This document shows positions 1 through 52,337 of a DNA stretch of 52,337 bases, in pieces. Every line of letters begins with the position of its first letter. The first letter of the stretch is position 1. The stretch is from NCBI GenBank assembly GCA_021775875.1, contig JAJFHA010000006.1:1-52337 (forward strand), in the 5' to 3' direction. This DNA comes from Hyphomicrobiales bacterium (lineage in GTDB: Bacteria; Pseudomonadota; Alphaproteobacteria; Rhizobiales; NORP267). The notes below the pieces were generated by a model. It searched no databases, was not told where the DNA came from, and was given only the letters and a program-made list of their open reading frames with translations. The position numbers were made by a program, and so were the translations under genes.

Positions 1-81
1 ATCCGCTACAGAATAACCCCGTTCGGTAATCTGCTTGATGGCATCAATCTTGAATTCTTCTGTAAATCGTGGCTTGCCCAT
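1..81 (-). CDS. IS3-family transposase OrfA, N-terminal 27 residues (partial)
   Basis: The reading frame starts at 81 and runs off the contig, giving a peptide that begins MGKPRFTEEFKIDAIKQ. The start resembles IS3-family OrfA proteins, whose N-terminal helix-turn-helix binds the IS ends; orfA is normally fused to orfB by -1 frameshifting, which cannot be seen here. An AAGGAG ribosome binding site lies six bases before the ATG. An identical copy opens at the right edge (52257). Confidence 0.85.
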   Translation of the reverse strand, partial: MGKPRFTEEFKIDAIKQITERGYSVAD

Positions 82-141
82 GTCGTTCTCCTTGTCCTCA
101 TTTTTAGGTGACAAGGTGTCTACAATTCTAGGGGCTATTCA
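1..141 (-). mobile_element. End of an IS3-family element (left contig edge)
   Basis: This is the exact reverse complement of 52197-52337. It contains the upstream end of an IS3-family element (inner end TGAATAGCCCC, compatible with the 5'-TG tip of the family) and the start of its orfA. Only the first 141 bases are present, because the contig ends inside the element. The element reads outward, off the contig. Confidence 0.85.
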
Positions 142-238
142 CCAAGACGAAAGTTACGACAGTCGGGTTGGATTTGGCAAAGATGGTGTTTCAAGTTCAC
201 GGTGCAGATGATGAGGGCTAGCCGGTTGTTCGCAAGAA
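142..238 (+). pseudogene. IS110-family transposase, N-terminal remnant
   Basis: From 144 the frame reads KTKVTTVGLDLAK followed by a VFQVHG motif. This is the typical start of the RuvC-like DEDD domain of IS110-family transposases, with the first catalytic Asp in the LDLAK stretch. The start codon is missing because the IS3 end abuts at 141/142, and an in-frame TAG lies at 219-221. Homology seems to continue as PVVRKK to about 238, inside the 3' end of phoB on the other strand. The fragment is dead and was cut by the IS3 insertion. Confidence 0.7.
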
Positions 239-922
239 GTTTTCATCGAAAGCGTAGCCTGTGCCGCGCACGGTGCGGATCGGGTCGCGGGTCGCATTCT
301 TGTTCAGAATCTTGCGCAATCGCCCCATATGTACGTCGACGGTGCGTTCTTCCACATAGATATCGCGGCCCCATACGGCATCAAGCAATTGGGTGCGGGT
401 GCGGACGCGGCCCGGGCTTTGCATCAGATATTCGAGCAGGCGAAATTCTGTCGGTCCCAAATCCAGCGGGCTACCTGCGCGATATACTCTATGGGTCAGA
501 CGGTGGAGTTCAATTTCGCCGGCACTCAATATATCCGAGATGATTTCAGGATTGACTCGGCGCAGCAGAGCCTTGATCCGTGCCATCAATTCGGGGACGG
601 AAAACGGCTTCACCATATAATCATCAGCCCCGGTATCGAGGCCGCGCACCCGTTCGGATTCTTCGCCGCGGGCGGTCAGCATCAGGATTGGAATTTTTCT
701 GGTATTCTTGCGGGTGCGCAAGCGGCGGCATAATTCAATGCCTGACAGGCCCGGTAACATCCAGTCAAGGACGATCAGATCCGGTAATTGTTCGTCGATC
801 TGAATTTCGGCATCTTCGGCAGAGCCGCTGGCGCAGACCTCAAATCCTTGGGCTTTGAGATTATATTTCAGAAGAATCGAGAGGGCTTCCTCGTCTTCCA
901 CAATTAAAATGCGACCGGGCAT
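218..922 (-). CDS. phoB: Phosphate regulon response regulator PhoB
   Basis: This 234-residue OmpR-family regulator activates the pho regulon when phosphorylated by PhoR under phosphate limitation. The receiver domain (about residues 4-118) has the acidic pocket at E9/D10/E11, phospho-acceptor D53 in LIVLDWML, and K105 in the VKPF motif. The winged-helix DNA-binding domain (about 135-228) contains the RTVDVHMGRLRKIL recognition helix region. It is the last gene of the minus-strand run phoR-pstSCAB-phoU-phoB and begins 9 bases after the phoU stop. The last residues (LRTTG) and the stop codon lie in what looks like an IS110 remnant, so the original C-terminus was probably replaced. The DNA-binding core is complete, so it is likely functional. 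Confidence 0.95.
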   Translation of the reverse strand: MPGRILIVEDEEALSILLKYNLKAQGFEVCASGSAEDAEIQIDEQLPDLIVLDWMLPGLSGIELCRRLRTRKNTRKIPILMLTARGEESERVRGLDTGADDYMVKPFSVPELMARIKALLRRVNPEIISDILSAGEIELHRLTHRVYRAGSPLDLGPTEFRLLEYLMQSPGRVRTRTQLLDAVWGRDIYVEERTVDVHMGRLRKILNKNATRDPIRTVRGTGYAFDENFLRTTG

Positions 923-931
923 ATCAGATCA

Positions 932-1654
932 TCATTCCTTCGGGCTGAGCTGTTCGGCGCTTGTGAACGAAGACTGGTCGTCTTTGGGGCGCTCGTCGCC
1001 GATTGGTTCGCCAGTCACCAGATAATGGACCGTTTCGGCCATATTGGTGGCGTGATCACCGATCCGTTCGATATTTTTTGCGGCAAACAACAAATGAGTG
1101 CAGGAGGTGATGGCGCGCGGATCTTCCATCATATAGGTCAATAATTCTCGAAACAGGGATGTGTACATGGCATCGATTTCTTCGTCCCGGTGCCAGACCT
1201 CGACGGCACTGGATATGTCCATACGGGAATAGCTGTCGAGCACCCGTTTCAATTGATCCATGGTCAGCAGGCTCATGCGCTCAATGCCGTGAATCAGGCG
1301 CTTGCGTGGGTGCTCGCCTTCAATGGCGATTACACGTTTGGCGATGTTCTTTGCCAAATCTCCAATCCGCTCCAGATCGGTGGAGAGGCGGATTGCTGCC
1401 ATAACTTCACGCAAATCGAGTGCAACCGGTTGGCGGCGCGCGATCAAAAGTATGGCATGCTCTTCAACCTCTCGCTCGAGGTCGTCCAGTTGTTGGTCAG
1501 AGTCAATCACCTCCCGGGCAATGTCCACATTCAGGCTGGCAAGGGCATCGGTTGACTGGATCAACTGCTTTTCCGCCAAGCCTCCCATCTCGGCAATTTT
1601 ACCGCCCAGGATCGATAATTCTTCTGCAAATGCAGATACGATATGTTCGCTCAT
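932..1654 (-). CDS. phoU: Phosphate signalling protein PhoU
   Basis: This 240-residue protein has two tandem three-helix PhoU domains (roughly residues 20-105 and 120-205). The metal-binding type motifs are visible as the acidic helices DLERIGDLAKNIA and NIERIGDHATNMAE. PhoU links the Pst transporter to the PhoR kinase and represses the pho regulon when phosphate is ample. It sits between pstB and phoB, as expected. An AGGATC-type ribosome binding site lies about 7 bases before the ATG. The charged tail after residue 220 is typically variable in the family. Confidence 0.95.
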   Translation of the reverse strand: MSEHIVSAFAEELSILGGKIAEMGGLAEKQLIQSTDALASLNVDIAREVIDSDQQLDDLEREVEEHAILLIARRQPVALDLREVMAAIRLSTDLERIGDLAKNIAKRVIAIEGEHPRKRLIHGIERMSLLTMDQLKRVLDSYSRMDISSAVEVWHRDEEIDAMYTSLFRELLTYMMEDPRAITSCTHLLFAAKNIERIGDHATNMAETVHYLVTGEPIGDERPKDDQSSFTSAEQLSPKE

Positions 1655-1672
1655 TGGATTGATCCTGTTCCG

Positions 1673-2512
1673 TTAGCCGAACCGGCCGGTAATATAATCT
1701 TGGGTCCGGTCGTCCTGGGGATTGGTGAAAATCTGATCCGTGTCACCTTCTTCAACCAAATACCCCAAATGGAAAAAGGCTGTGGTCTGAGATACCCGCG
1801 CGGCCTGTTGCATCGAATGGGTGACGATCACGATGGTGTAATTTTCGCGCAGTTCGTCCATCAATTCTTCGATCCGTGCTGTGGCGATCGGATCAAGGGC
1901 GGAGCAGGGCTCATCCATCAGGATCACTTCCGGGTTCACTGCGATGGCGCGGGCGATACAGAGCCGCTGCTGCTGGCCACCAGATAAGCTGGTTCCCGGT
2001 TCATTCAGGCGATCTTTAACCTCGGCCAGCAAACCGGCGCGTTCAAGGCTGGTTTGGACGATCTCCTCCAGTTCGTCGCGCCTCGATGTCATTCCATGGA
2101 TGCGCGGGCCATAGGCAACATTGTCAAATATGGATTTGGGAAACGGATTGGGCTTTTGAAACACCATCCCGACGCGCGCGCGCAACTCCACCACATCAAT
2201 GTCCTGGGAATAGATGTCTGTGCCATCGAGCCTGATATCACCATCAACCCGGCAGGTTTTAATTGTGTCGTTCATCCGGTTCAGGCAGCGGATATAGGTT
2301 GTCTTACCACATCCTGACGGGCCGATCAGAGCGGTGACATGGTTCCGGCGGATATCGAGTGAGACATCAAACAAAGCCTGCTTGTCGCCGTAAAAAACAT
2401 TGACGTTTTTTGAGGATAACTTGGTGCTCATGGTCATGCTTCCGGCTTTAACAGCAAGGACCCCATTTGGTTCGGGTGTACCTAGTTCACTGGTCTGGCT
2501 GTATTCGTTCAT
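1673..2512 (-). CDS. pstB: Phosphate ABC transporter ATP-binding protein PstB
   Basis: This is the ATPase of the high-affinity phosphate importer PstSCAB. Taking the ATG at 2512 gives 279 residues. The start is chosen because GGAG precedes it by four bases; the frame extends upstream to 2539 without a comparable site, and another ATG lies at 2437. Walker A GPSGCGKT is at about residues 64-71, the ABC signature LSGGQQQR at 176-183 and Walker B VILMDE at 196-201. The [18 protein letters not shown] stretch is diagnostic for PstB. It lies downstream of pstA in the same operon. Confidence 0.95.
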
Positions 2513-2557
2513 ATCACTCCACCTTATCGGGCAAAACATTCAATTCCAGGGGTTGGC

Positions 2558-3835
2558 TTACCATTTTCGCTCAAACTTCTGGCGCAGGTAAATCGCGATG
2601 CCGTTCATGGTGACCAGAAATGCCAGTAGCACCATAATTGCCGCCGAGGTGCGGGCGACAAAGCCTCGCTCGGGGCTATCGGCCCAAATAAAAATTTGCG
2701 TTGGCAATGCGGTTGACGGGTCCATTACGCCGCCAGTATCGCCAGCGATAAAGGCGTTCATGCCGATCAAGAGCAATGGTGCGGTCTCGCCAAGGGCCTG
2801 GGCCATGGCGATGATCGTTCCTGTCAGGATGCCGGGTAACGACAATGGCAACACATGGTGCATTACCACTTGGTGACGGGATGCGCCGATGCCGAAAGCG
2901 GCTTCCCGGATGGAAGGTGGTACGGCGGTGATGGCAACCCGCGCCACAATCACGATCGTCGGCAAGGTCATCAAGGCCAACGTCAAGCCACCAACAAGAG
3001 GCACGGATCGGGGCATTCCGAACCAGCCAAGAAAGACGGCAAGGCCGAGCAAGCCAAAAACGATGGACGGCACAGCGGCCAAGTTGTTAATGTTCACTTC
3101 GATCAAATTGGTCCAGCGGTTTTTCGGCGCGAATTCTTCCAGATACACGGCAGTGGCGATGCCGACCGGGAAGCTGATCAGGATACAAACTAGCAGCGCG
3201 TAGAATGAGCCGTTGATGGCGCCCCACAATCCTGCCAGTTCCGGGTAACGGCTGTCGGACGCGAATATCAGGGCCCAGTTAAATGGAGACTGGATGGCAC
3301 CCAATTCAACCCATCTGTCGTACCAGGCAATTTCCTGGTCGCTGATGCGGCGGCGGGCTTCAGGAATATCCCGGGAAATATTCCCTTTGCGAAATTGATC
3401 CACCGGATCAGATGCCGGAACCGAAATCGAGAAAGTTGTGCCGATCAAATTTGGGTTAGCCACAACCTTGTCGCGGACGATATATTGAGCTCCTGAAGAG
3501 ACTATCTTAACCAGATTGCGAAGCTGTCGCCGGTTGGTCACTTCAGGAAAGACAGCTTGCACGGCCTGGCGAATAATCGCCCGGTAATTGCCCCGGAACG
3601 GATCATCCGCATTAACCTGTTCTGGTTCAATGGTCACGGTTAAGGTGACATGGGTCTGGGTAAATGCCTGGTAACCGGACCAGGTGATTGAGGCCAACAA
3701 AAGCGCCAGAAATCCAAGCGCGAGCAAAACGGCTCCAAGGCCCAAATATTTGAAGCGCCGGTTGGCGGCGTAGCGCCGTTGTACGCGGGTCGGTCGGCGC
3801 GGTGCATCAGAATCTTTTGCTGTCAAATCAGTCAT
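2558..3835 (-). CDS. pstA: Phosphate ABC transporter permease PstA
   Basis: This 425-residue inner-membrane permease has one N-terminal membrane segment (about residues 30-55), a periplasmic region of over 150 residues, and a C-terminal MetI-like permease domain with the EAAFGIGAS coupling loop that contacts PstB. The long N-terminal part matches the enlarged PstA type of alphaproteobacteria rather than the roughly 300-residue E. coli form. The ATG at 3835 is preferred: it overlaps the pstC stop by 8 bases, which indicates translational coupling. An upstream start at 3874 would overlap pstC more deeply. Confidence 0.93.
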   Translation of the reverse strand: MTDLTAKDSDAPRRPTRVQRRYAANRRFKYLGLGAVLLALGFLALLLASITWSGYQAFTQTHVTLTVTIEPEQVNADDPFRGNYRAIIRQAVQAVFPEVTNRRQLRNLVKIVSSGAQYIVRDKVVANPNLIGTTFSISVPASDPVDQFRKGNISRDIPEARRRISDQEIAWYDRWVELGAIQSPFNWALIFASDSRYPELAGLWGAINGSFYALLVCILISFPVGIATAVYLEEFAPKNRWTNLIEVNINNLAAVPSIVFGLLGLAVFLGWFGMPRSVPLVGGLTLALMTLPTIVIVARVAITAVPPSIREAAFGIGASRHQVVMHHVLPLSLPGILTGTIIAMAQALGETAPLLLIGMNAFIAGDTGGVMDPSTALPTQIFIWADSPERGFVARTSAAIMVLLAFLVTMNGIAIYLRQKFERKW

Positions 3836-5207
3836 ATTGTTCACGGTATTTGTGGGCCACCCGCTGGGCGACAATATTGAGACCTAGGGTGATCAGAAAC
3901 AGCATCAAACCAAGGGCGAAGGCCGCCAGTGTTTTCGGATTATCGAATTCGGTGTCACCGATCAGGAGGGTAACAATCTGAACTGTCACGGTGGTCACTG
4001 AATTGAGCGGGTTTGCCGTCAGATTGGCGATCAGTCCGGCAGCCATAACAACGATCATGGTTTCACCAATGACCCGGCTGGCGGCAAGCAAGACGCCGCC
4101 CATGATGCCTGGCAGGGCCGCTGGCAAAAGCACTTTGGAAATGGTCTCGGCGGGTGTCGCGCCCAGCGCCAGCGATCCTTCCCGCATGGAACGGGGAACA
4201 GCCTGGATGGCATCGTCGGCGAGAGATGAAATGAACGGGATGATCATGATCCCCATCACGGCTCCTGCGGCGAGGGCACTGTTTGGCGCAATATTCAAAC
4301 CGATTGAACTACCAAAGGTGCGCATTGAAGGGGCGATCACCAAGACGGCAAAAAAGCCATAAACGATGGTCGGAACGCCAGCCAGGATTTCAAGTGCCGG
4401 CTTGGCGATGGCGCGAAACCGGGGTCCGGAAAATTCAGTGAGATAAGTAGCCGACAAAAGCCCGATCGGCACCGCCACTACAAGCGCGATTATGGCAATC
4501 AGGAAGGTGCCGGCAAAAACCGGGATGGCACCAAATGCGCCTTGGCCTGCTACTTGATCGGCGCGGATCGCGATCTGCGGTTCCCAGTTCAGGCCGAACA
4601 GAAATTCGTGCACCGGGACGTGGCGGAAAAAGGCAATCGATTCGTAAACCAGCGAAATGATGATACCGATGGTTGTGAGGATGGCGAGGGTGGCGCAGAT
4701 GATCATCAGGCCATCGAGCAGAAATTCAATCTTGTCGCGGGCCTTGAAACGAGGAGCGATGCGAGCGCGGGTCACCAAAAACCCGGCAATGGCCAGAAGC
4801 AATGCAATTGCGAACAGGCTCCAGTTGGCAATCGCCAACCAGCGCAGATAAGTGCTTGCGGCCTCACGAACGGCAAGGGTTGGTTCTTTGAAAATGATGT
4901 CCCGCGCCACTGCTTTGATTTCGAGAAGCAACAACCCGCGCTGGCCTTCATCAAGCCCGGCCAAAGCTGCGTTGGGAATGGTGGTCATGATCAAAGTATC
5001 GAGAACGGAATTCTGGACCAGCAACCAGATCAGGATCAGGAAAAGGGAAGGAATTCCAACCCAGGCGGCGACAAAAGCACCGTGATAAGTCGGGCGTGAA
5101 TGCAATTTTGAACCGGTCACGATCACCAGACGGGTCGCTTTTCTCCGGCCCAGATTATAAGCCAGGATCGAAAAAACCAGTAACATCAGGAATAGTATCG
5201 ACAACAT
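3828..5207 (-). CDS. pstC: Phosphate ABC transporter permease PstC
   Basis: This 459-residue permease partners PstA. It has N-terminal membrane segments at about residues 1-20 and 45-70, a further long insert, and a MetI-like domain with the EGSLALGATPAET coupling motif. The start at 5207 is chosen because the frame upstream (to 5264) runs through a strong stem-loop with a T-run at 5238-5271, and a CCGGA ribosome binding site precedes 5207. PstC is about 150 residues longer than the E. coli protein, as is common in alphaproteobacteria. It overlaps pstA by 8 bases. Confidence 0.93.
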   Translation of the reverse strand: MLSILFLMLLVFSILAYNLGRRKATRLVIVTGSKLHSRPTYHGAFVAAWVGIPSLFLILIWLLVQNSVLDTLIMTTIPNAALAGLDEGQRGLLLLEIKAVARDIIFKEPTLAVREAASTYLRWLAIANWSLFAIALLLAIAGFLVTRARIAPRFKARDKIEFLLDGLMIICATLAILTTIGIIISLVYESIAFFRHVPVHEFLFGLNWEPQIAIRADQVAGQGAFGAIPVFAGTFLIAIIALVVAVPIGLLSATYLTEFSGPRFRAIAKPALEILAGVPTIVYGFFAVLVIAPSMRTFGSSIGLNIAPNSALAAGAVMGIMIIPFISSLADDAIQAVPRSMREGSLALGATPAETISKVLLPAALPGIMGGVLLAASRVIGETMIVVMAAGLIANLTANPLNSVTTVTVQIVTLLIGDTEFDNPKTLAAFALGLMLFLITLGLNIVAQRVAHKYREQYD

Positions 5208-5237
5208 TTTCAGTTCCGGACCTGCCGTCTGATTATG

Positions 5238-5271
5238 AAAAAACAGACGGGAGCTGATACGCAAGCTCCCG
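5238..5271 (-). terminator. Stem-loop with T-run between pstS and pstC
   Basis: On the minus strand, CGGGAGCT (5271-5264) pairs perfectly with AGCTCCCG (5255-5248) around an 8-base loop, followed within 4 bases by six T residues. This fits an intrinsic terminator or attenuator after pstS. Partial termination would make the periplasmic binding protein more abundant than the membrane parts, as commonly seen in binding-protein operons. Confidence 0.75.
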
Positions 5272-5284
5272 CCAAATTGTAATT

Positions 5285-6349
5285 CTAGTTGATGTAGCGG
5301 GTCATGCTGCTACCGTTTTCGATCGAGCTGCGTACGTCTTCGCGTCCTTCGTCTGACAAAACAACCAGGCCCCGTTCCGGCAGATAGCCGTCCGGACCAA
5401 AAGCGTTTTCACTGACATATTCGATCAGAAAATCGTCAAGCCCCTGGATAACACCGCGATGCGCGTTCTTCACATAGAAGAACAGTGGCCGGGCGATATC
5501 GTAGGAGCCGTCAGCGATTGTTTCGAAATTCGGCGCAATGCCGTTGACCCTGACCGCTTTCAATACATCCTCGTTTTCATAGAGGAAAGAATAGCCGAAA
5601 ATACCAAGTGCCGAGGCATCAGCCTGGAGCCGCTGGACGATCAGATTATCGTTTTCGCCGGCTTCGATGAAAAGGCCATCCTGGCGCATACGGCGGCAAT
5701 TCTGTTTTACTAATGATTTGTAATCATCGCTGCTGAGAGTGTCTTTGCGTCGTTCGAAAAAATCAAGAACCTCACAGCCATCTTCCATCGCCAATTCAAC
5801 AAAGGCGTCGCGCGTACCTGAAGTAGGCGGCGGACCAAATACCTGGATGGCGACATCCGGAAGAGACGGGTCAATATCGCTCCATCTTTGGTTGGGGTTA
5901 TCAACCAATTCGCCGTTGAGAGGCACTTGCGCGGCGAGACCAAGATAAAGCTGGGTTTCGCTTAAATCCCAGTCGCCTTCGGCTTCGCTGGAAATTGCAA
6001 TGGAGAGGCCATCATAACCGATCAGAGCTTCCGATACGTCGGTAACGCCATTGGCCTGGCAAAGTTCCCATTCGCTCTGTTTCATGGCGCGTGAGGCACC
6101 TGTCAGGTCTGGATGAGCTTCGCCAACACCGGTGCAGAAAATCCGCATGCCGCCACCAGTTCCGGTAGATTCAACGACCGGTGCCGGGTTCCCGGTGGAA
6201 TTGGCAAATTCTTCTGCAACCGCCTGAGTATAGGGGAATACCGTCGACGATCCCACGATCTGAATTCTGTCACGGGCATCGGCAGGGGCCGCCAGAAACA
6301 GACTGGCGGCAGCCAGAGATGCGATTTTCAAAGAGACCTTGAAGTTCAT
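5285..6349 (-). CDS. pstS: Periplasmic phosphate-binding protein PstS
   Basis: This 354-residue solute-binding protein captures phosphate for PstCAB. It has a Sec signal peptide of about 25 residues ending APADA. Phosphate-binding motifs are visible at IVGSSTVFPY, ESTGTGGGMRIFC and LTGASRAM, with a later SGTRDAF motif. It is the first gene after the Pho box at 6465-6482 and so the first gene of the induced pst transcript. A stem-loop follows its stop codon. Confidence 0.95.
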   Translation of the reverse strand: MNFKVSLKIASLAAASLFLAAPADARDRIQIVGSSTVFPYTQAVAEEFANSTGNPAPVVESTGTGGGMRIFCTGVGEAHPDLTGASRAMKQSEWELCQANGVTDVSEALIGYDGLSIAISSEAEGDWDLSETQLYLGLAAQVPLNGELVDNPNQRWSDIDPSLPDVAIQVFGPPPTSGTRDAFVELAMEDGCEVLDFFERRKDTLSSDDYKSLVKQNCRRMRQDGLFIEAGENDNLIVQRLQADASALGIFGYSFLYENEDVLKAVRVNGIAPNFETIADGSYDIARPLFFYVKNAHRGVIQGLDDFLIEYVSENAFGPDGYLPERGLVVLSDEGREDVRSSIENGSSMTRYIN

Positions 6350-6464
6350 TAAACTTCTCCTGATTGTCTATTTTTCTGTCTATCCGAAAGCCGCCGACAC
6401 TTTTGTCCGGCGTCCTTCGCAAGCGTCAAATAGAACCTGATCGCTACGGCTCTATGTCGTTTAT

Positions 6465-6482
6465 GTGACAGTCAGATGACAC
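6465..6482 (-). promoter_or_regulatory. Pho box upstream of pstS
   Basis: On the minus strand the 18 bases read GTGTCATCTGACTGTCAC. They match the PhoB consensus of two direct TGTCA half-sites spaced 11 bases apart. The box lies between phoR and pstS, about 115 bases before the pstS start, and points toward pstS. It implies a separate phosphate-controlled promoter for pstSCAB-phoU-phoB in addition to any phoR read-through. Confidence 0.8.
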
Positions 6483-6499
6483 TGGAAGGCTGACAGAAA

Positions 6500-7846
6500 T
6501 CAGGAACTTTGTTGGCTCCGGGAAGCCGTTTCGAGGCAGAAGCTGAATGTTGCGCCTTCTCCCGGTTTGCTTTCGATTTTCAACCCGCTTCGGTGGCGGT
6601 TCAGGATATGTTTGACAATCGCCAGGCCGAGTCCGGTGCCGCCTTTTTCCCGGCTTGATGCCACATCAACCCGGTAGAACCGCTCGGTTAGCCGGGGAAT
6701 ATGTTCCGGCGCAATGCCTGGCCCCGCGTCGCAGACTGTAAAACAAACCTCGTCCGACGCGCCGGCGAGGCCGCGTCTGGCAATCGAGACGTCAACCTGC
6801 TTGCCGTCTTGGCCATATTTGATGGCGTTCTCCACCAGGTTCTGCACGACCTGGACCAATTCGTCGCGGGACCCCGGTACGAGATAATTTTCATCCGGGG
6901 CCTCAAGATTGATCTGCACGTTGGAAGTTTCCGAAATCGGTTTCAGGGTGTCGATAATGTGCGCAGCAACCTCTTTGAGTTCGACAACATCATCGGGCCG
7001 CTGATCGACATTCAGCTCGATCAGCGAGAGCGACAGCAGATCATTGATCAGGCGCGACATCCGGCTGGCCTGGGTTTCCATGATATCGAGGAATTTTTCC
7101 CGTGCCGGGGCGTCGTCTTTTGCCGGTCCCTTGAGGGTTTCGATGAACCCGGTCAGAGAGGCTAACGGGGTGCGCAATTCGTGACTGGCATTGGCGACAA
7201 AATCAGCCCGCATACGATCGAGGCGGTGTTGTTGGGTAAGATCTCGCAATAGCAGCATGATCGGTGGGTTTTCACCATCCACGAGACCGGTATGCGCGCC
7301 AAGCTGGGCTACAAACACATCAAGCAATTTATCGTTTGGAACACGCTCAAAAAACTGAACATGCGCGGGCCCCGCCGTTACAACGGCGCGTTTGATTGTT
7401 GCCTTCACTTCCGGGGCACGCAACAGGGCATAAATGCTGGCGCCCGGCTGGATGGCTCCAAAACCGTCTTTTGCCGCCGGGTTTTGAAAAATCACCCGAC
7501 CATCGGGATGCAGCAAAAAACAGGGGTCTGGCAAGTTGGCGGCAAGATGGATAATCTCGCGCGCCGCAAGACTTTCCGCTTCGGGAACAAGCGCGATGCC
7601 CACCTCGAAATCTTCGGTGACAGTCTTTGTACCGATCATTGAGACGGCGATGATTGCTAGAGACGAAATGAATATCCAGCTGGTTGGTACGGCGTAATTT
7701 ACATATGTGATGGCTCCGATAAACGCGACGCATAGGATAACAAATCGGACGCGAAATAAGGCCTGACCCATCCGGCGCTGAAAAGACACTGCCGGATAAG
7801 ACCGGCGCAGTCTGTTTTCCGCAAAATTATGAAATTGATTTACCAT
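6500..7846 (-). CDS. phoR: Phosphate regulon sensor histidine kinase PhoR
   Basis: This 448-residue membrane kinase has two transmembrane segments (about residues 33-52 and 56-72), a PAS domain (about 100-205), a HisKA domain with phospho-acceptor H222 in NASHELRTPLAS, and a HATPase domain with the N box NLVENAIKYG, the G1 box DAGPGIA and the G2 box GGTGLGLAIV. It phosphorylates PhoB, and Pst/PhoU inhibit it when phosphate is sufficient. The lack of a large periplasmic domain is typical of PhoR. It precedes the Pho box and pstS, all on the minus strand. Confidence 0.95.
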   Translation of the reverse strand: MVNQFHNFAENRLRRSYPAVSFQRRMGQALFRVRFVILCVAFIGAITYVNYAVPTSWIFISSLAIIAVSMIGTKTVTEDFEVGIALVPEAESLAAREIIHLAANLPDPCFLLHPDGRVIFQNPAAKDGFGAIQPGASIYALLRAPEVKATIKRAVVTAGPAHVQFFERVPNDKLLDVFVAQLGAHTGLVDGENPPIMLLLRDLTQQHRLDRMRADFVANASHELRTPLASLTGFIETLKGPAKDDAPAREKFLDIMETQASRMSRLINDLLSLSLIELNVDQRPDDVVELKEVAAHIIDTLKPISETSNVQINLEAPDENYLVPGSRDELVQVVQNLVENAIKYGQDGKQVDVSIARRGLAGASDEVCFTVCDAGPGIAPEHIPRLTERFYRVDVASSREKGGTGLGLAIVKHILNRHRSGLKIESKPGEGATFSFCLETASRSQQSS

Positions 7847-7991
7847 TGCCGAAGTCCCGTCCGGATGTTCAGGCCATCTATAAGAGGGAATATGACCCGA
7901 AATTTGTGCGTCAGCCTAGCCATAATTCATATGAGCGAGCGTGACAAAGATATAAATACCAGCCCGGTTCTAAGCCGCGGTGGAGCCGAGG
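7847..7991. other. phoR upstream region with a short divergent open frame
   Basis: This holds the phoR promoter region. On the plus strand an open frame starts at 7932 (MSERDKDINTS...) and runs into the IS6 relic at 7992. It could be the first codons of a divergent gene truncated by the IS, or a chance frame. There is no recognisable domain and no good ribosome binding site. Confidence 0.25.
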
Positions 7992-8066
7992 GGACGCTGT
8001 CAGAGGAAGCGGCTTGAGCGGGTAGGGGGCATTTCATAGCTTGAGGTGAAGAAAAATCCTTTCCGC
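7992..8066 (+). mobile_element. IS6-family type B, left-end relic
   Basis: The stretch GCTGTCAGAGGAA, a GCTTGAGCGGGTAGGGGGCA stretch and AAATCCTTTCCGC match, with drift, the left end and first transposase codons of the type B elements at 13195 and 26188. It stops exactly where the type A element begins at 8067, so a type A copy inserted into, or recombined with, an older type B copy. Confidence 0.7.
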
Positions 8067-8871
8067 GGTACTGTCACGGTAACTTGGTGACCGTTCCCAG
8101 ATGGGCCTGTAATATCGTCGGATGACAATAATTTCATACAAACGCCATCGCTTTCCCTGTGAAGTTATCCAGTATTCCGTTTGGCTATATTTCCGGTTCC
8201 CGCTCAGTTTCCGGGATGTCGAGGATTTGATGGCTGAGCGCGGTATCGACGTTTCATATGAGACCGCTCGGCGCTGGGCTCTCAAGTTTGGCAAGGCGTA
8301 TGCTCGCATACTAAGGCAAAAGCGTCCTTGCCCAGATAATCGATGGCATTTGGACGAAGTGTTTGTGTCCATCAACGGCAAGCGAAAGTATCTGTGGCGG
8401 GCTGTCGACGGTGAGGGTGAAGTGCTGGATATCCTGGTTCAATCCAGGAGAAACAAGAAGGCCGCCCTCAAGCTGATGCGTAAATTATTAAAAACCCAAG
8501 GCTACGTTCCGGATGCAATCGTCACCGATAAACTACCGTCTTACGGTGCTGCTTTGAGGGAGTTAGGGCTGTCTCGGCTTCATGAATTTGGTGGCAGGAA
8601 GAACAATCGGGCGGAGAATTCACATTTGCCCGTTCGGTAAAGAGAACGACGAATGAAACGCTTCAAATCCGCAAAGTCCGCCCAACGTTTTCTCTCCACT
8701 CACGCAGCCGTCTACAACACCTTCAATATTCAACGACATTTGATTTCAAGACAGACCATGCGCCAATTCCGCGAAGAAGCGATGGATGTGTGGATGAACG
8801 TAACAACGGCAGTCTGACTTCAGTGTTCAACCCAATTGTGCTCGACTGCAATCACTTAACGTGACAGTGCC
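8067..8871 (+). mobile_element. IS6-family element type A, copy 1 (805 bp)
   Basis: It is bounded by inverted repeats GGTACTGTCACGGTAA (left) and GGCACTGTCACGTTAA (right, reverse complement) and contains one transposase frame, as expected for IS6/IS26-like elements of about 0.8 kb. The flanking 8-mers (CTTTCCGC and CTTTGATC) are not a target duplication, so the element was formed or rearranged by recombination. Confidence 0.85.
8122..8817 (+). pseudogene. IS6-family transposase, broken by a stop codon
   Basis: The 232-codon frame encodes an IS6/IS26-type DDE transposase. It shows an N-terminal helix-turn-helix region with YFRFPLSFRDVEDL, catalytic D in WHLDEVF, D in IVTDKLPSY and E in NRAENSH. 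TAA at 8638-8640 interrupts it just after the last catalytic Glu, where the related copy at 22292 reads Gln. The stop removes the conserved C-terminal helix (RERRMKRFKS...), so it is probably inactive. Confidence 0.85.
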
Positions 8872-8884
8872 CTTTGATCACCTT

Positions 8885-8902
8885 GTTAACGTGACAATAC
8901 CC
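8885..8902. mobile_element. IS6-family type C, isolated right-end relic
   Basis: GTTAACGTGACAATAC is nearly the right terminal repeat of the type C element at 29985-30775 (GTTAACGTGACAATGC). It lies 13 bases beyond the end of the type A copy. Only the tip remains. Confidence 0.55.
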
Positions 8903-8988
8903 GATTATTTCATATCCAACTGTGTAATTTTGTGCGTGGACAGGCCCAGCATATTGACCGGAGCGCCGATGGGACCGAATGTGGTGTG

Positions 8989-9468
8989 ATGATTAAGCTG
9001 GACGACCGCGATATTGCCATCCTCAGGGTGCTGGCCGAAAATGGCCGGATTTCCAAATCCGCACTGGCCGAGCGTGTCGGCCTTTCGGCCACGCCGTGCT
9101 GGAACCGGCTGAAACGACTAGAACAATCCGGTCTGATCTCCAATTACCGGGCTGAGATCAACCTCAGGAAAATCGGCCCCAATGTCACCGTCTTTGTGGC
9201 CGCTGAGCTGGTCGGTCACACCGCTGCCAGTTTTATGGCCTTCGAGGATGCCATACAGCGTTACGACGAAGTGATCGCCTGCTGGTCGCTAGGCGGTGGG
9301 TTTGATTATTTGATGCAGATCGTAACCAGCGATATTGACACCTACCAGCGTCTGATTGATGAGATGCTAGAGGCGCGGATCGGTTTGGCGAAGTACTTTA
9401 CTTATATTGTGACTAAACCAGTCAAAAGCGGCGGCGTACCACCGCTCGATTTGATTTTAGGCGGCTAA
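8989..9468 (+). CDS. doeX: Lrp/AsnC-family regulator, DoeX-like
   Basis: This 159-residue Lrp-type regulator has an N-terminal helix-turn-helix (residues 3-55, with LSATPCWNRLKRLE) and a C-terminal RAM/AsnC ligand-sensing domain. It resembles DoeX, the regulator of ectoine degradation, by family resemblance and by its neighbours, the DoeC- and DoeD-like genes 144 bases downstream. The ATG at 8989 gives the usual Lrp start MIKLDDRD; an in-frame GTG at 8932 would add 19 poorly conserved residues. The ribosome binding site is weak. Upstream sequence is IS6 debris, so any doeAB neighbours may have been lost. It could instead sense another amino acid. Confidence 0.7.
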   Translation: MIKLDDRDIAILRVLAENGRISKSALAERVGLSATPCWNRLKRLEQSGLISNYRAEINLRKIGPNVTVFVAAELVGHTAASFMAFEDAIQRYDEVIACWSLGGGFDYLMQIVTSDIDTYQRLIDEMLEARIGLAKYFTYIVTKPVKSGGVPPLDLILGG

Positions 9469-9612
9469 ACGGGCTGCCGGGGATACGTACAGACGAAACG
9501 TCTCGTCTATCTGCCTCTGAAGAGAGGAATACTCTCCAAATTTGCGCAATTATGGCCCAGATCTCCGCGGCTTATCTGCTAGTTTCGCTCGAAACATTCT
9601 GGAGGCTTGGCC

Positions 9613-11088
9613 ATGCTTGAGACAGCGATTTCTAATCGTGAGGACATTTCAGACAAGTCCCTGGTGCGCGGGTTTTCCTATGTCGGGGGCAAATGGGTTA
9701 GTGCTTCGGATAATGCGACGCTACAAATCACCGATCCGGCGGACGGGTCTTTCCTTGGCGATGTGGCAAGCCTGAAAGCTGAAGATTCAGCAACCGCCGT
9801 CGATGCGGCGCAGGCAGCGTTTGCTGGGTGGTCCGGCCTATTACCGCAGGACCGCTCTATTATCCTGCGTCGCTGGTTTGATCTGATGCTGGAACACAAA
9901 GAAGATCTGGCCCGGATCATGGTGCTGGAACAGGGCAAGCCGCTCTCTGAGGCCCGGGGCGAGATTGATTATGCAGCCGGATTCATCGAATATTACGCCG
10001 AAGAGTCGAAGCGCCCAAATATTGAGGGCGTTACCAGCCACCTGCCAGATGCCGAGGTTGAGCTCTGGCTTGAACCTGTGGGTATCGTGGCGCTGATCAC
10101 GCCGTGGAATTTCCCGACCGCCATGTTGACGCGCAAGGCCGCAGCGGCGTTGGCGGCAGGCTGTACTATTGTCGCCCATCCGAGCCACGAAACCCCGTAC
10201 TCAGCTACGGCCCTTGCCGAACTTGCCGAACGGGCAGGTATTCCGGCTGGCGTGTTCAACGTGGTGACGGGCCGCGCACAGACCGTGGTGCCGCCCTGGA
10301 CATCAGACCCGCGCGTGCGGGCGCTCTCTTTCACTGGATCAACCGAGGTGGGGCGGCTTTTGTACGGCAATTCTGCCAATACGATGAAAAAGCTGGTCAT
10401 GGAACTTGGCGGACATGCGCCGCTAATCGTGTTCAAGGGCGCCGATATGGAAAATGCGGTTGTAGAAGCGATCAAGGCCAAGTTCGCGACCACCGGGCAG
10501 GATTGCCTCGGCGCAAACCGGATTTTCGTGGAATATCCTGTTTACGAGGAATTTTGCCAAAAGTTCATAAGCGCAACCAAGGCGCTGACCATCGGCAAGG
10601 GCATGGAAAACTGTGACCTCGGCCCACTGATGAACGAAAAATCGGTTCAGAAACAGGAAGAGCACGTCGCCGATGCGCTGGCCAAAGGTGCGAAGCTCGC
10701 TTGCGGTGGCAGGCGCAGCGAACTGGGCCCGCTCTTTTACGAAGCCACGGTTTTGACCGATGTCCCGGCCGATGCGCTGATCATGTCTGAAGAGACTTTC
10801 GGCCCGGTAGCGCCGATCGCGCCATTCGCTACTGAGGAAGAGGTGGTCGCGCGTGCCAATGACACCGAATACGGGTTGGTGGCCTATGTCCATTCCGACG
10901 ACCCGAAACGCATCTACCGCGTCAGCCGCGCGTTACAGTTTGGCATGGTTGCCGTCAACCGCACCAAGGTCACCGGCGCGCCGATCCCGTTTGGCGGCAT
11001 CAAGCAGTCGGGGCTGGGGCGTGAAGGTGCCCGGCGCGGAATGGAAGAATTCATGGAAATCAAATATGTCTGCCGCGACTGGGCTTGA
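9613..11088 (+). CDS. doeC: NAD(P)-dependent semialdehyde dehydrogenase, DoeC-like
   Basis: This 491-residue aldehyde dehydrogenase belongs to the succinate-semialdehyde/aspartate-semialdehyde group. The catalytic Glu is in MELGGHAP, the catalytic Cys in GQDCLGANR, the cofactor-binding GSTEVG motif is present, and the C-terminal PFGGIKQSGLGREG is typical. With the DoeD-like aminotransferase next door, the likely reaction is oxidation of L-aspartate 4-semialdehyde to aspartate, the last step of ectoine catabolism. Succinate semialdehyde oxidation (GabD) is the main alternative. The ATG at 9613 is chosen over the TTG at 9607 because GGAGG at 9601-9605 is correctly spaced only for the ATG. Confidence 0.75.
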   Translation: MLETAISNREDISDKSLVRGFSYVGGKWVSASDNATLQITDPADGSFLGDVASLKAEDSATAVDAAQAAFAGWSGLLPQDRSIILRRWFDLMLEHKEDLARIMVLEQGKPLSEARGEIDYAAGFIEYYAEESKRPNIEGVTSHLPDAEVELWLEPVGIVALITPWNFPTAMLTRKAAAALAAGCTIVAHPSHETPYSATALAELAERAGIPAGVFNVVTGRAQTVVPPWTSDPRVRALSFTGSTEVGRLLYGNSANTMKKLVMELGGHAPLIVFKGADMENAVVEAIKAKFATTGQDCLGANRIFVEYPVYEEFCQKFISATKALTIGKGMENCDLGPLMNEKSVQKQEEHVADALAKGAKLACGGRRSELGPLFYEATVLTDVPADALIMSEETFGPVAPIAPFATEEEVVARANDTEYGLVAYVHSDDPKRIYRVSRALQFGMVAVNRTKVTGAPIPFGGIKQSGLGREGARRGMEEFMEIKYVCRDWA

Positions 11089-11108
11089 GGCAGAGAAAGG
11101 AAACAACA

Positions 11109-12479
11109 ATGCTGAAAAACGACCACCTGGAAGAATGGGACCGAGATAACTTCTTTCACCCTTCGACACATCTCGCCGAATTTGCCCGTGGCAACCTACC
11201 CCAACGCGTTGTAACGGGTGGCAAGGGTTGCCATATTGAGGACCGCGATGGCAACCGCCTGCTTGATGCTTTTGCGGGCCTCTATTGTGTGAATGTAGGG
11301 TATGGCCGCCAAGAAATTGCTGAAGCTATTGCCGATCAGGCGCGTAAATTGGCCTATTACCATTCCTATGTGGGCCACGGCACCGAAGCGTCAATTACTC
11401 TGTCCAAAATGATTTTGGATCGCGCGCCGGACCATATGTCCAAGGTTTATTTCGGCCTTAGCGGATCGGACGCGAACGAAACCAACATCAAGCTGGTCTG
11501 GTATTACAACAACGTTCTCGACCGCCCAGAGAAAAAGAAAATCATCTCGCGCTGGCGTGGTTACCATGGCTCGGGCCTGATGACGGGTTCCCTGACCGGC
11601 CTTTCACTTTTTCACAACAAATTTGATCTGCCGCTTTCACAGGTAATCCATACCGAAGCGCCGTATTACTATCGCCGTGATAACCTCAATCAGTCTGAGA
11701 CGGAATTCGTTGCCCATTGCGTTGCAGCTTTGGAAGAAATGATAGAGCGCGAAAGCGCTGACACGATCGCCGCTTTTATCGGTGAACCCGCCTTGGGAAC
11801 CGGTGGCCTGGTGCCGCCACCCGAAGGTTACTGGCCAGCGATACAGGCCGTGCTGGACAAGCACGATATCCTATTAATTGCCGACGAAGTTATCACCGGT
11901 TTTGGCCGTCTGGGGACGATGTTCGGTTCCGAGCATTACGGTATGAAGCCCGATATCATAACCATCGCCAAGGGCCTGACCTCGGCTTATGCGCCTTTAT
12001 CCGGTTCCATCATAAGCGACAAATTCTGGAAAGTGCTGGAGGAGGGCACAGATAAGCTCGGCCCCATCGGCCACGGCTGGACCTATTCGGCCCATCCGAT
12101 TGGTGCGGCGGCGGGTGTTGCCAACCTCAGGTTGATCGACGAGCTGAGCCTTGTGCAGAACGCGAGTGAGGTCGGGGACTACCTGAAAAAAGCCCTGACC
12201 GAGGCCGTGGGCGACCATGCCAATGTTGGCGAAGTTCGCGGTGAAGGTCTGCTTTGTGCTGTGGAATTTGTCGAAGATCGTGCCAGCCGCACCTATTTCG
12301 ATGCGGATAAAAAAATCAGCTATGCTCTAAATGCCGCGCTACTGAAACGTGGTGTTATCAGTCGTGCGATGCCCGAAGGTGACATTCTGGGATTTGCTCC
12401 GCCATTCTGCCTGTCCCATAATGAAGCCGACGAAATTGCTGGAAAACTGAAGGATGCGGTGACCGAAATTCTCGGCTGA
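11109..12479 (+). CDS. doeD: Class III aminotransferase, DoeD-like (diaminobutyrate transaminase)
   Basis: This 456-residue PLP-dependent class III aminotransferase has the cofactor Asp in LLIADEVITGFGR and the Schiff-base Lys in TIAKGLTSAYAPLSG. The N-terminal WDRDNFFHPSTHL stretch is characteristic of the DoeD/omega-aminotransferase subgroup. Proposed role: transamination of 2,4-diaminobutyrate from ectoine to aspartate semialdehyde, which DoeC then oxidises. The ATG at 11109 has AAAGGA 7 bases upstream, and the gene starts 20 bases after doeC ends, so the two form an operon. Substrate assignment is inferred from context and family. No doeA or doeB is in the window. Confidence 0.72.
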   Translation: MLKNDHLEEWDRDNFFHPSTHLAEFARGNLPQRVVTGGKGCHIEDRDGNRLLDAFAGLYCVNVGYGRQEIAEAIADQARKLAYYHSYVGHGTEASITLSKMILDRAPDHMSKVYFGLSGSDANETNIKLVWYYNNVLDRPEKKKIISRWRGYHGSGLMTGSLTGLSLFHNKFDLPLSQVIHTEAPYYYRRDNLNQSETEFVAHCVAALEEMIERESADTIAAFIGEPALGTGGLVPPPEGYWPAIQAVLDKHDILLIADEVITGFGRLGTMFGSEHYGMKPDIITIAKGLTSAYAPLSGSIISDKFWKVLEEGTDKLGPIGHGWTYSAHPIGAAAGVANLRLIDELSLVQNASEVGDYLKKALTEAVGDHANVGEVRGEGLLCAVEFVEDRASRTYFDADKKISYALNAALLKRGVISRAMPEGDILGFAPPFCLSHNEADEIAGKLKDAVTEILG

Positions 12480-12537
12480 CCAAATGTGAAAATGAAAAAC
12501 ACAGAAGAAGATTGGTGTTCATAAGGTGAATGACGGG

Positions 12538-12660
12538 GGCAGTGTCAGAGGAAAATGGCTTGAGCGGGTAGCAGTGTTTTCCAACCTTTTTGGATAAGAA
12601 ATATATTGCTCAATTATGGGAATTTCACCTGAAGTCAATCGCCTTGCCGTGATAATAAGC
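12538..12660 (+). mobile_element. IS6-family type B, degenerate left-end relic
   Basis: GGCAGTGTCAGAGGAAAAT followed by GCTTGAGCGGGTA matches the type B left end. The next hundred bases are a decayed match to its first transposase codons (TTTCACCTGAAGTCAATCGC aligns with the intact copy). It lies directly after doeD and ends at the iteron region. Confidence 0.6.
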
Positions 12661-12674
12661 GACCGTTTATCGAT

Positions 12675-12745
12675 TTCCCTGTTTCAAACTGTAGGTTCCC
12701 TGTTCCCTCCGGAAAATTCCCTGTTCATGCCAATTAATTCCCTGT
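12675..12745 (+). repeat. 21-bp-phased TTCCCTGTT iterons, array 1 (four units)
   Basis: TTCCCTGTT starts at 12675, 12696, 12717 and 12738, an exact 21-bp period (two helical turns). The spacer of each unit differs. An inverted copy (AGTAGGGAATTT) follows the last unit. The same structure with three units occurs at 21537. Even phasing suggests a multi-site binding locus for one DNA-binding protein, placed just downstream of a recombinase remnant. Confidence 0.75.
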
Positions 12746-13107
12746 TAGTTTGAGTAGGGAATTTCTGGTGAAGTTACTGAAATTGCGTGAGTTTTTGGGC
12801 GCTAAATGCCTTTTATAATGGCAAATTCGCAAAATTTCCCTGTATTTTCCCACTTAACAGGGTATTCAGGTCGGAGACGGGTTCGCTTGAGACTGCGTCC
12901 ACCACCATTCAGTCTTCCCACAAAACACGTTTGTTGCGGTGGTTAGGAAACCCTCCGACATCTCATGAGGTTAGCCGGGTATTGCGCCGTATCGTCTGGT
13001 GCAGAGACGGCAAATATAGCCCGTTTCCGGCGCAAATAAGCGTGCGTCTCAGTGGGCCATTTTTGGCCACCAGACGTTTAGCGGAATGATTGTGGAGGAC
13101 TGCTAGG
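12746..13107. repeat. Dispersed repeat downstream of recombinase remnant, copy 1
   Basis: This stretch is similar over its length to 21588-21947. It includes a GAGACGGGTTCGCT stretch, CACCACCATTCAGTCTTCCC, an AAACCCTCCGACATCTCATG stretch and a GGTGCAGAGACGG stretch. It has no convincing gene: a short plus frame at 12787-13089 is conserved only as loosely as the DNA. Further TTCCCTGT and ACAGGGT motifs lie near 12835-12860. Confidence 0.65.
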
Positions 13108-13194
13108 TTAGCTGGCGAGTCCCAGAAGCACGCGCTGCTCGTTCCAGGAATAGGGCAGGGCGGGGAGGTTGCGCAGTCGCTGAACCGTCAGACC
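13108..13194 (-). pseudogene. Large serine recombinase, C-terminal tip (copy 1)
   Basis: On the minus strand the last 28 codons read GLTVQRLRNLPALPYSWNEQR and end in TAA at 13108. They match the end of the longer remnant at 21948-22238 and resemble the C-termini of alphaproteobacterial site-specific recombinases. The rest of the gene is replaced by the IS6 type B element starting at 13195. Confidence 0.6.
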
Positions 13195-14003
13195 GGCATT
13201 GTCAGAGGAAAATCACTTGAGCTGGCGGTGCGTACCTTTTAGCTGTGTTAGATGAGAAATCCTTTCCGCTATTTCAAAACATCACCTGAGATTATCCGCT
13301 TGGCGGTGATGATGTATGTCAGATTTCCTCTTTCACTTCGAAATGTTGAGGATCTGCTCCACGAGCGTGGTATAGATGTGAGCCATGAGACCGTACGCGT
13401 CTGGTGGAATAAATTTGGGCCGTTATTCGCGACTGAGATCAAAAAGAGGCGGGCTGAACCGGGAAAAAACTGGTCAAATTGGAAATGGCATCTGGACGAG
13501 GTATTCGTTCGGATCAATGGAGAAACTCATTATCTTTGGCGTGCTATTGATCACGAAGGAGTGGTTCTGGAAGTATTTGTCACCAAGCGACGGAACCGCA
13601 ATGCAGCACTGAAATTTCTACGCAAGACGATGAAACGGTATGGCAGCCCAAAGGTCGTTGTGACGGATAAACTTCGTTCCTATCGGGCAGCCATGAAAGA
13701 GATTGGCAATGAAGCAAGCCAAGAAATGGGCCACCGGTTAAACAATCGCGCAGAAAACTCACACCAACCCTTCCGACGACGAGAGCGGGCCATGTTGAAA
13801 TTCAGAAGTGCAAAAACACTTCAGAAATTCGCTTCGATCCATGTTTCAATTCACAACCATTTCAATCATGACCGACATCTAAATCGCCGTGATCATTTCA
13901 AAGAAAGCCGTTCACAGGCGCTTGCCGAATGGCGGCAGCCCGTCGCCTAACAAAAATCTATATGCGGTTTGGCTCGCCTAAATATTTTTCCTCTGACAAT
14001 GCC
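13195..14003 (+). mobile_element. IS6-family element type B, copy 1 (809 bp, intact)
   Basis: The terminal repeats are GGCATTGTCAGAGGAAAAT at the left and ATTTTTCCTCTGACAATGCC at the right. A single unbroken transposase frame fills the element. No 8-bp target duplication is visible (GTCAGACC against CTCCAAAT). It is in the same orientation as the type B copy at 26188, about 12 kb away. Confidence 0.9.
13252..13950 (+). CDS. IS6-family transposase (intact)
   Basis: This 232-residue DDE transposase has an N-terminal helix-turn-helix with the family motif YVRFPLSLRNVEDLLHERGI, catalytic D in WHLDEVFVRI, D in VVTDKLRSYR, E in NNRAENSHQPF, and the C-terminal RERAMLKFRS region. It is the only IS6 transposase in the window without a stop or frameshift, so it is the plausible driver of the rearrangements around it. 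IS6 enzymes move by replicative transposition and cointegrate formation. Confidence 0.93.
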   Translation: MRNPFRYFKTSPEIIRLAVMMYVRFPLSLRNVEDLLHERGIDVSHETVRVWWNKFGPLFATEIKKRRAEPGKNWSNWKWHLDEVFVRINGETHYLWRAIDHEGVVLEVFVTKRRNRNAALKFLRKTMKRYGSPKVVVTDKLRSYRAAMKEIGNEASQEMGHRLNNRAENSHQPFRRRERAMLKFRSAKTLQKFASIHVSIHNHFNHDRHLNRRDHFKESRSQALAEWRQPVA

Positions 14004-14081
14004 CTCCAAATGCTTGTAGTGAAACTAGTCGAATAGACCTTGATGTCCCACTGATTTTTTACAATGCATTTTCCTTGTTTA

Positions 14082-14513
14082 TTACTTAGGAAATTCCTGC
14101 CCTGAACCTCCTAATTCGGACGGGAGATCGTAGAATTTCGGTAAGTCGTCTTTTACCGACAAGACACTCTCACCGTAATGGACATGGAGCCCCGGTTCGA
14201 ACGGCAATTCTGGCAACACCGCCGAATAAACGTCAATAACGCCCATTTCTGGGTGATCGGTCATGATATGACCGCCACATCTGATGCAGAATTTGCGGTG
14301 GCTCCGAGTGGTTTTATGGTATTCGCCGATATGCTTTTCGCCTTTCACGATTTCGATGCTTTCCGGTTTCCAAAGGGTAAAGCCGTTGATCGGGGCGGCG
14401 GCCCAAGACCGGCAAGAGTCACAGTGACAATAACCCATGCCCTCTGGTTCGCCTCTAGCCGAAATCTCAACAGCACCGCAGAAGCATGCACCTTTATAAA
14501 TTTTCTCTGACAT
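14082..14513 (-). CDS. GFA-domain (CENP-V/GFA family) zinc protein
   Basis: This 143-residue protein of the GFA family uses paired CxC and CxxC cysteines to bind zinc. GACFCGAVEI near residue 10, YCHCDSCR near 29-35 and KFCIRCGG near 75 supply the ligands. Members include proteins proposed to act on S-hydroxymethylglutathione, but most have no known reaction. It begins about 30 bases after the nitrilase gene, with AAAGG before the ATG, and is the last gene of a three-gene minus-strand operon. A role in handling a carbonyl or thiol by-product is conjecture. Confidence 0.85.
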   Translation of the reverse strand: MSEKIYKGACFCGAVEISARGEPEGMGYCHCDSCRSWAAAPINGFTLWKPESIEIVKGEKHIGEYHKTTRSHRKFCIRCGGHIMTDHPEMGVIDVYSAVLPELPFEPGLHVHYGESVLSVKDDLPKFYDLPSELGGSGQEFPK

Positions 14514-14543
14514 TAGTTTGACCTTTCAAGTTGGAGTGATGTT

Positions 14544-15482
14544 TCAATTGTTGAAAACAACCGGAGGCATTGCCGCCCGGTTCACCGACAAGCTGAAGAT
14601 GTCGGGCCGCGCATAATGGCCCGTAACATCGAGTGAACGCCGCGCCGAGGCGGCCTTGTCGGCGTCGATTTCTGCGTAAAGAATTTCCTGTTTGCGGTGC
14701 AGAGGGCCCGCAACCGGACCACCGAAAGGTTCGAGTACCACGGCTTCGCCATCGCAAATCCAGTCCTCATCGCCAAACAGGCTGTCGCGCTCGGGAAAGT
14801 CTTTGGGTATATCCCGGGCGCGCAATGCCGTCGCCAACGAGACCACCCAACAACCACCTTCGCGGGCAATATGGCGCAAGGAGGCCTGCCAGCCTTCACC
14901 GCAATCCCAAGTCGGAGCGACCAATATATCGATATTTTGGGCGTAGAGCGCATAGCGCGCCAGCGGCATGTAGTTTTCCCAACACAACAGGCATCCGATC
15001 CTCCCCACGGGCGTATCAACAACCTGAAGGCCACTGGCGTCCCCGGCACCCCAGATCATCCGCTCCGGATTGGTGGCAAGAAGCTTGCGATGCCTGTTCA
15101 AAAGCTGGCCGCCGGGGCCGATTACAACAACGGTGTTGTACAGCGTACTGCCACTGAAACAGCCGTCGATCTCACTCATGTCCATGACCACTGTCATATT
15201 GTGCTTATCGGCTGCTTCCATGAGAGGCGCGAGGTCGCCCTTGTCGATATCAACGGCGTTGTGGCGCAATTTTTTATGAATTTCATTGGAAAGCCCCATA
15301 TCATTACCTGGTCGAAGCCGCCAAACCCAGGTGGGGTATCCTGGTAGGAATGCTTCTGGGAAAACGGCAAGCTCAGCGCCTTGCTTAGCGACTTCTTCTA
15401 TACTGGCGATTGCACGCTGCATTGAGGCGTCTCGGTCGAGCAGCACAGGCGGGGTTTGGATAATGGCAATTTTGTTGGTCAT
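14544..15482 (-). CDS. Nitrilase
   Basis: This 312-residue carbon-nitrogen hydrolase belongs to the aliphatic/aromatic nitrilase branch. The catalytic triad is complete: E43 in VFPEAF, K133 in RHRKL and C167 in LLCWENYMPL. The CWENYMPLAR stretch is characteristic of nitrilases rather than amidases. It would convert a nitrile to a carboxylic acid and ammonia; the substrate is unknown. The ATG at 15482 has AGGGA 8 bases upstream; the frame extends to 15539 but would overlap the methyltransferase. It sits between the methyltransferase (23-base gap) and the GFA gene. Confidence 0.9.
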   Translation of the reverse strand: MTNKIAIIQTPPVLLDRDASMQRAIASIEEVAKQGAELAVFPEAFLPGYPTWVWRLRPGNDMGLSNEIHKKLRHNAVDIDKGDLAPLMEAADKHNMTVVMDMSEIDGCFSGSTLYNTVVVIGPGGQLLNRHRKLLATNPERMIWGAGDASGLQVVDTPVGRIGCLLCWENYMPLARYALYAQNIDILVAPTWDCGEGWQASLRHIAREGGCWVVSLATALRARDIPKDFPERDSLFGDEDWICDGEAVVLEPFGGPVAGPLHRKQEILYAEIDADKAASARRSLDVTGHYARPDIFSLSVNRAAMPPVVFNN

Positions 15483-15505
15483 TGATTTTTTCCCTGTTTT
15501 ACGGA

Positions 15506-16363
15506 CTATTTCTGGCCTGAAACGACAACGAGTTCGCATGGTCCCGAGAAGCCGGCAACGGATTCAAATTGGCTCAAAGACTTTTCGATATCGATCCAGA
15601 TAGATTCCTGTTCGGACTGATCTAGGCCCGACAACATCTGATGGAGCGCCCCAAAGGATTCGCGCTCGAAGCTGACGCAATCTGCAGCGGACGGCAGGGC
15701 AAGCGGAGCTTTGACTATTTTTTCCTGGATATTGGAGAAACCAGCCTGCCTCAGCACTCCGGCCAAAAAGCCCGGCTGACCCAGACTGAAAGGTCCGGGT
15801 TGGCCCTCTACCGGCGGCGGAAGTTTGGCGCGCTCGCGAATGATCGATACCGGAAGTGAAAAGAATTTGTTGTTCTCAGGTGTCGAATACACAATTGCAG
15901 CGAAGCGGCCACCGGGTTTTAGGGATTTTTTGATCCCTTCAAGGGCCTTCATCTGGTCCGGAAAATAGATCAGTCCGACGCGGGATATCGCGGCATCGAA
16001 GCTTTCGGGCTCGACGCTGATATCTTCACCGTCCATGATTTTGAAATCGATTTGGCTATAACCCTGTGCGCGGGCATTGGCGGCGGCATAATCCAGAATA
16101 TTGGAAGATATGTCGGTGGCCAAAACAAACCCTTTGTCACCAATATGTTCCGCCACTTGAAGGCTTTGATCGCCTGCACCAGCAGCCACATCCAATACCC
16201 GCGACCCGGTTTTTATGCCTGCGAGTTCGATCATGGTTTCTGTTGCCGGGCCGAGCCAGGTGCGCAATGTGCTACCCCAATCATTCCAGGCCTTGGCGGC
16301 GGTCTGCCATTGGCGATGCGTTGTTTCCTTGTAGGCTGCAGGATCGAAGCTTGAAGTAGCCAT
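15506..16363 (-). CDS. SAM-dependent class I methyltransferase
   Basis: This 285-residue methyltransferase resembles the UbiE/Coq5 group. Motif I VLDVAAGAGDQS (about residues 56-67), the acidic end of the second strand in LATDIS, and motif LKPGGRFAAIVYS are visible. It is the first gene of the minus-strand operon with the nitrilase and GFA genes, with an AGGAGAATAGGA-type ribosome binding site. It is divergent from the large BTAD/ATPase regulator across a 104-base region with two palindromes. The substrate is unknown; methylation of a nitrile-pathway intermediate is one possibility. Confidence 0.85.
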   Translation of the reverse strand: MATSSFDPAAYKETTHRQWQTAAKAWNDWGSTLRTWLGPATETMIELAGIKTGSRVLDVAAGAGDQSLQVAEHIGDKGFVLATDISSNILDYAAANARAQGYSQIDFKIMDGEDISVEPESFDAAISRVGLIYFPDQMKALEGIKKSLKPGGRFAAIVYSTPENNKFFSLPVSIIRERAKLPPPVEGQPGPFSLGQPGFLAGVLRQAGFSNIQEKIVKAPLALPSAADCVSFERESFGALHQMLSGLDQSEQESIWIDIEKSLSQFESVAGFSGPCELVVVSGQK

Positions 16364-16426
16364 TTGTCCTATTCTCCTCTAACGTTTACCGAAGACCGAC
16401 GTGTTTCGTTGCCGCCGGTCATTGTT

Positions 16427-16459
16427 GTTGGAGACCAACTATTTCATCCAACCGTTGGA
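16427..16459. promoter_or_regulatory. Paired GTTGG/CCAAC palindromes in a divergent promoter region
   Basis: GTTGGAGACCAAC (16427-16439) and TCCAACCGTTGGA (16447-16459) are two perfect inverted repeats built from the same GTTGG/CCAAC half-site, with centres 20 bases apart. They lie between the methyltransferase and the BTAD-type regulator, directly before the regulator's start. They are candidate operators for that regulator; this is inferred from position and symmetry only. Confidence 0.5.
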
Positions 16460-16467
16460 ACCAGCGT

Positions 16468-19400
16468 TTGAACGAGCATTTGAATTTGCCATCTAGAGTA
16501 AAAAATTCGCCTCAAGCTCGGCTTTTGATCGATTTATTGGGCGATTTGCGAGTCTCCAAGGACGGCAAGCAGGTGGATTTGCCTGCTTCGAAGAAAACCC
16601 GCGCACTTCTAGCCTATTTGGTCGTCTCAGGTTCCCGCCGGTCGCGCAGCGAATTATGTGATCTGTTATGGGAAAATGTGGAAGACCCGCGTGCGGCCCT
16701 GCGATGGAGTTTGAGCAAGCTCAGGCAGGTGATCGGAGAGGAAGCGGTTACGGCAGACCGCAATTACATCGAAGCAAATTTGGGATACATTGCCACCGAT
16801 ATCACGGTAATTGAAGCTTTGGCTGAGGCGGGCTTGGCCGGGGCCGATCTTGATGCTCTCATTGAGGCTGCCAGTACGTTTCGCGGCGAATTTCTCGACG
16901 ATCTTGATATGCCGGGCTGCTATCGCTATTACGAATGGTGCAATGCCGAGCGCGAACGGGTCGGACAGATACAAAAATCCGTACTGAAAACCTTGGTTGA
17001 CAGGCTGAGCGATAGTCCCGAACAGGCCTTGATCCATGCTCGCGCCCTGATCCGGCGCAATCCGTTCGACGAACATGCACATATTAGGGTGATGGATCTG
17101 CTGGCTGTGCTTGGCAGGCGCAGCGAGGCGTTGGCCCAATATGACCAGTGCATGCGGATTTTCGAACGCGAACTTGGCGTCGAACCGTCGGTGGCGCTGG
17201 AAGCGGCATTACGCGACTTGCCTGCCCCGCGTCCCGACCGCACAGTTGCTGTAGCTCAACCGACCGATGATGCTGCGTTAGAGGAAATAACCGTAAGGCA
17301 CCCTTCTGGCTTTGTCGGGCGTGCTCATGAGATACAACAGATCGTCAAGGCATTTCAGGCCAAGGGCTCTGAAATTCTGCTCATCAGTGGGCCGCCCGGT
17401 ATCGGCAAATCCACACTAGTCGATGAAGCATTACGGCGTTTCGAAGGCCTGGTGATCAAAGGCCGTGCATATGAAGCCGAGATGATCCGCCCATTTGGAC
17501 TTTGGGTCGATGCCCTGCGCGATATCGACAAACGTTTGCTTCCCAAGGAAGTCGCCGCGCCGCTGGCGCCGCTGATTGCATCGGGGGAGAATTTGGACGT
17601 TGCCTTGCACAGGGACCGGCTGTTCGAGGCGGTCAAGACCGCGCTTGTTCATTTGGCAAGATTAAAACCGATCGCTTTGATTGTGGACGATCTTCAATGG
17701 ATTGACGAATCCTCCGCGGCTCTTTTACATTTCGTTATCCGGAGCCTGTCGCTTGAAAATATTCTTTTCTGCCTGACGGTGCGACCCGGGGAATTCGAGG
17801 ATAATGCGGCAGCACAAGCGGTCGTCTCCGGCCAGGCCGAAAAGCTGAGACGGATTGCCTTGGCCCCGCTTTCAAGCGAAGAAGCAGCAGAACTGGTCAA
17901 TTCCGTCGTACCGGATGCGGTTTCCACCGACATCGTCAATCAAGCTCAGGGCAACCCACTATATTTGATTGAGCTTGCCCGCATGCTGGATGCGTCCGGG
18001 CCTGCCGAAACGCTGAAAGACATTCTCAATGCCCGGCTTGCAAGGGTGTCGCAAGGTGCTGGCAATTTATTATCGTGGGCATCGGCTTTTGGCCGAACCG
18101 TTCCACTCGATGCACTGGTCGAAACCTCGGGCATCGCCTTTGGCCAGGCTATTTCTCTCCTGGCCGAATTGGAGCGCCACGATCTGATCCGTTCGCTTGA
18201 TGAAGAGGCTTACGAATTTTCGCACGATCTGATCCAAAATGCCGCCTATGGGCGGATATCGCAGCCCCGAAGGCGGCTAATGCACCGCAATATTGCCCAT
18301 CATTTCGGTCTGGAAATGCAGTACAAACCGGAAGTTGCGGTTTATGCGCTACTCCATGCTTCGCGTGCTGATCAGCACCCTCACGCAGCGCGGGCCGCGC
18401 TGATTGCAGGCGAACATAGCATCAAGGTTTTTGCCGGGTTCGAAGCGATCGAATTCGCGCGCCACGGTTTGCACCATACAGCTTATATTCAAGACAAGCC
18501 GGAAAATATCCGCCTGCGCATTGCCTTATTGCGCGTTCAGGTGCTGGCGGCCTCAGGCCCGTTGTTGACCAAACTGCCGGATTTATCGGACGAGCTTGAG
18601 AAAGCGATTGAAAATGCCTCGACACTTTATCTGAACGAGGAAGTGGCCCAAGGCTATTATCTTCTCTCCGTTCTACATCAAGAAACTGGCGATCATGAAT
18701 CAGCCCAACAAGCAACGAAAATGGCGGCAAAAGCCTCTGAACAGGCGAACCAATCACTGCAAGTCCGTCAATTGGCCAATACGGCGCGCTGCTTGACCGA
18801 GCTGGGCCGCGATATTCCCAGGGCACGTGAACTTCTTCAAAAGGCGCAAGCTCTGGCATCCAGCGCCGCGCTTGAAGATGTAGAGATTTTTTGGGGGCGA
18901 GGACTGCTGGCGAATTGGGACGGGGACCTCGATGAAGCGGCCCGTGACATCGAGAGGGCTGTCATGCATGCACGCGATGCAGAGGATAGATGGCGCGAGT
19001 GCAAATGCCTGACATGGCTGGCCATGATTGAGCTGGAGCAGGGTAATTTCGAGAATGCGACGGCCTGGGCAAGCGAACTGAATGCAATTGCGGAAAAATT
19101 GGGAGAAGGGGCAAGTGCGCCTTTGGCCCAAGCAATCATCGCGCTCGCAAGTGAGAATGCCGACGATCGCGATCGGGCCATCGAAAATCTTCGCCAGGCC
19201 GACGATAAGTCCCATCTGGCGTATATCCTGAACCTTGCTGCCAGACAGCAATTAATGCGAGGGAACATTTCCGAATCCCGCTGGATTGCACAAAATGCCC
19301 TCTCTGTTGCTTTGGAGATCAAGGAGCCCAATGAAGTGTTGTTGGCGCAAGCAACTCTGGTTCAAACCAGTTTGGGGCAAAAGTCTTCCGGCAATATCGC

Positions 19401-19515
19401 TTGTGATATTGCGGCAATGAAACATATCTTGAAAAACCCTGACGGTCTGAGGACGCGCACATTGGGCGCAATTAATGCCGCTCTGGACCAGCATGCGAAG
19501 GAAATAGCAGAATAA
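16468..19515 (+). CDS. BTAD/SARP-like ATPase transcriptional regulator with TPR tail
   Basis: This 1015-residue regulator has an N-terminal winged-helix DNA-binding domain (about residues 18-105, LLGDLRVSKDGKQVDLPASK then LRWSLSKLRQVIG), a bacterial transcriptional activator domain (about 110-255), an AAA/STAND-type ATPase with Walker A GPPGIGKST (308-316) and Walker B IVDDLQW (about 404-410), and a long helical TPR-like region to the C-terminus. The architecture matches AfsR/MalT-type ligand-triggered activators. The frame opens with TTG at 16468; no ATG is available nearby. It is divergent from methyltransferase-nitrilase-GFA and is followed by a DUF4242 gene, so it probably controls them. 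The ligand is unknown. Confidence 0.85.
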   Translation: MNEHLNLPSRVKNSPQARLLIDLLGDLRVSKDGKQVDLPASKKTRALLAYLVVSGSRRSRSELCDLLWENVEDPRAALRWSLSKLRQVIGEEAVTADRNYIEANLGYIATDITVIEALAEAGLAGADLDALIEAASTFRGEFLDDLDMPGCYRYYEWCNAERERVGQIQKSVLKTLVDRLSDSPEQALIHARALIRRNPFDEHAHIRVMDLLAVLGRRSEALAQYDQCMRIFERELGVEPSVALEAALRDLPAPRPDRTVAVAQPTDDAALEEITVRHPSGFVGRAHEIQQIVKAFQAKGSEILLISGPPGIGKSTLVDEALRRFEGLVIKGRAYEAEMIRPFGLWVDALRDIDKRLLPKEVAAPLAPLIASGENLDVALHRDRLFEAVKTALVHLARLKPIALIVDDLQWIDESSAALLHFVIRSLSLENILFCLTVRPGEFEDNAAAQAVVSGQAEKLRRIALAPLSSEEAAELVNSVVPDAVSTDIVNQAQGNPLYLIELARMLDASGPAETLKDILNARLARVSQGAGNLLSWASAFGRTVPLDALVETSGIAFGQAISLLAELERHDLIRSLDEEAYEFSHDLIQNAAYGRISQPRRRLMHRNIAHHFGLEMQYKPEVAVYALLHASRADQHPHAARAALIAGEHSIKVFAGFEAIEFARHGLHHTAYIQDKPENIRLRIALLRVQVLAASGPLLTKLPDLSDELEKAIENASTLYLNEEVAQGYYLLSVLHQETGDHESAQQATKMAAKASEQANQSLQVRQLANTARCLTELGRDIPRARELLQKAQALASSAALEDVEIFWGRGLLANWDGDLDEAARDIERAVMHARDAEDRWRECKCLTWLAMIELEQGNFENATAWASELNAIAEKLGEGASAPLAQAIIALASENADDRDRAIENLRQADDKSHLAYILNLAARQQLMRGNISESRWIAQNALSVALEIKEPNEVLLAQATLVQTSLGQKSSGNIACDIAAMKHILKNPDGLRTRTLGAINAALDQHAKEIAE

Positions 19516-19528
19516 GGAATAGTCTTTA

Positions 19529-19777
19529 ATGGCCAAATTTATTGTTGAGCGTTCTTTTTCACCACCATTGACAGAACAGGAGCTCGCCGAGGTAGGGGAA
19601 CGGATGGCACCATGCCTCGAGCTTTATAATGTAAAATGGCTTCGCAGCTATTGGAGTGCCGACCGGCAACGGATGATCTGCGAGTATGAGGCGCCGGATA
19701 CAGAATCGGTTAGAAAGGTCCAGCGCGAGGCCGGTGCTAAATTCGAAAAAGTATGGGCGACCGATTTACTGGAATAG
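19529..19777 (+). CDS. DUF4242 domain protein
   Basis: This 82-residue protein begins MAKFIVERSF and matches the DUF4242 pattern of a small ferredoxin-like fold, with a hydrophobic strand start, a WLRSYWS segment and an ICEYEAPD segment. The function is unknown; the family includes nickel-responsive or metal-binding annotations that are not experimentally firm. It starts 13 bases after the regulator gene with AAGGAATAG as a plausible ribosome binding site, so the two are probably co-transcribed. Confidence 0.8.
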   Translation: MAKFIVERSFSPPLTEQELAEVGERMAPCLELYNVKWLRSYWSADRQRMICEYEAPDTESVRKVQREAGAKFEKVWATDLLE

Positions 19778-19956
19778 ATCTAGCGAATTGCATCTGCATA
19801 CCGATTAAGGTCTGCTTAGTTCCGGTTCCGGCCCTTAGCGGTCATTGGATGCGTCTCGTTAAAGCTGCATTGCAACCCTTCAATCCAGACGTTCACAATC
19901 TACACTGCGCTAGTATTGATTTGACACCAAATTTTTGAGATTGGGGTCAACCAAAC

Positions 19957-20133
19957 ATCGGTCGATGGAGCGACCGATCACACTTTGAAGCAGTAGTCGA
20001 TGACTTCGGTAAAGCCCGTTTCTTCCCTCGAAAGCTTTGCTTCCAGCTCGTTCAAATAAGTGACAATGGGCAAGGTGCACGTTGACGACTCCTCAATGCG
20101 GAATTCAGCATTATAGTGCTTGCCAAATGGCGG
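19957..20133 (-). pseudogene. Unidentified C-terminal gene remnant plus stem-loop
   Basis: The region 19778-20414 has no complete gene. On the minus strand an open stretch of about 51 codons ends in TGA at 19978 (...YLNELEAKLSREETGFTEV then a short tail). It looks protein-like but has no start and is preceded by an in-frame TAG. I do not recognise the family. Overlapping the stop, ATCGGTCG and CGACCGAT (19957-19978) form a perfect 8-bp stem with a 6-base loop that may be its terminator, though no T-run follows. Confidence 0.35.
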
Positions 20134-20165
20134 CTACTCATCGCTTGATAGAAGTCGAGATGCCG

Positions 20166-20201
20166 CTTGAATCGACTAAACATTTTTCCTCTGACAATGC
20201 C
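20166..20201 (+). mobile_element. IS6-family type B, right-end relic
   Basis: GACTAAACATTTTTCCTCTG then ACAATGCC matches the last 30-odd bases of the type B elements (CGCCTAAATATTTTTCCTCT...). Nothing of the transposase remains to its left. Confidence 0.65.
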
Positions 20202-20226
20202 AATTTCAGACATTCAAAATCAGGAA

Positions 20227-20300
20227 ACAGATGAGCCAATGTCTCACTTAAATTAATCTGCAATTGCTCTCAAAAACCTTGACTACGGACAAGCCTTAGA
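20227..20300. repeat. Dispersed IS-end-like repeat, copy 1
   Basis: The stretch from AAACAGATGAGCCAATGTCT to ACCTTGACTACGGACAAG aligns base for base, with scattered substitutions, to 27245-27316. Both copies follow an IS6 type B right-end relic. The sequence resembles the 3' untranslated end of an IS3-like element, but I cannot name it. Confidence 0.5.
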
Positions 20301-20344
20301 AGTAGCAGTCAAATATCTAAATGATAAAAGTAATTAATAATTTT

Positions 20345-20373
20345 TTGACAAAAATTATCGATTTGATTTTATA
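20345..20373 (+). promoter_or_regulatory. Candidate promoter for the hydro-lyase gene
   Basis: TTGACA at 20345-20350 is followed after 17 bases by TTTATA. The stretch TTGACAAAAATTATCGATTT is strikingly similar to the region before coxC (30840 onward: TTGACAAAATTATCCGATTT). This may reflect a shared promoter or operator. Confidence 0.5.
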
Positions 20374-20414
20374 TGATGTTCCTGTGAGGGTTCCTTTATC
20401 GGGAGGGACCTAAC

Positions 20415-21266
20415 TTGACCATTTCATATCAAGACCTCGTGGGCGGCGACCCGACGAGCGTACGGAAAGCAATCCGCAGTGGAGACTATACCGGGCATAC
20501 TGCTGGTCTGGGTCGCGGTTTTCTGCAGGTAAATCTAGCAATTCTCCCGCAGTCATATGCACTTGATTTCATGAGGTTTTGCCAACGGAACATGAAACCC
20601 TGCCCGCTGGCCGGGGTGTCTGATACGGGTAATCCGCAAATGTTTACGTTGGGCCACGATATTGACATCCGCACTGATGTTTCGGCCTACAACATCTACC
20701 GAGACGGAAAGCTCGATCAGGTTGTCACCGACATTTCTAACGTCTGGACTGATGAAATGGTCGCCTTTGCGCTCGGATGTTCCTTCACTTTCGAACATGC
20801 TCTGCAACGTGCTGGCATACCTGTCTGGCATATCGACAATAATCGGACCGTGCCAATGTTTCGATCCAATATCGATACGGTGCCCGCAGGCCCTTTTTCG
20901 GGAAAGATGGTTGTCAGCATGCGGGCTATCCCGGCGGACAGAGTCGCGGAGGCAGCCGAAATCTCAAGTAAATATCCGCTTGCCCATGGTGCACCAATAT
21001 TCTGGGGTGACCCCGCCGGGATCGGCATCGCCGACGTTAGTTCCCCGGACTGGGGTGACTCTGTCCCGGTCGAAGAAGGGCAATTATCAGTTTTCTGGGC
21101 TTGCGGCGTGACGCCACAAGTTGCCATCGAAGCCGCACAATTATCCATCTGCATCACACACAAACCCGGATGCATGCTGATTACCGATATCGCCGAAGAC
21201 GCAGTCGTACCGGTAGTTTTTTCAACCCTACCCAATCCAGGAAATTTTCGACAAAGAGAGAAATAA
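20415..21266 (+). CDS. Putative hydro-lyase, DUF1445/D-glutamate cyclase family
   Basis: This 283-residue protein belongs to the family annotated as putative hydro-lyase (D-glutamate cyclase-like). Visible conserved features are the N-terminal R-G-GLGRGFLQVNLAILP region, CPLAGVSDTGNP near residue 65, DIRTDVSAYNIYRDG, and HGAPIFWGDPAGIGI near 190. The eukaryotic member converts D-glutamate to 5-oxo-D-proline; bacterial substrates are mostly unknown. It starts with TTG at 20415 behind GGGAGGGA 7 bases upstream. It stands alone between IS relics, with its own promoter-like region. Confidence 0.85.
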   Translation: MTISYQDLVGGDPTSVRKAIRSGDYTGHTAGLGRGFLQVNLAILPQSYALDFMRFCQRNMKPCPLAGVSDTGNPQMFTLGHDIDIRTDVSAYNIYRDGKLDQVVTDISNVWTDEMVAFALGCSFTFEHALQRAGIPVWHIDNNRTVPMFRSNIDTVPAGPFSGKMVVSMRAIPADRVAEAAEISSKYPLAHGAPIFWGDPAGIGIADVSSPDWGDSVPVEEGQLSVFWACGVTPQVAIEAAQLSICITHKPGCMLITDIAEDAVVPVVFSTLPNPGNFRQREK

Positions 21267-21291
21267 TGAAAAGAACATTGAGCCGAGAAGG

Positions 21292-21420
21292 TCATCTATG
21301 GACACCCCTCTGATTGCAAGTAGTTTTTGACGTGGTTCGCGGGTTAGGTTTGCAGTCATCTATCCAGCCTCTCATTGCAGCATAATGTTTGCTGCGGGCC
21401 ATAATGGAATCCCTGGATCC
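21292..21420 (-). mobile_element. IS110-family 3' end relic, copy 1 (minus orientation)
   Basis: This 129-base stretch is, in reverse complement, similar along its whole length to 39103-39230. Shared blocks include GCAGCAAACATTATGCTGC (a hairpin), GGATAGATGACTGCAAAC, ACTTGCAATC and the tip TCCATAGATGA. The tip and its lead-in resemble IS110-family 3' ends. 21421-21536 holds nothing I recognise. Confidence 0.55.
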
Positions 21421-21536
21421 ATGCCCCTGTCTCAAAATTTAAAAGAGGCGAACGCCGTGTCCGTCGTCAGGGTTTTTGGACCTACTGATAGCAAGTGAGA
21501 ATGTTGCCTAATGGCACTTCGTTGCCTTTTTCCACG

Positions 21537-21590
21537 TTCCCTGTTTCAAGTTGTAGGTTCCCTGTTCCCTCCAGAAATTTCCCTGTTAGT
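21537..21590 (+). repeat. 21-bp-phased TTCCCTGTT iterons, array 2 (three units)
   Basis: TTCCCTGTT starts at 21537, 21558 and 21579, again exactly 21 bp apart, with the same inverted AGTAGGGAATTT after the last unit. Relative to array 1 (12675) one unit is missing: the third unit of array 1 has no counterpart. Confidence 0.75.
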
Positions 21591-21947
21591 TTGAGTAGGG
21601 AATTTCGAGTGTAAGCACCTGAAATTGCGTGAGTTTTTGAGCATTAAATGCCTCCAATGTTGGCAAATTCGCAAAATTTCCTTGTATTTTGCCGCGCAAC
21701 AGCGAAATCAGGGCGGAGACGGGTTCGCTCATGACTGCGCCCACCACCATTCAGTCTTCCCACAAAATACGTTTGTTGCGGTGGTTCGGAAACCCTCCGA
21801 CATCTCATGAAGTTAGCCGGGTGTTGGGCCATATCGTCTGGTGCAGAGACGGCAATTATCGCGCAAATTGGCCTGAAATAGCCAAAAGTCTCTGCAGGCC
21901 ATTTTTGAGGACCAGACGGTGATATGCGTGATGCGGGATATTGGGGG
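21591..21947. repeat. Dispersed repeat downstream of recombinase remnant, copy 2
   Basis: This is similar to 12746-13107, including the CACCACCATTCAGTCTTCCC stretch, CGGAAACCCTCCGACATCTC and GTGCAGAGACGG. No convincing gene is present. Confidence 0.65.
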
Positions 21948-22238
21948 TTAGTGTTTGGCAAATCCAAGGATTTCGCGCTGTTCGTTCCAGGAATTAGGAA
22001 GCGGCAACAGGCGGCGGACGCGTTTGAGCGTCAGGTCGATAGGCTGCATGCCTTTGAGAATCTTGTCGACAATGTCAGGAGCGAGGTGGGCGAGGGACAG
22101 GAATCGGCTGATCTCGTTGCGGTCTTCATTGTAGTAGCGGGCTAATTCATCAATGGAATTGGCTTTGCCGTTGGTTAGATCGTTCAACCAAAGATAGGCC
22201 TTGGCGATGGCCGTGATGAGATTGTTGTCTGGGCTAGG
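21948..22238 (-). pseudogene. Large serine recombinase, C-terminal fragment (copy 2)
   Basis: The minus-strand frame is open from the IS6 junction at 22238 to a stop at 21948 and encodes about 96 residues. They include LITAIAKAYLWLNDLTNGKA, a predicted helix-turn-helix (SIDELARYYNEDRNEISRFL, then LAHLAPDIV), and the end SWNEQREILGF. The pattern matches the C-terminal region of alphaproteobacterial site-specific serine recombinases. The N-terminal catalytic part is absent, replaced by a type A IS6 element at 22239. Confidence 0.7.
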
Positions 22239-23042
22239 GGCACTGTCACGTTAAAACGCGTAATCGAACAAAGCCTGAATACAAATCCGTTTCAAGCGGC
22301 CGCCGTCACCGTTTGCCATACGCTCATTGCTTCTCCTCGAAACCGACGCATGGTGTGTCTGGAAATCAGGTGACGTTGAATATTGAAAGTGTTGTAAATG
22401 GCGGCATGGATAGACAAAAATCGTTGGGCGGACTCTGCGGATTTGAACCGTTTCATTCGTCGTTCTTGTTGTCGGACAGGCAAGTGAGAATTCTCCACCC
22501 GATTGTACTTTCTGCCACCAAAATCATGAAGCCCGGACAAGCATAGCTCTCTCAAAGCAGCGCCGTAAGATGGCAATTTGTCAGTTACGATTGCGTCCGG
22601 AACATAACGTTGGGATTTCAATAATTTGCGCATTAGCTTGAGGGCCGCTTTTTTGTTCCTTCGCGATTGCACCAGGATATCCAGCACTTCACCTTCACTG
22701 TCGACGGCACGCCAAAGATATGTTCGCTTGCCGTTGATCGACACAAACACCTCATCCAAATGCCACCGATTATCTGGGCGACGGCGCATTCCCTTCAATT
22801 AACGTGCTTAAAATTGGCCGAACTCGAGAGCCTAGCGCCGAACCGTCTCATATGAAACGTCGATAGAACGTTCAACCAATAAATTCTCGACATCCCGGTA
22901 ACTGAGTGGAAACCGAAAATACAGCCAAACGGAATACTGGATAACTTCACAGGAAAAGCGATGGCGTTGGTATGAGATTTTTTGCATCCGACGATATTAC
23001 AGGACGGTCGGGGAACGGTCATCAAGTTACCGTGGTAGTACC
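22239..23042 (-). mobile_element. IS6-family element type A, copy 2 (804 bp)
   Basis: It is bounded by GGCACTGTCACGTTAA (left) and TTACCGTGGTAGTACC (right) and is opposite in orientation to copy 1 at 8067. The flanking 8-mers (GGGCTAGG and CTATCGGT) differ. Its transposase is broken. Confidence 0.85.
22292..22987 (-). pseudogene. IS6-family transposase, broken by three stop codons
   Basis: The frame is 232 codons from ATG at 22987, the same length as copy 1, and is in phase throughout. It is interrupted mid-gene by TAG (where copy 1 has Trp), TAA and TAA before LKGMRRRPDNRWHLDEVF. The three catalytic acidic residues and the C-terminal RERRMKRFKS region are intact after the stops. No product is expected. 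Confidence 0.88.
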
Positions 23043-23097
23043 CTATCGGTTGCTCCTCACTTAAAAATAAAGGAGGAGCAACCAGTTTCAGCAGCTC

Positions 23098-23889
23098 CTA
23101 TTGGGGGAAAACGAATTTTGTATGCACCATGTCCAGTCTGGAAACCGATGCGGACAGCAGGGGAGCTGCCAGCTGAAAACCTGGATCAGCAATCAAACCA
23201 AAATACGCAGCTGTGTTGTTCCACTCAACAATCCCGGCCATATCTGGAGCCAGCAAATAATCACCTGCCAGGGCATTTTCCAGTGGTTTGAGTGATGCAA
23301 TAAATGTTGGTGGGCCATATCTCTGCTTCGGCGCATCCGAGAGTGTGAAATACGCAGGCAAGGATACTGCGGCAGCAAATGTGGTCCATGCATTGAAAAA
23401 CTCGTAAGTTTTGTCCTCATACAGGGTCAGTTGTGTATCTTCATCGACTGTAAATAATGCCTGTTTGAAAAATGTCAGTGCATCATCGCGTAACGGAAAC
23501 AAATCTTGCGCATCTCTGTCCGCATGCATCTCTTCGCGTGCCTCAAGGCTGGGCCATTCAAACAGTACGATCATCTGTGGTGTTATTTCGCCGCCGGTGA
23601 CTGCGCTCACACTGAAACTGCCGAGCATTTTTCCACCATGCTTCTCAACGATTGGCAAAATTTTGGGAAGATAGTCCGTCATCAACTGTGCTTCTTTGCC
23701 ACCCTCGACCGAGATATACGAAATTTCGATTACGGTGTCTGCTTTAAGCAACAGGGTTGCCTGACGGGTTTCTGCACGGGGCGAACTCACCGCCATTATC
23801 ATAAATACAGCGATTGCGCCGATGATCGCGGCGAATTGTTTCAGAGGTGGTTTTGGAATCTTCCAGCCGGATTTGGATATTGTAGTCAT
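23098..23889 (-). CDS. Membrane-anchored or secreted DUF1330-like protein
   Basis: This 263-residue protein has one N-terminal hydrophobic segment (about residues 18-36, ending SPRAET), either a signal peptide or an anchor. The next region (YLPKILPIVEKHGGKMLGSF then VLFEWPSLEAREEM) resembles a DUF1330/dimeric alpha-beta barrel domain. A second similar half (about 150-263) may be a duplicated, diverged domain. The function is unknown. It is the last gene of a minus-strand trio with an SRPBCC protein and a GST, divergent from a LysR regulator, which suggests a small xenobiotic-response unit. Confidence 0.65.
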   Translation of the reverse strand: MTTISKSGWKIPKPPLKQFAAIIGAIAVFMIMAVSSPRAETRQATLLLKADTVIEISYISVEGGKEAQLMTDYLPKILPIVEKHGGKMLGSFSVSAVTGGEITPQMIVLFEWPSLEAREEMHADRDAQDLFPLRDDALTFFKQALFTVDEDTQLTLYEDKTYEFFNAWTTFAAAVSLPAYFTLSDAPKQRYGPPTFIASLKPLENALAGDYLLAPDMAGIVEWNNTAAYFGLIADPGFQLAAPLLSASVSRLDMVHTKFVFPQ

Positions 23890-23962
23890 CGTTTTATTCG
23901 TCCTAGTTTGGTTTGTTTAGGGAGAGAGAAAGCACATGCGAATCGCGCTATATTCAGGCGGA

Positions 23963-24430
23963 TCACGCTGCGTTCTGGATTGTATTGCGTTCGATGAAAG
24001 CGGCATTGGCTGATAGCAATTTGCCGAGTTCGTCCACGAGTTTCTTTTTCATAACCGGAACCAATAATTTTCCGATCAGACCCATCTTGGGCGTAAATAT
24101 CATCCGCATCGTCACTTTGGTGCGATTGTGACCGACAGACGTGAAATCAAGAGTTCCGACAGCGGTCTTCAGTGGCATGGTTCCATCGTAGATATCGAGT
24201 ACCAGTTGCTTTTCCGGGACATAGCCGATGATTTTTTCTCGGATGAAATTTTTTCCATCGGAGAAATTGCATTGGCGACTTGCTCCCAGCCCGGTTTCAG
24301 AGCTTCCCTGGATCAGGTGAGAATTCTTCAAACCCGGGTGAAACTGGGCGATATTGGCGAAGTCATTCCAACTGGCCCACACTTCAGATATTTGTGCATT
24401 TACGATTTGATTTGCAGTTATTTCAGCCAT
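23963..24430 (-). CDS. SRPBCC-family (polyketide cyclase/START-like) protein
   Basis: This 155-residue protein has a helix-grip fold pattern: an N-terminal strand, an ISEVWASWNDFANIAQFHPGL helix region, alternating strands, and a long C-terminal helix (MKKKLVDELGKLLSANAAF). The family binds hydrophobic ligands in a deep cavity. It is not a close match to CoxG, so a link to the CO dehydrogenase 8 kb away is unlikely. It is transcribed after the GST gene (37-base gap). The ligand is unknown. Confidence 0.8.
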   Translation of the reverse strand: MAEITANQIVNAQISEVWASWNDFANIAQFHPGLKNSHLIQGSSETGLGASRQCNFSDGKNFIREKIIGYVPEKQLVLDIYDGTMPLKTAVGTLDFTSVGHNRTKVTMRMIFTPKMGLIGKLLVPVMKKKLVDELGKLLSANAAFIERNTIQNAA

Positions 24431-24467
24431 GAAAATCTCCTTTTTGGCTTTTGTTTGTATGTCGTAT

Positions 24468-25175
24468 TTACAATCCGCTTGCGGCGACCCTGTCGCCCTG
24501 GTCGTTTGAGAGATTCAGCGCCTTATCCATCCGTTTATTCAGTGCTTCGCCACTGGTACGCCAGGCCTCGACCGTATCTTCCAGACCGGTGGCCCAACGC
24601 ATGATGTTTGGAAACGTGTCGTATGGGATATGGCTGCGCGGCATTTGGCTCAAGGGAGCAGCAAGGTCGAAATCAGCCAGCGTCACGGTATCGCCAACAA
24701 CAAAATTACGATTCCGGAGGTGGTCGTCCAAAATCGGTCCATGAAGCGCCAGAAGTCTGTCGGCTTCCGCGAGACGCGCGGTGTTTACAGCTGCCCCAAT
24801 TACGGGCGCGATGACTTTCTCTTCGAAATAAATTGGCGCGGGCTGGCGAAAATGTTCAGCGGCCCAGAACATCCATTTCAGGACTTCAAACCGAAGTACC
24901 CCGGATGGCCAAAGCGTCGTATCGTCAGTTTTTTCGCAGAGATAAATCATGATGGCGCCCGCTTCGGACAATATGATTGGATTTCGCCCGGGCTCATCAT
25001 CAACCAGAACGGGGACCATGCCCGTCGGATTGAGCGTGACGAACTCTTGCTGGCGATTTTGTTGCGCCAACAGGTCGATAAACACTTCTTCGACATCGAT
25101 ATTCAAATGCTTGATCGCTGCACTAACCCGTCGGCAGCTACCCGAACCTGGGTCGGCATAAAACTTGAGTGTCAT
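24468..25175 (-). CDS. Glutathione S-transferase
   Basis: This 235-residue protein has an N-terminal thioredoxin-like domain (YADPGSGSCRRVSAAIKHL, with NPTGMVPVLVDDE as the cis-Pro loop and LSEAGAIMIYLCEK as the glutathione-binding SNAIL-like motif) and a C-terminal helical domain (VVGDTVTLADFDLAAPL). The ATG at 25175 starts the fold; the frame reaches 25286, but that extension would consume the divergent promoter. It is the first gene of the GST-SRPBCC-DUF1330-like set, divergent from LysR, which probably controls it. Confidence 0.9.
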   Translation of the reverse strand: MTLKFYADPGSGSCRRVSAAIKHLNIDVEEVFIDLLAQQNRQQEFVTLNPTGMVPVLVDDEPGRNPIILSEAGAIMIYLCEKTDDTTLWPSGVLRFEVLKWMFWAAEHFRQPAPIYFEEKVIAPVIGAAVNTARLAEADRLLALHGPILDDHLRNRNFVVGDTVTLADFDLAAPLSQMPRSHIPYDTFPNIMRWATGLEDTVEAWRTSGEALNKRMDKALNLSNDQGDRVAASGL

Positions 25176-25225
25176 ATTGAGTTTCTCTGTTTGATGGATT
25201 TGGTCTGCACTGTACTTAATGAGTT

Positions 25226-25252
25226 GTATATTTGCTGCATAGTCAGCATATT
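25226..25252. promoter_or_regulatory. Dyad between GST and LysR genes
   Basis: TGCTG (25233-25237) and CAGCA (25244-25248) are inverted around six bases inside a longer AT-rich imperfect palindrome (ATATT...TATT). It lies in the shared 129-base promoter region, where LysR proteins usually bind T-N11-A-type dyads. Candidate operator by position and symmetry. Confidence 0.45.
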
Positions 25253-25304
25253 TAAGTTTGATCAGAGCAAATATGCGCCCTTTCAAATTGGAGATCGAAC
25301 AAAA

Positions 25305-26183
25305 ATGAATTGGGATGACATGAAGGTGTTTTTGGCGATTGCCCAGGCAAAGGGCCTGAAAAAGGCCGCATACAGGCTAGGTATCCACCACACATCCTGT
25401 GCCAGAAAAATCAAAGCCCTGGAAACCGCGTTAGGAACCAAACTTTTTGACCGCCTTGCCAGTGGCTATGAACTGACACCGGCAGGAGAGCATTTGCGCA
25501 TTTCCGCTTCTAAAATCCAGGATGAATTCAACACCATTGAATGCGACCTTACGGGCCAGGACGCGCGTCTTGAAGGCGATATCTGCGTCACGATCCCTAA
25601 TGGATTCGCCACCCATCTCCTGATGCCAGGTATCGCAGATTTTATGGATATCTATCCTGATGTGAATGTGGAGATCAACATGACCTACGCGTACAGGGAT
25701 CTGGCCCGACGCGAGGCCGATGTGGCGATCCGTCTTACCGACAACCCGCCCGAATCTCTCGCGGGCAAAAGAGTGGGCCGCGTGTATAGCTCAGCTTATG
25801 CCAGCGCTCAGTATCTCGAAACCCATGACCCGTTGAATGACCCGAGTTCCTGTCACTGGCTTGGTTGGGGCGATGCCGCCAATCATTTGCAATGGGCCGA
25901 GAAAAAGAAATACCCAGATATTCCGGTACGCGGGAATATGTATTCCGACGTCCTTCAATTATCAGCCATCAAATCTCATATGGGAATTGCCTCATTGCCT
26001 TGTTATATAGGGGATAGAGAAGCCGGGATAAAGCGGATTGCGATGGCTGAACCTGTGCCAAGGGACTGGATTTGGGTGCTTGCGCATAAAGATATGATGT
26101 CCAATGCGCGGGTAAGGGCCTTTATGGGCTCCATATCTACTTTTTTCGACCAACACAAAAACGTCGTGGAAGGCAGAAGCTAG
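25305..26183 (+). CDS. LysR-family transcriptional regulator
   Basis: This 292-residue regulator has an N-terminal winged helix (residues 1-60, MNWDDMKVFLAIAQAKGLKK then KIKALETALGTKLFDR) and a periplasmic-binding-like effector domain (about 88-290). It starts at the ATG just before NWDD; upstream in-frame sequence overlaps the GST gene and is not coding. It is divergent from GST, typical of LysR autoregulation and activation of the neighbouring operon. It ends 4 bases before the IS6 type B copy at 26188 but appears complete. Confidence 0.92.
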   Translation: MNWDDMKVFLAIAQAKGLKKAAYRLGIHHTSCARKIKALETALGTKLFDRLASGYELTPAGEHLRISASKIQDEFNTIECDLTGQDARLEGDICVTIPNGFATHLLMPGIADFMDIYPDVNVEINMTYAYRDLARREADVAIRLTDNPPESLAGKRVGRVYSSAYASAQYLETHDPLNDPSSCHWLGWGDAANHLQWAEKKKYPDIPVRGNMYSDVLQLSAIKSHMGIASLPCYIGDREAGIKRIAMAEPVPRDWIWVLAHKDMMSNARVRAFMGSISTFFDQHKNVVEGRS

Positions 26184-26187
26184 CAAA

Positions 26188-26995
26188 GGCATTGTCAGAG
26201 GAAAATGACTTGAGCCGGTAGGGGACATTTCATAGCGTTGTCGGATGAGAAATCCATTCCGCTACTTTAAGACTTCCCCCGAGATTATCCGCCTGGCGGT
26301 CATGATGTATGTTCGATTTCCCTTTTCACTTCGAAATGTTGAGGATCTGCTCCACGAGCGTGGGGTCGATGTGAGCCATGAGACTGTACGTGCCTGGTGG
26401 AATAGGTTTGGGCCGATATTTGCTGCACAGATCAAAAATAGGCGGTCTGAACTACAAAGAAATTGATCAAATTGGCGATGGCATCTGGACGAGGTGTTCG
26501 TGAAGATCAATGGCGAAACCCACTATCTCTGGCGCGCCGTTGATCACGAAGATGAGGTTCTTGAAGTTTTTGTCACCAAGCGGAGGAACCATACCGTTTC
26601 ATTGCTGTTTCTACGCAAAGCAATGAAACGATATGGCAGCCCAAAGGTCATTGTGACGGATAAACTGCTGTCCTATCGGGCAGCCATGAAAGAGCTTGGC
26701 AACGAAGCACACCAAGAAACGGGGCATAGGCTCAACAATCGAGCGGAAAACGCACATCAACCATTCCGGCGACGAGAACGAGCAATGTTGAAATTCAGAA
26801 GTGCAAAATCACTTCAGAAATTCACGTCGATCCATGCCTCAACCCACAATCATTTCAATAAAGAACGACATCTAAATCGCCGCAATCATTTCAAGGAAAG
26901 CCGTTCGCAGGCGCTTGCCGAATGGCGGCAGCCCGTCGCCTAACAAAAATCTATATGCGGTTTGGCTCGCCTATATATTTTCCTCTGACAATGCC
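26188..26995 (+). mobile_element. IS6-family element type B, copy 2 (808 bp)
   Basis: It has left repeat GGCATTGTCAGAGGAAAAT and right repeat TTTTCCTCTGACAATGCC. It is in direct orientation with copy 1 at 13195, so the two could mobilise or delete the 12-kb segment between them by homologous recombination. The flanks (CTAGCAAA and CATCCAAA) are not a target duplication. Confidence 0.88.
26245..26943 (+). pseudogene. IS6-family transposase with one nonsense codon
   Basis: This is a close relative of the intact 13252-13950 transposase and the same length. A TGA at 26464-26466 replaces a Trp codon, splitting the helix-turn-helix part (MRNPFRYFKTSPEIIRLAVM onward) from the DDE part. Catalytic D, D and E are all retained downstream (WHLDEVFVKI, IVTDKLLSYR, NRAENAHQ). 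A single base change separates it from an open frame, so decay is recent. Confidence 0.9.
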
Positions 26996-27006
26996 CATCC
27001 AAAAGC

Positions 27007-27105
27007 TACCGATTATCTGGGTGAGGCGCTTGTATGAGATTTTTTGTCATCCGACGATATTACATGCCTGTCGGGGAACGGTCACCAAGTTACCGTGACA
27101 GTACC
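27007..27105 (-). mobile_element. IS6-family type A, internally deleted relic
   Basis: From CCGATTATCTGGG it jumps to GCTTGTATGAGATTTTTTG and continues to the right terminal repeat ACCGTGACAGTACC. Compared with the copy at 22239, most of the transposase is deleted and only the left stub and the right end remain. Confidence 0.65.
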
Positions 27106-27110
27106 GTTGA

Positions 27111-27154
27111 GATGCAGCCTGGCTCGCCTAAATATTTTTTCCTCTGACAATGCT
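27111..27154 (+). mobile_element. IS6-family type B, right-end relic
   Basis: ATGCAGCCTGGCTCGCCTAA followed by ATATTTTTTCCTCTGACAAT matches the last 40 bases of the type B elements. It directly follows the type A relic, again placing type A inside type B sequence. Confidence 0.65.
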
Positions 27155-27155
27155 G

Positions 27156-27316
27156 GCGAAACCATTCTACTCGAACGCCAAAGAATCAAACGAAACACAT
27201 TCAATCAGCGGTGTTTGCAATACCGCAACAAAGTCACCTAATATCAACAAACTGATAAGCCAACATCTCGCTTAAGCTAGGCAGCAATCGCTCCCAAAAA
27301 CCCTGACGACAGATAA
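27156..27316 (+). repeat. Degenerate IS-end-like repeat, copy 2, with a coding-like tail
   Basis: 27245-27316 aligns with 20227-20300. Just before it, an open frame (ETILLERQRIKRNTFNQRCL...) ends in TAA at 27239-27241 and looks like the C-terminal tail of a transposase. The element's identity is unresolved. 27317-27387 is the leader of the next gene. Confidence 0.45.
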
Positions 27317-27387
27317 GACACAGCTGCTCCCGCCATTGCGTAATGGTTGAAAAACAGAAGCGGTATATTCAAACTAGGATTCAAATC

Positions 27388-28365
27388 ATGACAGTAGTCG
27401 ACGTTCATACGCATATGCTCAATGAAGCGTGGGTAAACACAATCGCGGAACATGGTAAGTGCTATACGATTAAAGAATTAGGGGGGCAACGGGTGATCCA
27501 CATGGACGGCGCTCCCTTCATGACCTTGATGGACGGCATGTTCGATTATACCAAGCGTATCGAGAACATGGATAGGGCGGGGGTCGATGTAGCCATCGTC
27601 TCTCTAACCTGTCCTAGCGTCTATTGGGGAGGCGAAGACCTGAGCACTCGTACGGCGCAAATGATGAACGAAGATATGGCCGAGCAGCAACGTAAATGGC
27701 CAGACCGGATTCGCTATTTCGCCACCCTGCCATGGCAGTATCCCGACAAAGCCGTGACCGAATTGGCGCGCGCTTGCGAAAACGGCGCTGTCGGGGTGTT
27801 CGTCTCAGCAAATATCAGCGGAATGACCCTCACAGACAAGAAAATCGCCCCAATCTGGGACGAAATTAACCGGCGCGGTCTACCGGTGCTGCTCCACCCT
27901 ACCGCTCCTCCGGGGGCCGGAGAGATGGATTTAGTCAACTATAATCTGACCGCGTCAATGGGTTTCATGTTCGATACATCCTTGGCTGTTTCCCGCATGA
28001 TTTTCGATGGATTTTTTGACCGCTACACGGACCTCAAGATCATAGCTGGGCACGGTGGTGGCTTCCTGCCTTATCAGGCTGGACGTTTGGATATGTGCTA
28101 TAGAAACATGCCTCCTTGCCGGGAGAAAATCTCGCGTCCACCAAGTACCTACCTGTCGCAAATCTATTACGACTCGGTGATCTTCACGCAGGGCGCCCTA
28201 GACTTGTGTGTCAATGTTGGCGGAGCCGACAATGTTCTATATGGGTCCGATTACCCCCACAATATCGGCGACATGTCGGGATGCCTGGGACGCGTAGACT
28301 CTCTTCCTGCCTCGGTTCGCCAAAGGGTCAGGGGCGATAATGCCATTCGGATTTTCGGATTGTAG
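27388..28365 (+). CDS. Amidohydrolase of the ACMSD-like (amidohydrolase 2) family
   Basis: This 325-residue TIM-barrel metal-dependent hydrolase/decarboxylase starts at the ATG of MTVVDVHTHML, with AGGATT about 9 bases before it. Metal and catalytic residues are visible as HxH in DVHTHM, His in LLHPTAP, His in IIAGHGGGFLPYQAGR and Asp in LYGSDYPHNIGD. The family decarboxylates aromatic or enolic acids (ACMS, gamma-resorcylate, 5-carboxyvanillate) or hydrolyses related rings. It lies between IS6 debris and a flavin monooxygenase on the same strand, consistent with a small aromatic-degradation cassette. The substrate is unknown. Confidence 0.87.
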   Translation: MTVVDVHTHMLNEAWVNTIAEHGKCYTIKELGGQRVIHMDGAPFMTLMDGMFDYTKRIENMDRAGVDVAIVSLTCPSVYWGGEDLSTRTAQMMNEDMAEQQRKWPDRIRYFATLPWQYPDKAVTELARACENGAVGVFVSANISGMTLTDKKIAPIWDEINRRGLPVLLHPTAPPGAGEMDLVNYNLTASMGFMFDTSLAVSRMIFDGFFDRYTDLKIIAGHGGGFLPYQAGRLDMCYRNMPPCREKISRPPSTYLSQIYYDSVIFTQGALDLCVNVGGADNVLYGSDYPHNIGDMSGCLGRVDSLPASVRQRVRGDNAIRIFGL

Positions 28366-28682
28366 GCGGTTTTTCTCTTGGGCCGGCAGGCAAGCTAAAA
28401 GCGGCTCAACGGAAGTAAAGATGCCAACAATGAAGTTGGATATTTTGCGGGCTTGCTGGCCAGGGCAATATTTTTCTGATTGGCGTCACCTGGCCGCTTG
28501 ATATCCGACGATTGCAGGATTTCATTCGGCTGACTCAAGCTTCTTTGACAAAGCCCAACCTCATTGTCTGCAAACCGAAAAAAGAAAACCGTTGGATATT
28601 GAGCACATTGCAGTTGCCGGTGCTGGACAAACTGGCGCAATCGCAATCGCAAGGCTACACTCAGTCAGAAAAGGGCCCAGAA
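28366..28682 (+). other. Inter-gene region with a broken coding-like frame
   Basis: These 317 bases separate the amidohydrolase from the monooxygenase. A short frame at 28421 (MPTMKLDILRAC...) stops at TGA near 28499 and continues in phase to HIAVAGAGQTGAIAIARL near 28620-28660, which contains a GxGxxG dinucleotide-binding pattern. It may be debris of an oxidoreductase or dehydrogenase gene, or chance. Confidence 0.25.
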
Positions 28683-29981
28683 ATGTCAGTTGAAAAGGAC
28701 TCAAAGGTGTCGATTGAAAAGGTAGATACGCTCGTTGTCGGTGGCGGCCAGGCCGGCGTGGCTATGAGCGAACACCTGAGCAATTGTGGCGTGCCCCACC
28801 TCGTCCTGGAGCGGCACCGAATTGCTGAACGCTGGCGTTCGGAAAGATGGGATTCTTTGGTTGCTAATGGCCCTGCCTGGCATGATCGATTTCCGGGTCT
28901 GGAGTTTGCCAACACCGACCCTGATGTCTTTGCCCCTAAGGAAATGGTTGCAGACTATTTTGTCGAATACGCGGAAAGGATCAACGCGCCTATCCGCTGC
29001 GGTGTCGAGGTAAAGGAGGTCCAGAGGAATGTTGGCCGGTCTGGTTTCCTTGTTAAAACGTCGGATGGCGTGATTGAAGCTAACAACGTGGTTGCCGCTA
29101 CCGGACCCTTTCAATGCCCTGTCACTCCAACTGTTGTTCCCGAAGATGCAGGCGTTATGCAGATGCATTCGAGTGCCTATCGCAATCCCAGCCAGTTGCC
29201 TGAGGGCGCTACGCTGGTCGTCGGAGCGGGGTCTTCGGGGGTGCAGATCGCAGATGAACTCTTAGCTGCAGGAAAGCGAGTTTATCTCTCTGTCGGCCCG
29301 CATGATCGCCCTCCTCGGAGCTATCGCGAACGCGACAATGTCTGGTGGCTCGGGGTCCTCGGCAAATGGGAAGCCGCGACCCCCGGGCCGGGCACGGAAC
29401 ATGTCACGATCGCTGTGAGCGGTGCCCGAGGGGGCCGCACCATCGACTTTCGGCGTCTTGCCGCTCAAGGGATGATGCTCGTAGGCCGAACCGAATCGTT
29501 CAAGGATGGTGTGATGGCTTTCGCGTCGGACCTTGCCGACAATATTAGGCATGGGGATACGAACTATCTGTCGGTGCTAGACGAAGCCGATGCCTATATT
29601 GATCGCAATGGTCTCAATCTTCCCGAGGAGCCTGAAGCCCGCAAGATCGGACCGGACCCGCAATGTATGACCGATCCCATTCTTGATCTGGATCTCGCGG
29701 AAGCTGGCATAACCTCGATCATTTGGGCAACAGGATTTGCAGTTGATTATAGCTGGTTGAAGGTCGATGCGTTCGACGAAGAAGGCAAGCCGAAGCATCA
29801 ACGCGGTGTTTCGTCTGAGCCAGGAATCTATTTCCTAGGATTGCCATGGTTATCGCGGCGGGGGTCCTCTTTCATCTGGGGCGTTTGGCACGACGCCAAA
29901 TTTCTGGCGGACTATATTTCCACGCAACGCTCATATTTGGCATACCGTGTTTCCGCGCGAAGGAAGATCGAAGGTTCATAA
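28683..29981 (+). CDS. Flavin-containing monooxygenase (FMO/CzcO-like)
   Basis: This 432-residue FAD/NAD(P)H-dependent oxidoreductase has an FAD Rossmann motif VVGGGQAGVAM (about residues 15-25), the FMO-type RWRSERWDSLVANGPAWHDR stretch, an NADPH-binding VVGAGSSGVQIADEL (about 180), and the late ATG-containing motif IIWATGFAVDYSWL. It probably hydroxylates or oxygenates an organic substrate. The ATG at 28683 starts the protein cleanly, with AGGGCC upstream; the frame opens at 28512 but the extra sequence is unlike the family. It is downstream of the amidohydrolase (317-base gap) and bounded on the right by IS6 type C. Confidence 0.87.
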   Translation: MSVEKDSKVSIEKVDTLVVGGGQAGVAMSEHLSNCGVPHLVLERHRIAERWRSERWDSLVANGPAWHDRFPGLEFANTDPDVFAPKEMVADYFVEYAERINAPIRCGVEVKEVQRNVGRSGFLVKTSDGVIEANNVVAATGPFQCPVTPTVVPEDAGVMQMHSSAYRNPSQLPEGATLVVGAGSSGVQIADELLAAGKRVYLSVGPHDRPPRSYRERDNVWWLGVLGKWEAATPGPGTEHVTIAVSGARGGRTIDFRRLAAQGMMLVGRTESFKDGVMAFASDLADNIRHGDTNYLSVLDEADAYIDRNGLNLPEEPEARKIGPDPQCMTDPILDLDLAEAGITSIIWATGFAVDYSWLKVDAFDEEGKPKHQRGVSSEPGIYFLGLPWLSRRGSSFIWGVWHDAKFLADYISTQRSYLAYRVSARRKIEGS

Positions 29982-29984
29982 AGT

Positions 29985-30775
29985 GGCATTGTCACGTTAA
30001 CCAGCAGCAGGCGTAGGAAACCCCATTGGCATTTTTCACGCGGCCGAGCTTGCAGTTTTCCATACATTGAACGCGTCGATGCGATCTTGCTTGAAGATGG
30101 TTCTGTTGAGTAAATGCCGTTGGAGATAGAAAGTGTTGTAAGTGGCCGATTGTACATTGAGAAATCTCTGTGCGGAGCCAGGTGACTTGAATTTTTGCAT
30201 CTTTCGTTCCCTTCACCGCACCGGCTGGTGGAAATTCTCGGCACGGTTATTTGTCCGCTTGTTATCGACATGCTCTGCACTTAGTCCAATCATTCTGAAG
30301 GCCATGTGATATGGTCGAAGCTTGTCGGTTACAAACCGGATCGGTGCCCAGCCCTGTTTCTTCAGGAATTTGCGCATCAACTCCAATACCGCCTTGGCTG
30401 AACCAGGAAGTCGAGAACCTCGCCTTCATTGTCGACCGCACGCCACAGCCAATGTCGGTTGTCACGGATCACGGTGACCATTTCTTCCAGGTGCCAGTAG
30501 TCGCTAGGAGTTGGTCGTGATTTTCGTAATTTGACAGCAATTGGCGCACCAAACTTTAGAAACCAACGCCTGACCGTTTCATATGAAACATCCAATCCGC
30601 GTTCTGCCAGCAGATATTCAATATCCCGGTAACTCAAGGTGAACCGTGCATAAAGCCAAACTGCATGGCGGATTATATGAGGTGAGAAACGATGGCGTTT
30701 GAAGGAGATATTCTGCATCTCAAAAGGCTACTTTGATATGCTATCCAAATGCCAGCCAGTTAACGTGACAATGCT
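29985..30775 (-). mobile_element. IS6-family element type C (791 bp)
   Basis: The left repeat is GGCATTGTCACGTTAAC and the right repeat GTTAACGTGACAATGCT, enclosing one decayed transposase. It differs clearly from types A and B in coding sequence. The flanks (CATAAAGT and AGAAATTG) are not a target duplication. It begins 4 bases after the monooxygenase stop and ends about 65 bases before the coxC promoter candidate. Confidence 0.85.
30036..30718 (-). pseudogene. IS6-family transposase with frameshift and stop
   Basis: It begins MQNISFKRHRFSPHIIRHAV with the helix-turn-helix motif YARFTLSYRDIEYLLAERGL, and the WHLEEMV site replaces the usual WHLDEVF (first catalytic Asp changed to Glu). A deletion of about 11 bases near 30375 after DFLVQ shifts the frame; sequence resumes as FVTDKLRPY and NRAENFHQPVR. 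A TGA at 30213-30215 follows that motif, at the codon equivalent to the stop in the type A copy at 8638. It is inactive. Confidence 0.85.
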
Positions 30776-30839
30776 AGAAATTGAACCAAGCGGGTGTCCA
30801 GGAGACTAGGGGCACCTCACCATCATACCGCAGACTAAG

Positions 30840-30869
30840 TTGACAAAATTATCCGATTTTTGTGATATT
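30840..30869 (+). promoter_or_regulatory. Candidate promoter for the cox cluster
   Basis: TTGACA at 30840-30845, an 18-base spacer and GATATT at 30864-30869, about 100 bases before coxC. The core resembles the region upstream of the hydro-lyase gene at 20345. Confidence 0.5.
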
Positions 30870-30970
30870 GGTATGGCTAACGCGGTTTCTAGGATTCCAT
30901 TTCTTGCTAATATAGGCTGACCAAAATCTTATATTTTCAATAAGGGATTGCTGGAACAGTTGGAGGGAAC

Positions 30971-32146
30971 ATGCTGCTAGAGGTGGTTTATTCACCAACT
31001 CTTATTCTGGGCTCGCTGGCTGTCGCGATCATGGGATCGTTCACGGCTTTGCGTCTGACCTCCAATCTTCGCGATCTGACAGCAGGTCAGCGCAAGTTTC
31101 GGGTCACGCAGGGTGCGCTGGCGTTAGGCACCGGCATCTGGTCCATGCATTTTACCGGGATGCTTGCGGTGTCGCTGCCGATCCCGATCAGTTTTGATCC
31201 GTTGCGCACACTGGCGTCCGCGCTTCTCGCAGTGCTGGTTGTCGGCATGGCGCTTTTGTCGTTGCATTTCGGCGTCAGAACAAAGACACGGATTTATATT
31301 GCCGGGATTATTACCGGCCTCGGTATTGTCAGCATGCATTATCTGGGCATGAGTGCGATATCGGCAAATTGTATCGTGACTTACAGTCCAGCCGGGATTT
31401 TGCTGGCAATCGGCATTGGTATCGCGTCGTCGATAGCGGCGATTGAGCTCGCCTATGGCAATCGATCGCTTCTCAGCATTTCAGCTGGTTCTGTGGTTTT
31501 GGGATTAGCTATTTCCGCGATGCATTATTCGGCGATGTATTTTACGGTTTTCAGCCTTGGGGTGGAACTGACCCATGTTCCGACTTCTCTTCTGGATACC
31601 GACCAGATGGCGCTGGTTGTGGTGCTGTCTTCTTTTGTGCTCTCCGGACTATTCCTTTTGATGACCATGCCAGGCGACAACCGGTTTCAACTTGGCGGGC
31701 AAGATATTGCCCCAACAAGTGATGTTGCGGCACGGTTGGGTGAGCAGGATCAAAATACGTCAAGCGCGGTTTCGGTTGACACCTCAACGAACGGCACAAT
31801 TGTCCCGCAGAAACAAATCAATATTCCCTATGAGCGCAACAAAGTGCTCAGGTTCCTGCCTGCCAACACAATTAAAGTTATAAAGGCGGATGGTCATTAC
31901 TCACGTATCAATAACGGCGAAGGGGATTTGTTCTGTCCGTGGTCGATTTCGCGGATAGAGAAAAAACTGGATCCGGCGGATTTCATGCGCACCCACCGCA
32001 GTTTCATTGTCAACAAAACTCACATTACCGGCTTTCGACGTGATGGTGACAAGGCGTTCTGTATTGTCGGCACTGACAACGGCATCGAAATTCCGGTCAG
32101 CCGTTCCCGGGTAGCGGAAATGCGTAAGGTCCTCCAACTGAACTGA
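30971..32146 (+). CDS. coxC: CoxC-like MHYT sensor with LytTR DNA-binding domain
   Basis: This 391-residue membrane regulator has about seven transmembrane segments forming an MHYT domain (residues 8-235). The signature repeats MHFTGM, MHYLGM and MHYSAM are thought to bind a metal able to sense CO, O2 or NO. A linker follows, then a C-terminal LytTR DNA-binding domain (about 285-391, with KVIKADGHYSRI, FMRTHRSFIVNKTHI and IPVSRSR). CoxC and CoxH of Oligotropha have this architecture and gene position. It has GGAGGGA before its ATG and lies upstream of coxMSLDEF in the same direction, so it probably governs CO-dependent expression. Confidence 0.88.
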   Translation: MLLEVVYSPTLILGSLAVAIMGSFTALRLTSNLRDLTAGQRKFRVTQGALALGTGIWSMHFTGMLAVSLPIPISFDPLRTLASALLAVLVVGMALLSLHFGVRTKTRIYIAGIITGLGIVSMHYLGMSAISANCIVTYSPAGILLAIGIGIASSIAAIELAYGNRSLLSISAGSVVLGLAISAMHYSAMYFTVFSLGVELTHVPTSLLDTDQMALVVVLSSFVLSGLFLLMTMPGDNRFQLGGQDIAPTSDVAARLGEQDQNTSSAVSVDTSTNGTIVPQKQINIPYERNKVLRFLPANTIKVIKADGHYSRINNGEGDLFCPWSISRIEKKLDPADFMRTHRSFIVNKTHITGFRRDGDKAFCIVGTDNGIEIPVSRSRVAEMRKVLQLN

Positions 32147-32223
32147 GCGCAATCGACTTAATCCGCATTTAGCGCAAGAATCCCGCAGTTCGTGCATTCA
32201 AATCGACTGCCGCCCATTGGCAC

Positions 32224-32273
32224 TCCCTCCTGCCAAACGTTCGAATCTAGAATGTAAAAAAAAGCAGGAGGGA
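32224..32273 (+). promoter_or_regulatory. Stem-loop sequestering the coxM ribosome binding site
   Basis: TCCCTCCTGC (32224-32233) is a perfect 10-base complement of GCAGGAGGGA (32264-32273), which contains the coxM Shine-Dalgarno sequence; the ATG is at 32276. Inside the loop, ACGTTC (32237-32242) pairs with GAATGT (32250-32255, one G-U), followed by eight A residues. The mRNA could therefore hide or expose the coxM start. Confidence 0.7.
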
Positions 32274-32275
32274 AC

Positions 32276-33139
32276 ATGATACCGGGTTCATTTGAATATC
32301 ACCGACCATCGTCGCTTGCCGACGCTGTCGGATTGTTGTCGTCATTAGGTGACGATGCGTTGTTGGTAGCTGGCGGACATAGCCTTATCCCGATGATGAA
32401 ATTCCGCATGGCCGTGCCTGAGCATCTGGTAGATCTTCAGGATGTGAAATCGCTGAAATCCATTTCACTAGATAGTGGTCAGATTTCGCTCGGTGCGATG
32501 GTTACACAGGCTGAAATAATCCTGTCTGATGAGCTGCATGTAGCCTGTCCCATACTTCGCGAAGTTTCTTATCAGATTGCCGATCCGCAAATCCGTAATC
32601 TGGGTACCATCGGCGGCAACGTTGCCAATGGCGATCCGGGCAATGACATGCCGGCGATTATGCAGGTTTTGGACGCAACATATATTCTGACTGGCCCGGA
32701 TGGCGAGCGGGAAATTGCGGCACGCGAATTTTATGAAAGCGCATTTTTTACGGCGCGTCAGGACAACGAAATCCTGACGACGATCCGTTTTGCCGCTCCT
32801 GCAGCGGGGCATGGCTCTTCATATGTCAAACAGAAACGCAAGATTGGCGATTATGCAACAGCTGCTGCCGCGGTGATCGTGACCATGTCGGGTGACACCT
32901 GCGCGTCCGCATCTATCGGATTGACGAATGTCGCAGATACACCACTTTGGGCTGAAAATGCCGCCTCCCTTCTGGTTGGATCGTCGCTTGATGGTGAAAC
33001 GATTAAGGCCGCAGCAGACGCCGCCAAGGCAATCACCGATCCGGCAGATGATGGCCGTGGGCCCAAAGATTATCGCACCCATATCGCAGGCATCATGGTG
33101 CAACGCGCCATCGCAAATGCCGTTGACCGTGCCAAATAA
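32276..33139 (+). CDS. coxM: Carbon monoxide dehydrogenase medium (FAD) subunit CoxM
   Basis: This 287-residue flavoprotein subunit of aerobic molybdenum CO dehydrogenase passes electrons from CoxS iron-sulfur clusters to the respiratory chain. FAD-binding motifs are visible: AGGHSLIPMMKFRM (about residues 32-45) and TIGGNVANGDPGNDMPA (about 111-127). The length equals that of the Oligotropha protein (288). It precedes coxS and coxL in the canonical M-S-L order. A strong AGGAGGG ribosome binding site is paired in a stem-loop just upstream, which may control its translation. Confidence 0.95.
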   Translation: MIPGSFEYHRPSSLADAVGLLSSLGDDALLVAGGHSLIPMMKFRMAVPEHLVDLQDVKSLKSISLDSGQISLGAMVTQAEIILSDELHVACPILREVSYQIADPQIRNLGTIGGNVANGDPGNDMPAIMQVLDATYILTGPDGEREIAAREFYESAFFTARQDNEILTTIRFAAPAAGHGSSYVKQKRKIGDYATAAAAVIVTMSGDTCASASIGLTNVADTPLWAENAASLLVGSSLDGETIKAAADAAKAITDPADDGRGPKDYRTHIAGIMVQRAIANAVDRAK

Positions 33140-33165
33140 ATTGCGTCATGACGCTGGAGAATTAA

Positions 33166-33657
33166 ATGTCTGAAATCAATATCAATATGACCGTGAACGG
33201 TCAAAAAATCGAGGCGAGCGCCGATCCGCGCACGCTGCTTATTCATTTTCTGCGCGAGGATCAAAACCTCACCGGACCCCATATTGGCTGCGATACAAGC
33301 CATTGTGGTGCGTGCACCGTTGATATGAACGGCATGTCAGTGAAAGCCTGCACCGTCTTTGTCGGGCAGGCCAATGGTGCTGACATTGTGACCATTGAAG
33401 GTATCGCACAAGCAGATGGAACGCTGCACGCGCTTCAGGAAGCGTTTCGCCAACACCACGGTTTGCAATGTGGTTTTTGTACTCCTGGCATGATTACCCG
33501 GGCCTATCGTTTATTGCAGGAAAATCCCTCCCCTACGGAAGAGGAAATTCGTTACGGAATTTCCGGAAATCTGTGCCGGTGCACAGGGTATCAGAATATC
33601 GTCAAGGCCATACAGGTCGCCGCCGAAGAACTGTCCGTTAAGGAGGCCGCAGAATAA
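33166..33657 (+). CDS. coxS: Carbon monoxide dehydrogenase small (2Fe-2S) subunit CoxS
   Basis: This 163-residue subunit has two [2Fe-2S] clusters. The plant-ferredoxin-type N-terminal domain has cysteines in [13 protein letters not shown] plus a later Cys, and the C-terminal four-helix domain has CGFCTPGMI and CRCTGYQNI. It relays electrons from the Mo-Cu site in CoxL to FAD in CoxM. It lies 26 bases after coxM and ends one base before the coxL ATG, so the three subunits are tightly coupled. Confidence 0.95.
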
Positions 33658-33658
33658 C

Positions 33659-36082
33659 ATGAATGACCAGACCCCCATTTCTCGTGAAGAGCGAATTGAA
33701 AAACTCCAGGGCCTCGGCTCTTCCCGCAAACGCGTTGAAGACGCCCGATTTACGCAAGGCGCAGGAAATTATGTCGACGATATAAAATTGCCAGGAATGT
33801 TGTTTGGCGATTTTGTCCGCAGCCCCTATGGGCATGCCCGCATTAAGTCGATCAAAACCGAAGCGGCGCTGGCGGTGCCGGGTGTGCTTGCGGTGATTAC
33901 CGCCGAAGACCTCAAACCCCTCAACTTGCATTATATGCCAACACTTGCCGGTGATGTTCAGGCTGTTTTGGCCGACGAGAAAGTTCTGTTCCAGGGACAG
34001 GAAGTTGCGTTCGTTGTGGCCACGGACCGTTATGCCGCTGCTGACGGTGTTGAACTGGTCGAAGTTGACTATGAAGGACTTCCCGTTATCAACGATGCCT
34101 TTAAGGCCATGGATGATAACGCGCCATTATTGCGAGAAGACATCAAGGACAAGATGGAAGGGGCGCACGGTCCTCGCAAACATCATAACCATATTTTCTC
34201 ATGGGAAGAGGGCGATAAGAAAGGAACCGAAAAAGCATTGGCGGATGCCGATGTTGTTGTTGAAGAACTGATCACCTATCAGCGCGTTCATCCGTGCCCG
34301 CTGGAAACATGTGGTTGTGTTGCCTCGATGGACAAAATCAACGGCAAGCTGACGCTCTGGGGAACGTTTCAGGCACCCCATGCTGTGCGCACCGTGGCTT
34401 CGCTCATTACCAATATCGCTGAACATAATATTCGCGTCATCTCGCCGGATATTGGCGGCGGTTTTGGCAACAAAGTTGGTGTTTATCCAGGATATATCTG
34501 CGCAGCGGTTGCTTCTATCGTCACCGGAAAGCCGGTGAAATGGGTCGAAGACCGCATAGAAAACCTGTCTGCCACGGCTTTTGCGCGTGATTACCATATG
34601 ACCGGCAAAATTGCGGCAACCAAAGACGGAAAAATTACCGGCCTTTCGGCGCATGTGCTGGCCGATCACGGCGCGTTTGATGCGTGCGCCGACCCGACCA
34701 AGTTCCCGGCCGGGTTCTTCAGCATCGTAACAGGATCTTACGACATTCCCGTCGCCTATTGCGGTGTTGACGGGGTTTATACCAATAAAGCCCCGGGCGG
34801 CGTAGCTTATCGTTGCTCGTTCCGGGTAACGGAAGCTGCATATCTGATCGAGCGGATGATCGATATTCTGGCGCGCAAGTTGGATATGGATCCAGCCGAA
34901 ATACGGTTGAAGAACTTCATCAAGAAAGAGCAGTTCCCCTACAATTCTGCGCTAGGTTGGGAATATGATTCAGGTGACTATCACACCGCCATGGATAAAG
35001 CGCTTGCCAGCGTAGACTATAACGCGCTGCGCGCGGAGCAGGAGGAAAACCGGGCGGCGTTTGATCGCGGTGAGACCCGTAATCTGATGGGCATCGGCGT
35101 TGCATTCTTTACCGAAATCGTTGGCGCGGGACCGGTCAAAAATTGCGACATTCTCGGGCTTGGTATGTTTGATAGTTGTGAAATCCGCATCCATCCGACG
35201 GGCTCTGCAATCGCGCGTCTTGGCACGATCAGTCAAGGCCAGGGACATGCCACCACGTTTGCGCAAATCGTGGCGTCAGAAATCGGAATTCCAGCGGAAG
35301 ATATCACGCTGGAAGAAGGTGATACTGATACGGCACCCTATGGATTAGGAACGTATGGCTCACGTTCTACACCGGTAGCGGGCGCTGCAACTGCGATGGC
35401 GGGTCGGAAAATACGCGCAAAAGCCCAGATGATAGCGGCTTATCTTCTGGAAGTTCATGAGGGCGATCTGGAATGGGACGTTGACCGGTTTCAGGTTAAA
35501 GGTAACCCGGAAGCGCACAAGACCATGAAGGAAATTGCCTTTGCGTCTTATAATCAGGCGATCCCCGGACTGGAGCCCGGTCTTGAAGCCGTGTCATACT
35601 ATGATCCACCGAATATGACCTATCCGTTTGGTGCGTATATCGGTGTGGTCGATATAGATGTGGATACCGGCGTTGTTGATGTGCGCAGCTTCTATGCGCT
35701 GGACGATTGCGGTACTCGGATCAATCCAATGATCATCGAGGGGCAGGTTCATGGCGGTTTAACCGAATCTCTGGCCATCGTCATGGGGCAGGATATTTCC
35801 TATGACGAGACCGGCAATATCAAAGGCGCAACGTTGATGGACTACTTCCTGCCAACAGCAGTGGAGACGCCTAACTGGGAAACCGATTTCACGACAACGC
35901 CAAGTCCGCATCATCCTATCGGTGCGAAAGGTGTTGGTGAAAGCCCGAACGTTGGCGGCGTCCCGGCCTTGTCGAATGCGGTTCATGATGCCTTTGCGCA
36001 CAAAGGCCTGACCCACACACAGATGCCACACGATCATTGGCGCATCTGGAAGACAGCGCAAAAACTTGGCCTGACGGATTAG
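33659..36082 (+). CDS. coxL: Carbon monoxide dehydrogenase large (Mo-Cu) subunit CoxL, form I
   Basis: This 807-residue catalytic subunit oxidises CO with water to CO2. The active-site loop reads AYRCSFR with the copper-binding Cys at residue 386, matching the AYxCSFR signature of form I CO dehydrogenases that oxidise CO efficiently; form II (putative) enzymes lack it. The catalytic base Glu is residue 761 in GVGESPNVGG. Both are offset by two from Oligotropha C388 and E763. Motif GGGFGNKVGVYPG binds the molybdopterin cytosine dinucleotide region. It has AAGGAGG inside the coxS end as ribosome binding site. Confidence 0.97.
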   Translation: MNDQTPISREERIEKLQGLGSSRKRVEDARFTQGAGNYVDDIKLPGMLFGDFVRSPYGHARIKSIKTEAALAVPGVLAVITAEDLKPLNLHYMPTLAGDVQAVLADEKVLFQGQEVAFVVATDRYAAADGVELVEVDYEGLPVINDAFKAMDDNAPLLREDIKDKMEGAHGPRKHHNHIFSWEEGDKKGTEKALADADVVVEELITYQRVHPCPLETCGCVASMDKINGKLTLWGTFQAPHAVRTVASLITNIAEHNIRVISPDIGGGFGNKVGVYPGYICAAVASIVTGKPVKWVEDRIENLSATAFARDYHMTGKIAATKDGKITGLSAHVLADHGAFDACADPTKFPAGFFSIVTGSYDIPVAYCGVDGVYTNKAPGGVAYRCSFRVTEAAYLIERMIDILARKLDMDPAEIRLKNFIKKEQFPYNSALGWEYDSGDYHTAMDKALASVDYNALRAEQEENRAAFDRGETRNLMGIGVAFFTEIVGAGPVKNCDILGLGMFDSCEIRIHPTGSAIARLGTISQGQGHATTFAQIVASEIGIPAEDITLEEGDTDTAPYGLGTYGSRSTPVAGAATAMAGRKIRAKAQMIAAYLLEVHEGDLEWDVDRFQVKGNPEAHKTMKEIAFASYNQAIPGLEPGLEAVSYYDPPNMTYPFGAYIGVVDIDVDTGVVDVRSFYALDDCGTRINPMIIEGQVHGGLTESLAIVMGQDISYDETGNIKGATLMDYFLPTAVETPNWETDFTTTPSPHHPIGAKGVGESPNVGGVPALSNAVHDAFAHKGLTHTQMPHDHWRIWKTAQKLGLTD

Positions 36083-36140
36083 TTGATCAAAAAATGGTGC
36101 GGACTGTAACTTATTGCCAGCACCATTTTTCTTCAAGTGG

Positions 36141-37025
36141 ATGATGATGACCCAGTTACCCGACATAATATCCAGGCTGGCTGACGTCGATTATATCGCT
36201 GACGACACCATCGCAACAGCGCTCCAGCTGGCGATTGATCTGCGCCGTCCCTTGTTGCTTGAAGGTGAAGCTGGTGTTGGCAAGACCGAAATCGCAAAAG
36301 CGCTAGCGGCGATTCTCGATACGAAACTCATCCGCCTTCAGTGTTATGAAGGGCTTGATGCGTCTGCTGCGATTTACGAATGGAATTATCAACGGCAATT
36401 GCTTTCAATAAAGGCATCCGAAACTTTCGCGGGCGGTGCAAAAGAAATTGAAGATCATATATTTTCAAAAGACTTTCTGCTTGAGCGGCCTTTATTGCAA
36501 GCTATAAGTCAGGACAAGGCACCGGTACTCCTGATCGACGAAATTGACCGGGCCGATATGGAATTTGAGGCTTACCTGCTGGAAATTCTCTCCGAATTTC
36601 AGGTCACCGTGCCCGAGCTTGGCACCATTCAGGCCACCAGTATTCCCCATGTGATTCTGACCTCAAACGGTACACGGGAATTATCCGACGCACTGCGTCG
36701 GCGCTGTCTTTATTCGTATATAGATTTTCCAACCATGGAGCGTGAATTGGAAATTCTTCTGGCGCGGATGCCAAATATCGAGCACGAATTTGCTGCGCAA
36801 GTTGCGCGCTTTGTGCAGGCATTGCGCAAGGAAAATTTGGAGAAAATCCCTGGCGTTGCCGAGACCCTGGATTGGGCAGCGGCTCTGGTCGGATTGAATA
36901 CGCAAAGTCTTGATGGTGATCTGATCCAAATCCAATCAACGCTTATTTGCCTCCTGAAAACCGAAGCTGACGTGAAATCGATTACACCGGAAGTCACAAG
37001 CCGACTTGCCGGCGAGGCTGCCTGA
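36141..37025 (+). CDS. coxD: CoxD, MoxR-type AAA+ ATPase for CO dehydrogenase maturation
   Basis: This AAA+ ATPase of about 294 residues has Walker A GEAGVGKTE (near residue 45), Walker B VLLIDEIDRAD (near 130), and sensor-1 TSNGTREL. CoxD is needed to build the [CuSMoO2] centre of CoxL, partnering the VWA protein CoxE as MoxR-VWA pairs do. Three tandem ATGs (36141, 36144, 36147) are possible starts; the upstream frame to 36114 begins with TTG and is not supported. It lies 58 bases after coxL and ends 3 bases before the coxE ATG. Confidence 0.92.
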   Translation: MMMTQLPDIISRLADVDYIADDTIATALQLAIDLRRPLLLEGEAGVGKTEIAKALAAILDTKLIRLQCYEGLDASAAIYEWNYQRQLLSIKASETFAGGAKEIEDHIFSKDFLLERPLLQAISQDKAPVLLIDEIDRADMEFEAYLLEILSEFQVTVPELGTIQATSIPHVILTSNGTRELSDALRRRCLYSYIDFPTMERELEILLARMPNIEHEFAAQVARFVQALRKENLEKIPGVAETLDWAAALVGLNTQSLDGDLIQIQSTLICLLKTEADVKSITPEVTSRLAGEAA

Positions 37026-37028
37026 TTG

Positions 37029-38234
37029 ATGGCTTATGCAACAGACACAATCACATCCAAAAATCTGTCGGCAGATCGCCCACTGATGACGCGCATGGTC
37101 GGCTTTGTTGATCATTTGAGGCTGAACGGTTTTGTCGTTAGCCCGGCTGAAACCCGAAGCGCGCTTGCTACGATGACGCACACGAAGGGCCACACTGAGG
37201 CAGATCGTCAGCGTCTGAAAACTCTGCTCTCCAGCTGCCGCGAAGAATGGGACAGTTTTGATGATCTGTTCGAAGCCTATTGGTTCGCGCGCGGCAAAGA
37301 GCGGCAAACCCGGCATGCATCAGAATCGATTGTTCGGAAGACACCAAAATTGCCCCGTGCCTGGCAGAACCATTTGGATGAGCAAGACAGTTCCAGTTCA
37401 AAACATGCCCCACAAATTGAGGAAGAAGGGCACGTTCAAACTGATGGCAAGGCTTCAGGGCGACTGATGGCTTCCGATAAAGCAGCGTTGGAAAAAACAG
37501 ATTTCCGTCAGTTTGTTAATCCGGCGGAAATAGCAGAAAGCGAGGCGCTGGCATATAGGCTGGCACGCGCCATTCGCTACCGCCAATCACGGCGCTATCG
37601 TCTTGCAAGTAAAGGTGGAAAACTGGATTTAAGGCGCACCATCCGCACCAATCTGCACCATGGTGGCGAACCCATAGACCTGGCGTTTAAAACCAAGCCC
37701 GACCGCCCGGTTCGGATCATTGTTATGCTCGATGTGTCCGGCTCGATGAAACATTATAGTCGATTTTTCCTGCAGTTCATCAAAGGATTGGTCGGTCAAT
37801 GGGCACAAACCGACGCATATTTATTTCACACAAAGCTGATCCGCGTGACAGATACCTTGCGCGACAAGAACCCGATGAAGGCCATGACGCGGCTGTCGCT
37901 TATGGCGGATGGTTTTGGCGGAGGCACCCGCATTGGTGATTGTCTTGGTGTCTTCAACGACCATTACGCAAAAAAGGCCATCAACAGCCGTAGTGTCATA
38001 ATGATTTTCAGTGACGGATACGACGTCGGGCCTCCGGAAAAAATGACGACAGAGCTTGAGCGTTTGAAAAAGCGCGTAAAGCGGCTGGTGTGGCTTAATC
38101 CGCTGCTGGGCTGGAAAAACTATGAACCGGTAACAGCCGCCATGGATGCTGCCATGCCCTACATCGATCATTTTGCGGCAGCCAACACCCTTGAAGCGTT
38201 GGCTGCTATCGAGTCCGATTTGAGGCAACTTTGA
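37029..38234 (+). CDS. coxE: CoxE, VWA-domain protein for CO dehydrogenase maturation
   Basis: This 401-residue protein has a C-terminal von Willebrand factor A domain whose MIDAS motif DVSGSMKHYS lies near residue 237, with later T and D ligands in DGFGGGTRIGD and FSDGYDVG. It is the metal-ion-dependent adhesion partner of CoxD in assembling the copper-containing active site. The N-terminal half is charged and probably helical. The start is the ATG at 37029, immediately after the coxD stop, giving translational coupling. Confidence 0.92.
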   Translation: MAYATDTITSKNLSADRPLMTRMVGFVDHLRLNGFVVSPAETRSALATMTHTKGHTEADRQRLKTLLSSCREEWDSFDDLFEAYWFARGKERQTRHASESIVRKTPKLPRAWQNHLDEQDSSSSKHAPQIEEEGHVQTDGKASGRLMASDKAALEKTDFRQFVNPAEIAESEALAYRLARAIRYRQSRRYRLASKGGKLDLRRTIRTNLHHGGEPIDLAFKTKPDRPVRIIVMLDVSGSMKHYSRFFLQFIKGLVGQWAQTDAYLFHTKLIRVTDTLRDKNPMKAMTRLSLMADGFGGGTRIGDCLGVFNDHYAKKAINSRSVIMIFSDGYDVGPPEKMTTELERLKKRVKRLVWLNPLLGWKNYEPVTAAMDAAMPYIDHFAAANTLEALAAIESDLRQL

Positions 38235-38246
38235 AAGGCTATGAAA

Positions 38247-39086
38247 ATGACTTTGTCAGAAAAAACCTTGAATCTAATCGAGCAAATGCGCGCTCAAGGG
38301 GAGAGCTATTGCGTAGCAACCATATTGCGCACAGCGGATTCAACATCGGCGCGCCCTGGAGCGAAAGCGGTGATAACAACTGATGGCGAGTTGCACGGCT
38401 TTGTTGGTGGGGGGTGTGTAACGGGTGCGGTTCGGCGCGGCGCGCTTGAATGTCTGAAAAACGGACAACCCAATATGATCCGCATTAAACCAAAGGACGA
38501 AGTGAAAACGCCGGTTGATATTGATGGCGTTCAGCTTCATCAATCAAGTTGTCCAAGTGGTGGCACGGTCGAAATTTTTTTGGAGCCAACAAAAGCGGCC
38601 CGTACATTGTTGATTTGCGGGACTTCACCGATCGCGCAGGCGATTTTGCCACTCGCCAAGGGCCTCGGATATCGGGTGGTTGTTGCTGCTGCCGTCGAAT
38701 ATCATGAAGACATATCGGGCGCTGACTTGTATCTAGATGATTTTTTACTTGAGGGTTTATCTCTGTCGTCGAGCGATGCCGCGATTATAGCAACACAAGG
38801 CAAGCAGGATCGCGATGCCTTGAATGCGGTTCTCCTGTCCGGTGCTGGTTATAAAGGTATGGTTTGCAGCCGTAAGAAACGTAGTGCCCTGACCAACCAA
38901 CTTATTTCTGAGAACAAGGACTTACAGCTTCTGATTGCGGAGCTTCATGCTCCAGCAGGGATTCATATTGGCGCTATTGAGCCCGAAGAAATCGCCCTTT
39001 CAGTAGTTACCGAAATTGTTGCGCATCTGAGAATGGGTGCGCAATGGACAGTTGAACATTTTTCCGAAACAACGAAGATTGCATAA
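38247..39086 (+). CDS. coxF: CoxF, XdhC/CoxI-family molybdenum cofactor maturation factor
   Basis: This 279-residue XdhC-family protein has an N-terminal XdhC/CoxI domain (CVATILRTADSTSARPGAKA, and GGGCVTGAVRRGALE), then SCPSGGTVEIFLEP, and a C-terminal Rossmann domain (LLICGTSPIAQAILPLAKGL). The family inserts or sulfurates the molybdenum cofactor of xanthine oxidase-type enzymes. ATG at 38247 has AAAGG 8 bases before it; another ATG at 38241 is too close. It is the last gene of the cluster here; coxG, coxB, coxH, coxI and coxK are absent from the window. Confidence 0.9.
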   Translation: MTLSEKTLNLIEQMRAQGESYCVATILRTADSTSARPGAKAVITTDGELHGFVGGGCVTGAVRRGALECLKNGQPNMIRIKPKDEVKTPVDIDGVQLHQSSCPSGGTVEIFLEPTKAARTLLICGTSPIAQAILPLAKGLGYRVVVAAAVEYHEDISGADLYLDDFLLEGLSLSSSDAAIIATQGKQDRDALNAVLLSGAGYKGMVCSRKKRSALTNQLISENKDLQLLIAELHAPAGIHIGAIEPEEIALSVVTEIVAHLRMGAQWTVEHFSETTKIA

Positions 39087-39102
39087 CACGGCATAGGGCG
39101 TT

Positions 39103-39230
39103 GATCCTCGGATTCCATCAAGGTCCGCAGCAAACATTATGCTGCAACGAGAGGCCGGATAGATGACTGCAAACCCAACCCGCATACAACGTCAAAAAGC
39201 ACTTGCAATCCAAGGAGCGTCCATAGATGA
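39103..39230 (+). mobile_element. IS110-family 3' end relic, copy 2 (plus orientation)
   Basis: It is an inverted match of 21292-21420, containing the GCAGCAAACATTATGCTGC hairpin and the tip GTCCATAGATGA. It begins about 16 bases after coxF and marks the right boundary of the cox cluster. Nothing else is recognisable between coxF and the kinase stop at 39287. Confidence 0.55.
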
Positions 39231-39286
39231 CAATGCCCATTTTGTTGTCTTTTGAACTCGACGCGGTCGACGCTTCCATGAAGGGG

Positions 39287-40663
39287 CTATAATCCTTTCG
39301 ATGACTTAGGCTCTGGAAATGGCAATTGAAAGCAGACCTTTAGCCCGCCCAGTGATGATTTCTCGAAATCCAGGGTCTGCTGGTAGATTTCCAGCACATC
39401 GTTCACGATTGCCAATCCAAGTCCTGAACCGGCAATAGACTGATCCAGGCGCGCACCCCGCTTCTGTACTGTTTCTCGCAATACGTCGGAAATCCCAGGA
39501 CCATCATCCTCGATCTCAAATGTCACCAAATTGTTGATGATGAAGGCTTTGACAACAACACGGCTTTTGGCGTGCTTCACGGCGTTCTCTATCAGGTTGC
39601 CCAAAATTTCCGTCAAATCGTCTTTTTCAATTTGCACGTAGAGATTATGACTGCATTCGGTTTGAATCGTCTTTATCTCTCCATCAGGTGTCCGCCGTAA
39701 TGTTGCAACGATCCCGTCCAGAATGGGTACGATTTGCACTGACGGGATATTTCCAGCTTCGCGTAACCGTGCTGATGTCAGCTCTTTATCTATATGCCTG
39801 CGCATGATCTGTGTTGCTGTCTCAATTTCCCCTGCTATCTCGTCTTCGCCCTTGTCCCGCAATCGCCTGATATCAGAAATGAGGGCAGTGAGAGGTGTTT
39901 TGAATCCATGAGCAAGATTGTCAGCACGGTGTTTCTCCCTCTGCATAATAATTTCCTGCGCTGCAAGGAGATCATTGACTTCTTTCGCCAAAGGTAAAAC
40001 TTCACTTGGTAAATCAGCGCTGATCCGGGATGCCGTGCCATTGCGGATCGAGGCAACTGATTTTTGAACAAGGGATAATGGACTGAGACCCATCGTAACC
40101 TGAACCCAGGCAGCGGCGAGTAGAAAAGTACCCAATAAGAGCAGAGAAAGTGCGACTTCAGCGGCGAAAACCGAACTCAATATTTCCAATTCCGCCAAAT
40201 CCAGCGCGACAGCCATGCGGACAGTTTGTTCGCCAATCGGCGAACGGAATATCAAACTGCGTTCGTGGACCAGCAACGAAGATTTTTGAGGGCCTCCTAT
40301 GTAATGCGAATGCACCGCATTGGGCCCGTGGGCTTCGGCAGGCAATATTAGCTCAGTGTCCCACAAGGATCGCGAACGGATTGTCTGGTCAACTGTCGTA
40401 TTCACGATTTGCCAGTACAGACCCGAGTAGATGTTATCAAACCGGGGGTCAGCGAGTTTGCTGCCAAGTTGAGGCTTTCCAGATTGATCGAAACTGAGAC
40501 GAGCGGCAATTTGGGTAAGGTAGGTATCGAGTTCAGTGTCTATCCTTCGCTCGACAGATCTTTCAAATAAATATGTGAGACTGTATCCTGTAATTCCCAA
40601 TGCCAAAATGATTGCAACTGCCTGAAGTGCAAGCAATCTGATTTTTAGCGAACGGGTTTTCAT
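39287..40663 (-). CDS. Sensor histidine kinase, PhoQ-like
   Basis: This 458-residue kinase has transmembrane segments at about residues 9-30 and 165-190 flanking a periplasmic sensor of about 130 residues, then a HAMP-like linker, a HisKA-like helix pair with phospho-His in NLAHGFKTPLTAL, and a HATPase domain (NLIENAVKHAKS, DDGPGIS, AGSGLGLAIVNDV). The LAHGxKTPL form of the H box occurs in PhoQ/BasS-type kinases of alphaproteobacteria. It overlaps the regulator gene by ATGA. With eptA and dgkA close by, it may sense envelope stress or cationic peptides. Confidence 0.9.
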   Translation of the reverse strand: MKTRSLKIRLLALQAVAIILALGITGYSLTYLFERSVERRIDTELDTYLTQIAARLSFDQSGKPQLGSKLADPRFDNIYSGLYWQIVNTTVDQTIRSRSLWDTELILPAEAHGPNAVHSHYIGGPQKSSLLVHERSLIFRSPIGEQTVRMAVALDLAELEILSSVFAAEVALSLLLLGTFLLAAAWVQVTMGLSPLSLVQKSVASIRNGTASRISADLPSEVLPLAKEVNDLLAAQEIIMQREKHRADNLAHGFKTPLTALISDIRRLRDKGEDEIAGEIETATQIMRRHIDKELTSARLREAGNIPSVQIVPILDGIVATLRRTPDGEIKTIQTECSHNLYVQIEKDDLTEILGNLIENAVKHAKSRVVVKAFIINNLVTFEIEDDGPGISDVLRETVQKRGARLDQSIAGSGLGLAIVNDVLEIYQQTLDFEKSSLGGLKVCFQLPFPEPKSSKGL

Positions 40664-41325
40664 ATTTGTTCAGTCATGACGATATAGCCAAACCCGCGAC
40701 GGGTCTCGATGAGACCATTGCCCAATTTACGTCGCAACCTGCCAACAAGAACCTCCACTGCATTTGATTCGCGATGCTCATGCTCTCCCTGCAGGTGTTC
40801 GGCCAGTTCCTGCTGGGGTACGACCCGGCCGCAATGAAGCATCAGGTAGGATAAAAGACGGTATTCCTGCGGTGTGAGGATTTTTGGCACGCCCTTGACT
40901 GTTACCCGCATCTGCCGGGGATCCAGTTTGAGGTCACCAACAATGATAACCGAATCTGCGTGTCCTGCGGACCGCCGGATAACCGCCCGCAACCGGGCCA
41001 ATAATTCATCCATTTCGAAGGGTTTTGGAAGGTAATCGTCAGCGCCTGCGTCGATACCTTCGACCCGTTCACTCCAGGACCCCCGCGCCGTCAAAACAAG
41101 AATAGGGAAACGGCGTCCATTTTCCCGCCACTTTTTCAAGATCGTCAAGCCGTCCATATTTGGCAACCCTAGATCGAGTATAATTGCCGCATAGTCCTTG
41201 GTATCTCCCATGAACCATGCTTCTTCGCCATCGCTTTCCTGATCAACGATATAACCCGCATCCGTGAGCGTATCACTGACGTCCCGTACAATGCGGGGAT
41301 CATCTTCAACGAATAATATACGCAC
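40660..41325 (-). CDS. OmpR-family response regulator, PhoP/QseB-like
   Basis: This 221-residue regulator has a receiver domain (E7/D8/D9 pocket, phospho-acceptor D51 in AIILDLGLP, K101 in PKPF) and a C-terminal winged helix (LTPQEYRLLSYLM, VEVLVGRLRRKLG, RRGFGYI). It starts with GTG at 41325, sharing one base with the stop of the PepSY gene upstream, and overlaps the kinase gene by four bases, so the three form a coupled operon. It likely controls the divergent PepSY-cytochrome b561-eptA-dgkA genes. Confidence 0.92.
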   Translation of the reverse strand: MRILFVEDDPRIVRDVSDTLTDAGYIVDQESDGEEAWFMGDTKDYAAIILDLGLPNMDGLTILKKWRENGRRFPILVLTARGSWSERVEGIDAGADDYLPKPFEMDELLARLRAVIRRSAGHADSVIIVGDLKLDPRQMRVTVKGVPKILTPQEYRLLSYLMLHCGRVVPQQELAEHLQGEHEHRESNAVEVLVGRLRRKLGNGLIETRRGFGYIVMTEQI

Positions 41326-41672
41326 TATTCTGGTTCTTCCTCGAAAAAAGCTCCGGTTTTCGCATCCATATACATTTCAAGGACTTGACCTTCAGCATTG
41401 ATATACTTGATTTCGTATATCGGAATGCCGCCTTCAATCTCAAATTCAATTTCGATAATTTCACCTTCGAAATCAGATCTGATAATTTTTAAAATTTCCT
41501 CGAACGTCAGAATATCCTGCGATCGGTGATACTCTAAAAGTTCTTCGTGTGAGGACCGATCGTCGTCCCTATCGGGGCTTTGCGCGTGGGTGTTTTTCAC
41601 CGCTGAAAAAACCAGGACGATCACCATCGTGGCTACAGCGCAGACAAGAATATTGCGGACAGTTTTCCTCAT
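41325..41672 (-). CDS. PepSY-domain small membrane or periplasmic protein
   Basis: This 115-residue protein has an N-terminal hydrophobic segment (about residues 8-25), an acidic linker and a C-terminal PepSY-like fold (LTFEEILKIIRSDFEGEIIE, then YEIKYINAEGQVLEMYMDAK). PepSY domains often modulate peptidases or sensor kinases in the periplasm. It leads the operon with the response regulator and kinase, so it may tune the kinase. The ribosome binding site is weak. It pairs divergently with a second PepSY protein at 41796. Confidence 0.82.
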   Translation of the reverse strand: MRKTVRNILVCAVATMVIVLVFSAVKNTHAQSPDRDDDRSSHEELLEYHRSQDILTFEEILKIIRSDFEGEIIEIEFEIEGGIPIYEIKYINAEGQVLEMYMDAKTGAFFEEEPE

Positions 41673-41795
41673 AGATGACCATTATTGCACACAACATGAC
41701 AAAACGCTGAAAATGATCGTCAGCGGTCTGTAATTGCCGCCTGTTTAAGTTGCACCAACTGCCCATGTGGCGATTGGAAAAAACAGGTGAGACCT

Positions 41796-42074
41796 ATGAA
41801 AAAATATCTGATTTATACAGCTTCATCAATCGCACTGGCCATTGCATCACCAGCTTACGCCAGTGGCGGCGTCGATTGTGGCAATGCGTCAGGCCAGTGG
41901 ATGAGCCAGGATGAAGCAAAAATCAAAGCGAGCGAACTAGGTTATGACGTTCGCCGTGTAAAAGGTGAAGACGGCTGTTTCGAGATTTATGCCCTTGATC
42001 AGGATGGCGACCGGGTTGAACTTTTTATGAACCCGGTGACAGGCGTGATTGTCGAGATCGACAATAAATCCTGA
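41796..42074 (+). CDS. Secreted PepSY-domain protein
   Basis: This 92-residue protein has a clear signal peptide (MKKYLIYTASSIALAIASPA, cleavage after AYA) and a PepSY-like mature part starting GGVDCGNASGQWMSQDEAKI, with two cysteines (CGN and DGCFEI) that could form a disulfide. The ATG at 41796 has AGGTGA six bases upstream; a GTG at 41787 is less likely. It is the first gene of the operon with cytochrome b561, eptA and dgkA. PepSY-cytochrome b561 pairs recur next to two-component systems in proteobacteria. Confidence 0.82.
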   Translation: MKKYLIYTASSIALAIASPAYASGGVDCGNASGQWMSQDEAKIKASELGYDVRRVKGEDGCFEIYALDQDGDRVELFMNPVTGVIVEIDNKS

Positions 42075-42076
42075 TA

Positions 42077-42649
42077 ATGGCTGTCATTGAAAAAAAAGCC
42101 GGGGTTAGTTGCACCGAGGAGCGCGGAGACCTCAAGGTATGGGATATCGCTGTCCGGCTATTTCACTGGTTCCTGGTTTTCGCGTTCACAATTGCCTGGA
42201 TCACCGGAGATGAATGGGACCGGGTCCACGAAGCCGCCGGCTATATTGTCGCCGGGCTGGTAGGGTTGCGAATTCTTTGGGGTTTCTTAGGTTCCCGGCA
42301 CGCAAGGTTTGCTGACTTTGTTTATAGCCCGAAATCAATTTTCAACTATCTGCGCGAAACCCTACACCACAATGCAAAGCGTTATTTGGGTCATAATCCG
42401 GCCGGTGGCGCCATGGTTATCGCTCTTTTGATATCACTTTTTGCTGCGACAGCATCAGGAATTCTGATGACGACCGACGCTTTCTGGGGCGTGGAATGGG
42501 TCGAGGAAATTCACGAAGCAATCGTAAATTTTGTTCTTTTTCTGGTCTTTTTGCATGTTGCCGGTGTCATTCATTCGAGCTTCGTGCATCGCGAAAATCT
42601 TGTCCGCTCAATGATCAATGGCCGCAAACGTCGGGGTTCTGACCAATGA
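42077..42649 (+). CDS. Cytochrome b561-family membrane protein
   Basis: This 190-residue protein has four predicted transmembrane helices and conserved His residues suited to haem b ligation: LFHWFLVF near residue 30, HEAAGYIV near 54, IHEAIVNF near 148 and FLHVAGVIH near 161. It would carry electrons across the inner membrane; the acceptor is unknown. It begins 2 bases after the PepSY stop and overlaps eptA by ATGA. Confidence 0.9.
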   Translation: MAVIEKKAGVSCTEERGDLKVWDIAVRLFHWFLVFAFTIAWITGDEWDRVHEAAGYIVAGLVGLRILWGFLGSRHARFADFVYSPKSIFNYLRETLHHNAKRYLGHNPAGGAMVIALLISLFAATASGILMTTDAFWGVEWVEEIHEAIVNFVLFLVFLHVAGVIHSSFVHRENLVRSMINGRKRRGSDQ

Positions 42650-44310
42650 GCACGACTCCAGTGTTTTCAGGAATGATGCTTCCCTGGAATAGATATTCAA
42701 AGCGTATTTACCGGCCAGAAATTGGATGCAAAACCTTAAGTGTATTTGTCTCAATATATACGCTGGTCTTTCTGAATTTTACCTTTTGGCACAAGGGAAT
42801 GGAATATTATTCCGGGCATATTGTTGATTTTGTGATTTTAGGTGTCGGAATATTTCTATTATTAAATGCAGTCATACTTAGTTTTTCAGTCAAATATTGT
42901 ATAAAACCCATATTCATTCTGTTTATTTTGATATCTGCGGTTTCATCCTATTATCAAGACACATTCGGAATTTTGATTACGAATGAAATGATCCGGGATG
43001 CGGTTACAACGACTGTGAACGAAGCCCGCCATCTGATAACCGGGAAATTTGTTTTTCACGTTTTTGTTTTTGGTATTGTACCGAGCTTCCTGGTTGGCTG
43101 GATAAAGGTGAAACACCAGACAATCCTGACGAAAGTCGCCACCAACACCGCCTACATTTTGGCGTGCGTCGTTGTGATTTTGGGGACGGTTACCGTCAAT
43201 TACCCACTCAACGCGTCGGTATTTAGAAACCACCACGATTTTATTGGTAGCCTGAACCCTGTAGGACCAATTGCCAGCGCCATAAAGTATACCCGGATTA
43301 TTTTGTCCGAGCGAAATATTGTTGTGGCGCCGCTTGGCCTGGATGCGGAAAAAGGGCCCTTAGCAACTGCGGCCCCCAATCCGGTAATTACAATCCTCGT
43401 GGTTGGCGAGACCGCCAGGGCACAAAATTTCAGCCTGAATATCTATGATCGCGAGACCAACCCTGAACTCGCTCGGAGAAATGTCATCAGTTTTACGGAT
43501 GTGACCAGCTGTGGCACAGCAACGGCCGTATCAATGCCCTGCATGTTTTCATTGGATGGGCGCTCTGAACATTCAAGTTCCAGAGGCTTATCGAATGAGA
43601 ATTTGCTGGATGTCTTGGTTCACGCCGGTGTCAATGTTGTCTGGTGGGACAACAATACAGGAGACAAGGGCGTCGCTGCCAGGATTCCCAGCGAAAACCT
43701 CTCACGGGGTGATACTGTGCCATTCTGCCGCGACGGAGAATGCGACGATGGTATCCTTGTTGACCGGTTAAATCGCTATATTGGAGATCTCACGGAAGAT
43801 ACCGTTATTGTCATGCACCAGATTGGCAGTCACGGCCCTTCTTATTATTTGCGTTACCCACCTGAATTTGAAAAATTCACTCCGGCTTGCAGCACAGATC
43901 AGCTTGGCGACTGCACACAGGCTGAAATCATCAACGCGTATGACAATACAATATTGTATACCGACCATGTCTTGGCTCAGATTATTGATCTTCTGGAAGC
44001 TCAAGAGGACAATTTCGTTACCTCGATGATTTATATGTCGGATCATGGCGAGTCCCTCGGAGAGTTCGGGCTTTACCTCCATGGGGCACCGTACCTGATC
44101 GCCCCCGAAGTCCAGACAAGGGTTCCGTTTATCATGTGGCTCTCTCCGGAATTTGCCAGCACAATGCACATTGATTCCTCGTGCCTGCGGTCACGCCGCG
44201 AGTTGGAAGTCTCTCACGACAACCTGTTTCATTCGGTATTGGGTGGCATGAATATTCATACCGAAATATATCAACGTGATCTCGATATCTTTGCGTTATG
44301 CCAATCCTAA
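42646..44310 (+). CDS. eptA: Lipid A phosphoethanolamine transferase, EptA-like
   Basis: This 554-residue inner-membrane sulfatase-fold enzyme has about five N-terminal transmembrane helices (residues 25-185) and a periplasmic catalytic domain. Active-site elements are present: zinc-ligand Glu in VVGETARAQNFSL, nucleophile Thr in CGTATAVSMPCMFS, and the Asp/His pair in MSDHGESLGE. It transfers phosphoethanolamine from phosphatidylethanolamine to lipid A, lowering surface charge and giving tolerance to cationic peptides; MCR enzymes belong to the same family. It is followed by dgkA, which removes the diacylglycerol by-product. Confidence 0.9.
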   Translation: MSTTPVFSGMMLPWNRYSKRIYRPEIGCKTLSVFVSIYTLVFLNFTFWHKGMEYYSGHIVDFVILGVGIFLLLNAVILSFSVKYCIKPIFILFILISAVSSYYQDTFGILITNEMIRDAVTTTVNEARHLITGKFVFHVFVFGIVPSFLVGWIKVKHQTILTKVATNTAYILACVVVILGTVTVNYPLNASVFRNHHDFIGSLNPVGPIASAIKYTRIILSERNIVVAPLGLDAEKGPLATAAPNPVITILVVGETARAQNFSLNIYDRETNPELARRNVISFTDVTSCGTATAVSMPCMFSLDGRSEHSSSRGLSNENLLDVLVHAGVNVVWWDNNTGDKGVAARIPSENLSRGDTVPFCRDGECDDGILVDRLNRYIGDLTEDTVIVMHQIGSHGPSYYLRYPPEFEKFTPACSTDQLGDCTQAEIINAYDNTILYTDHVLAQIIDLLEAQEDNFVTSMIYMSDHGESLGEFGLYLHGAPYLIAPEVQTRVPFIMWLSPEFASTMHIDSSCLRSRRELEVSHDNLFHSVLGGMNIHTEIYQRDLDIFALCQS

Positions 44311-44324
44311 AATGGAGTTGATGA

Positions 44325-44753
44325 ATGGCCCAAAGTACGGAAATAAGTCAAAACTCATTGGGTAACGAAACTGGGTTTCGCCACCTGCTTGCAGCAGCAA
44401 GATATTCGTTCGGAGGATTCAAGCGGCTAATTCAGGAAGCAGCTTTCCGGCAGGAAATTGCCTATTTCGGAGTCATTTTGATCCTGTTTGCTTTTGCCGA
44501 CGCTTCAGCAATAAGCTATTTGGTAGCGACAATTTTGTTTCTGGTGTTGATAGCCGTTGAAGCTCTCAATACCAGCATCGAAAACATCGTTGACGAATTG
44601 TCCCCGGGAATTTCAGATTTTGGAAAACACACCAAGGATTTGGGTTCGTTCGCTGTTTTCTGCCTGCTAATTGCCAACGGTATTTTCGCCCTCTACGTGA
44701 TTTTTCAAAGTGAGCTACTCCCCAATGTTTGGACAGGATTAGTGATATTTTAG
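44325..44753 (+). CDS. dgkA: Diacylglycerol kinase DgkA
   Basis: This 142-residue integral membrane kinase has three transmembrane helices. The conserved catalytic segments are VEALNTSIENIVDELS and FGKHTKDLGSFAV, matching the DgkA signature. It phosphorylates diacylglycerol, here most likely that released by EptA, back to phosphatidic acid. The ATG at 44325 has GGAG 8 bases upstream and lies 14 bases after eptA, so they are co-transcribed. The eptA/mcr-dgkA pairing is known elsewhere. Confidence 0.92.
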   Translation: MAQSTEISQNSLGNETGFRHLLAAARYSFGGFKRLIQEAAFRQEIAYFGVILILFAFADASAISYLVATILFLVLIAVEALNTSIENIVDELSPGISDFGKHTKDLGSFAVFCLLIANGIFALYVIFQSELLPNVWTGLVIF

Positions 44754-44773
44754 ACAATGCCCGAAATTGGCGT

Positions 44774-44839
44774 TGCAAATTCACATTGCAGGAATTCAGA
44801 AAATTGTAGATTAAACCAAACCTTGCAATTTCAATTTGC
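44774..44839. promoter_or_regulatory. Two GCAA-N7-TTGC operators before the MarR gene
   Basis: TGCAA-N7-TTGCA (44774-44790) and TTGCAA-N7-TTGC (44823-44839) share the same dyad geometry, with centres about 50 bases apart, in the 162-base AT-rich region between dgkA and the MarR regulator. They are likely binding sites for the MarR dimer; inferred from symmetry and position. Confidence 0.55.
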
Positions 44840-44915
44840 CTACTTAAAATACCTTTGTTACAGAGTAATATAAAATAACCTGTAGCCATCCGGTTACTGG
44901 CAAAGGGGGATCGCA

Positions 44916-45554
44916 TTGCCTGACAGGTCAGCGCCAAAGCTAGAAATAGTTCGCCGGTCTGCCGCACCAACGGTAACGCGGAAAGAACTCCTCAAGGACG
45001 GTGACGATCTGGCTTTTCGCCATATGGTTCATGATTCATTGGCATTTGCTGCACGCCTACAAGCGATCCGGGATGGTTACGCCCGTCTGATCGGTATATC
45101 TGGGGTGCAATACACGATCCTGATTGCCGTCTATCATCTGCAATTTGATGAGAATGTCAGTGTGACCCGGGTTGCAGAACATTTGCATTTGTCCGGTGCT
45201 TTTATCACCAGCGAAATAAACAAACTGGTTCACACGGGGTTGCTCGAAAAATTTCAGGACCCCGATGATGGACGCCGATTAATTCTACGTACAACTCCTA
45301 AATCCCAAAGGCGCCTGTCCCGATTGGCGGAAGTCCAGAGCGAGGTGAACGATGAACATTTTGCCCCGCTTGCTACAGGCAATGCATTCGACACATTCAG
45401 GCATATAGTGGCCGATCTGGTTGGCAGTACCGATCGGGCGCTGGCCCTGTTGCATGGTTTGTCGCCACGGGCGATCGAGAAGGGTCTTGATAAAAACACA
45501 GACGATGCCGCTCTGGTAGATCAAAAGCAAAAAGAGGAAGGCGTTCGGAAATGA
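44916..45554 (+). CDS. MarR-family transcriptional regulator
   Basis: This 212-residue regulator has a central MarR winged helix (about residues 55-150: ISGVQYTILIAVYHL, VTRVAEHLHLSGAFITSEIN, and the wing DPDDGRRLILRTT) and a long C-terminal helical tail. It starts with TTG at 44916 behind AAAGGGGGAT. Its stop overlaps the next gene by ATGA, so it is co-transcribed with the HpaB-type hydroxylase and probably represses the catabolic operon until an aromatic ligand binds. Confidence 0.9.
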   Translation: MPDRSAPKLEIVRRSAAPTVTRKELLKDGDDLAFRHMVHDSLAFAARLQAIRDGYARLIGISGVQYTILIAVYHLQFDENVSVTRVAEHLHLSGAFITSEINKLVHTGLLEKFQDPDDGRRLILRTTPKSQRRLSRLAEVQSEVNDEHFAPLATGNAFDTFRHIVADLVGSTDRALALLHGLSPRAIEKGLDKNTDDAALVDQKQKEEGVRK

Positions 45555-47047
45555 CCCAGGCCATAAAAAACGCAGCAGAACATTTAGCGAGTCTCAAGGA
45601 TGATCGATCGGTTTATCTGGATGGCCAGCTGATTGATGATGTTACGACACATCACGCATTCAGAAATGCTGTTCATTCAGCGGCAGACCTATATGAATTT
45701 CAGGCGGACTCGAAAAATGCGGACCTGATGACATTTGAATCGCCAACCAACGGGCGAAGGGTCAATAGGGCATGGCAAATGCCGACCAGCTATCGTGAAT
45801 TGGTAAAACGCCGCGAAGCGCTTGTAGCCTGGTCTGAACAGCATGGCGGGTTTATGGGCCGCTCGCCCGACCATCTGGCATCCGCTGTCACCGGCCAGCT
45901 CATGGGCCTGGAGATGTTCAAAGCGCATGATGAAAAACGCGCCCAGGCCTATTGGGATTACTACGTCTATGCCCGCGACAATGATTTGTTCCTGACCTAC
46001 GTCATCATCAATCCTCAGGTCGACCGCGGTAAAGCGGCAAGTGAGCTGTCCGAAGATCCCATGATGAAAATCGTCGATGAGGATGGTGAGGGGGTGACCG
46101 TGCGAGGTGCCAAGATGCTTGGTACCAGCTCGATTATGGCAAACGAGATATTTGTAGCTCATTTGCAACCTTTAAAGCCGGACGAGGAAGATTATGCGAT
46201 TTCCTTTGCCGTTCCCATGGGGATCAAGGGCTTGAAAGTGTTGTCGCGCAAATCCTATGAACAATATGCCGGGGCGGAATTCGATAACCCGCTCGCTTCA
46301 CGTTACGATGAGAACGATGCCCTCATATATTTTGACGACGTAAAAGTGCCATGGGACAGGGTTTTCGTTCACCGGGATCCCGATATGTGCCGCCGACAGT
46401 TTCATGAAACGCCTGGCCACATTTATCAGAACTACCAGGCGCAGATCCGGCTTTCTGTAAAGCTGAAATTCATGGTCGGGTTGGCACGGGAAATTTGTGC
46501 AACCATTGGTACCGACAAGATGCCGCCTGTCGCTGAACAATTGGGCAAGCTTGCAGCTGAAGCAGCAGCGGTCGAGAATATGCTGTTCGGCATGGAAGCA
46601 AAAGGCGCCATGCAGGGCGACTATTTTGTTCCCGATCGGCACGCCGTCTATGCTGCCCAATCGATCACCCAGGCGCTTTATCCTCGCATGGTAACCGCGA
46701 TCCGGGAGCTGGCAGGCGGAGCATTGATCATGCTGCCCTCGTCTGTTGCTGATTTCAGTGACGCGGATATCTCAAACATTATCTCCAGCGTACAGGTTTC
46801 AGCAGATGGTCGGGATCCGATTGAGCGCGTGAAGCTGATGAAACTCGCCTGGGACGCCATCGGGTCGGAATTCGCGAGCAGGCATACTCAGTACGAGATG
46901 TTTTATGCCGGCGCCCAATTCGTCACACGCGGTCACAGTTTCAGAACCTATGACTGGGCAAAGGCTTCATCCCTTGTTTCAACGATAACGGATCGATATG
47001 CGCTCGATGGCAAATTGAAACAATCTTCAAACGCGGCTGCGGAGTAA
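45551..47047 (+). CDS. HpaB/PvcC-type FADH2-dependent hydroxylase
   Basis: This 498-residue flavin-dependent monooxygenase belongs to the 4-hydroxyphenylacetate 3-hydroxylase family. It has the N-terminal HpaB_N pattern (FESPTNGRRVNRAWQMPTSY), the flavin-contacting central part (TSSIMANEIFVAH, VPWDRVFVHRDPDMCR) and a C-terminal helical domain (ELAGGALIMLPSS). Such enzymes need reduced flavin from a separate reductase, not seen here. Family members hydroxylate phenols or open pyridine-type rings. Its neighbours, a DUF1185 protein and an enamidase-like hydrolase, favour an N-heterocyclic substrate; this is inference. Confidence 0.85.
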   Translation: MTQAIKNAAEHLASLKDDRSVYLDGQLIDDVTTHHAFRNAVHSAADLYEFQADSKNADLMTFESPTNGRRVNRAWQMPTSYRELVKRREALVAWSEQHGGFMGRSPDHLASAVTGQLMGLEMFKAHDEKRAQAYWDYYVYARDNDLFLTYVIINPQVDRGKAASELSEDPMMKIVDEDGEGVTVRGAKMLGTSSIMANEIFVAHLQPLKPDEEDYAISFAVPMGIKGLKVLSRKSYEQYAGAEFDNPLASRYDENDALIYFDDVKVPWDRVFVHRDPDMCRRQFHETPGHIYQNYQAQIRLSVKLKFMVGLAREICATIGTDKMPPVAEQLGKLAAEAAAVENMLFGMEAKGAMQGDYFVPDRHAVYAAQSITQALYPRMVTAIRELAGGALIMLPSSVADFSDADISNIISSVQVSADGRDPIERVKLMKLAWDAIGSEFASRHTQYEMFYAGAQFVTRGHSFRTYDWAKASSLVSTITDRYALDGKLKQSSNAAAE

Positions 47048-47053
47048 TAAAAT

Positions 47054-47644
47054 ATGAAAATTGGAGATTTGGAGGTGCGCAGGCTCGATACCTTTGTCCA
47101 GGATACATTCAGCGAAGCGTGCCAGGATGCAGACCCTCCATTGCGAAAGGTAGCAGTGGCGGCAATTGTGAAAAACCGTTTTGTCGGCAAGCCGTTTGAA
47201 CCGGACTTGACCGCACATATCGATGCGAGCCTTGAATTGGGGACCCGGATAGCCGAAATGGCGAAAACTGCGATGGCACCTTATGGCGTGGAGAGTTTCG
47301 GCAAGGCTGCGATCGCCGGGACAGATGGCGAGCAGGAACACGGGATCGCTTTTCTGACCACTGTCTATGGAAACGCGCTTCGGGATGTATTGGGGGAAGG
47401 CAAAGCCTGGATATCTTCCATGACAAAGCGGGCAACGCCAGGTTCAACAATTGATATTCCCATGAACCACCTCAATGCGCTTTATGTCCGGTCCCATTAT
47501 GATGGGATGACGCTGACTCTGCATGATGCCCCTTTGTCTGATGAAATCGTCATTATCTGCTGTTTTGCTAATCGTGGGCGGTTGAATAACCGGGTCGGCG
47601 GACCTGAAGCAGACAATATTATCGGCGAGGACGGCTTGCGGTGA
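47054..47644 (+). CDS. DUF1185 ('amino acid synthesis') family protein
   Basis: This 196-residue protein of the DUF1185 family (Bacillus chorismate mutase-like fold in solved members) has conserved stretches KVAVAAIVKNRFVGKPFEP, APYGVESFGKAAIAG, EQEHGIAFL and GGPEADNI. The function is unproven; members cluster with catabolic amidohydrolases and monooxygenases. It starts 6 bases after the hydroxylase gene and ends 22 bases before the enamidase-like gene, all in one operon. Confidence 0.85.
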   Translation: MKIGDLEVRRLDTFVQDTFSEACQDADPPLRKVAVAAIVKNRFVGKPFEPDLTAHIDASLELGTRIAEMAKTAMAPYGVESFGKAAIAGTDGEQEHGIAFLTTVYGNALRDVLGEGKAWISSMTKRATPGSTIDIPMNHLNALYVRSHYDGMTLTLHDAPLSDEIVIICCFANRGRLNNRVGGPEADNIIGEDGLR

Positions 47645-47666
47645 AGGTTGCATAAAGGAGACAGCC

Positions 47667-48851
47667 ATGAAGACGGCAATTGTAAATATCGGGACGATTG
47701 TATCGGGAGACTGGCGTGAGCCCCTTTTGCCGGGCGATGCGATTGCCATGGCTGACGGGCGAATTACCTCTGTGGGGTCTGTGCCCGATGCCGAGATAAA
47801 AGCGGCTGAAGTGGTAATCGATGCAGGTGGCGCAACAGTTTGTCCGGGCCTGATCGACTCCCAGGTCCATATTACCTTTGGCGATTATACACCCCGCCAG
47901 AAGGTCGTTGGCTATTTGGAAAGTTATCTCCACGGTGGCACCACGACTTCCATTTCGGCTTCCGAAGTCCATGTGCCCGGACGCCCGTCCGATGTCGACG
48001 GTGTGAAGGCCCTGGCCGTTGCCGCCCATAAGTGCTTCCTCGATTACAGACCAGGCGGGATGCAGGTGCATGCCGGTTCAATCATCATCGAACCGGGCTT
48101 GACCGAGGCCGATTTTGCCGAGGTGCGGTCTAAGGGCGTTTGGCTTGCAAAAGCCGGTTTTGGGGCTTTCGCCGATGCTTACGATTATGTGCCCTATGTC
48201 AAAATGGCCAGGGATGCGGGGCTGCTGGTAACAGTTCACACCGGCGGTGCCTCGATCCCGGATTCGACAGCGATTACCGGCGACATGGTTTTGAAAATGA
48301 ACCCCCATGTATCGTTCCATGTGAATGGCGGGCCGGTGGCAATTGCGGATGAAGATTTCTCGCGCCTGATCAAGGAAAGCGAAATCGCGCTTCAGGTCTG
48401 CACCGCTGGCAATTTGCGTACGACACTGTTATGCGCGGAATTGTGTGTAGAGCATGACGCTTTCGACCGGTTCATTATCGCGACCGACACGCCGACTGGC
48501 AGCGGCATCATGCCGCTTGGTATGGTCTACACGATTTCGCATCTGGCGAGCCTTGGTGGCCATGACCCGGAAATATGCATCGCCGCTGCGTCCGGGTCCA
48601 ATGCTGCGGTTTACGGGCTTGAATCTGGTTACCTGAAGCCCGGCAAGTTGGCTGACATGATGATCATCGATGCGCCGCTCGGAGGAACCCAATCGACAGC
48701 GCTGGATGCCTTGAAAAATGGCGACCCCTTTGCCATTGCATCTGTCATCACCGACGGGGTTCCGCGATTTGTCGGCCGCAGCCGCAATACGCCGCCAACG
48801 ACCCGCAAGGTCCAGGTCGCAGAAAACCGCTTGCCGCGTGAATTCGGTTAA
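47667..48851 (+). CDS. Amidohydrolase, enamidase-like
   Basis: This 394-residue amidohydrolase-superfamily TIM barrel resembles enamidase of nicotinate fermentation, which hydrolyses a cyclic enamide to an aldehyde and ammonia. Features are VHITFGDYTPRQKVVGYLES, VTVHTGGASIPDST, SFHVNGGP, IATDTPTGSGIMPLGM and a GYLKPGKLADMMIIDAPLG tail. The first metal-binding motif reads SQVH, so the usual HxH has lost its first His, and a Lys lies in WLAKAGFG, where a bridging ligand would be expected. AAAGGAGA precedes the ATG. It probably hydrolyses the product of ring oxidation by the upstream hydroxylase. Confidence 0.85.
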   Translation: MKTAIVNIGTIVSGDWREPLLPGDAIAMADGRITSVGSVPDAEIKAAEVVIDAGGATVCPGLIDSQVHITFGDYTPRQKVVGYLESYLHGGTTTSISASEVHVPGRPSDVDGVKALAVAAHKCFLDYRPGGMQVHAGSIIIEPGLTEADFAEVRSKGVWLAKAGFGAFADAYDYVPYVKMARDAGLLVTVHTGGASIPDSTAITGDMVLKMNPHVSFHVNGGPVAIADEDFSRLIKESEIALQVCTAGNLRTTLLCAELCVEHDAFDRFIIATDTPTGSGIMPLGMVYTISHLASLGGHDPEICIAAASGSNAAVYGLESGYLKPGKLADMMIIDAPLGGTQSTALDALKNGDPFAIASVITDGVPRFVGRSRNTPPTTRKVQVAENRLPREFG

Positions 48852-49096
48852 TTCTAACAAATTCTTTTTTTCAACTTGCTCAAGCGAGAAGGCATCTGGC
48901 GCGAAACCTACAAGAACAGGGATGGGGCAAGGCAGGATGTGTTCGACTAAACTGGAATGTTTTACAATCCAAAACACCAACGCGCTAACAATGACATGCT
49001 GGCGCCAGTCGAGTTTGAATGACGGAAAAATCTGAATCCGCTAGGTGTCTAGAAAACGCGGGCACATCAGATGGACTTATTTGGGAGAGTGCATTT

Positions 49097-50068
49097 ATGT
49101 GGGATGAGCTGAAACATAAATTGTCGAATGTAGCTGCAAATGGGGTGGAGCTGCGTGCATGCGTTACCGGGGATGGTCCACTTGTCATTCTCATTCACGG
49201 TTGGCCAGAGGGCTGGTATAGTTGGCGTCATCAGATTGAACCGCTGGCTCTGCAGGGTTTCAAAGTCGTTGCCTTGGATGTAAGGGGCTATGGCCTATCC
49301 GGATGGCCGAACGATATCGACTTTTATTCAATGCGCAATATGGTGGGCGACATTGTTGCAGTGATAGATACATTCAATGCAGCTCAAGCGATTGTCATCG
49401 GACATGACTGGGGCGCGTATATAGCGTGGTATAGCGCACTTCTGGCTCCAGATCGGATTGCCGCAGTTGCCGGGTTGAGTGTGCCATTTACCGGACGTGC
49501 TCCAATGCCACCACTGGACTTGTGGAGGTCAATCTACCGGGACAAATTTTTCTACCAATTGTCGTTTCTGGAACCCGGCCGTGCTGAATCTGATTTCTCA
49601 AAAGATATACGAGGCGCGTTGGCAAAAATCTATGGTGCCTGGCGCGGAGGTAGCAAGGGTGTCAGTCTCATGGCCGAAGCCTCTCAGGATGCTTCGCTGC
49701 TGGATCTGATGGATGATGTGGACACGCTCCCCGATTGGTTACCAGAGGAAGACCTCGACTACATGGCGGCGCAGTTTGCGGTGAGTGGGTTTCACGGCGG
49801 ATTTAATCGCTACCGTGTGCAAAATAAGGATTGGTCGGATTTGGAGGAGATCCAAGGCAAAACAATTGATCAACCTAGTTTTTTCGTGGTGGGTAAAGGA
49901 GACCCGGTACTCGCGATGGTTCCTGGGGTCGATATGATTGAGGTCCAGAAGCGCTACCTAACTGATTGTCGGGGTGTCCACATCATAGATGGCGCAGGGC
50001 ACTGGGTGCAGCAACAAAAGCCGACAGAGGTTTCCCAATTGCTGGCCCAATTTTGTCAGGAAATCTGA
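49097..50068 (+). CDS. Alpha/beta hydrolase, epoxide hydrolase-like
   Basis: This 323-residue alpha/beta hydrolase has an oxyanion motif HGWPEGWYSWRHQ, nucleophile Asp in VIGHDWGAYIAW, a second acidic residue in VVGKGDPVLAM and catalytic His in DGAGHWVQQ. The HGWP and Asp nucleophile place it with epoxide hydrolases and haloalkane dehalogenases. The ATG at 49097 has GGGAGAG 6 bases before it; the frame continues up to 49019 without support. 48852-49096 contains no gene. It may be the next step after the enamidase-like enzyme, but it has its own leader. Confidence 0.87.
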   Translation: MWDELKHKLSNVAANGVELRACVTGDGPLVILIHGWPEGWYSWRHQIEPLALQGFKVVALDVRGYGLSGWPNDIDFYSMRNMVGDIVAVIDTFNAAQAIVIGHDWGAYIAWYSALLAPDRIAAVAGLSVPFTGRAPMPPLDLWRSIYRDKFFYQLSFLEPGRAESDFSKDIRGALAKIYGAWRGGSKGVSLMAEASQDASLLDLMDDVDTLPDWLPEEDLDYMAAQFAVSGFHGGFNRYRVQNKDWSDLEEIQGKTIDQPSFFVVGKGDPVLAMVPGVDMIEVQKRYLTDCRGVHIIDGAGHWVQQQKPTEVSQLLAQFCQEI

Positions 50069-50236
50069 TAGCCGTAATATCAATTGCTTTCTAATTATTC
50101 CTCTTACAATTTTTCGACCCGAAAATATGTTGTTGGGGATTTATCATCCAGAGAAACTGTGAAAACTTTAGGGTCAACTCATGTCAATTTCTCCTGACAT
50201 TGCTGTCTGGGGGCTTTGGATCGCAGGAGGTGCTCT

Positions 50237-51808
50237 ATGACTGCTCCAAAACATATCGCGCTGATAGGTTGCGGGTTTACTGGAACCAGTGCTTTCTTTC
50301 AGTTAGTGGATGAATATCCGGTTGAAGAGATCACTATTTTTGAGGCCACAGGTGATTTTGGCCCCGGCTATCCGTATCGATTGAATGAGTGCCCGGATTA
50401 TCTGATTAACAATACCACCGACACGTTGTGTCTGGTTCCGTCGAACCGGCGGGCCTTTTTGCAATGGTTGCAAGGACGCCCCGACCTGGCTCCAGAACTC
50501 AATGAAAAGGGGCATTTGCCACGCGCTGTCTTTGGACATTTTCTGAAGGACGTGTTCGCCAGCACCTGCACCAGCGCCGCCGTAAAAGGGATCAAAGTCA
50601 ACTTAATCCCCAATGAAGTGACTGGCATGCGAGAGGATGAGGATGGGAAGGTAGTCATTTCCTGGAAAGACGCAGAAACTCAATCGGACGCCGCCATTTT
50701 AACAACCGGTCGTTGCCAGGATATAAATCCTTTTCCGGTCCCTCCCAGGGGAGGTGCAAGTTACATTGCAAACCATATTCTAAGCACTGAATTCGATGAT
50801 ATTTCTCTGGATGCGGAAGTTCACATCATTGGTGCCTCGCTGAGCGCCTATGATGTGCTCAATCGGTTATTTTCGCCAGATACCGGTTGTTCCTTTATAC
50901 GGGACGCCAATGGAACGTTGGTTTTTGTTCCTGGTCCGAACCAACGTTACGCCGTGTTGTGTTCTCGCAGTGGTCGCTTGAAAAGGATGCAAAGCCAGCA
51001 CAGTCACGTGCTGAAACGATCCGCGTTTACGCCCGAGCGCATTCACGCGCTGGCCCAGGCGGGTACACTTGACCTGGCCTCTCTGCAATCTCTTATCTTG
51101 TCGGATTCTGCGGCAAATGGCGTCGATCTTGATATTTCTGAATTGGTCGATCCTTATTCGGATTGCTCTACCGCAACGCAGGTGAACGATCAGGCCAAGC
51201 GGCTTTTAGAGCGCGCAATCCAGAATGCATCAGACCCGATGCGAAGCAATTTCCTTGTTGATTTTTTTGGTGATGCGCAAGCTGATCTGTGGGATCTGTT
51301 TGCCGAGCATATTTTATCAGTTGAAGATGAAAAACTTTATCGAGCCGAACTTGAAACAGCTGTTTTGTGCTATGCCGCTCCTTGTCCGGTTCCGACTGCG
51401 GAAAAGCTTCTCGCTCTAATTCAAGCTGGTCGCTTGAGGATCGTTAAAGGCACACGGAACGTTCAGTTGAACGAAGATGGAGACTATTCCATTGCCCACG
51501 ATTTTGGCACTGAAACTTCCAAAATTCTGGTGAACACAATTGGCTCAGTGAACCGCGTTGTGGACGATCCCGCACAAGATGCGCTAACGCGTAATCTTGC
51601 AAGCCAGGGGCTTTTGTCACCTTATCGGCGCGACGACTCCGAGATGCTTGGTGCTGATGTAGATATGTCATCATTTCGGGCAAGAAACGCACGAAACATC
51701 TATGTCGCAAACATGATGCTTTGGGGCCCCGGATTTTTCACCAGTTCCGCGTTCATGATGGCAAGCATTGTGCAAAGGTTACTTGCATCACTGTATGATA
51801 GCCAATGA
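50237..51808 (+). CDS. FAD/NAD(P)-binding protein (NAD_binding_9 type)
   Basis: This 523-residue flavoprotein has a Rossmann motif ALIGCGFTGTSAFFQL at residues 8-22, a PYRLNECPDYLINN region and an IIGASLSAYDVLNRL second dinucleotide motif. The family is loosely annotated as FAD-dependent urate hydroxylase or lysine N6-hydroxylase-like; the substrate is unknown. The ATG at 50237 is preceded by a perfect AGGAGG at six bases. The 168-base gap from the hydrolase gene may hold a promoter. It could supply or use reducing power for the upstream pathway. Confidence 0.8.
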   Translation: MTAPKHIALIGCGFTGTSAFFQLVDEYPVEEITIFEATGDFGPGYPYRLNECPDYLINNTTDTLCLVPSNRRAFLQWLQGRPDLAPELNEKGHLPRAVFGHFLKDVFASTCTSAAVKGIKVNLIPNEVTGMREDEDGKVVISWKDAETQSDAAILTTGRCQDINPFPVPPRGGASYIANHILSTEFDDISLDAEVHIIGASLSAYDVLNRLFSPDTGCSFIRDANGTLVFVPGPNQRYAVLCSRSGRLKRMQSQHSHVLKRSAFTPERIHALAQAGTLDLASLQSLILSDSAANGVDLDISELVDPYSDCSTATQVNDQAKRLLERAIQNASDPMRSNFLVDFFGDAQADLWDLFAEHILSVEDEKLYRAELETAVLCYAAPCPVPTAEKLLALIQAGRLRIVKGTRNVQLNEDGDYSIAHDFGTETSKILVNTIGSVNRVVDDPAQDALTRNLASQGLLSPYRRDDSEMLGADVDMSSFRARNARNIYVANMMLWGPGFFTSSAFMMASIVQRLLASLYDSQ

Positions 51809-52196
51809 GCTGCCGCCCAAAATTGAACTATTAGTCGAGGAGATTTCTCGTAATTTCCCGGGGCAGACGAATTAAACTGAACCGAAACGAGGACCCGATT
51901 TCAGGTTTAGGGTCATACAAACAGCAGCTTGTATTGGGATAACCCTATGCGACCTGACCGCAACAGAGCCAAGCTGATCAGAAATCCGTGGACAATGAGT
52001 TTTGCTTCTGAGATTGTCGGTCAATCAAAACCGGCGCAGACGGGGATGGGCTTGCCAGTGTTTTGTCCGCACGGATAAATTTCGGCCAAAGCCAGACCGC
52101 CAGATTTTTCCAAAGCGGGTTACAGGATACAATCGAATGGTTCGCAGCGCGGGTCATCGCCATCCGCAGCCGCGCCAAAAACCGCGACCCTGAAAA
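51809..52196 (-). other. Region without a sure gene; possible truncated minus-strand frame
   Basis: This 388-base stretch separates the flavoprotein gene from the IS3 end. On the minus strand a frame is open from the IS3 junction (52196) to a stop at 51978, reading FLARLRMAMTRAANHSIVSC and then a Trp-rich part (NPLWKNLAVWLWPKFIRADK). It could be the C-terminus of a gene cut by the IS3. I do not recognise the family. 51809-51977 shows nothing. Confidence 0.3.
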
Positions 52197-52337
52197 TGAA
52201 TAGCCCCTAGAATTGTAGACACCTTGTCACCTAAAAATGAGGACAAGGAGAACGACATGGGCAAGCCACGATTTACAGAAGAATTCAAGATTGATGCCAT
52301 CAAGCAGATTACCGAACGGGGTTATTCTGTAGCGGAT
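52197..52337 (+). mobile_element. End of an IS3-family element (right contig edge)
   Basis: Exact reverse complement of 1-141, truncated at the same base. It reads outward, off the contig. It begins TGAATAGCCCCTAGAATTG. Confidence 0.85.
52257..52337 (+). CDS. IS3-family transposase OrfA, N-terminal 27 residues (partial)
   Basis: The ATG at 52257 with AAGGAG six bases upstream opens the same frame as at 1-81 and runs off the end after 27 codons. The peptide ends ITERGYSVAD, the lead-in to the OrfA helix-turn-helix. Confidence 0.85.
   Translation, partial: MGKPRFTEEFKIDAIKQITERGYSVAD

Follow-up and report, generated by a model that had tools for sequence, protein, structure and literature searches.

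Described systems with LytTR operators or covered ribosome sites

In the phage T4 lysozyme gene, which has early and late transcripts, and in the transposase genes of IS10 and IS50, which are protected from outside transcription, the Shine-Dalgarno (SD) sequence is covered only in the longer read-through RNA, and it has been proven experimentally that transcripts from the genes' own promoters begin inside the 5′ arm or past it and thus give rise to translatable RNA. In SD-sequestering RNA thermometers and translational riboswitches, the entire hairpin lies inside the regulated mRNA. Among regulators of cox genes, RcoM1 has a haem domain with a PAS fold.

The closest described promoter is PcoxB of Afipia carboxidovorans OM5, where, according to the available text of PMC11347149, CoxC is a repressor that binds TTNNNGCN direct repeats in an operator overlapping the predicted -35 box. 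The same text describes a LytTR-type direct-repeat triplet at the cox promoter for RcoM1 of Paraburkholderia xenovorans, and it attributes CO sensing by RcoM1 to its haem domain, unlike the membrane MHYT regulator considered below. The Afipia coxB promoter region was also active as a lacZ fusion in E. coli, as that source reports in its available part.

We analysed a stretch of 52,337 nucleotides from a Hyphomicrobiales bacterium (contig JAJFHA010000006.1; hereafter the window), in which a stem had been noticed over the ribosome binding site of coxM. Among the papers listed in our searches of the open-access literature, none described leader control of coxM. The gene encodes the medium (FAD) subunit of CO dehydrogenase (32276..33139, with its ATG at 32276; Pfam FAD_binding_5 and CO_deh_flav_C) and lies directly downstream of coxC, which encodes an MHYT-LytTR regulator (30971..32146; Pfam MHYT 1.8e-35, LytTR 5.8e-19); both genes, and all features of the intervening gap, are given on the plus strand. 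On the 3′ side of coxM follow coxS, coxL and then genes for an AAA ATPase, a VWA_CoxE protein and an XdhC/CoxI-like protein. CoxL carries the motif AYRCSFR, which we take to correspond to the form I motif AYXCSFR. Beside the cox cluster there is a histidine kinase/response regulator pair near a gene for an EptA/EptB-type phosphoethanolamine transferase (39287-41325 on the minus strand, and 42646-44310).

For comparison, coxM loci were gathered from other genomes, mainly alphaproteobacterial. The first genome set gave 30 loci, a further round kept 80 of 552 relatives, and more sampling followed; some match to CoxM was present in 81 of 101 genomes (the window's own included), many of these matches being weak. 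The usable loci numbered 200 (192 distinct), comprising 112 in set 1 and 88 in set 2, which was gathered afterwards, and dereplication at 75% leader identity retained 90 and 60 of these, respectively, for a total of 150 leaders. Paralogues at most 37% identical (L021-L030 in our numbering of loci) were left out, as were L054, which has no start motif, and six duplicates from set 1. From set 2 we left out L152, L183, L224, L237 and L242, which either escaped the start-motif search or were not long enough (L183 being a fairly near relative with 67% CoxM identity), and, by choice, L153 (Paraburkholderia). A CoxC-like ORF lies upstream of coxM on the same strand in 99 of the 112 set-1 loci; only 4 dereplicated loci have another gene there, too few for a contrast by presence of coxC.

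The putative operator and promoter of coxM

The coxC-coxM gap contains two LytTR direct repeats of CoxC type with a summed score of 20 out of 22. Repeat 1, CGCATTTAGCGCA at 32164..32176, agrees with the motif at 9 of 11 positions and lies 20 nt from repeat 2, CGCAGTTCGTGCA at 32184..32196, which agrees at 11 of 11 and serves as the anchor (+0) of the register used throughout. CoxC- and RcoM-type operators would be expected to show three TTNNNGCN repeats at 18-21 bp; two are matched here (TTAGCGCA at 32169 and TTCGTGCA at 32189, spacing 20), and a third is not matched in the window at 32209-32216. The place of this degenerate third repeat, CGACTGCCGCCCA at 32204..32216, corresponds to +20..+32, where relatives keep conserved T/G columns. 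A cox promoter near a LytTR regulator gene is another mark of such systems, and here coxC adjoins the gap, the promoter being present by prediction. Elsewhere in the window, LytTR-like matches occur at 1848, 7173 and 36826 (minus strand): two are single matches scoring 10, and one is a weak pair (scores 9 and 8) inside a gene.

Similar repeats are a regular feature of these loci. Before coxM, 103 of the 112 set-1 loci have direct repeats that follow the pattern CGCAnTTCGTGnA at intervals of 19-22 nt. Repeat pairs scoring at least 15 were found at 183 of the 200 loci (176 of 192 distinct, 137 of 150 dereplicated) compared to 35 of 1444 random 220-nt windows, and pairs scoring at least 18, on a scale with a maximum of 22, at 163 of 200 (157 of 192 and 121 of 150) compared to 0 of 1444. 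To judge by these motifs, the gap holds a putative CoxC-type LytTR operator, at which CoxC may bind.

The position of a promoter relative to the repeats is also conserved. A first bipartite promoter scan gave a -10 peak at +63/+64 (z of 3.1 and 3.3), and of 137 leaders, that of the window among them, 90 show the pattern nAnnnT at +63..+65, compared to 8-24 of 122-137 leaders in each of the other 3-nt bins between +45 and +83. In the 73 leaders whose repeats are spaced by 20 nt, conservation is well above the 99% null for T at +41, for T at +69 and for A at +77, and relatives prefer C/A at +75..+77. The predicted -10 box of coxM, TAGAAT at 32248..32253, lies exactly at +64, and the near relatives L002 (TACAGT), L003 (TAACCT) and L004 (TATTCT) fit at the same position as the window, while L031 (TCTACT) and L051 (ACAATG) do not fit the pattern at +64. 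On this evidence from conservation, coxM transcription should start near 32260; the predicted start, 32259..32261, falls inside a run of A residues, 6-8 nt past the -10 box and +75..+77 from repeat 2. The -35 hexamer in register is a poor one, TCCCTC, and this, like the unmatched third repeat, counts against the reading of the locus that we prefer below. An alternative promoter, TTGGCA-N18-TCGAAT at 32217..32246, has a -35/-10 score of 7.7, the highest among 73 leaders, and lies 7 nt off the conserved register.

The Afipia coxB promoter region has TTGATG-N18-TATCGT at +40/+64, and so, by the present reading, its -35/-10 pair is as far from repeat 2 as the pair in the window. An Afipia ATG lies 626 nt past the upstream gene, in agreement with the dnaA-coxB gap in the available text of PMC11347149, and the repeats lie 272 and 251 nt before it. 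Judged against PcoxB as that text describes it, the window is alike in having a gene for an MHYT-LytTR regulator in the cox cluster and TTNNNGCN repeats about 20 nt apart, and differs in that its repeats stand directly before coxM and not coxB and that the third repeat is unmatched. Furthermore, the predicted -35 region of coxM lies beyond the repeats, a layout which the same text ties to LytTR activators. The Afipia -35 that we recognise, TTGATG, likewise lies beyond repeat 3, in contrast to the operator-overlapping -35 of PMC11347149 as described in its available part, and the two assignments may differ. Independently of the stem, our comparison predicts LytTR sites and a promoter before coxM in most of the loci examined, with a weaker set at Afipia coxM; the operator reported in the available text of PMC11347149 is at coxB. 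In the Afipia plasmid pHCG3 (L150; coxM at 4501), the DNA before coxM, and not only that before coxB, has a LytTR-like repeat at -155, followed some 20 nt later by a weaker repeat, and a TTGAAT resembling a -35 box stands in register.

Several other features of the gap were noted. A predicted start within a run of eight A residues makes slippage at initiation conceivable. A perfect dyad, TTGGCA-N8-TGCCAA at 32217-32236, which overlaps the 5′ arm of the stem, may be a protein site or may have arisen by chance. The sigma-54 consensus is TGGCAC-N5-TTGC, and a sigma-54 promoter at 32217-32233 was rejected, since TTGGCACTCCCTCCTGC exceeds the consensus by one base and has no TT, and no such columns are conserved there among the 73 leaders aligned at 20-nt spacing. 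If the window's two repeats were taken for the second and third of the triplet, the 5′ arm of the stem would move onto the pyrimidine tract of the relatives; we rejected this assignment too, as the -10 place would then read TCCTGC, compared to TAGAAT otherwise.

The stem over the coxM ribosome site

The first-pass annotation had drawn attention to a perfect ten-base stem hiding the coxM ribosome site, and the sequence bears this out. The 5′ arm, TCCCTCCTGC at 32224..32233, is complementary over all 10 nt (100%) to the 3′ arm, GCAGGAGGGA at 32264..32273, which carries the coxM SD, and the arms of this inverted repeat are 30 nt apart. The loop indeed holds the second hairpin and the eight A residues that had been claimed for it: the hairpin (32237..32255) pairs ACGUUC at 32237-32242 with GAAUGU at 32250-32255 across a 7-nt loop, one of its six pairs being G-U, and the A run occupies 32256..32263. 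In fold predictions the SD is paired with a probability of 1.00 in any RNA that includes both arms. A 75-nt fold of the region reaches -24 kcal/mol (z of -3.2), with 1 of 200 shuffles equally good.

The two halves of the stem appear to lie on opposite sides of the transcription start. The 5′ arm, at +40..+49, occupies the -35/spacer place of the predicted promoter and appears to span about -36 to -27. With either promoter reading, the alternative having the arm in its spacer, the start is predicted at about 32253-32261 and the arm would lie 20-37 nt upstream, inside the promoter. It follows that a coxM messenger from its own promoter should lack the arm, and that the hairpin would form only in RNA arriving from farther upstream, of which coxC is the simplest source; the inner hairpin, likewise, is present only in RNA starting upstream of 32237. 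No terminator-like site was found in 32100-32320. For window RNA starting at 32253-32261, predicted SD pairing is 0.24-0.47, varying with how far the fold extends into coxM. Extending the RNA by the 12 nt before the predicted start gives no gain in the window (0.24 to 0.25), which again counts against our preferred reading.

The locus would resemble T4 lysozyme, IS10 and IS50 in that, as we analyse it, the proposed cover over the SD would exist only in read-through RNA while the gene's own start would lie past the 5′ arm; in fold prediction the SD is covered once upstream sequence is included, as in the T4 e/IS10 type of lock. Those are phage or insertion-sequence genes, and the window, by contrast, presents a metabolic operon and a prediction. 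Like thermometers and riboswitches, the window stem covers the SD, and unlike them its 5′ arm appears to be promoter DNA. Against the covariance models of Rfam 15, the 2.5 kb of the window that was searched gave only a chance-level MIR171_1 match elsewhere and 16 relatives' loci gave only a tRNA at the gathering threshold, and we assign the stem to no riboswitch or thermometer family of that release.

A stem of this length is rare. At least 10 Watson-Crick pairs over the SD arose in 0.25% of 4000 dinucleotide shuffles, in which the 53 nt upstream were shuffled and the SD side was kept fixed. They also arose in 1 of 4656 crosses, in which every third upstream piece from the control genes and coxM relatives was joined to every third SD piece from the control genes. 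As controls we used 142 crudely called ORF starts that score 5 or more for their SD, drawn from the window and from 19 further stretches of its own and related genomes. Among the 150 dereplicated coxM leaders, the 10 pairs of the window form the longest perfect run covering the SD, followed by runs of 9, 8, 8 and 8, compared to a maximum of 6 in the 142 control genes; the leader z of -4.4 is also the lowest among the 90 set-1 leaders, the next being -2.8. We estimate the chance of finding one such stem somewhere in the 52-kb window at about 1-10%, assuming roughly 45 genes, a guessed number.

SD pairing in relatives and competing explanations

As a class, coxM leaders pair with their SD more than expected. 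Mean SD pairing was 0.723 compared to 0.645 in their own shuffles (90 leaders, p 2e-5), and 0.603 compared to 0.598 in the 142 control genes. Significant helices between the SD and upstream sequence (p of at most 0.05) occurred in 18 of 90 set-1 and 9 of 60 set-2 leaders, compared to 8 of 142 controls. In relatives, the complementarity to the SD resides in a tract of pyrimidines around +66..+76, where the -10 box ends and the discriminator lies; of 24 set-1 arms (helix p of at most 0.15, starting at +56..+90), 19 do not extend past +76 and 5 do. When the 12 nt before the predicted start were added, mean SD pairing rose from 0.490 to 0.716 (121 leaders, p 1e-11), compared to 0.641 with tracts swapped in from other loci (121 leaders, p 1.3e-4). 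Downstream of the predicted start (+77 to -23, 60 leaders) there was no signal of SD complementarity, own and swapped sequences giving -2.43 and -2.41 (p 0.46), and the zone upstream of the tract gave no signal either (within-cluster own-versus-swapped p of 0.10-0.46, both sets combined).

The first-pass annotation had suggested looking for compensatory changes among relatives, and to this end the own tract of each leader was compared with tracts swapped in from other loci. Own tracts exceeded swapped ones in set 1 (p 2e-4; within protein clusters 2e-4 to 1.2e-3) and, within protein clusters, in both sets together (p 0.0005-0.0055). In set 2 the p values, first for all loci and then within clusters, were 0.085 and 0.048 for +56..+78, 0.17 and 0.10 for +66..+78, and 0.44 and 0.33 for +62..+76. 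When each locus was compared to its 8 nearest relatives only, p was 0.09 one way and 0.01 the other. In control genes the own-versus-swapped effect was absent once GC was matched (p 0.39; 0.07 unmatched). RNAalifold, run with MAFFT, gave no consensus helix in 23 and in 13 Rhodobacteraceae leaders and a weak six-pair helix in 9. The covariation between tract and SD in relatives, weaker in the independent second set, is best regarded as probable but not proven.

Seven near relatives were inspected individually. An SD helix was not significant in five of them, namely L002 (CoxM identity to the window 80%; p 1.0), L031 (72%; 0.73), L051 (71%; 0.46), L053 (69%; 0.12) and L004 (65%; 0.96). The other two have different SD helices, of twelve pairs including G-U in L003 (69%; p 0.025) and of six pairs in L058 (66%; p 0.033). 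In the nearest, L002, the promoter position of the window arm is still occupied by a pyrimidine tract, TATTCCTCCTTC, even though its repeat 2 lies 221 nt from the ATG compared to 92 nt in the window. These distances indicate that leader length is very plastic and that a tract of this kind can be maintained with no SD close by. Furthermore, the window arm at +40..+49 lies outside +66..+76, so that by position it is not the same feature as the tract of the relatives. The near relatives favour the view that the promoter sequence is primary and that SD pairing is secondary or accidental.

We prefer a reading in which the promoter embeds a lock on RNA that reads through from coxC, and we hold it to be about evenly balanced between right and wrong. 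In this arrangement, the coxC-coxM gap would hold a LytTR operator of CoxC type and, downstream of it, a sigma-70 promoter for coxMSL. The messenger from this promoter would start near 32260 with the SD half only, leaving the ribosome site largely accessible, whereas RNA reading through from coxC would contain both halves and have its SD sequestered by the ten pairs of the stem. Any action of the stem, should there be one, would then be to lock coxMSL translation from read-through RNA, and the enzyme would be made only from the LytTR-flanked promoter. The stem, the repeats, the -10 register and the SD pairing are computed; the start site, the existence of read-through RNA, binding by CoxC and the effect on translation are what we infer from them. 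The anti-SD within promoter DNA may be there either by chance or by selection. A serious possibility, ranking a close second, is that the arm is promoter sequence rich in pyrimidines whose match to a strong, purine-rich SD is fortuitous, and that the stem is without function in any RNA. The frequencies among shuffles and crosses are low for a single gene and not negligible over the genes of the window, and the tract kept in L002, the five near relatives with no significant SD helix and the weak covariation in set 2 all point the same way. Against this explanation stand the excess of SD pairing in coxM leaders over controls, the advantage of own over swapped tracts in the combined set, and the window's run being the longest of 150 leaders.

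The first-pass annotation had instead proposed a translational switch within the coxM mRNA that sets CO dehydrogenase output, and for such a switch, whether a thermometer or a protein- or ligand-bound leader, transcription would have to start upstream of 32224 and SD access be regulated. The complete sequestration of the SD and the nested inner hairpin would suit it if the RNA starts there, as would the enrichment of SD pairing in coxM leaders and the coxM SD of the studied model, Afipia OM5, which is also predicted to lie in a hairpin (-29.7 kcal/mol). By the -10 register, however, transcription would begin past the arm in the window and, in relatives, where the tract ends; no SD-complementarity signal was seen downstream of that start, and neither the RNAalifold nor the Rfam results reveal a common structure beyond the weak helix in 9 leaders, so that we consider such a switch improbable.

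If the stem spans the transcription start, it is not a riboswitch of the CO enzyme, and probing coxM mRNA for the hairpin would mislead; if it also silences read-through RNA, the promoter would insulate a metal-enzyme operon from the upstream regulator gene. A wider version, which we advance tentatively and consider rather unlikely, is that in alphaproteobacterial cox clusters the coxMSL core promoter doubles as an anti-SD, such that read-through RNA would be translationally dead and own-promoter RNA live. In its general form, this wider version would have a non-transcribed -10/discriminator stretch complementary to the gene's own SD, the -35/spacer stretch taking that place in the window organism. 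Were it true, promoter DNA would carry an anti-SD shielding a CO-induced operon from the upstream regulator gene.

Other leader structures were observed among the loci. In the Roseibium-like leaders L034, L063, L069 and L080, and also in L072, which have GTG starts, a stable GC hairpin stands just upstream of the SD; no significant helix between the SD and upstream sequence was found in L034, L063, L069 and L080, and in several of these leaders the predicted fold partly pairs the SD with the start of the coding region. The Afipia hairpin was obtained by folding an 84-nt stretch, and the coxM SD of Bradyrhizobium betae (L151) lies in a similar hairpin (-33.1 kcal/mol).
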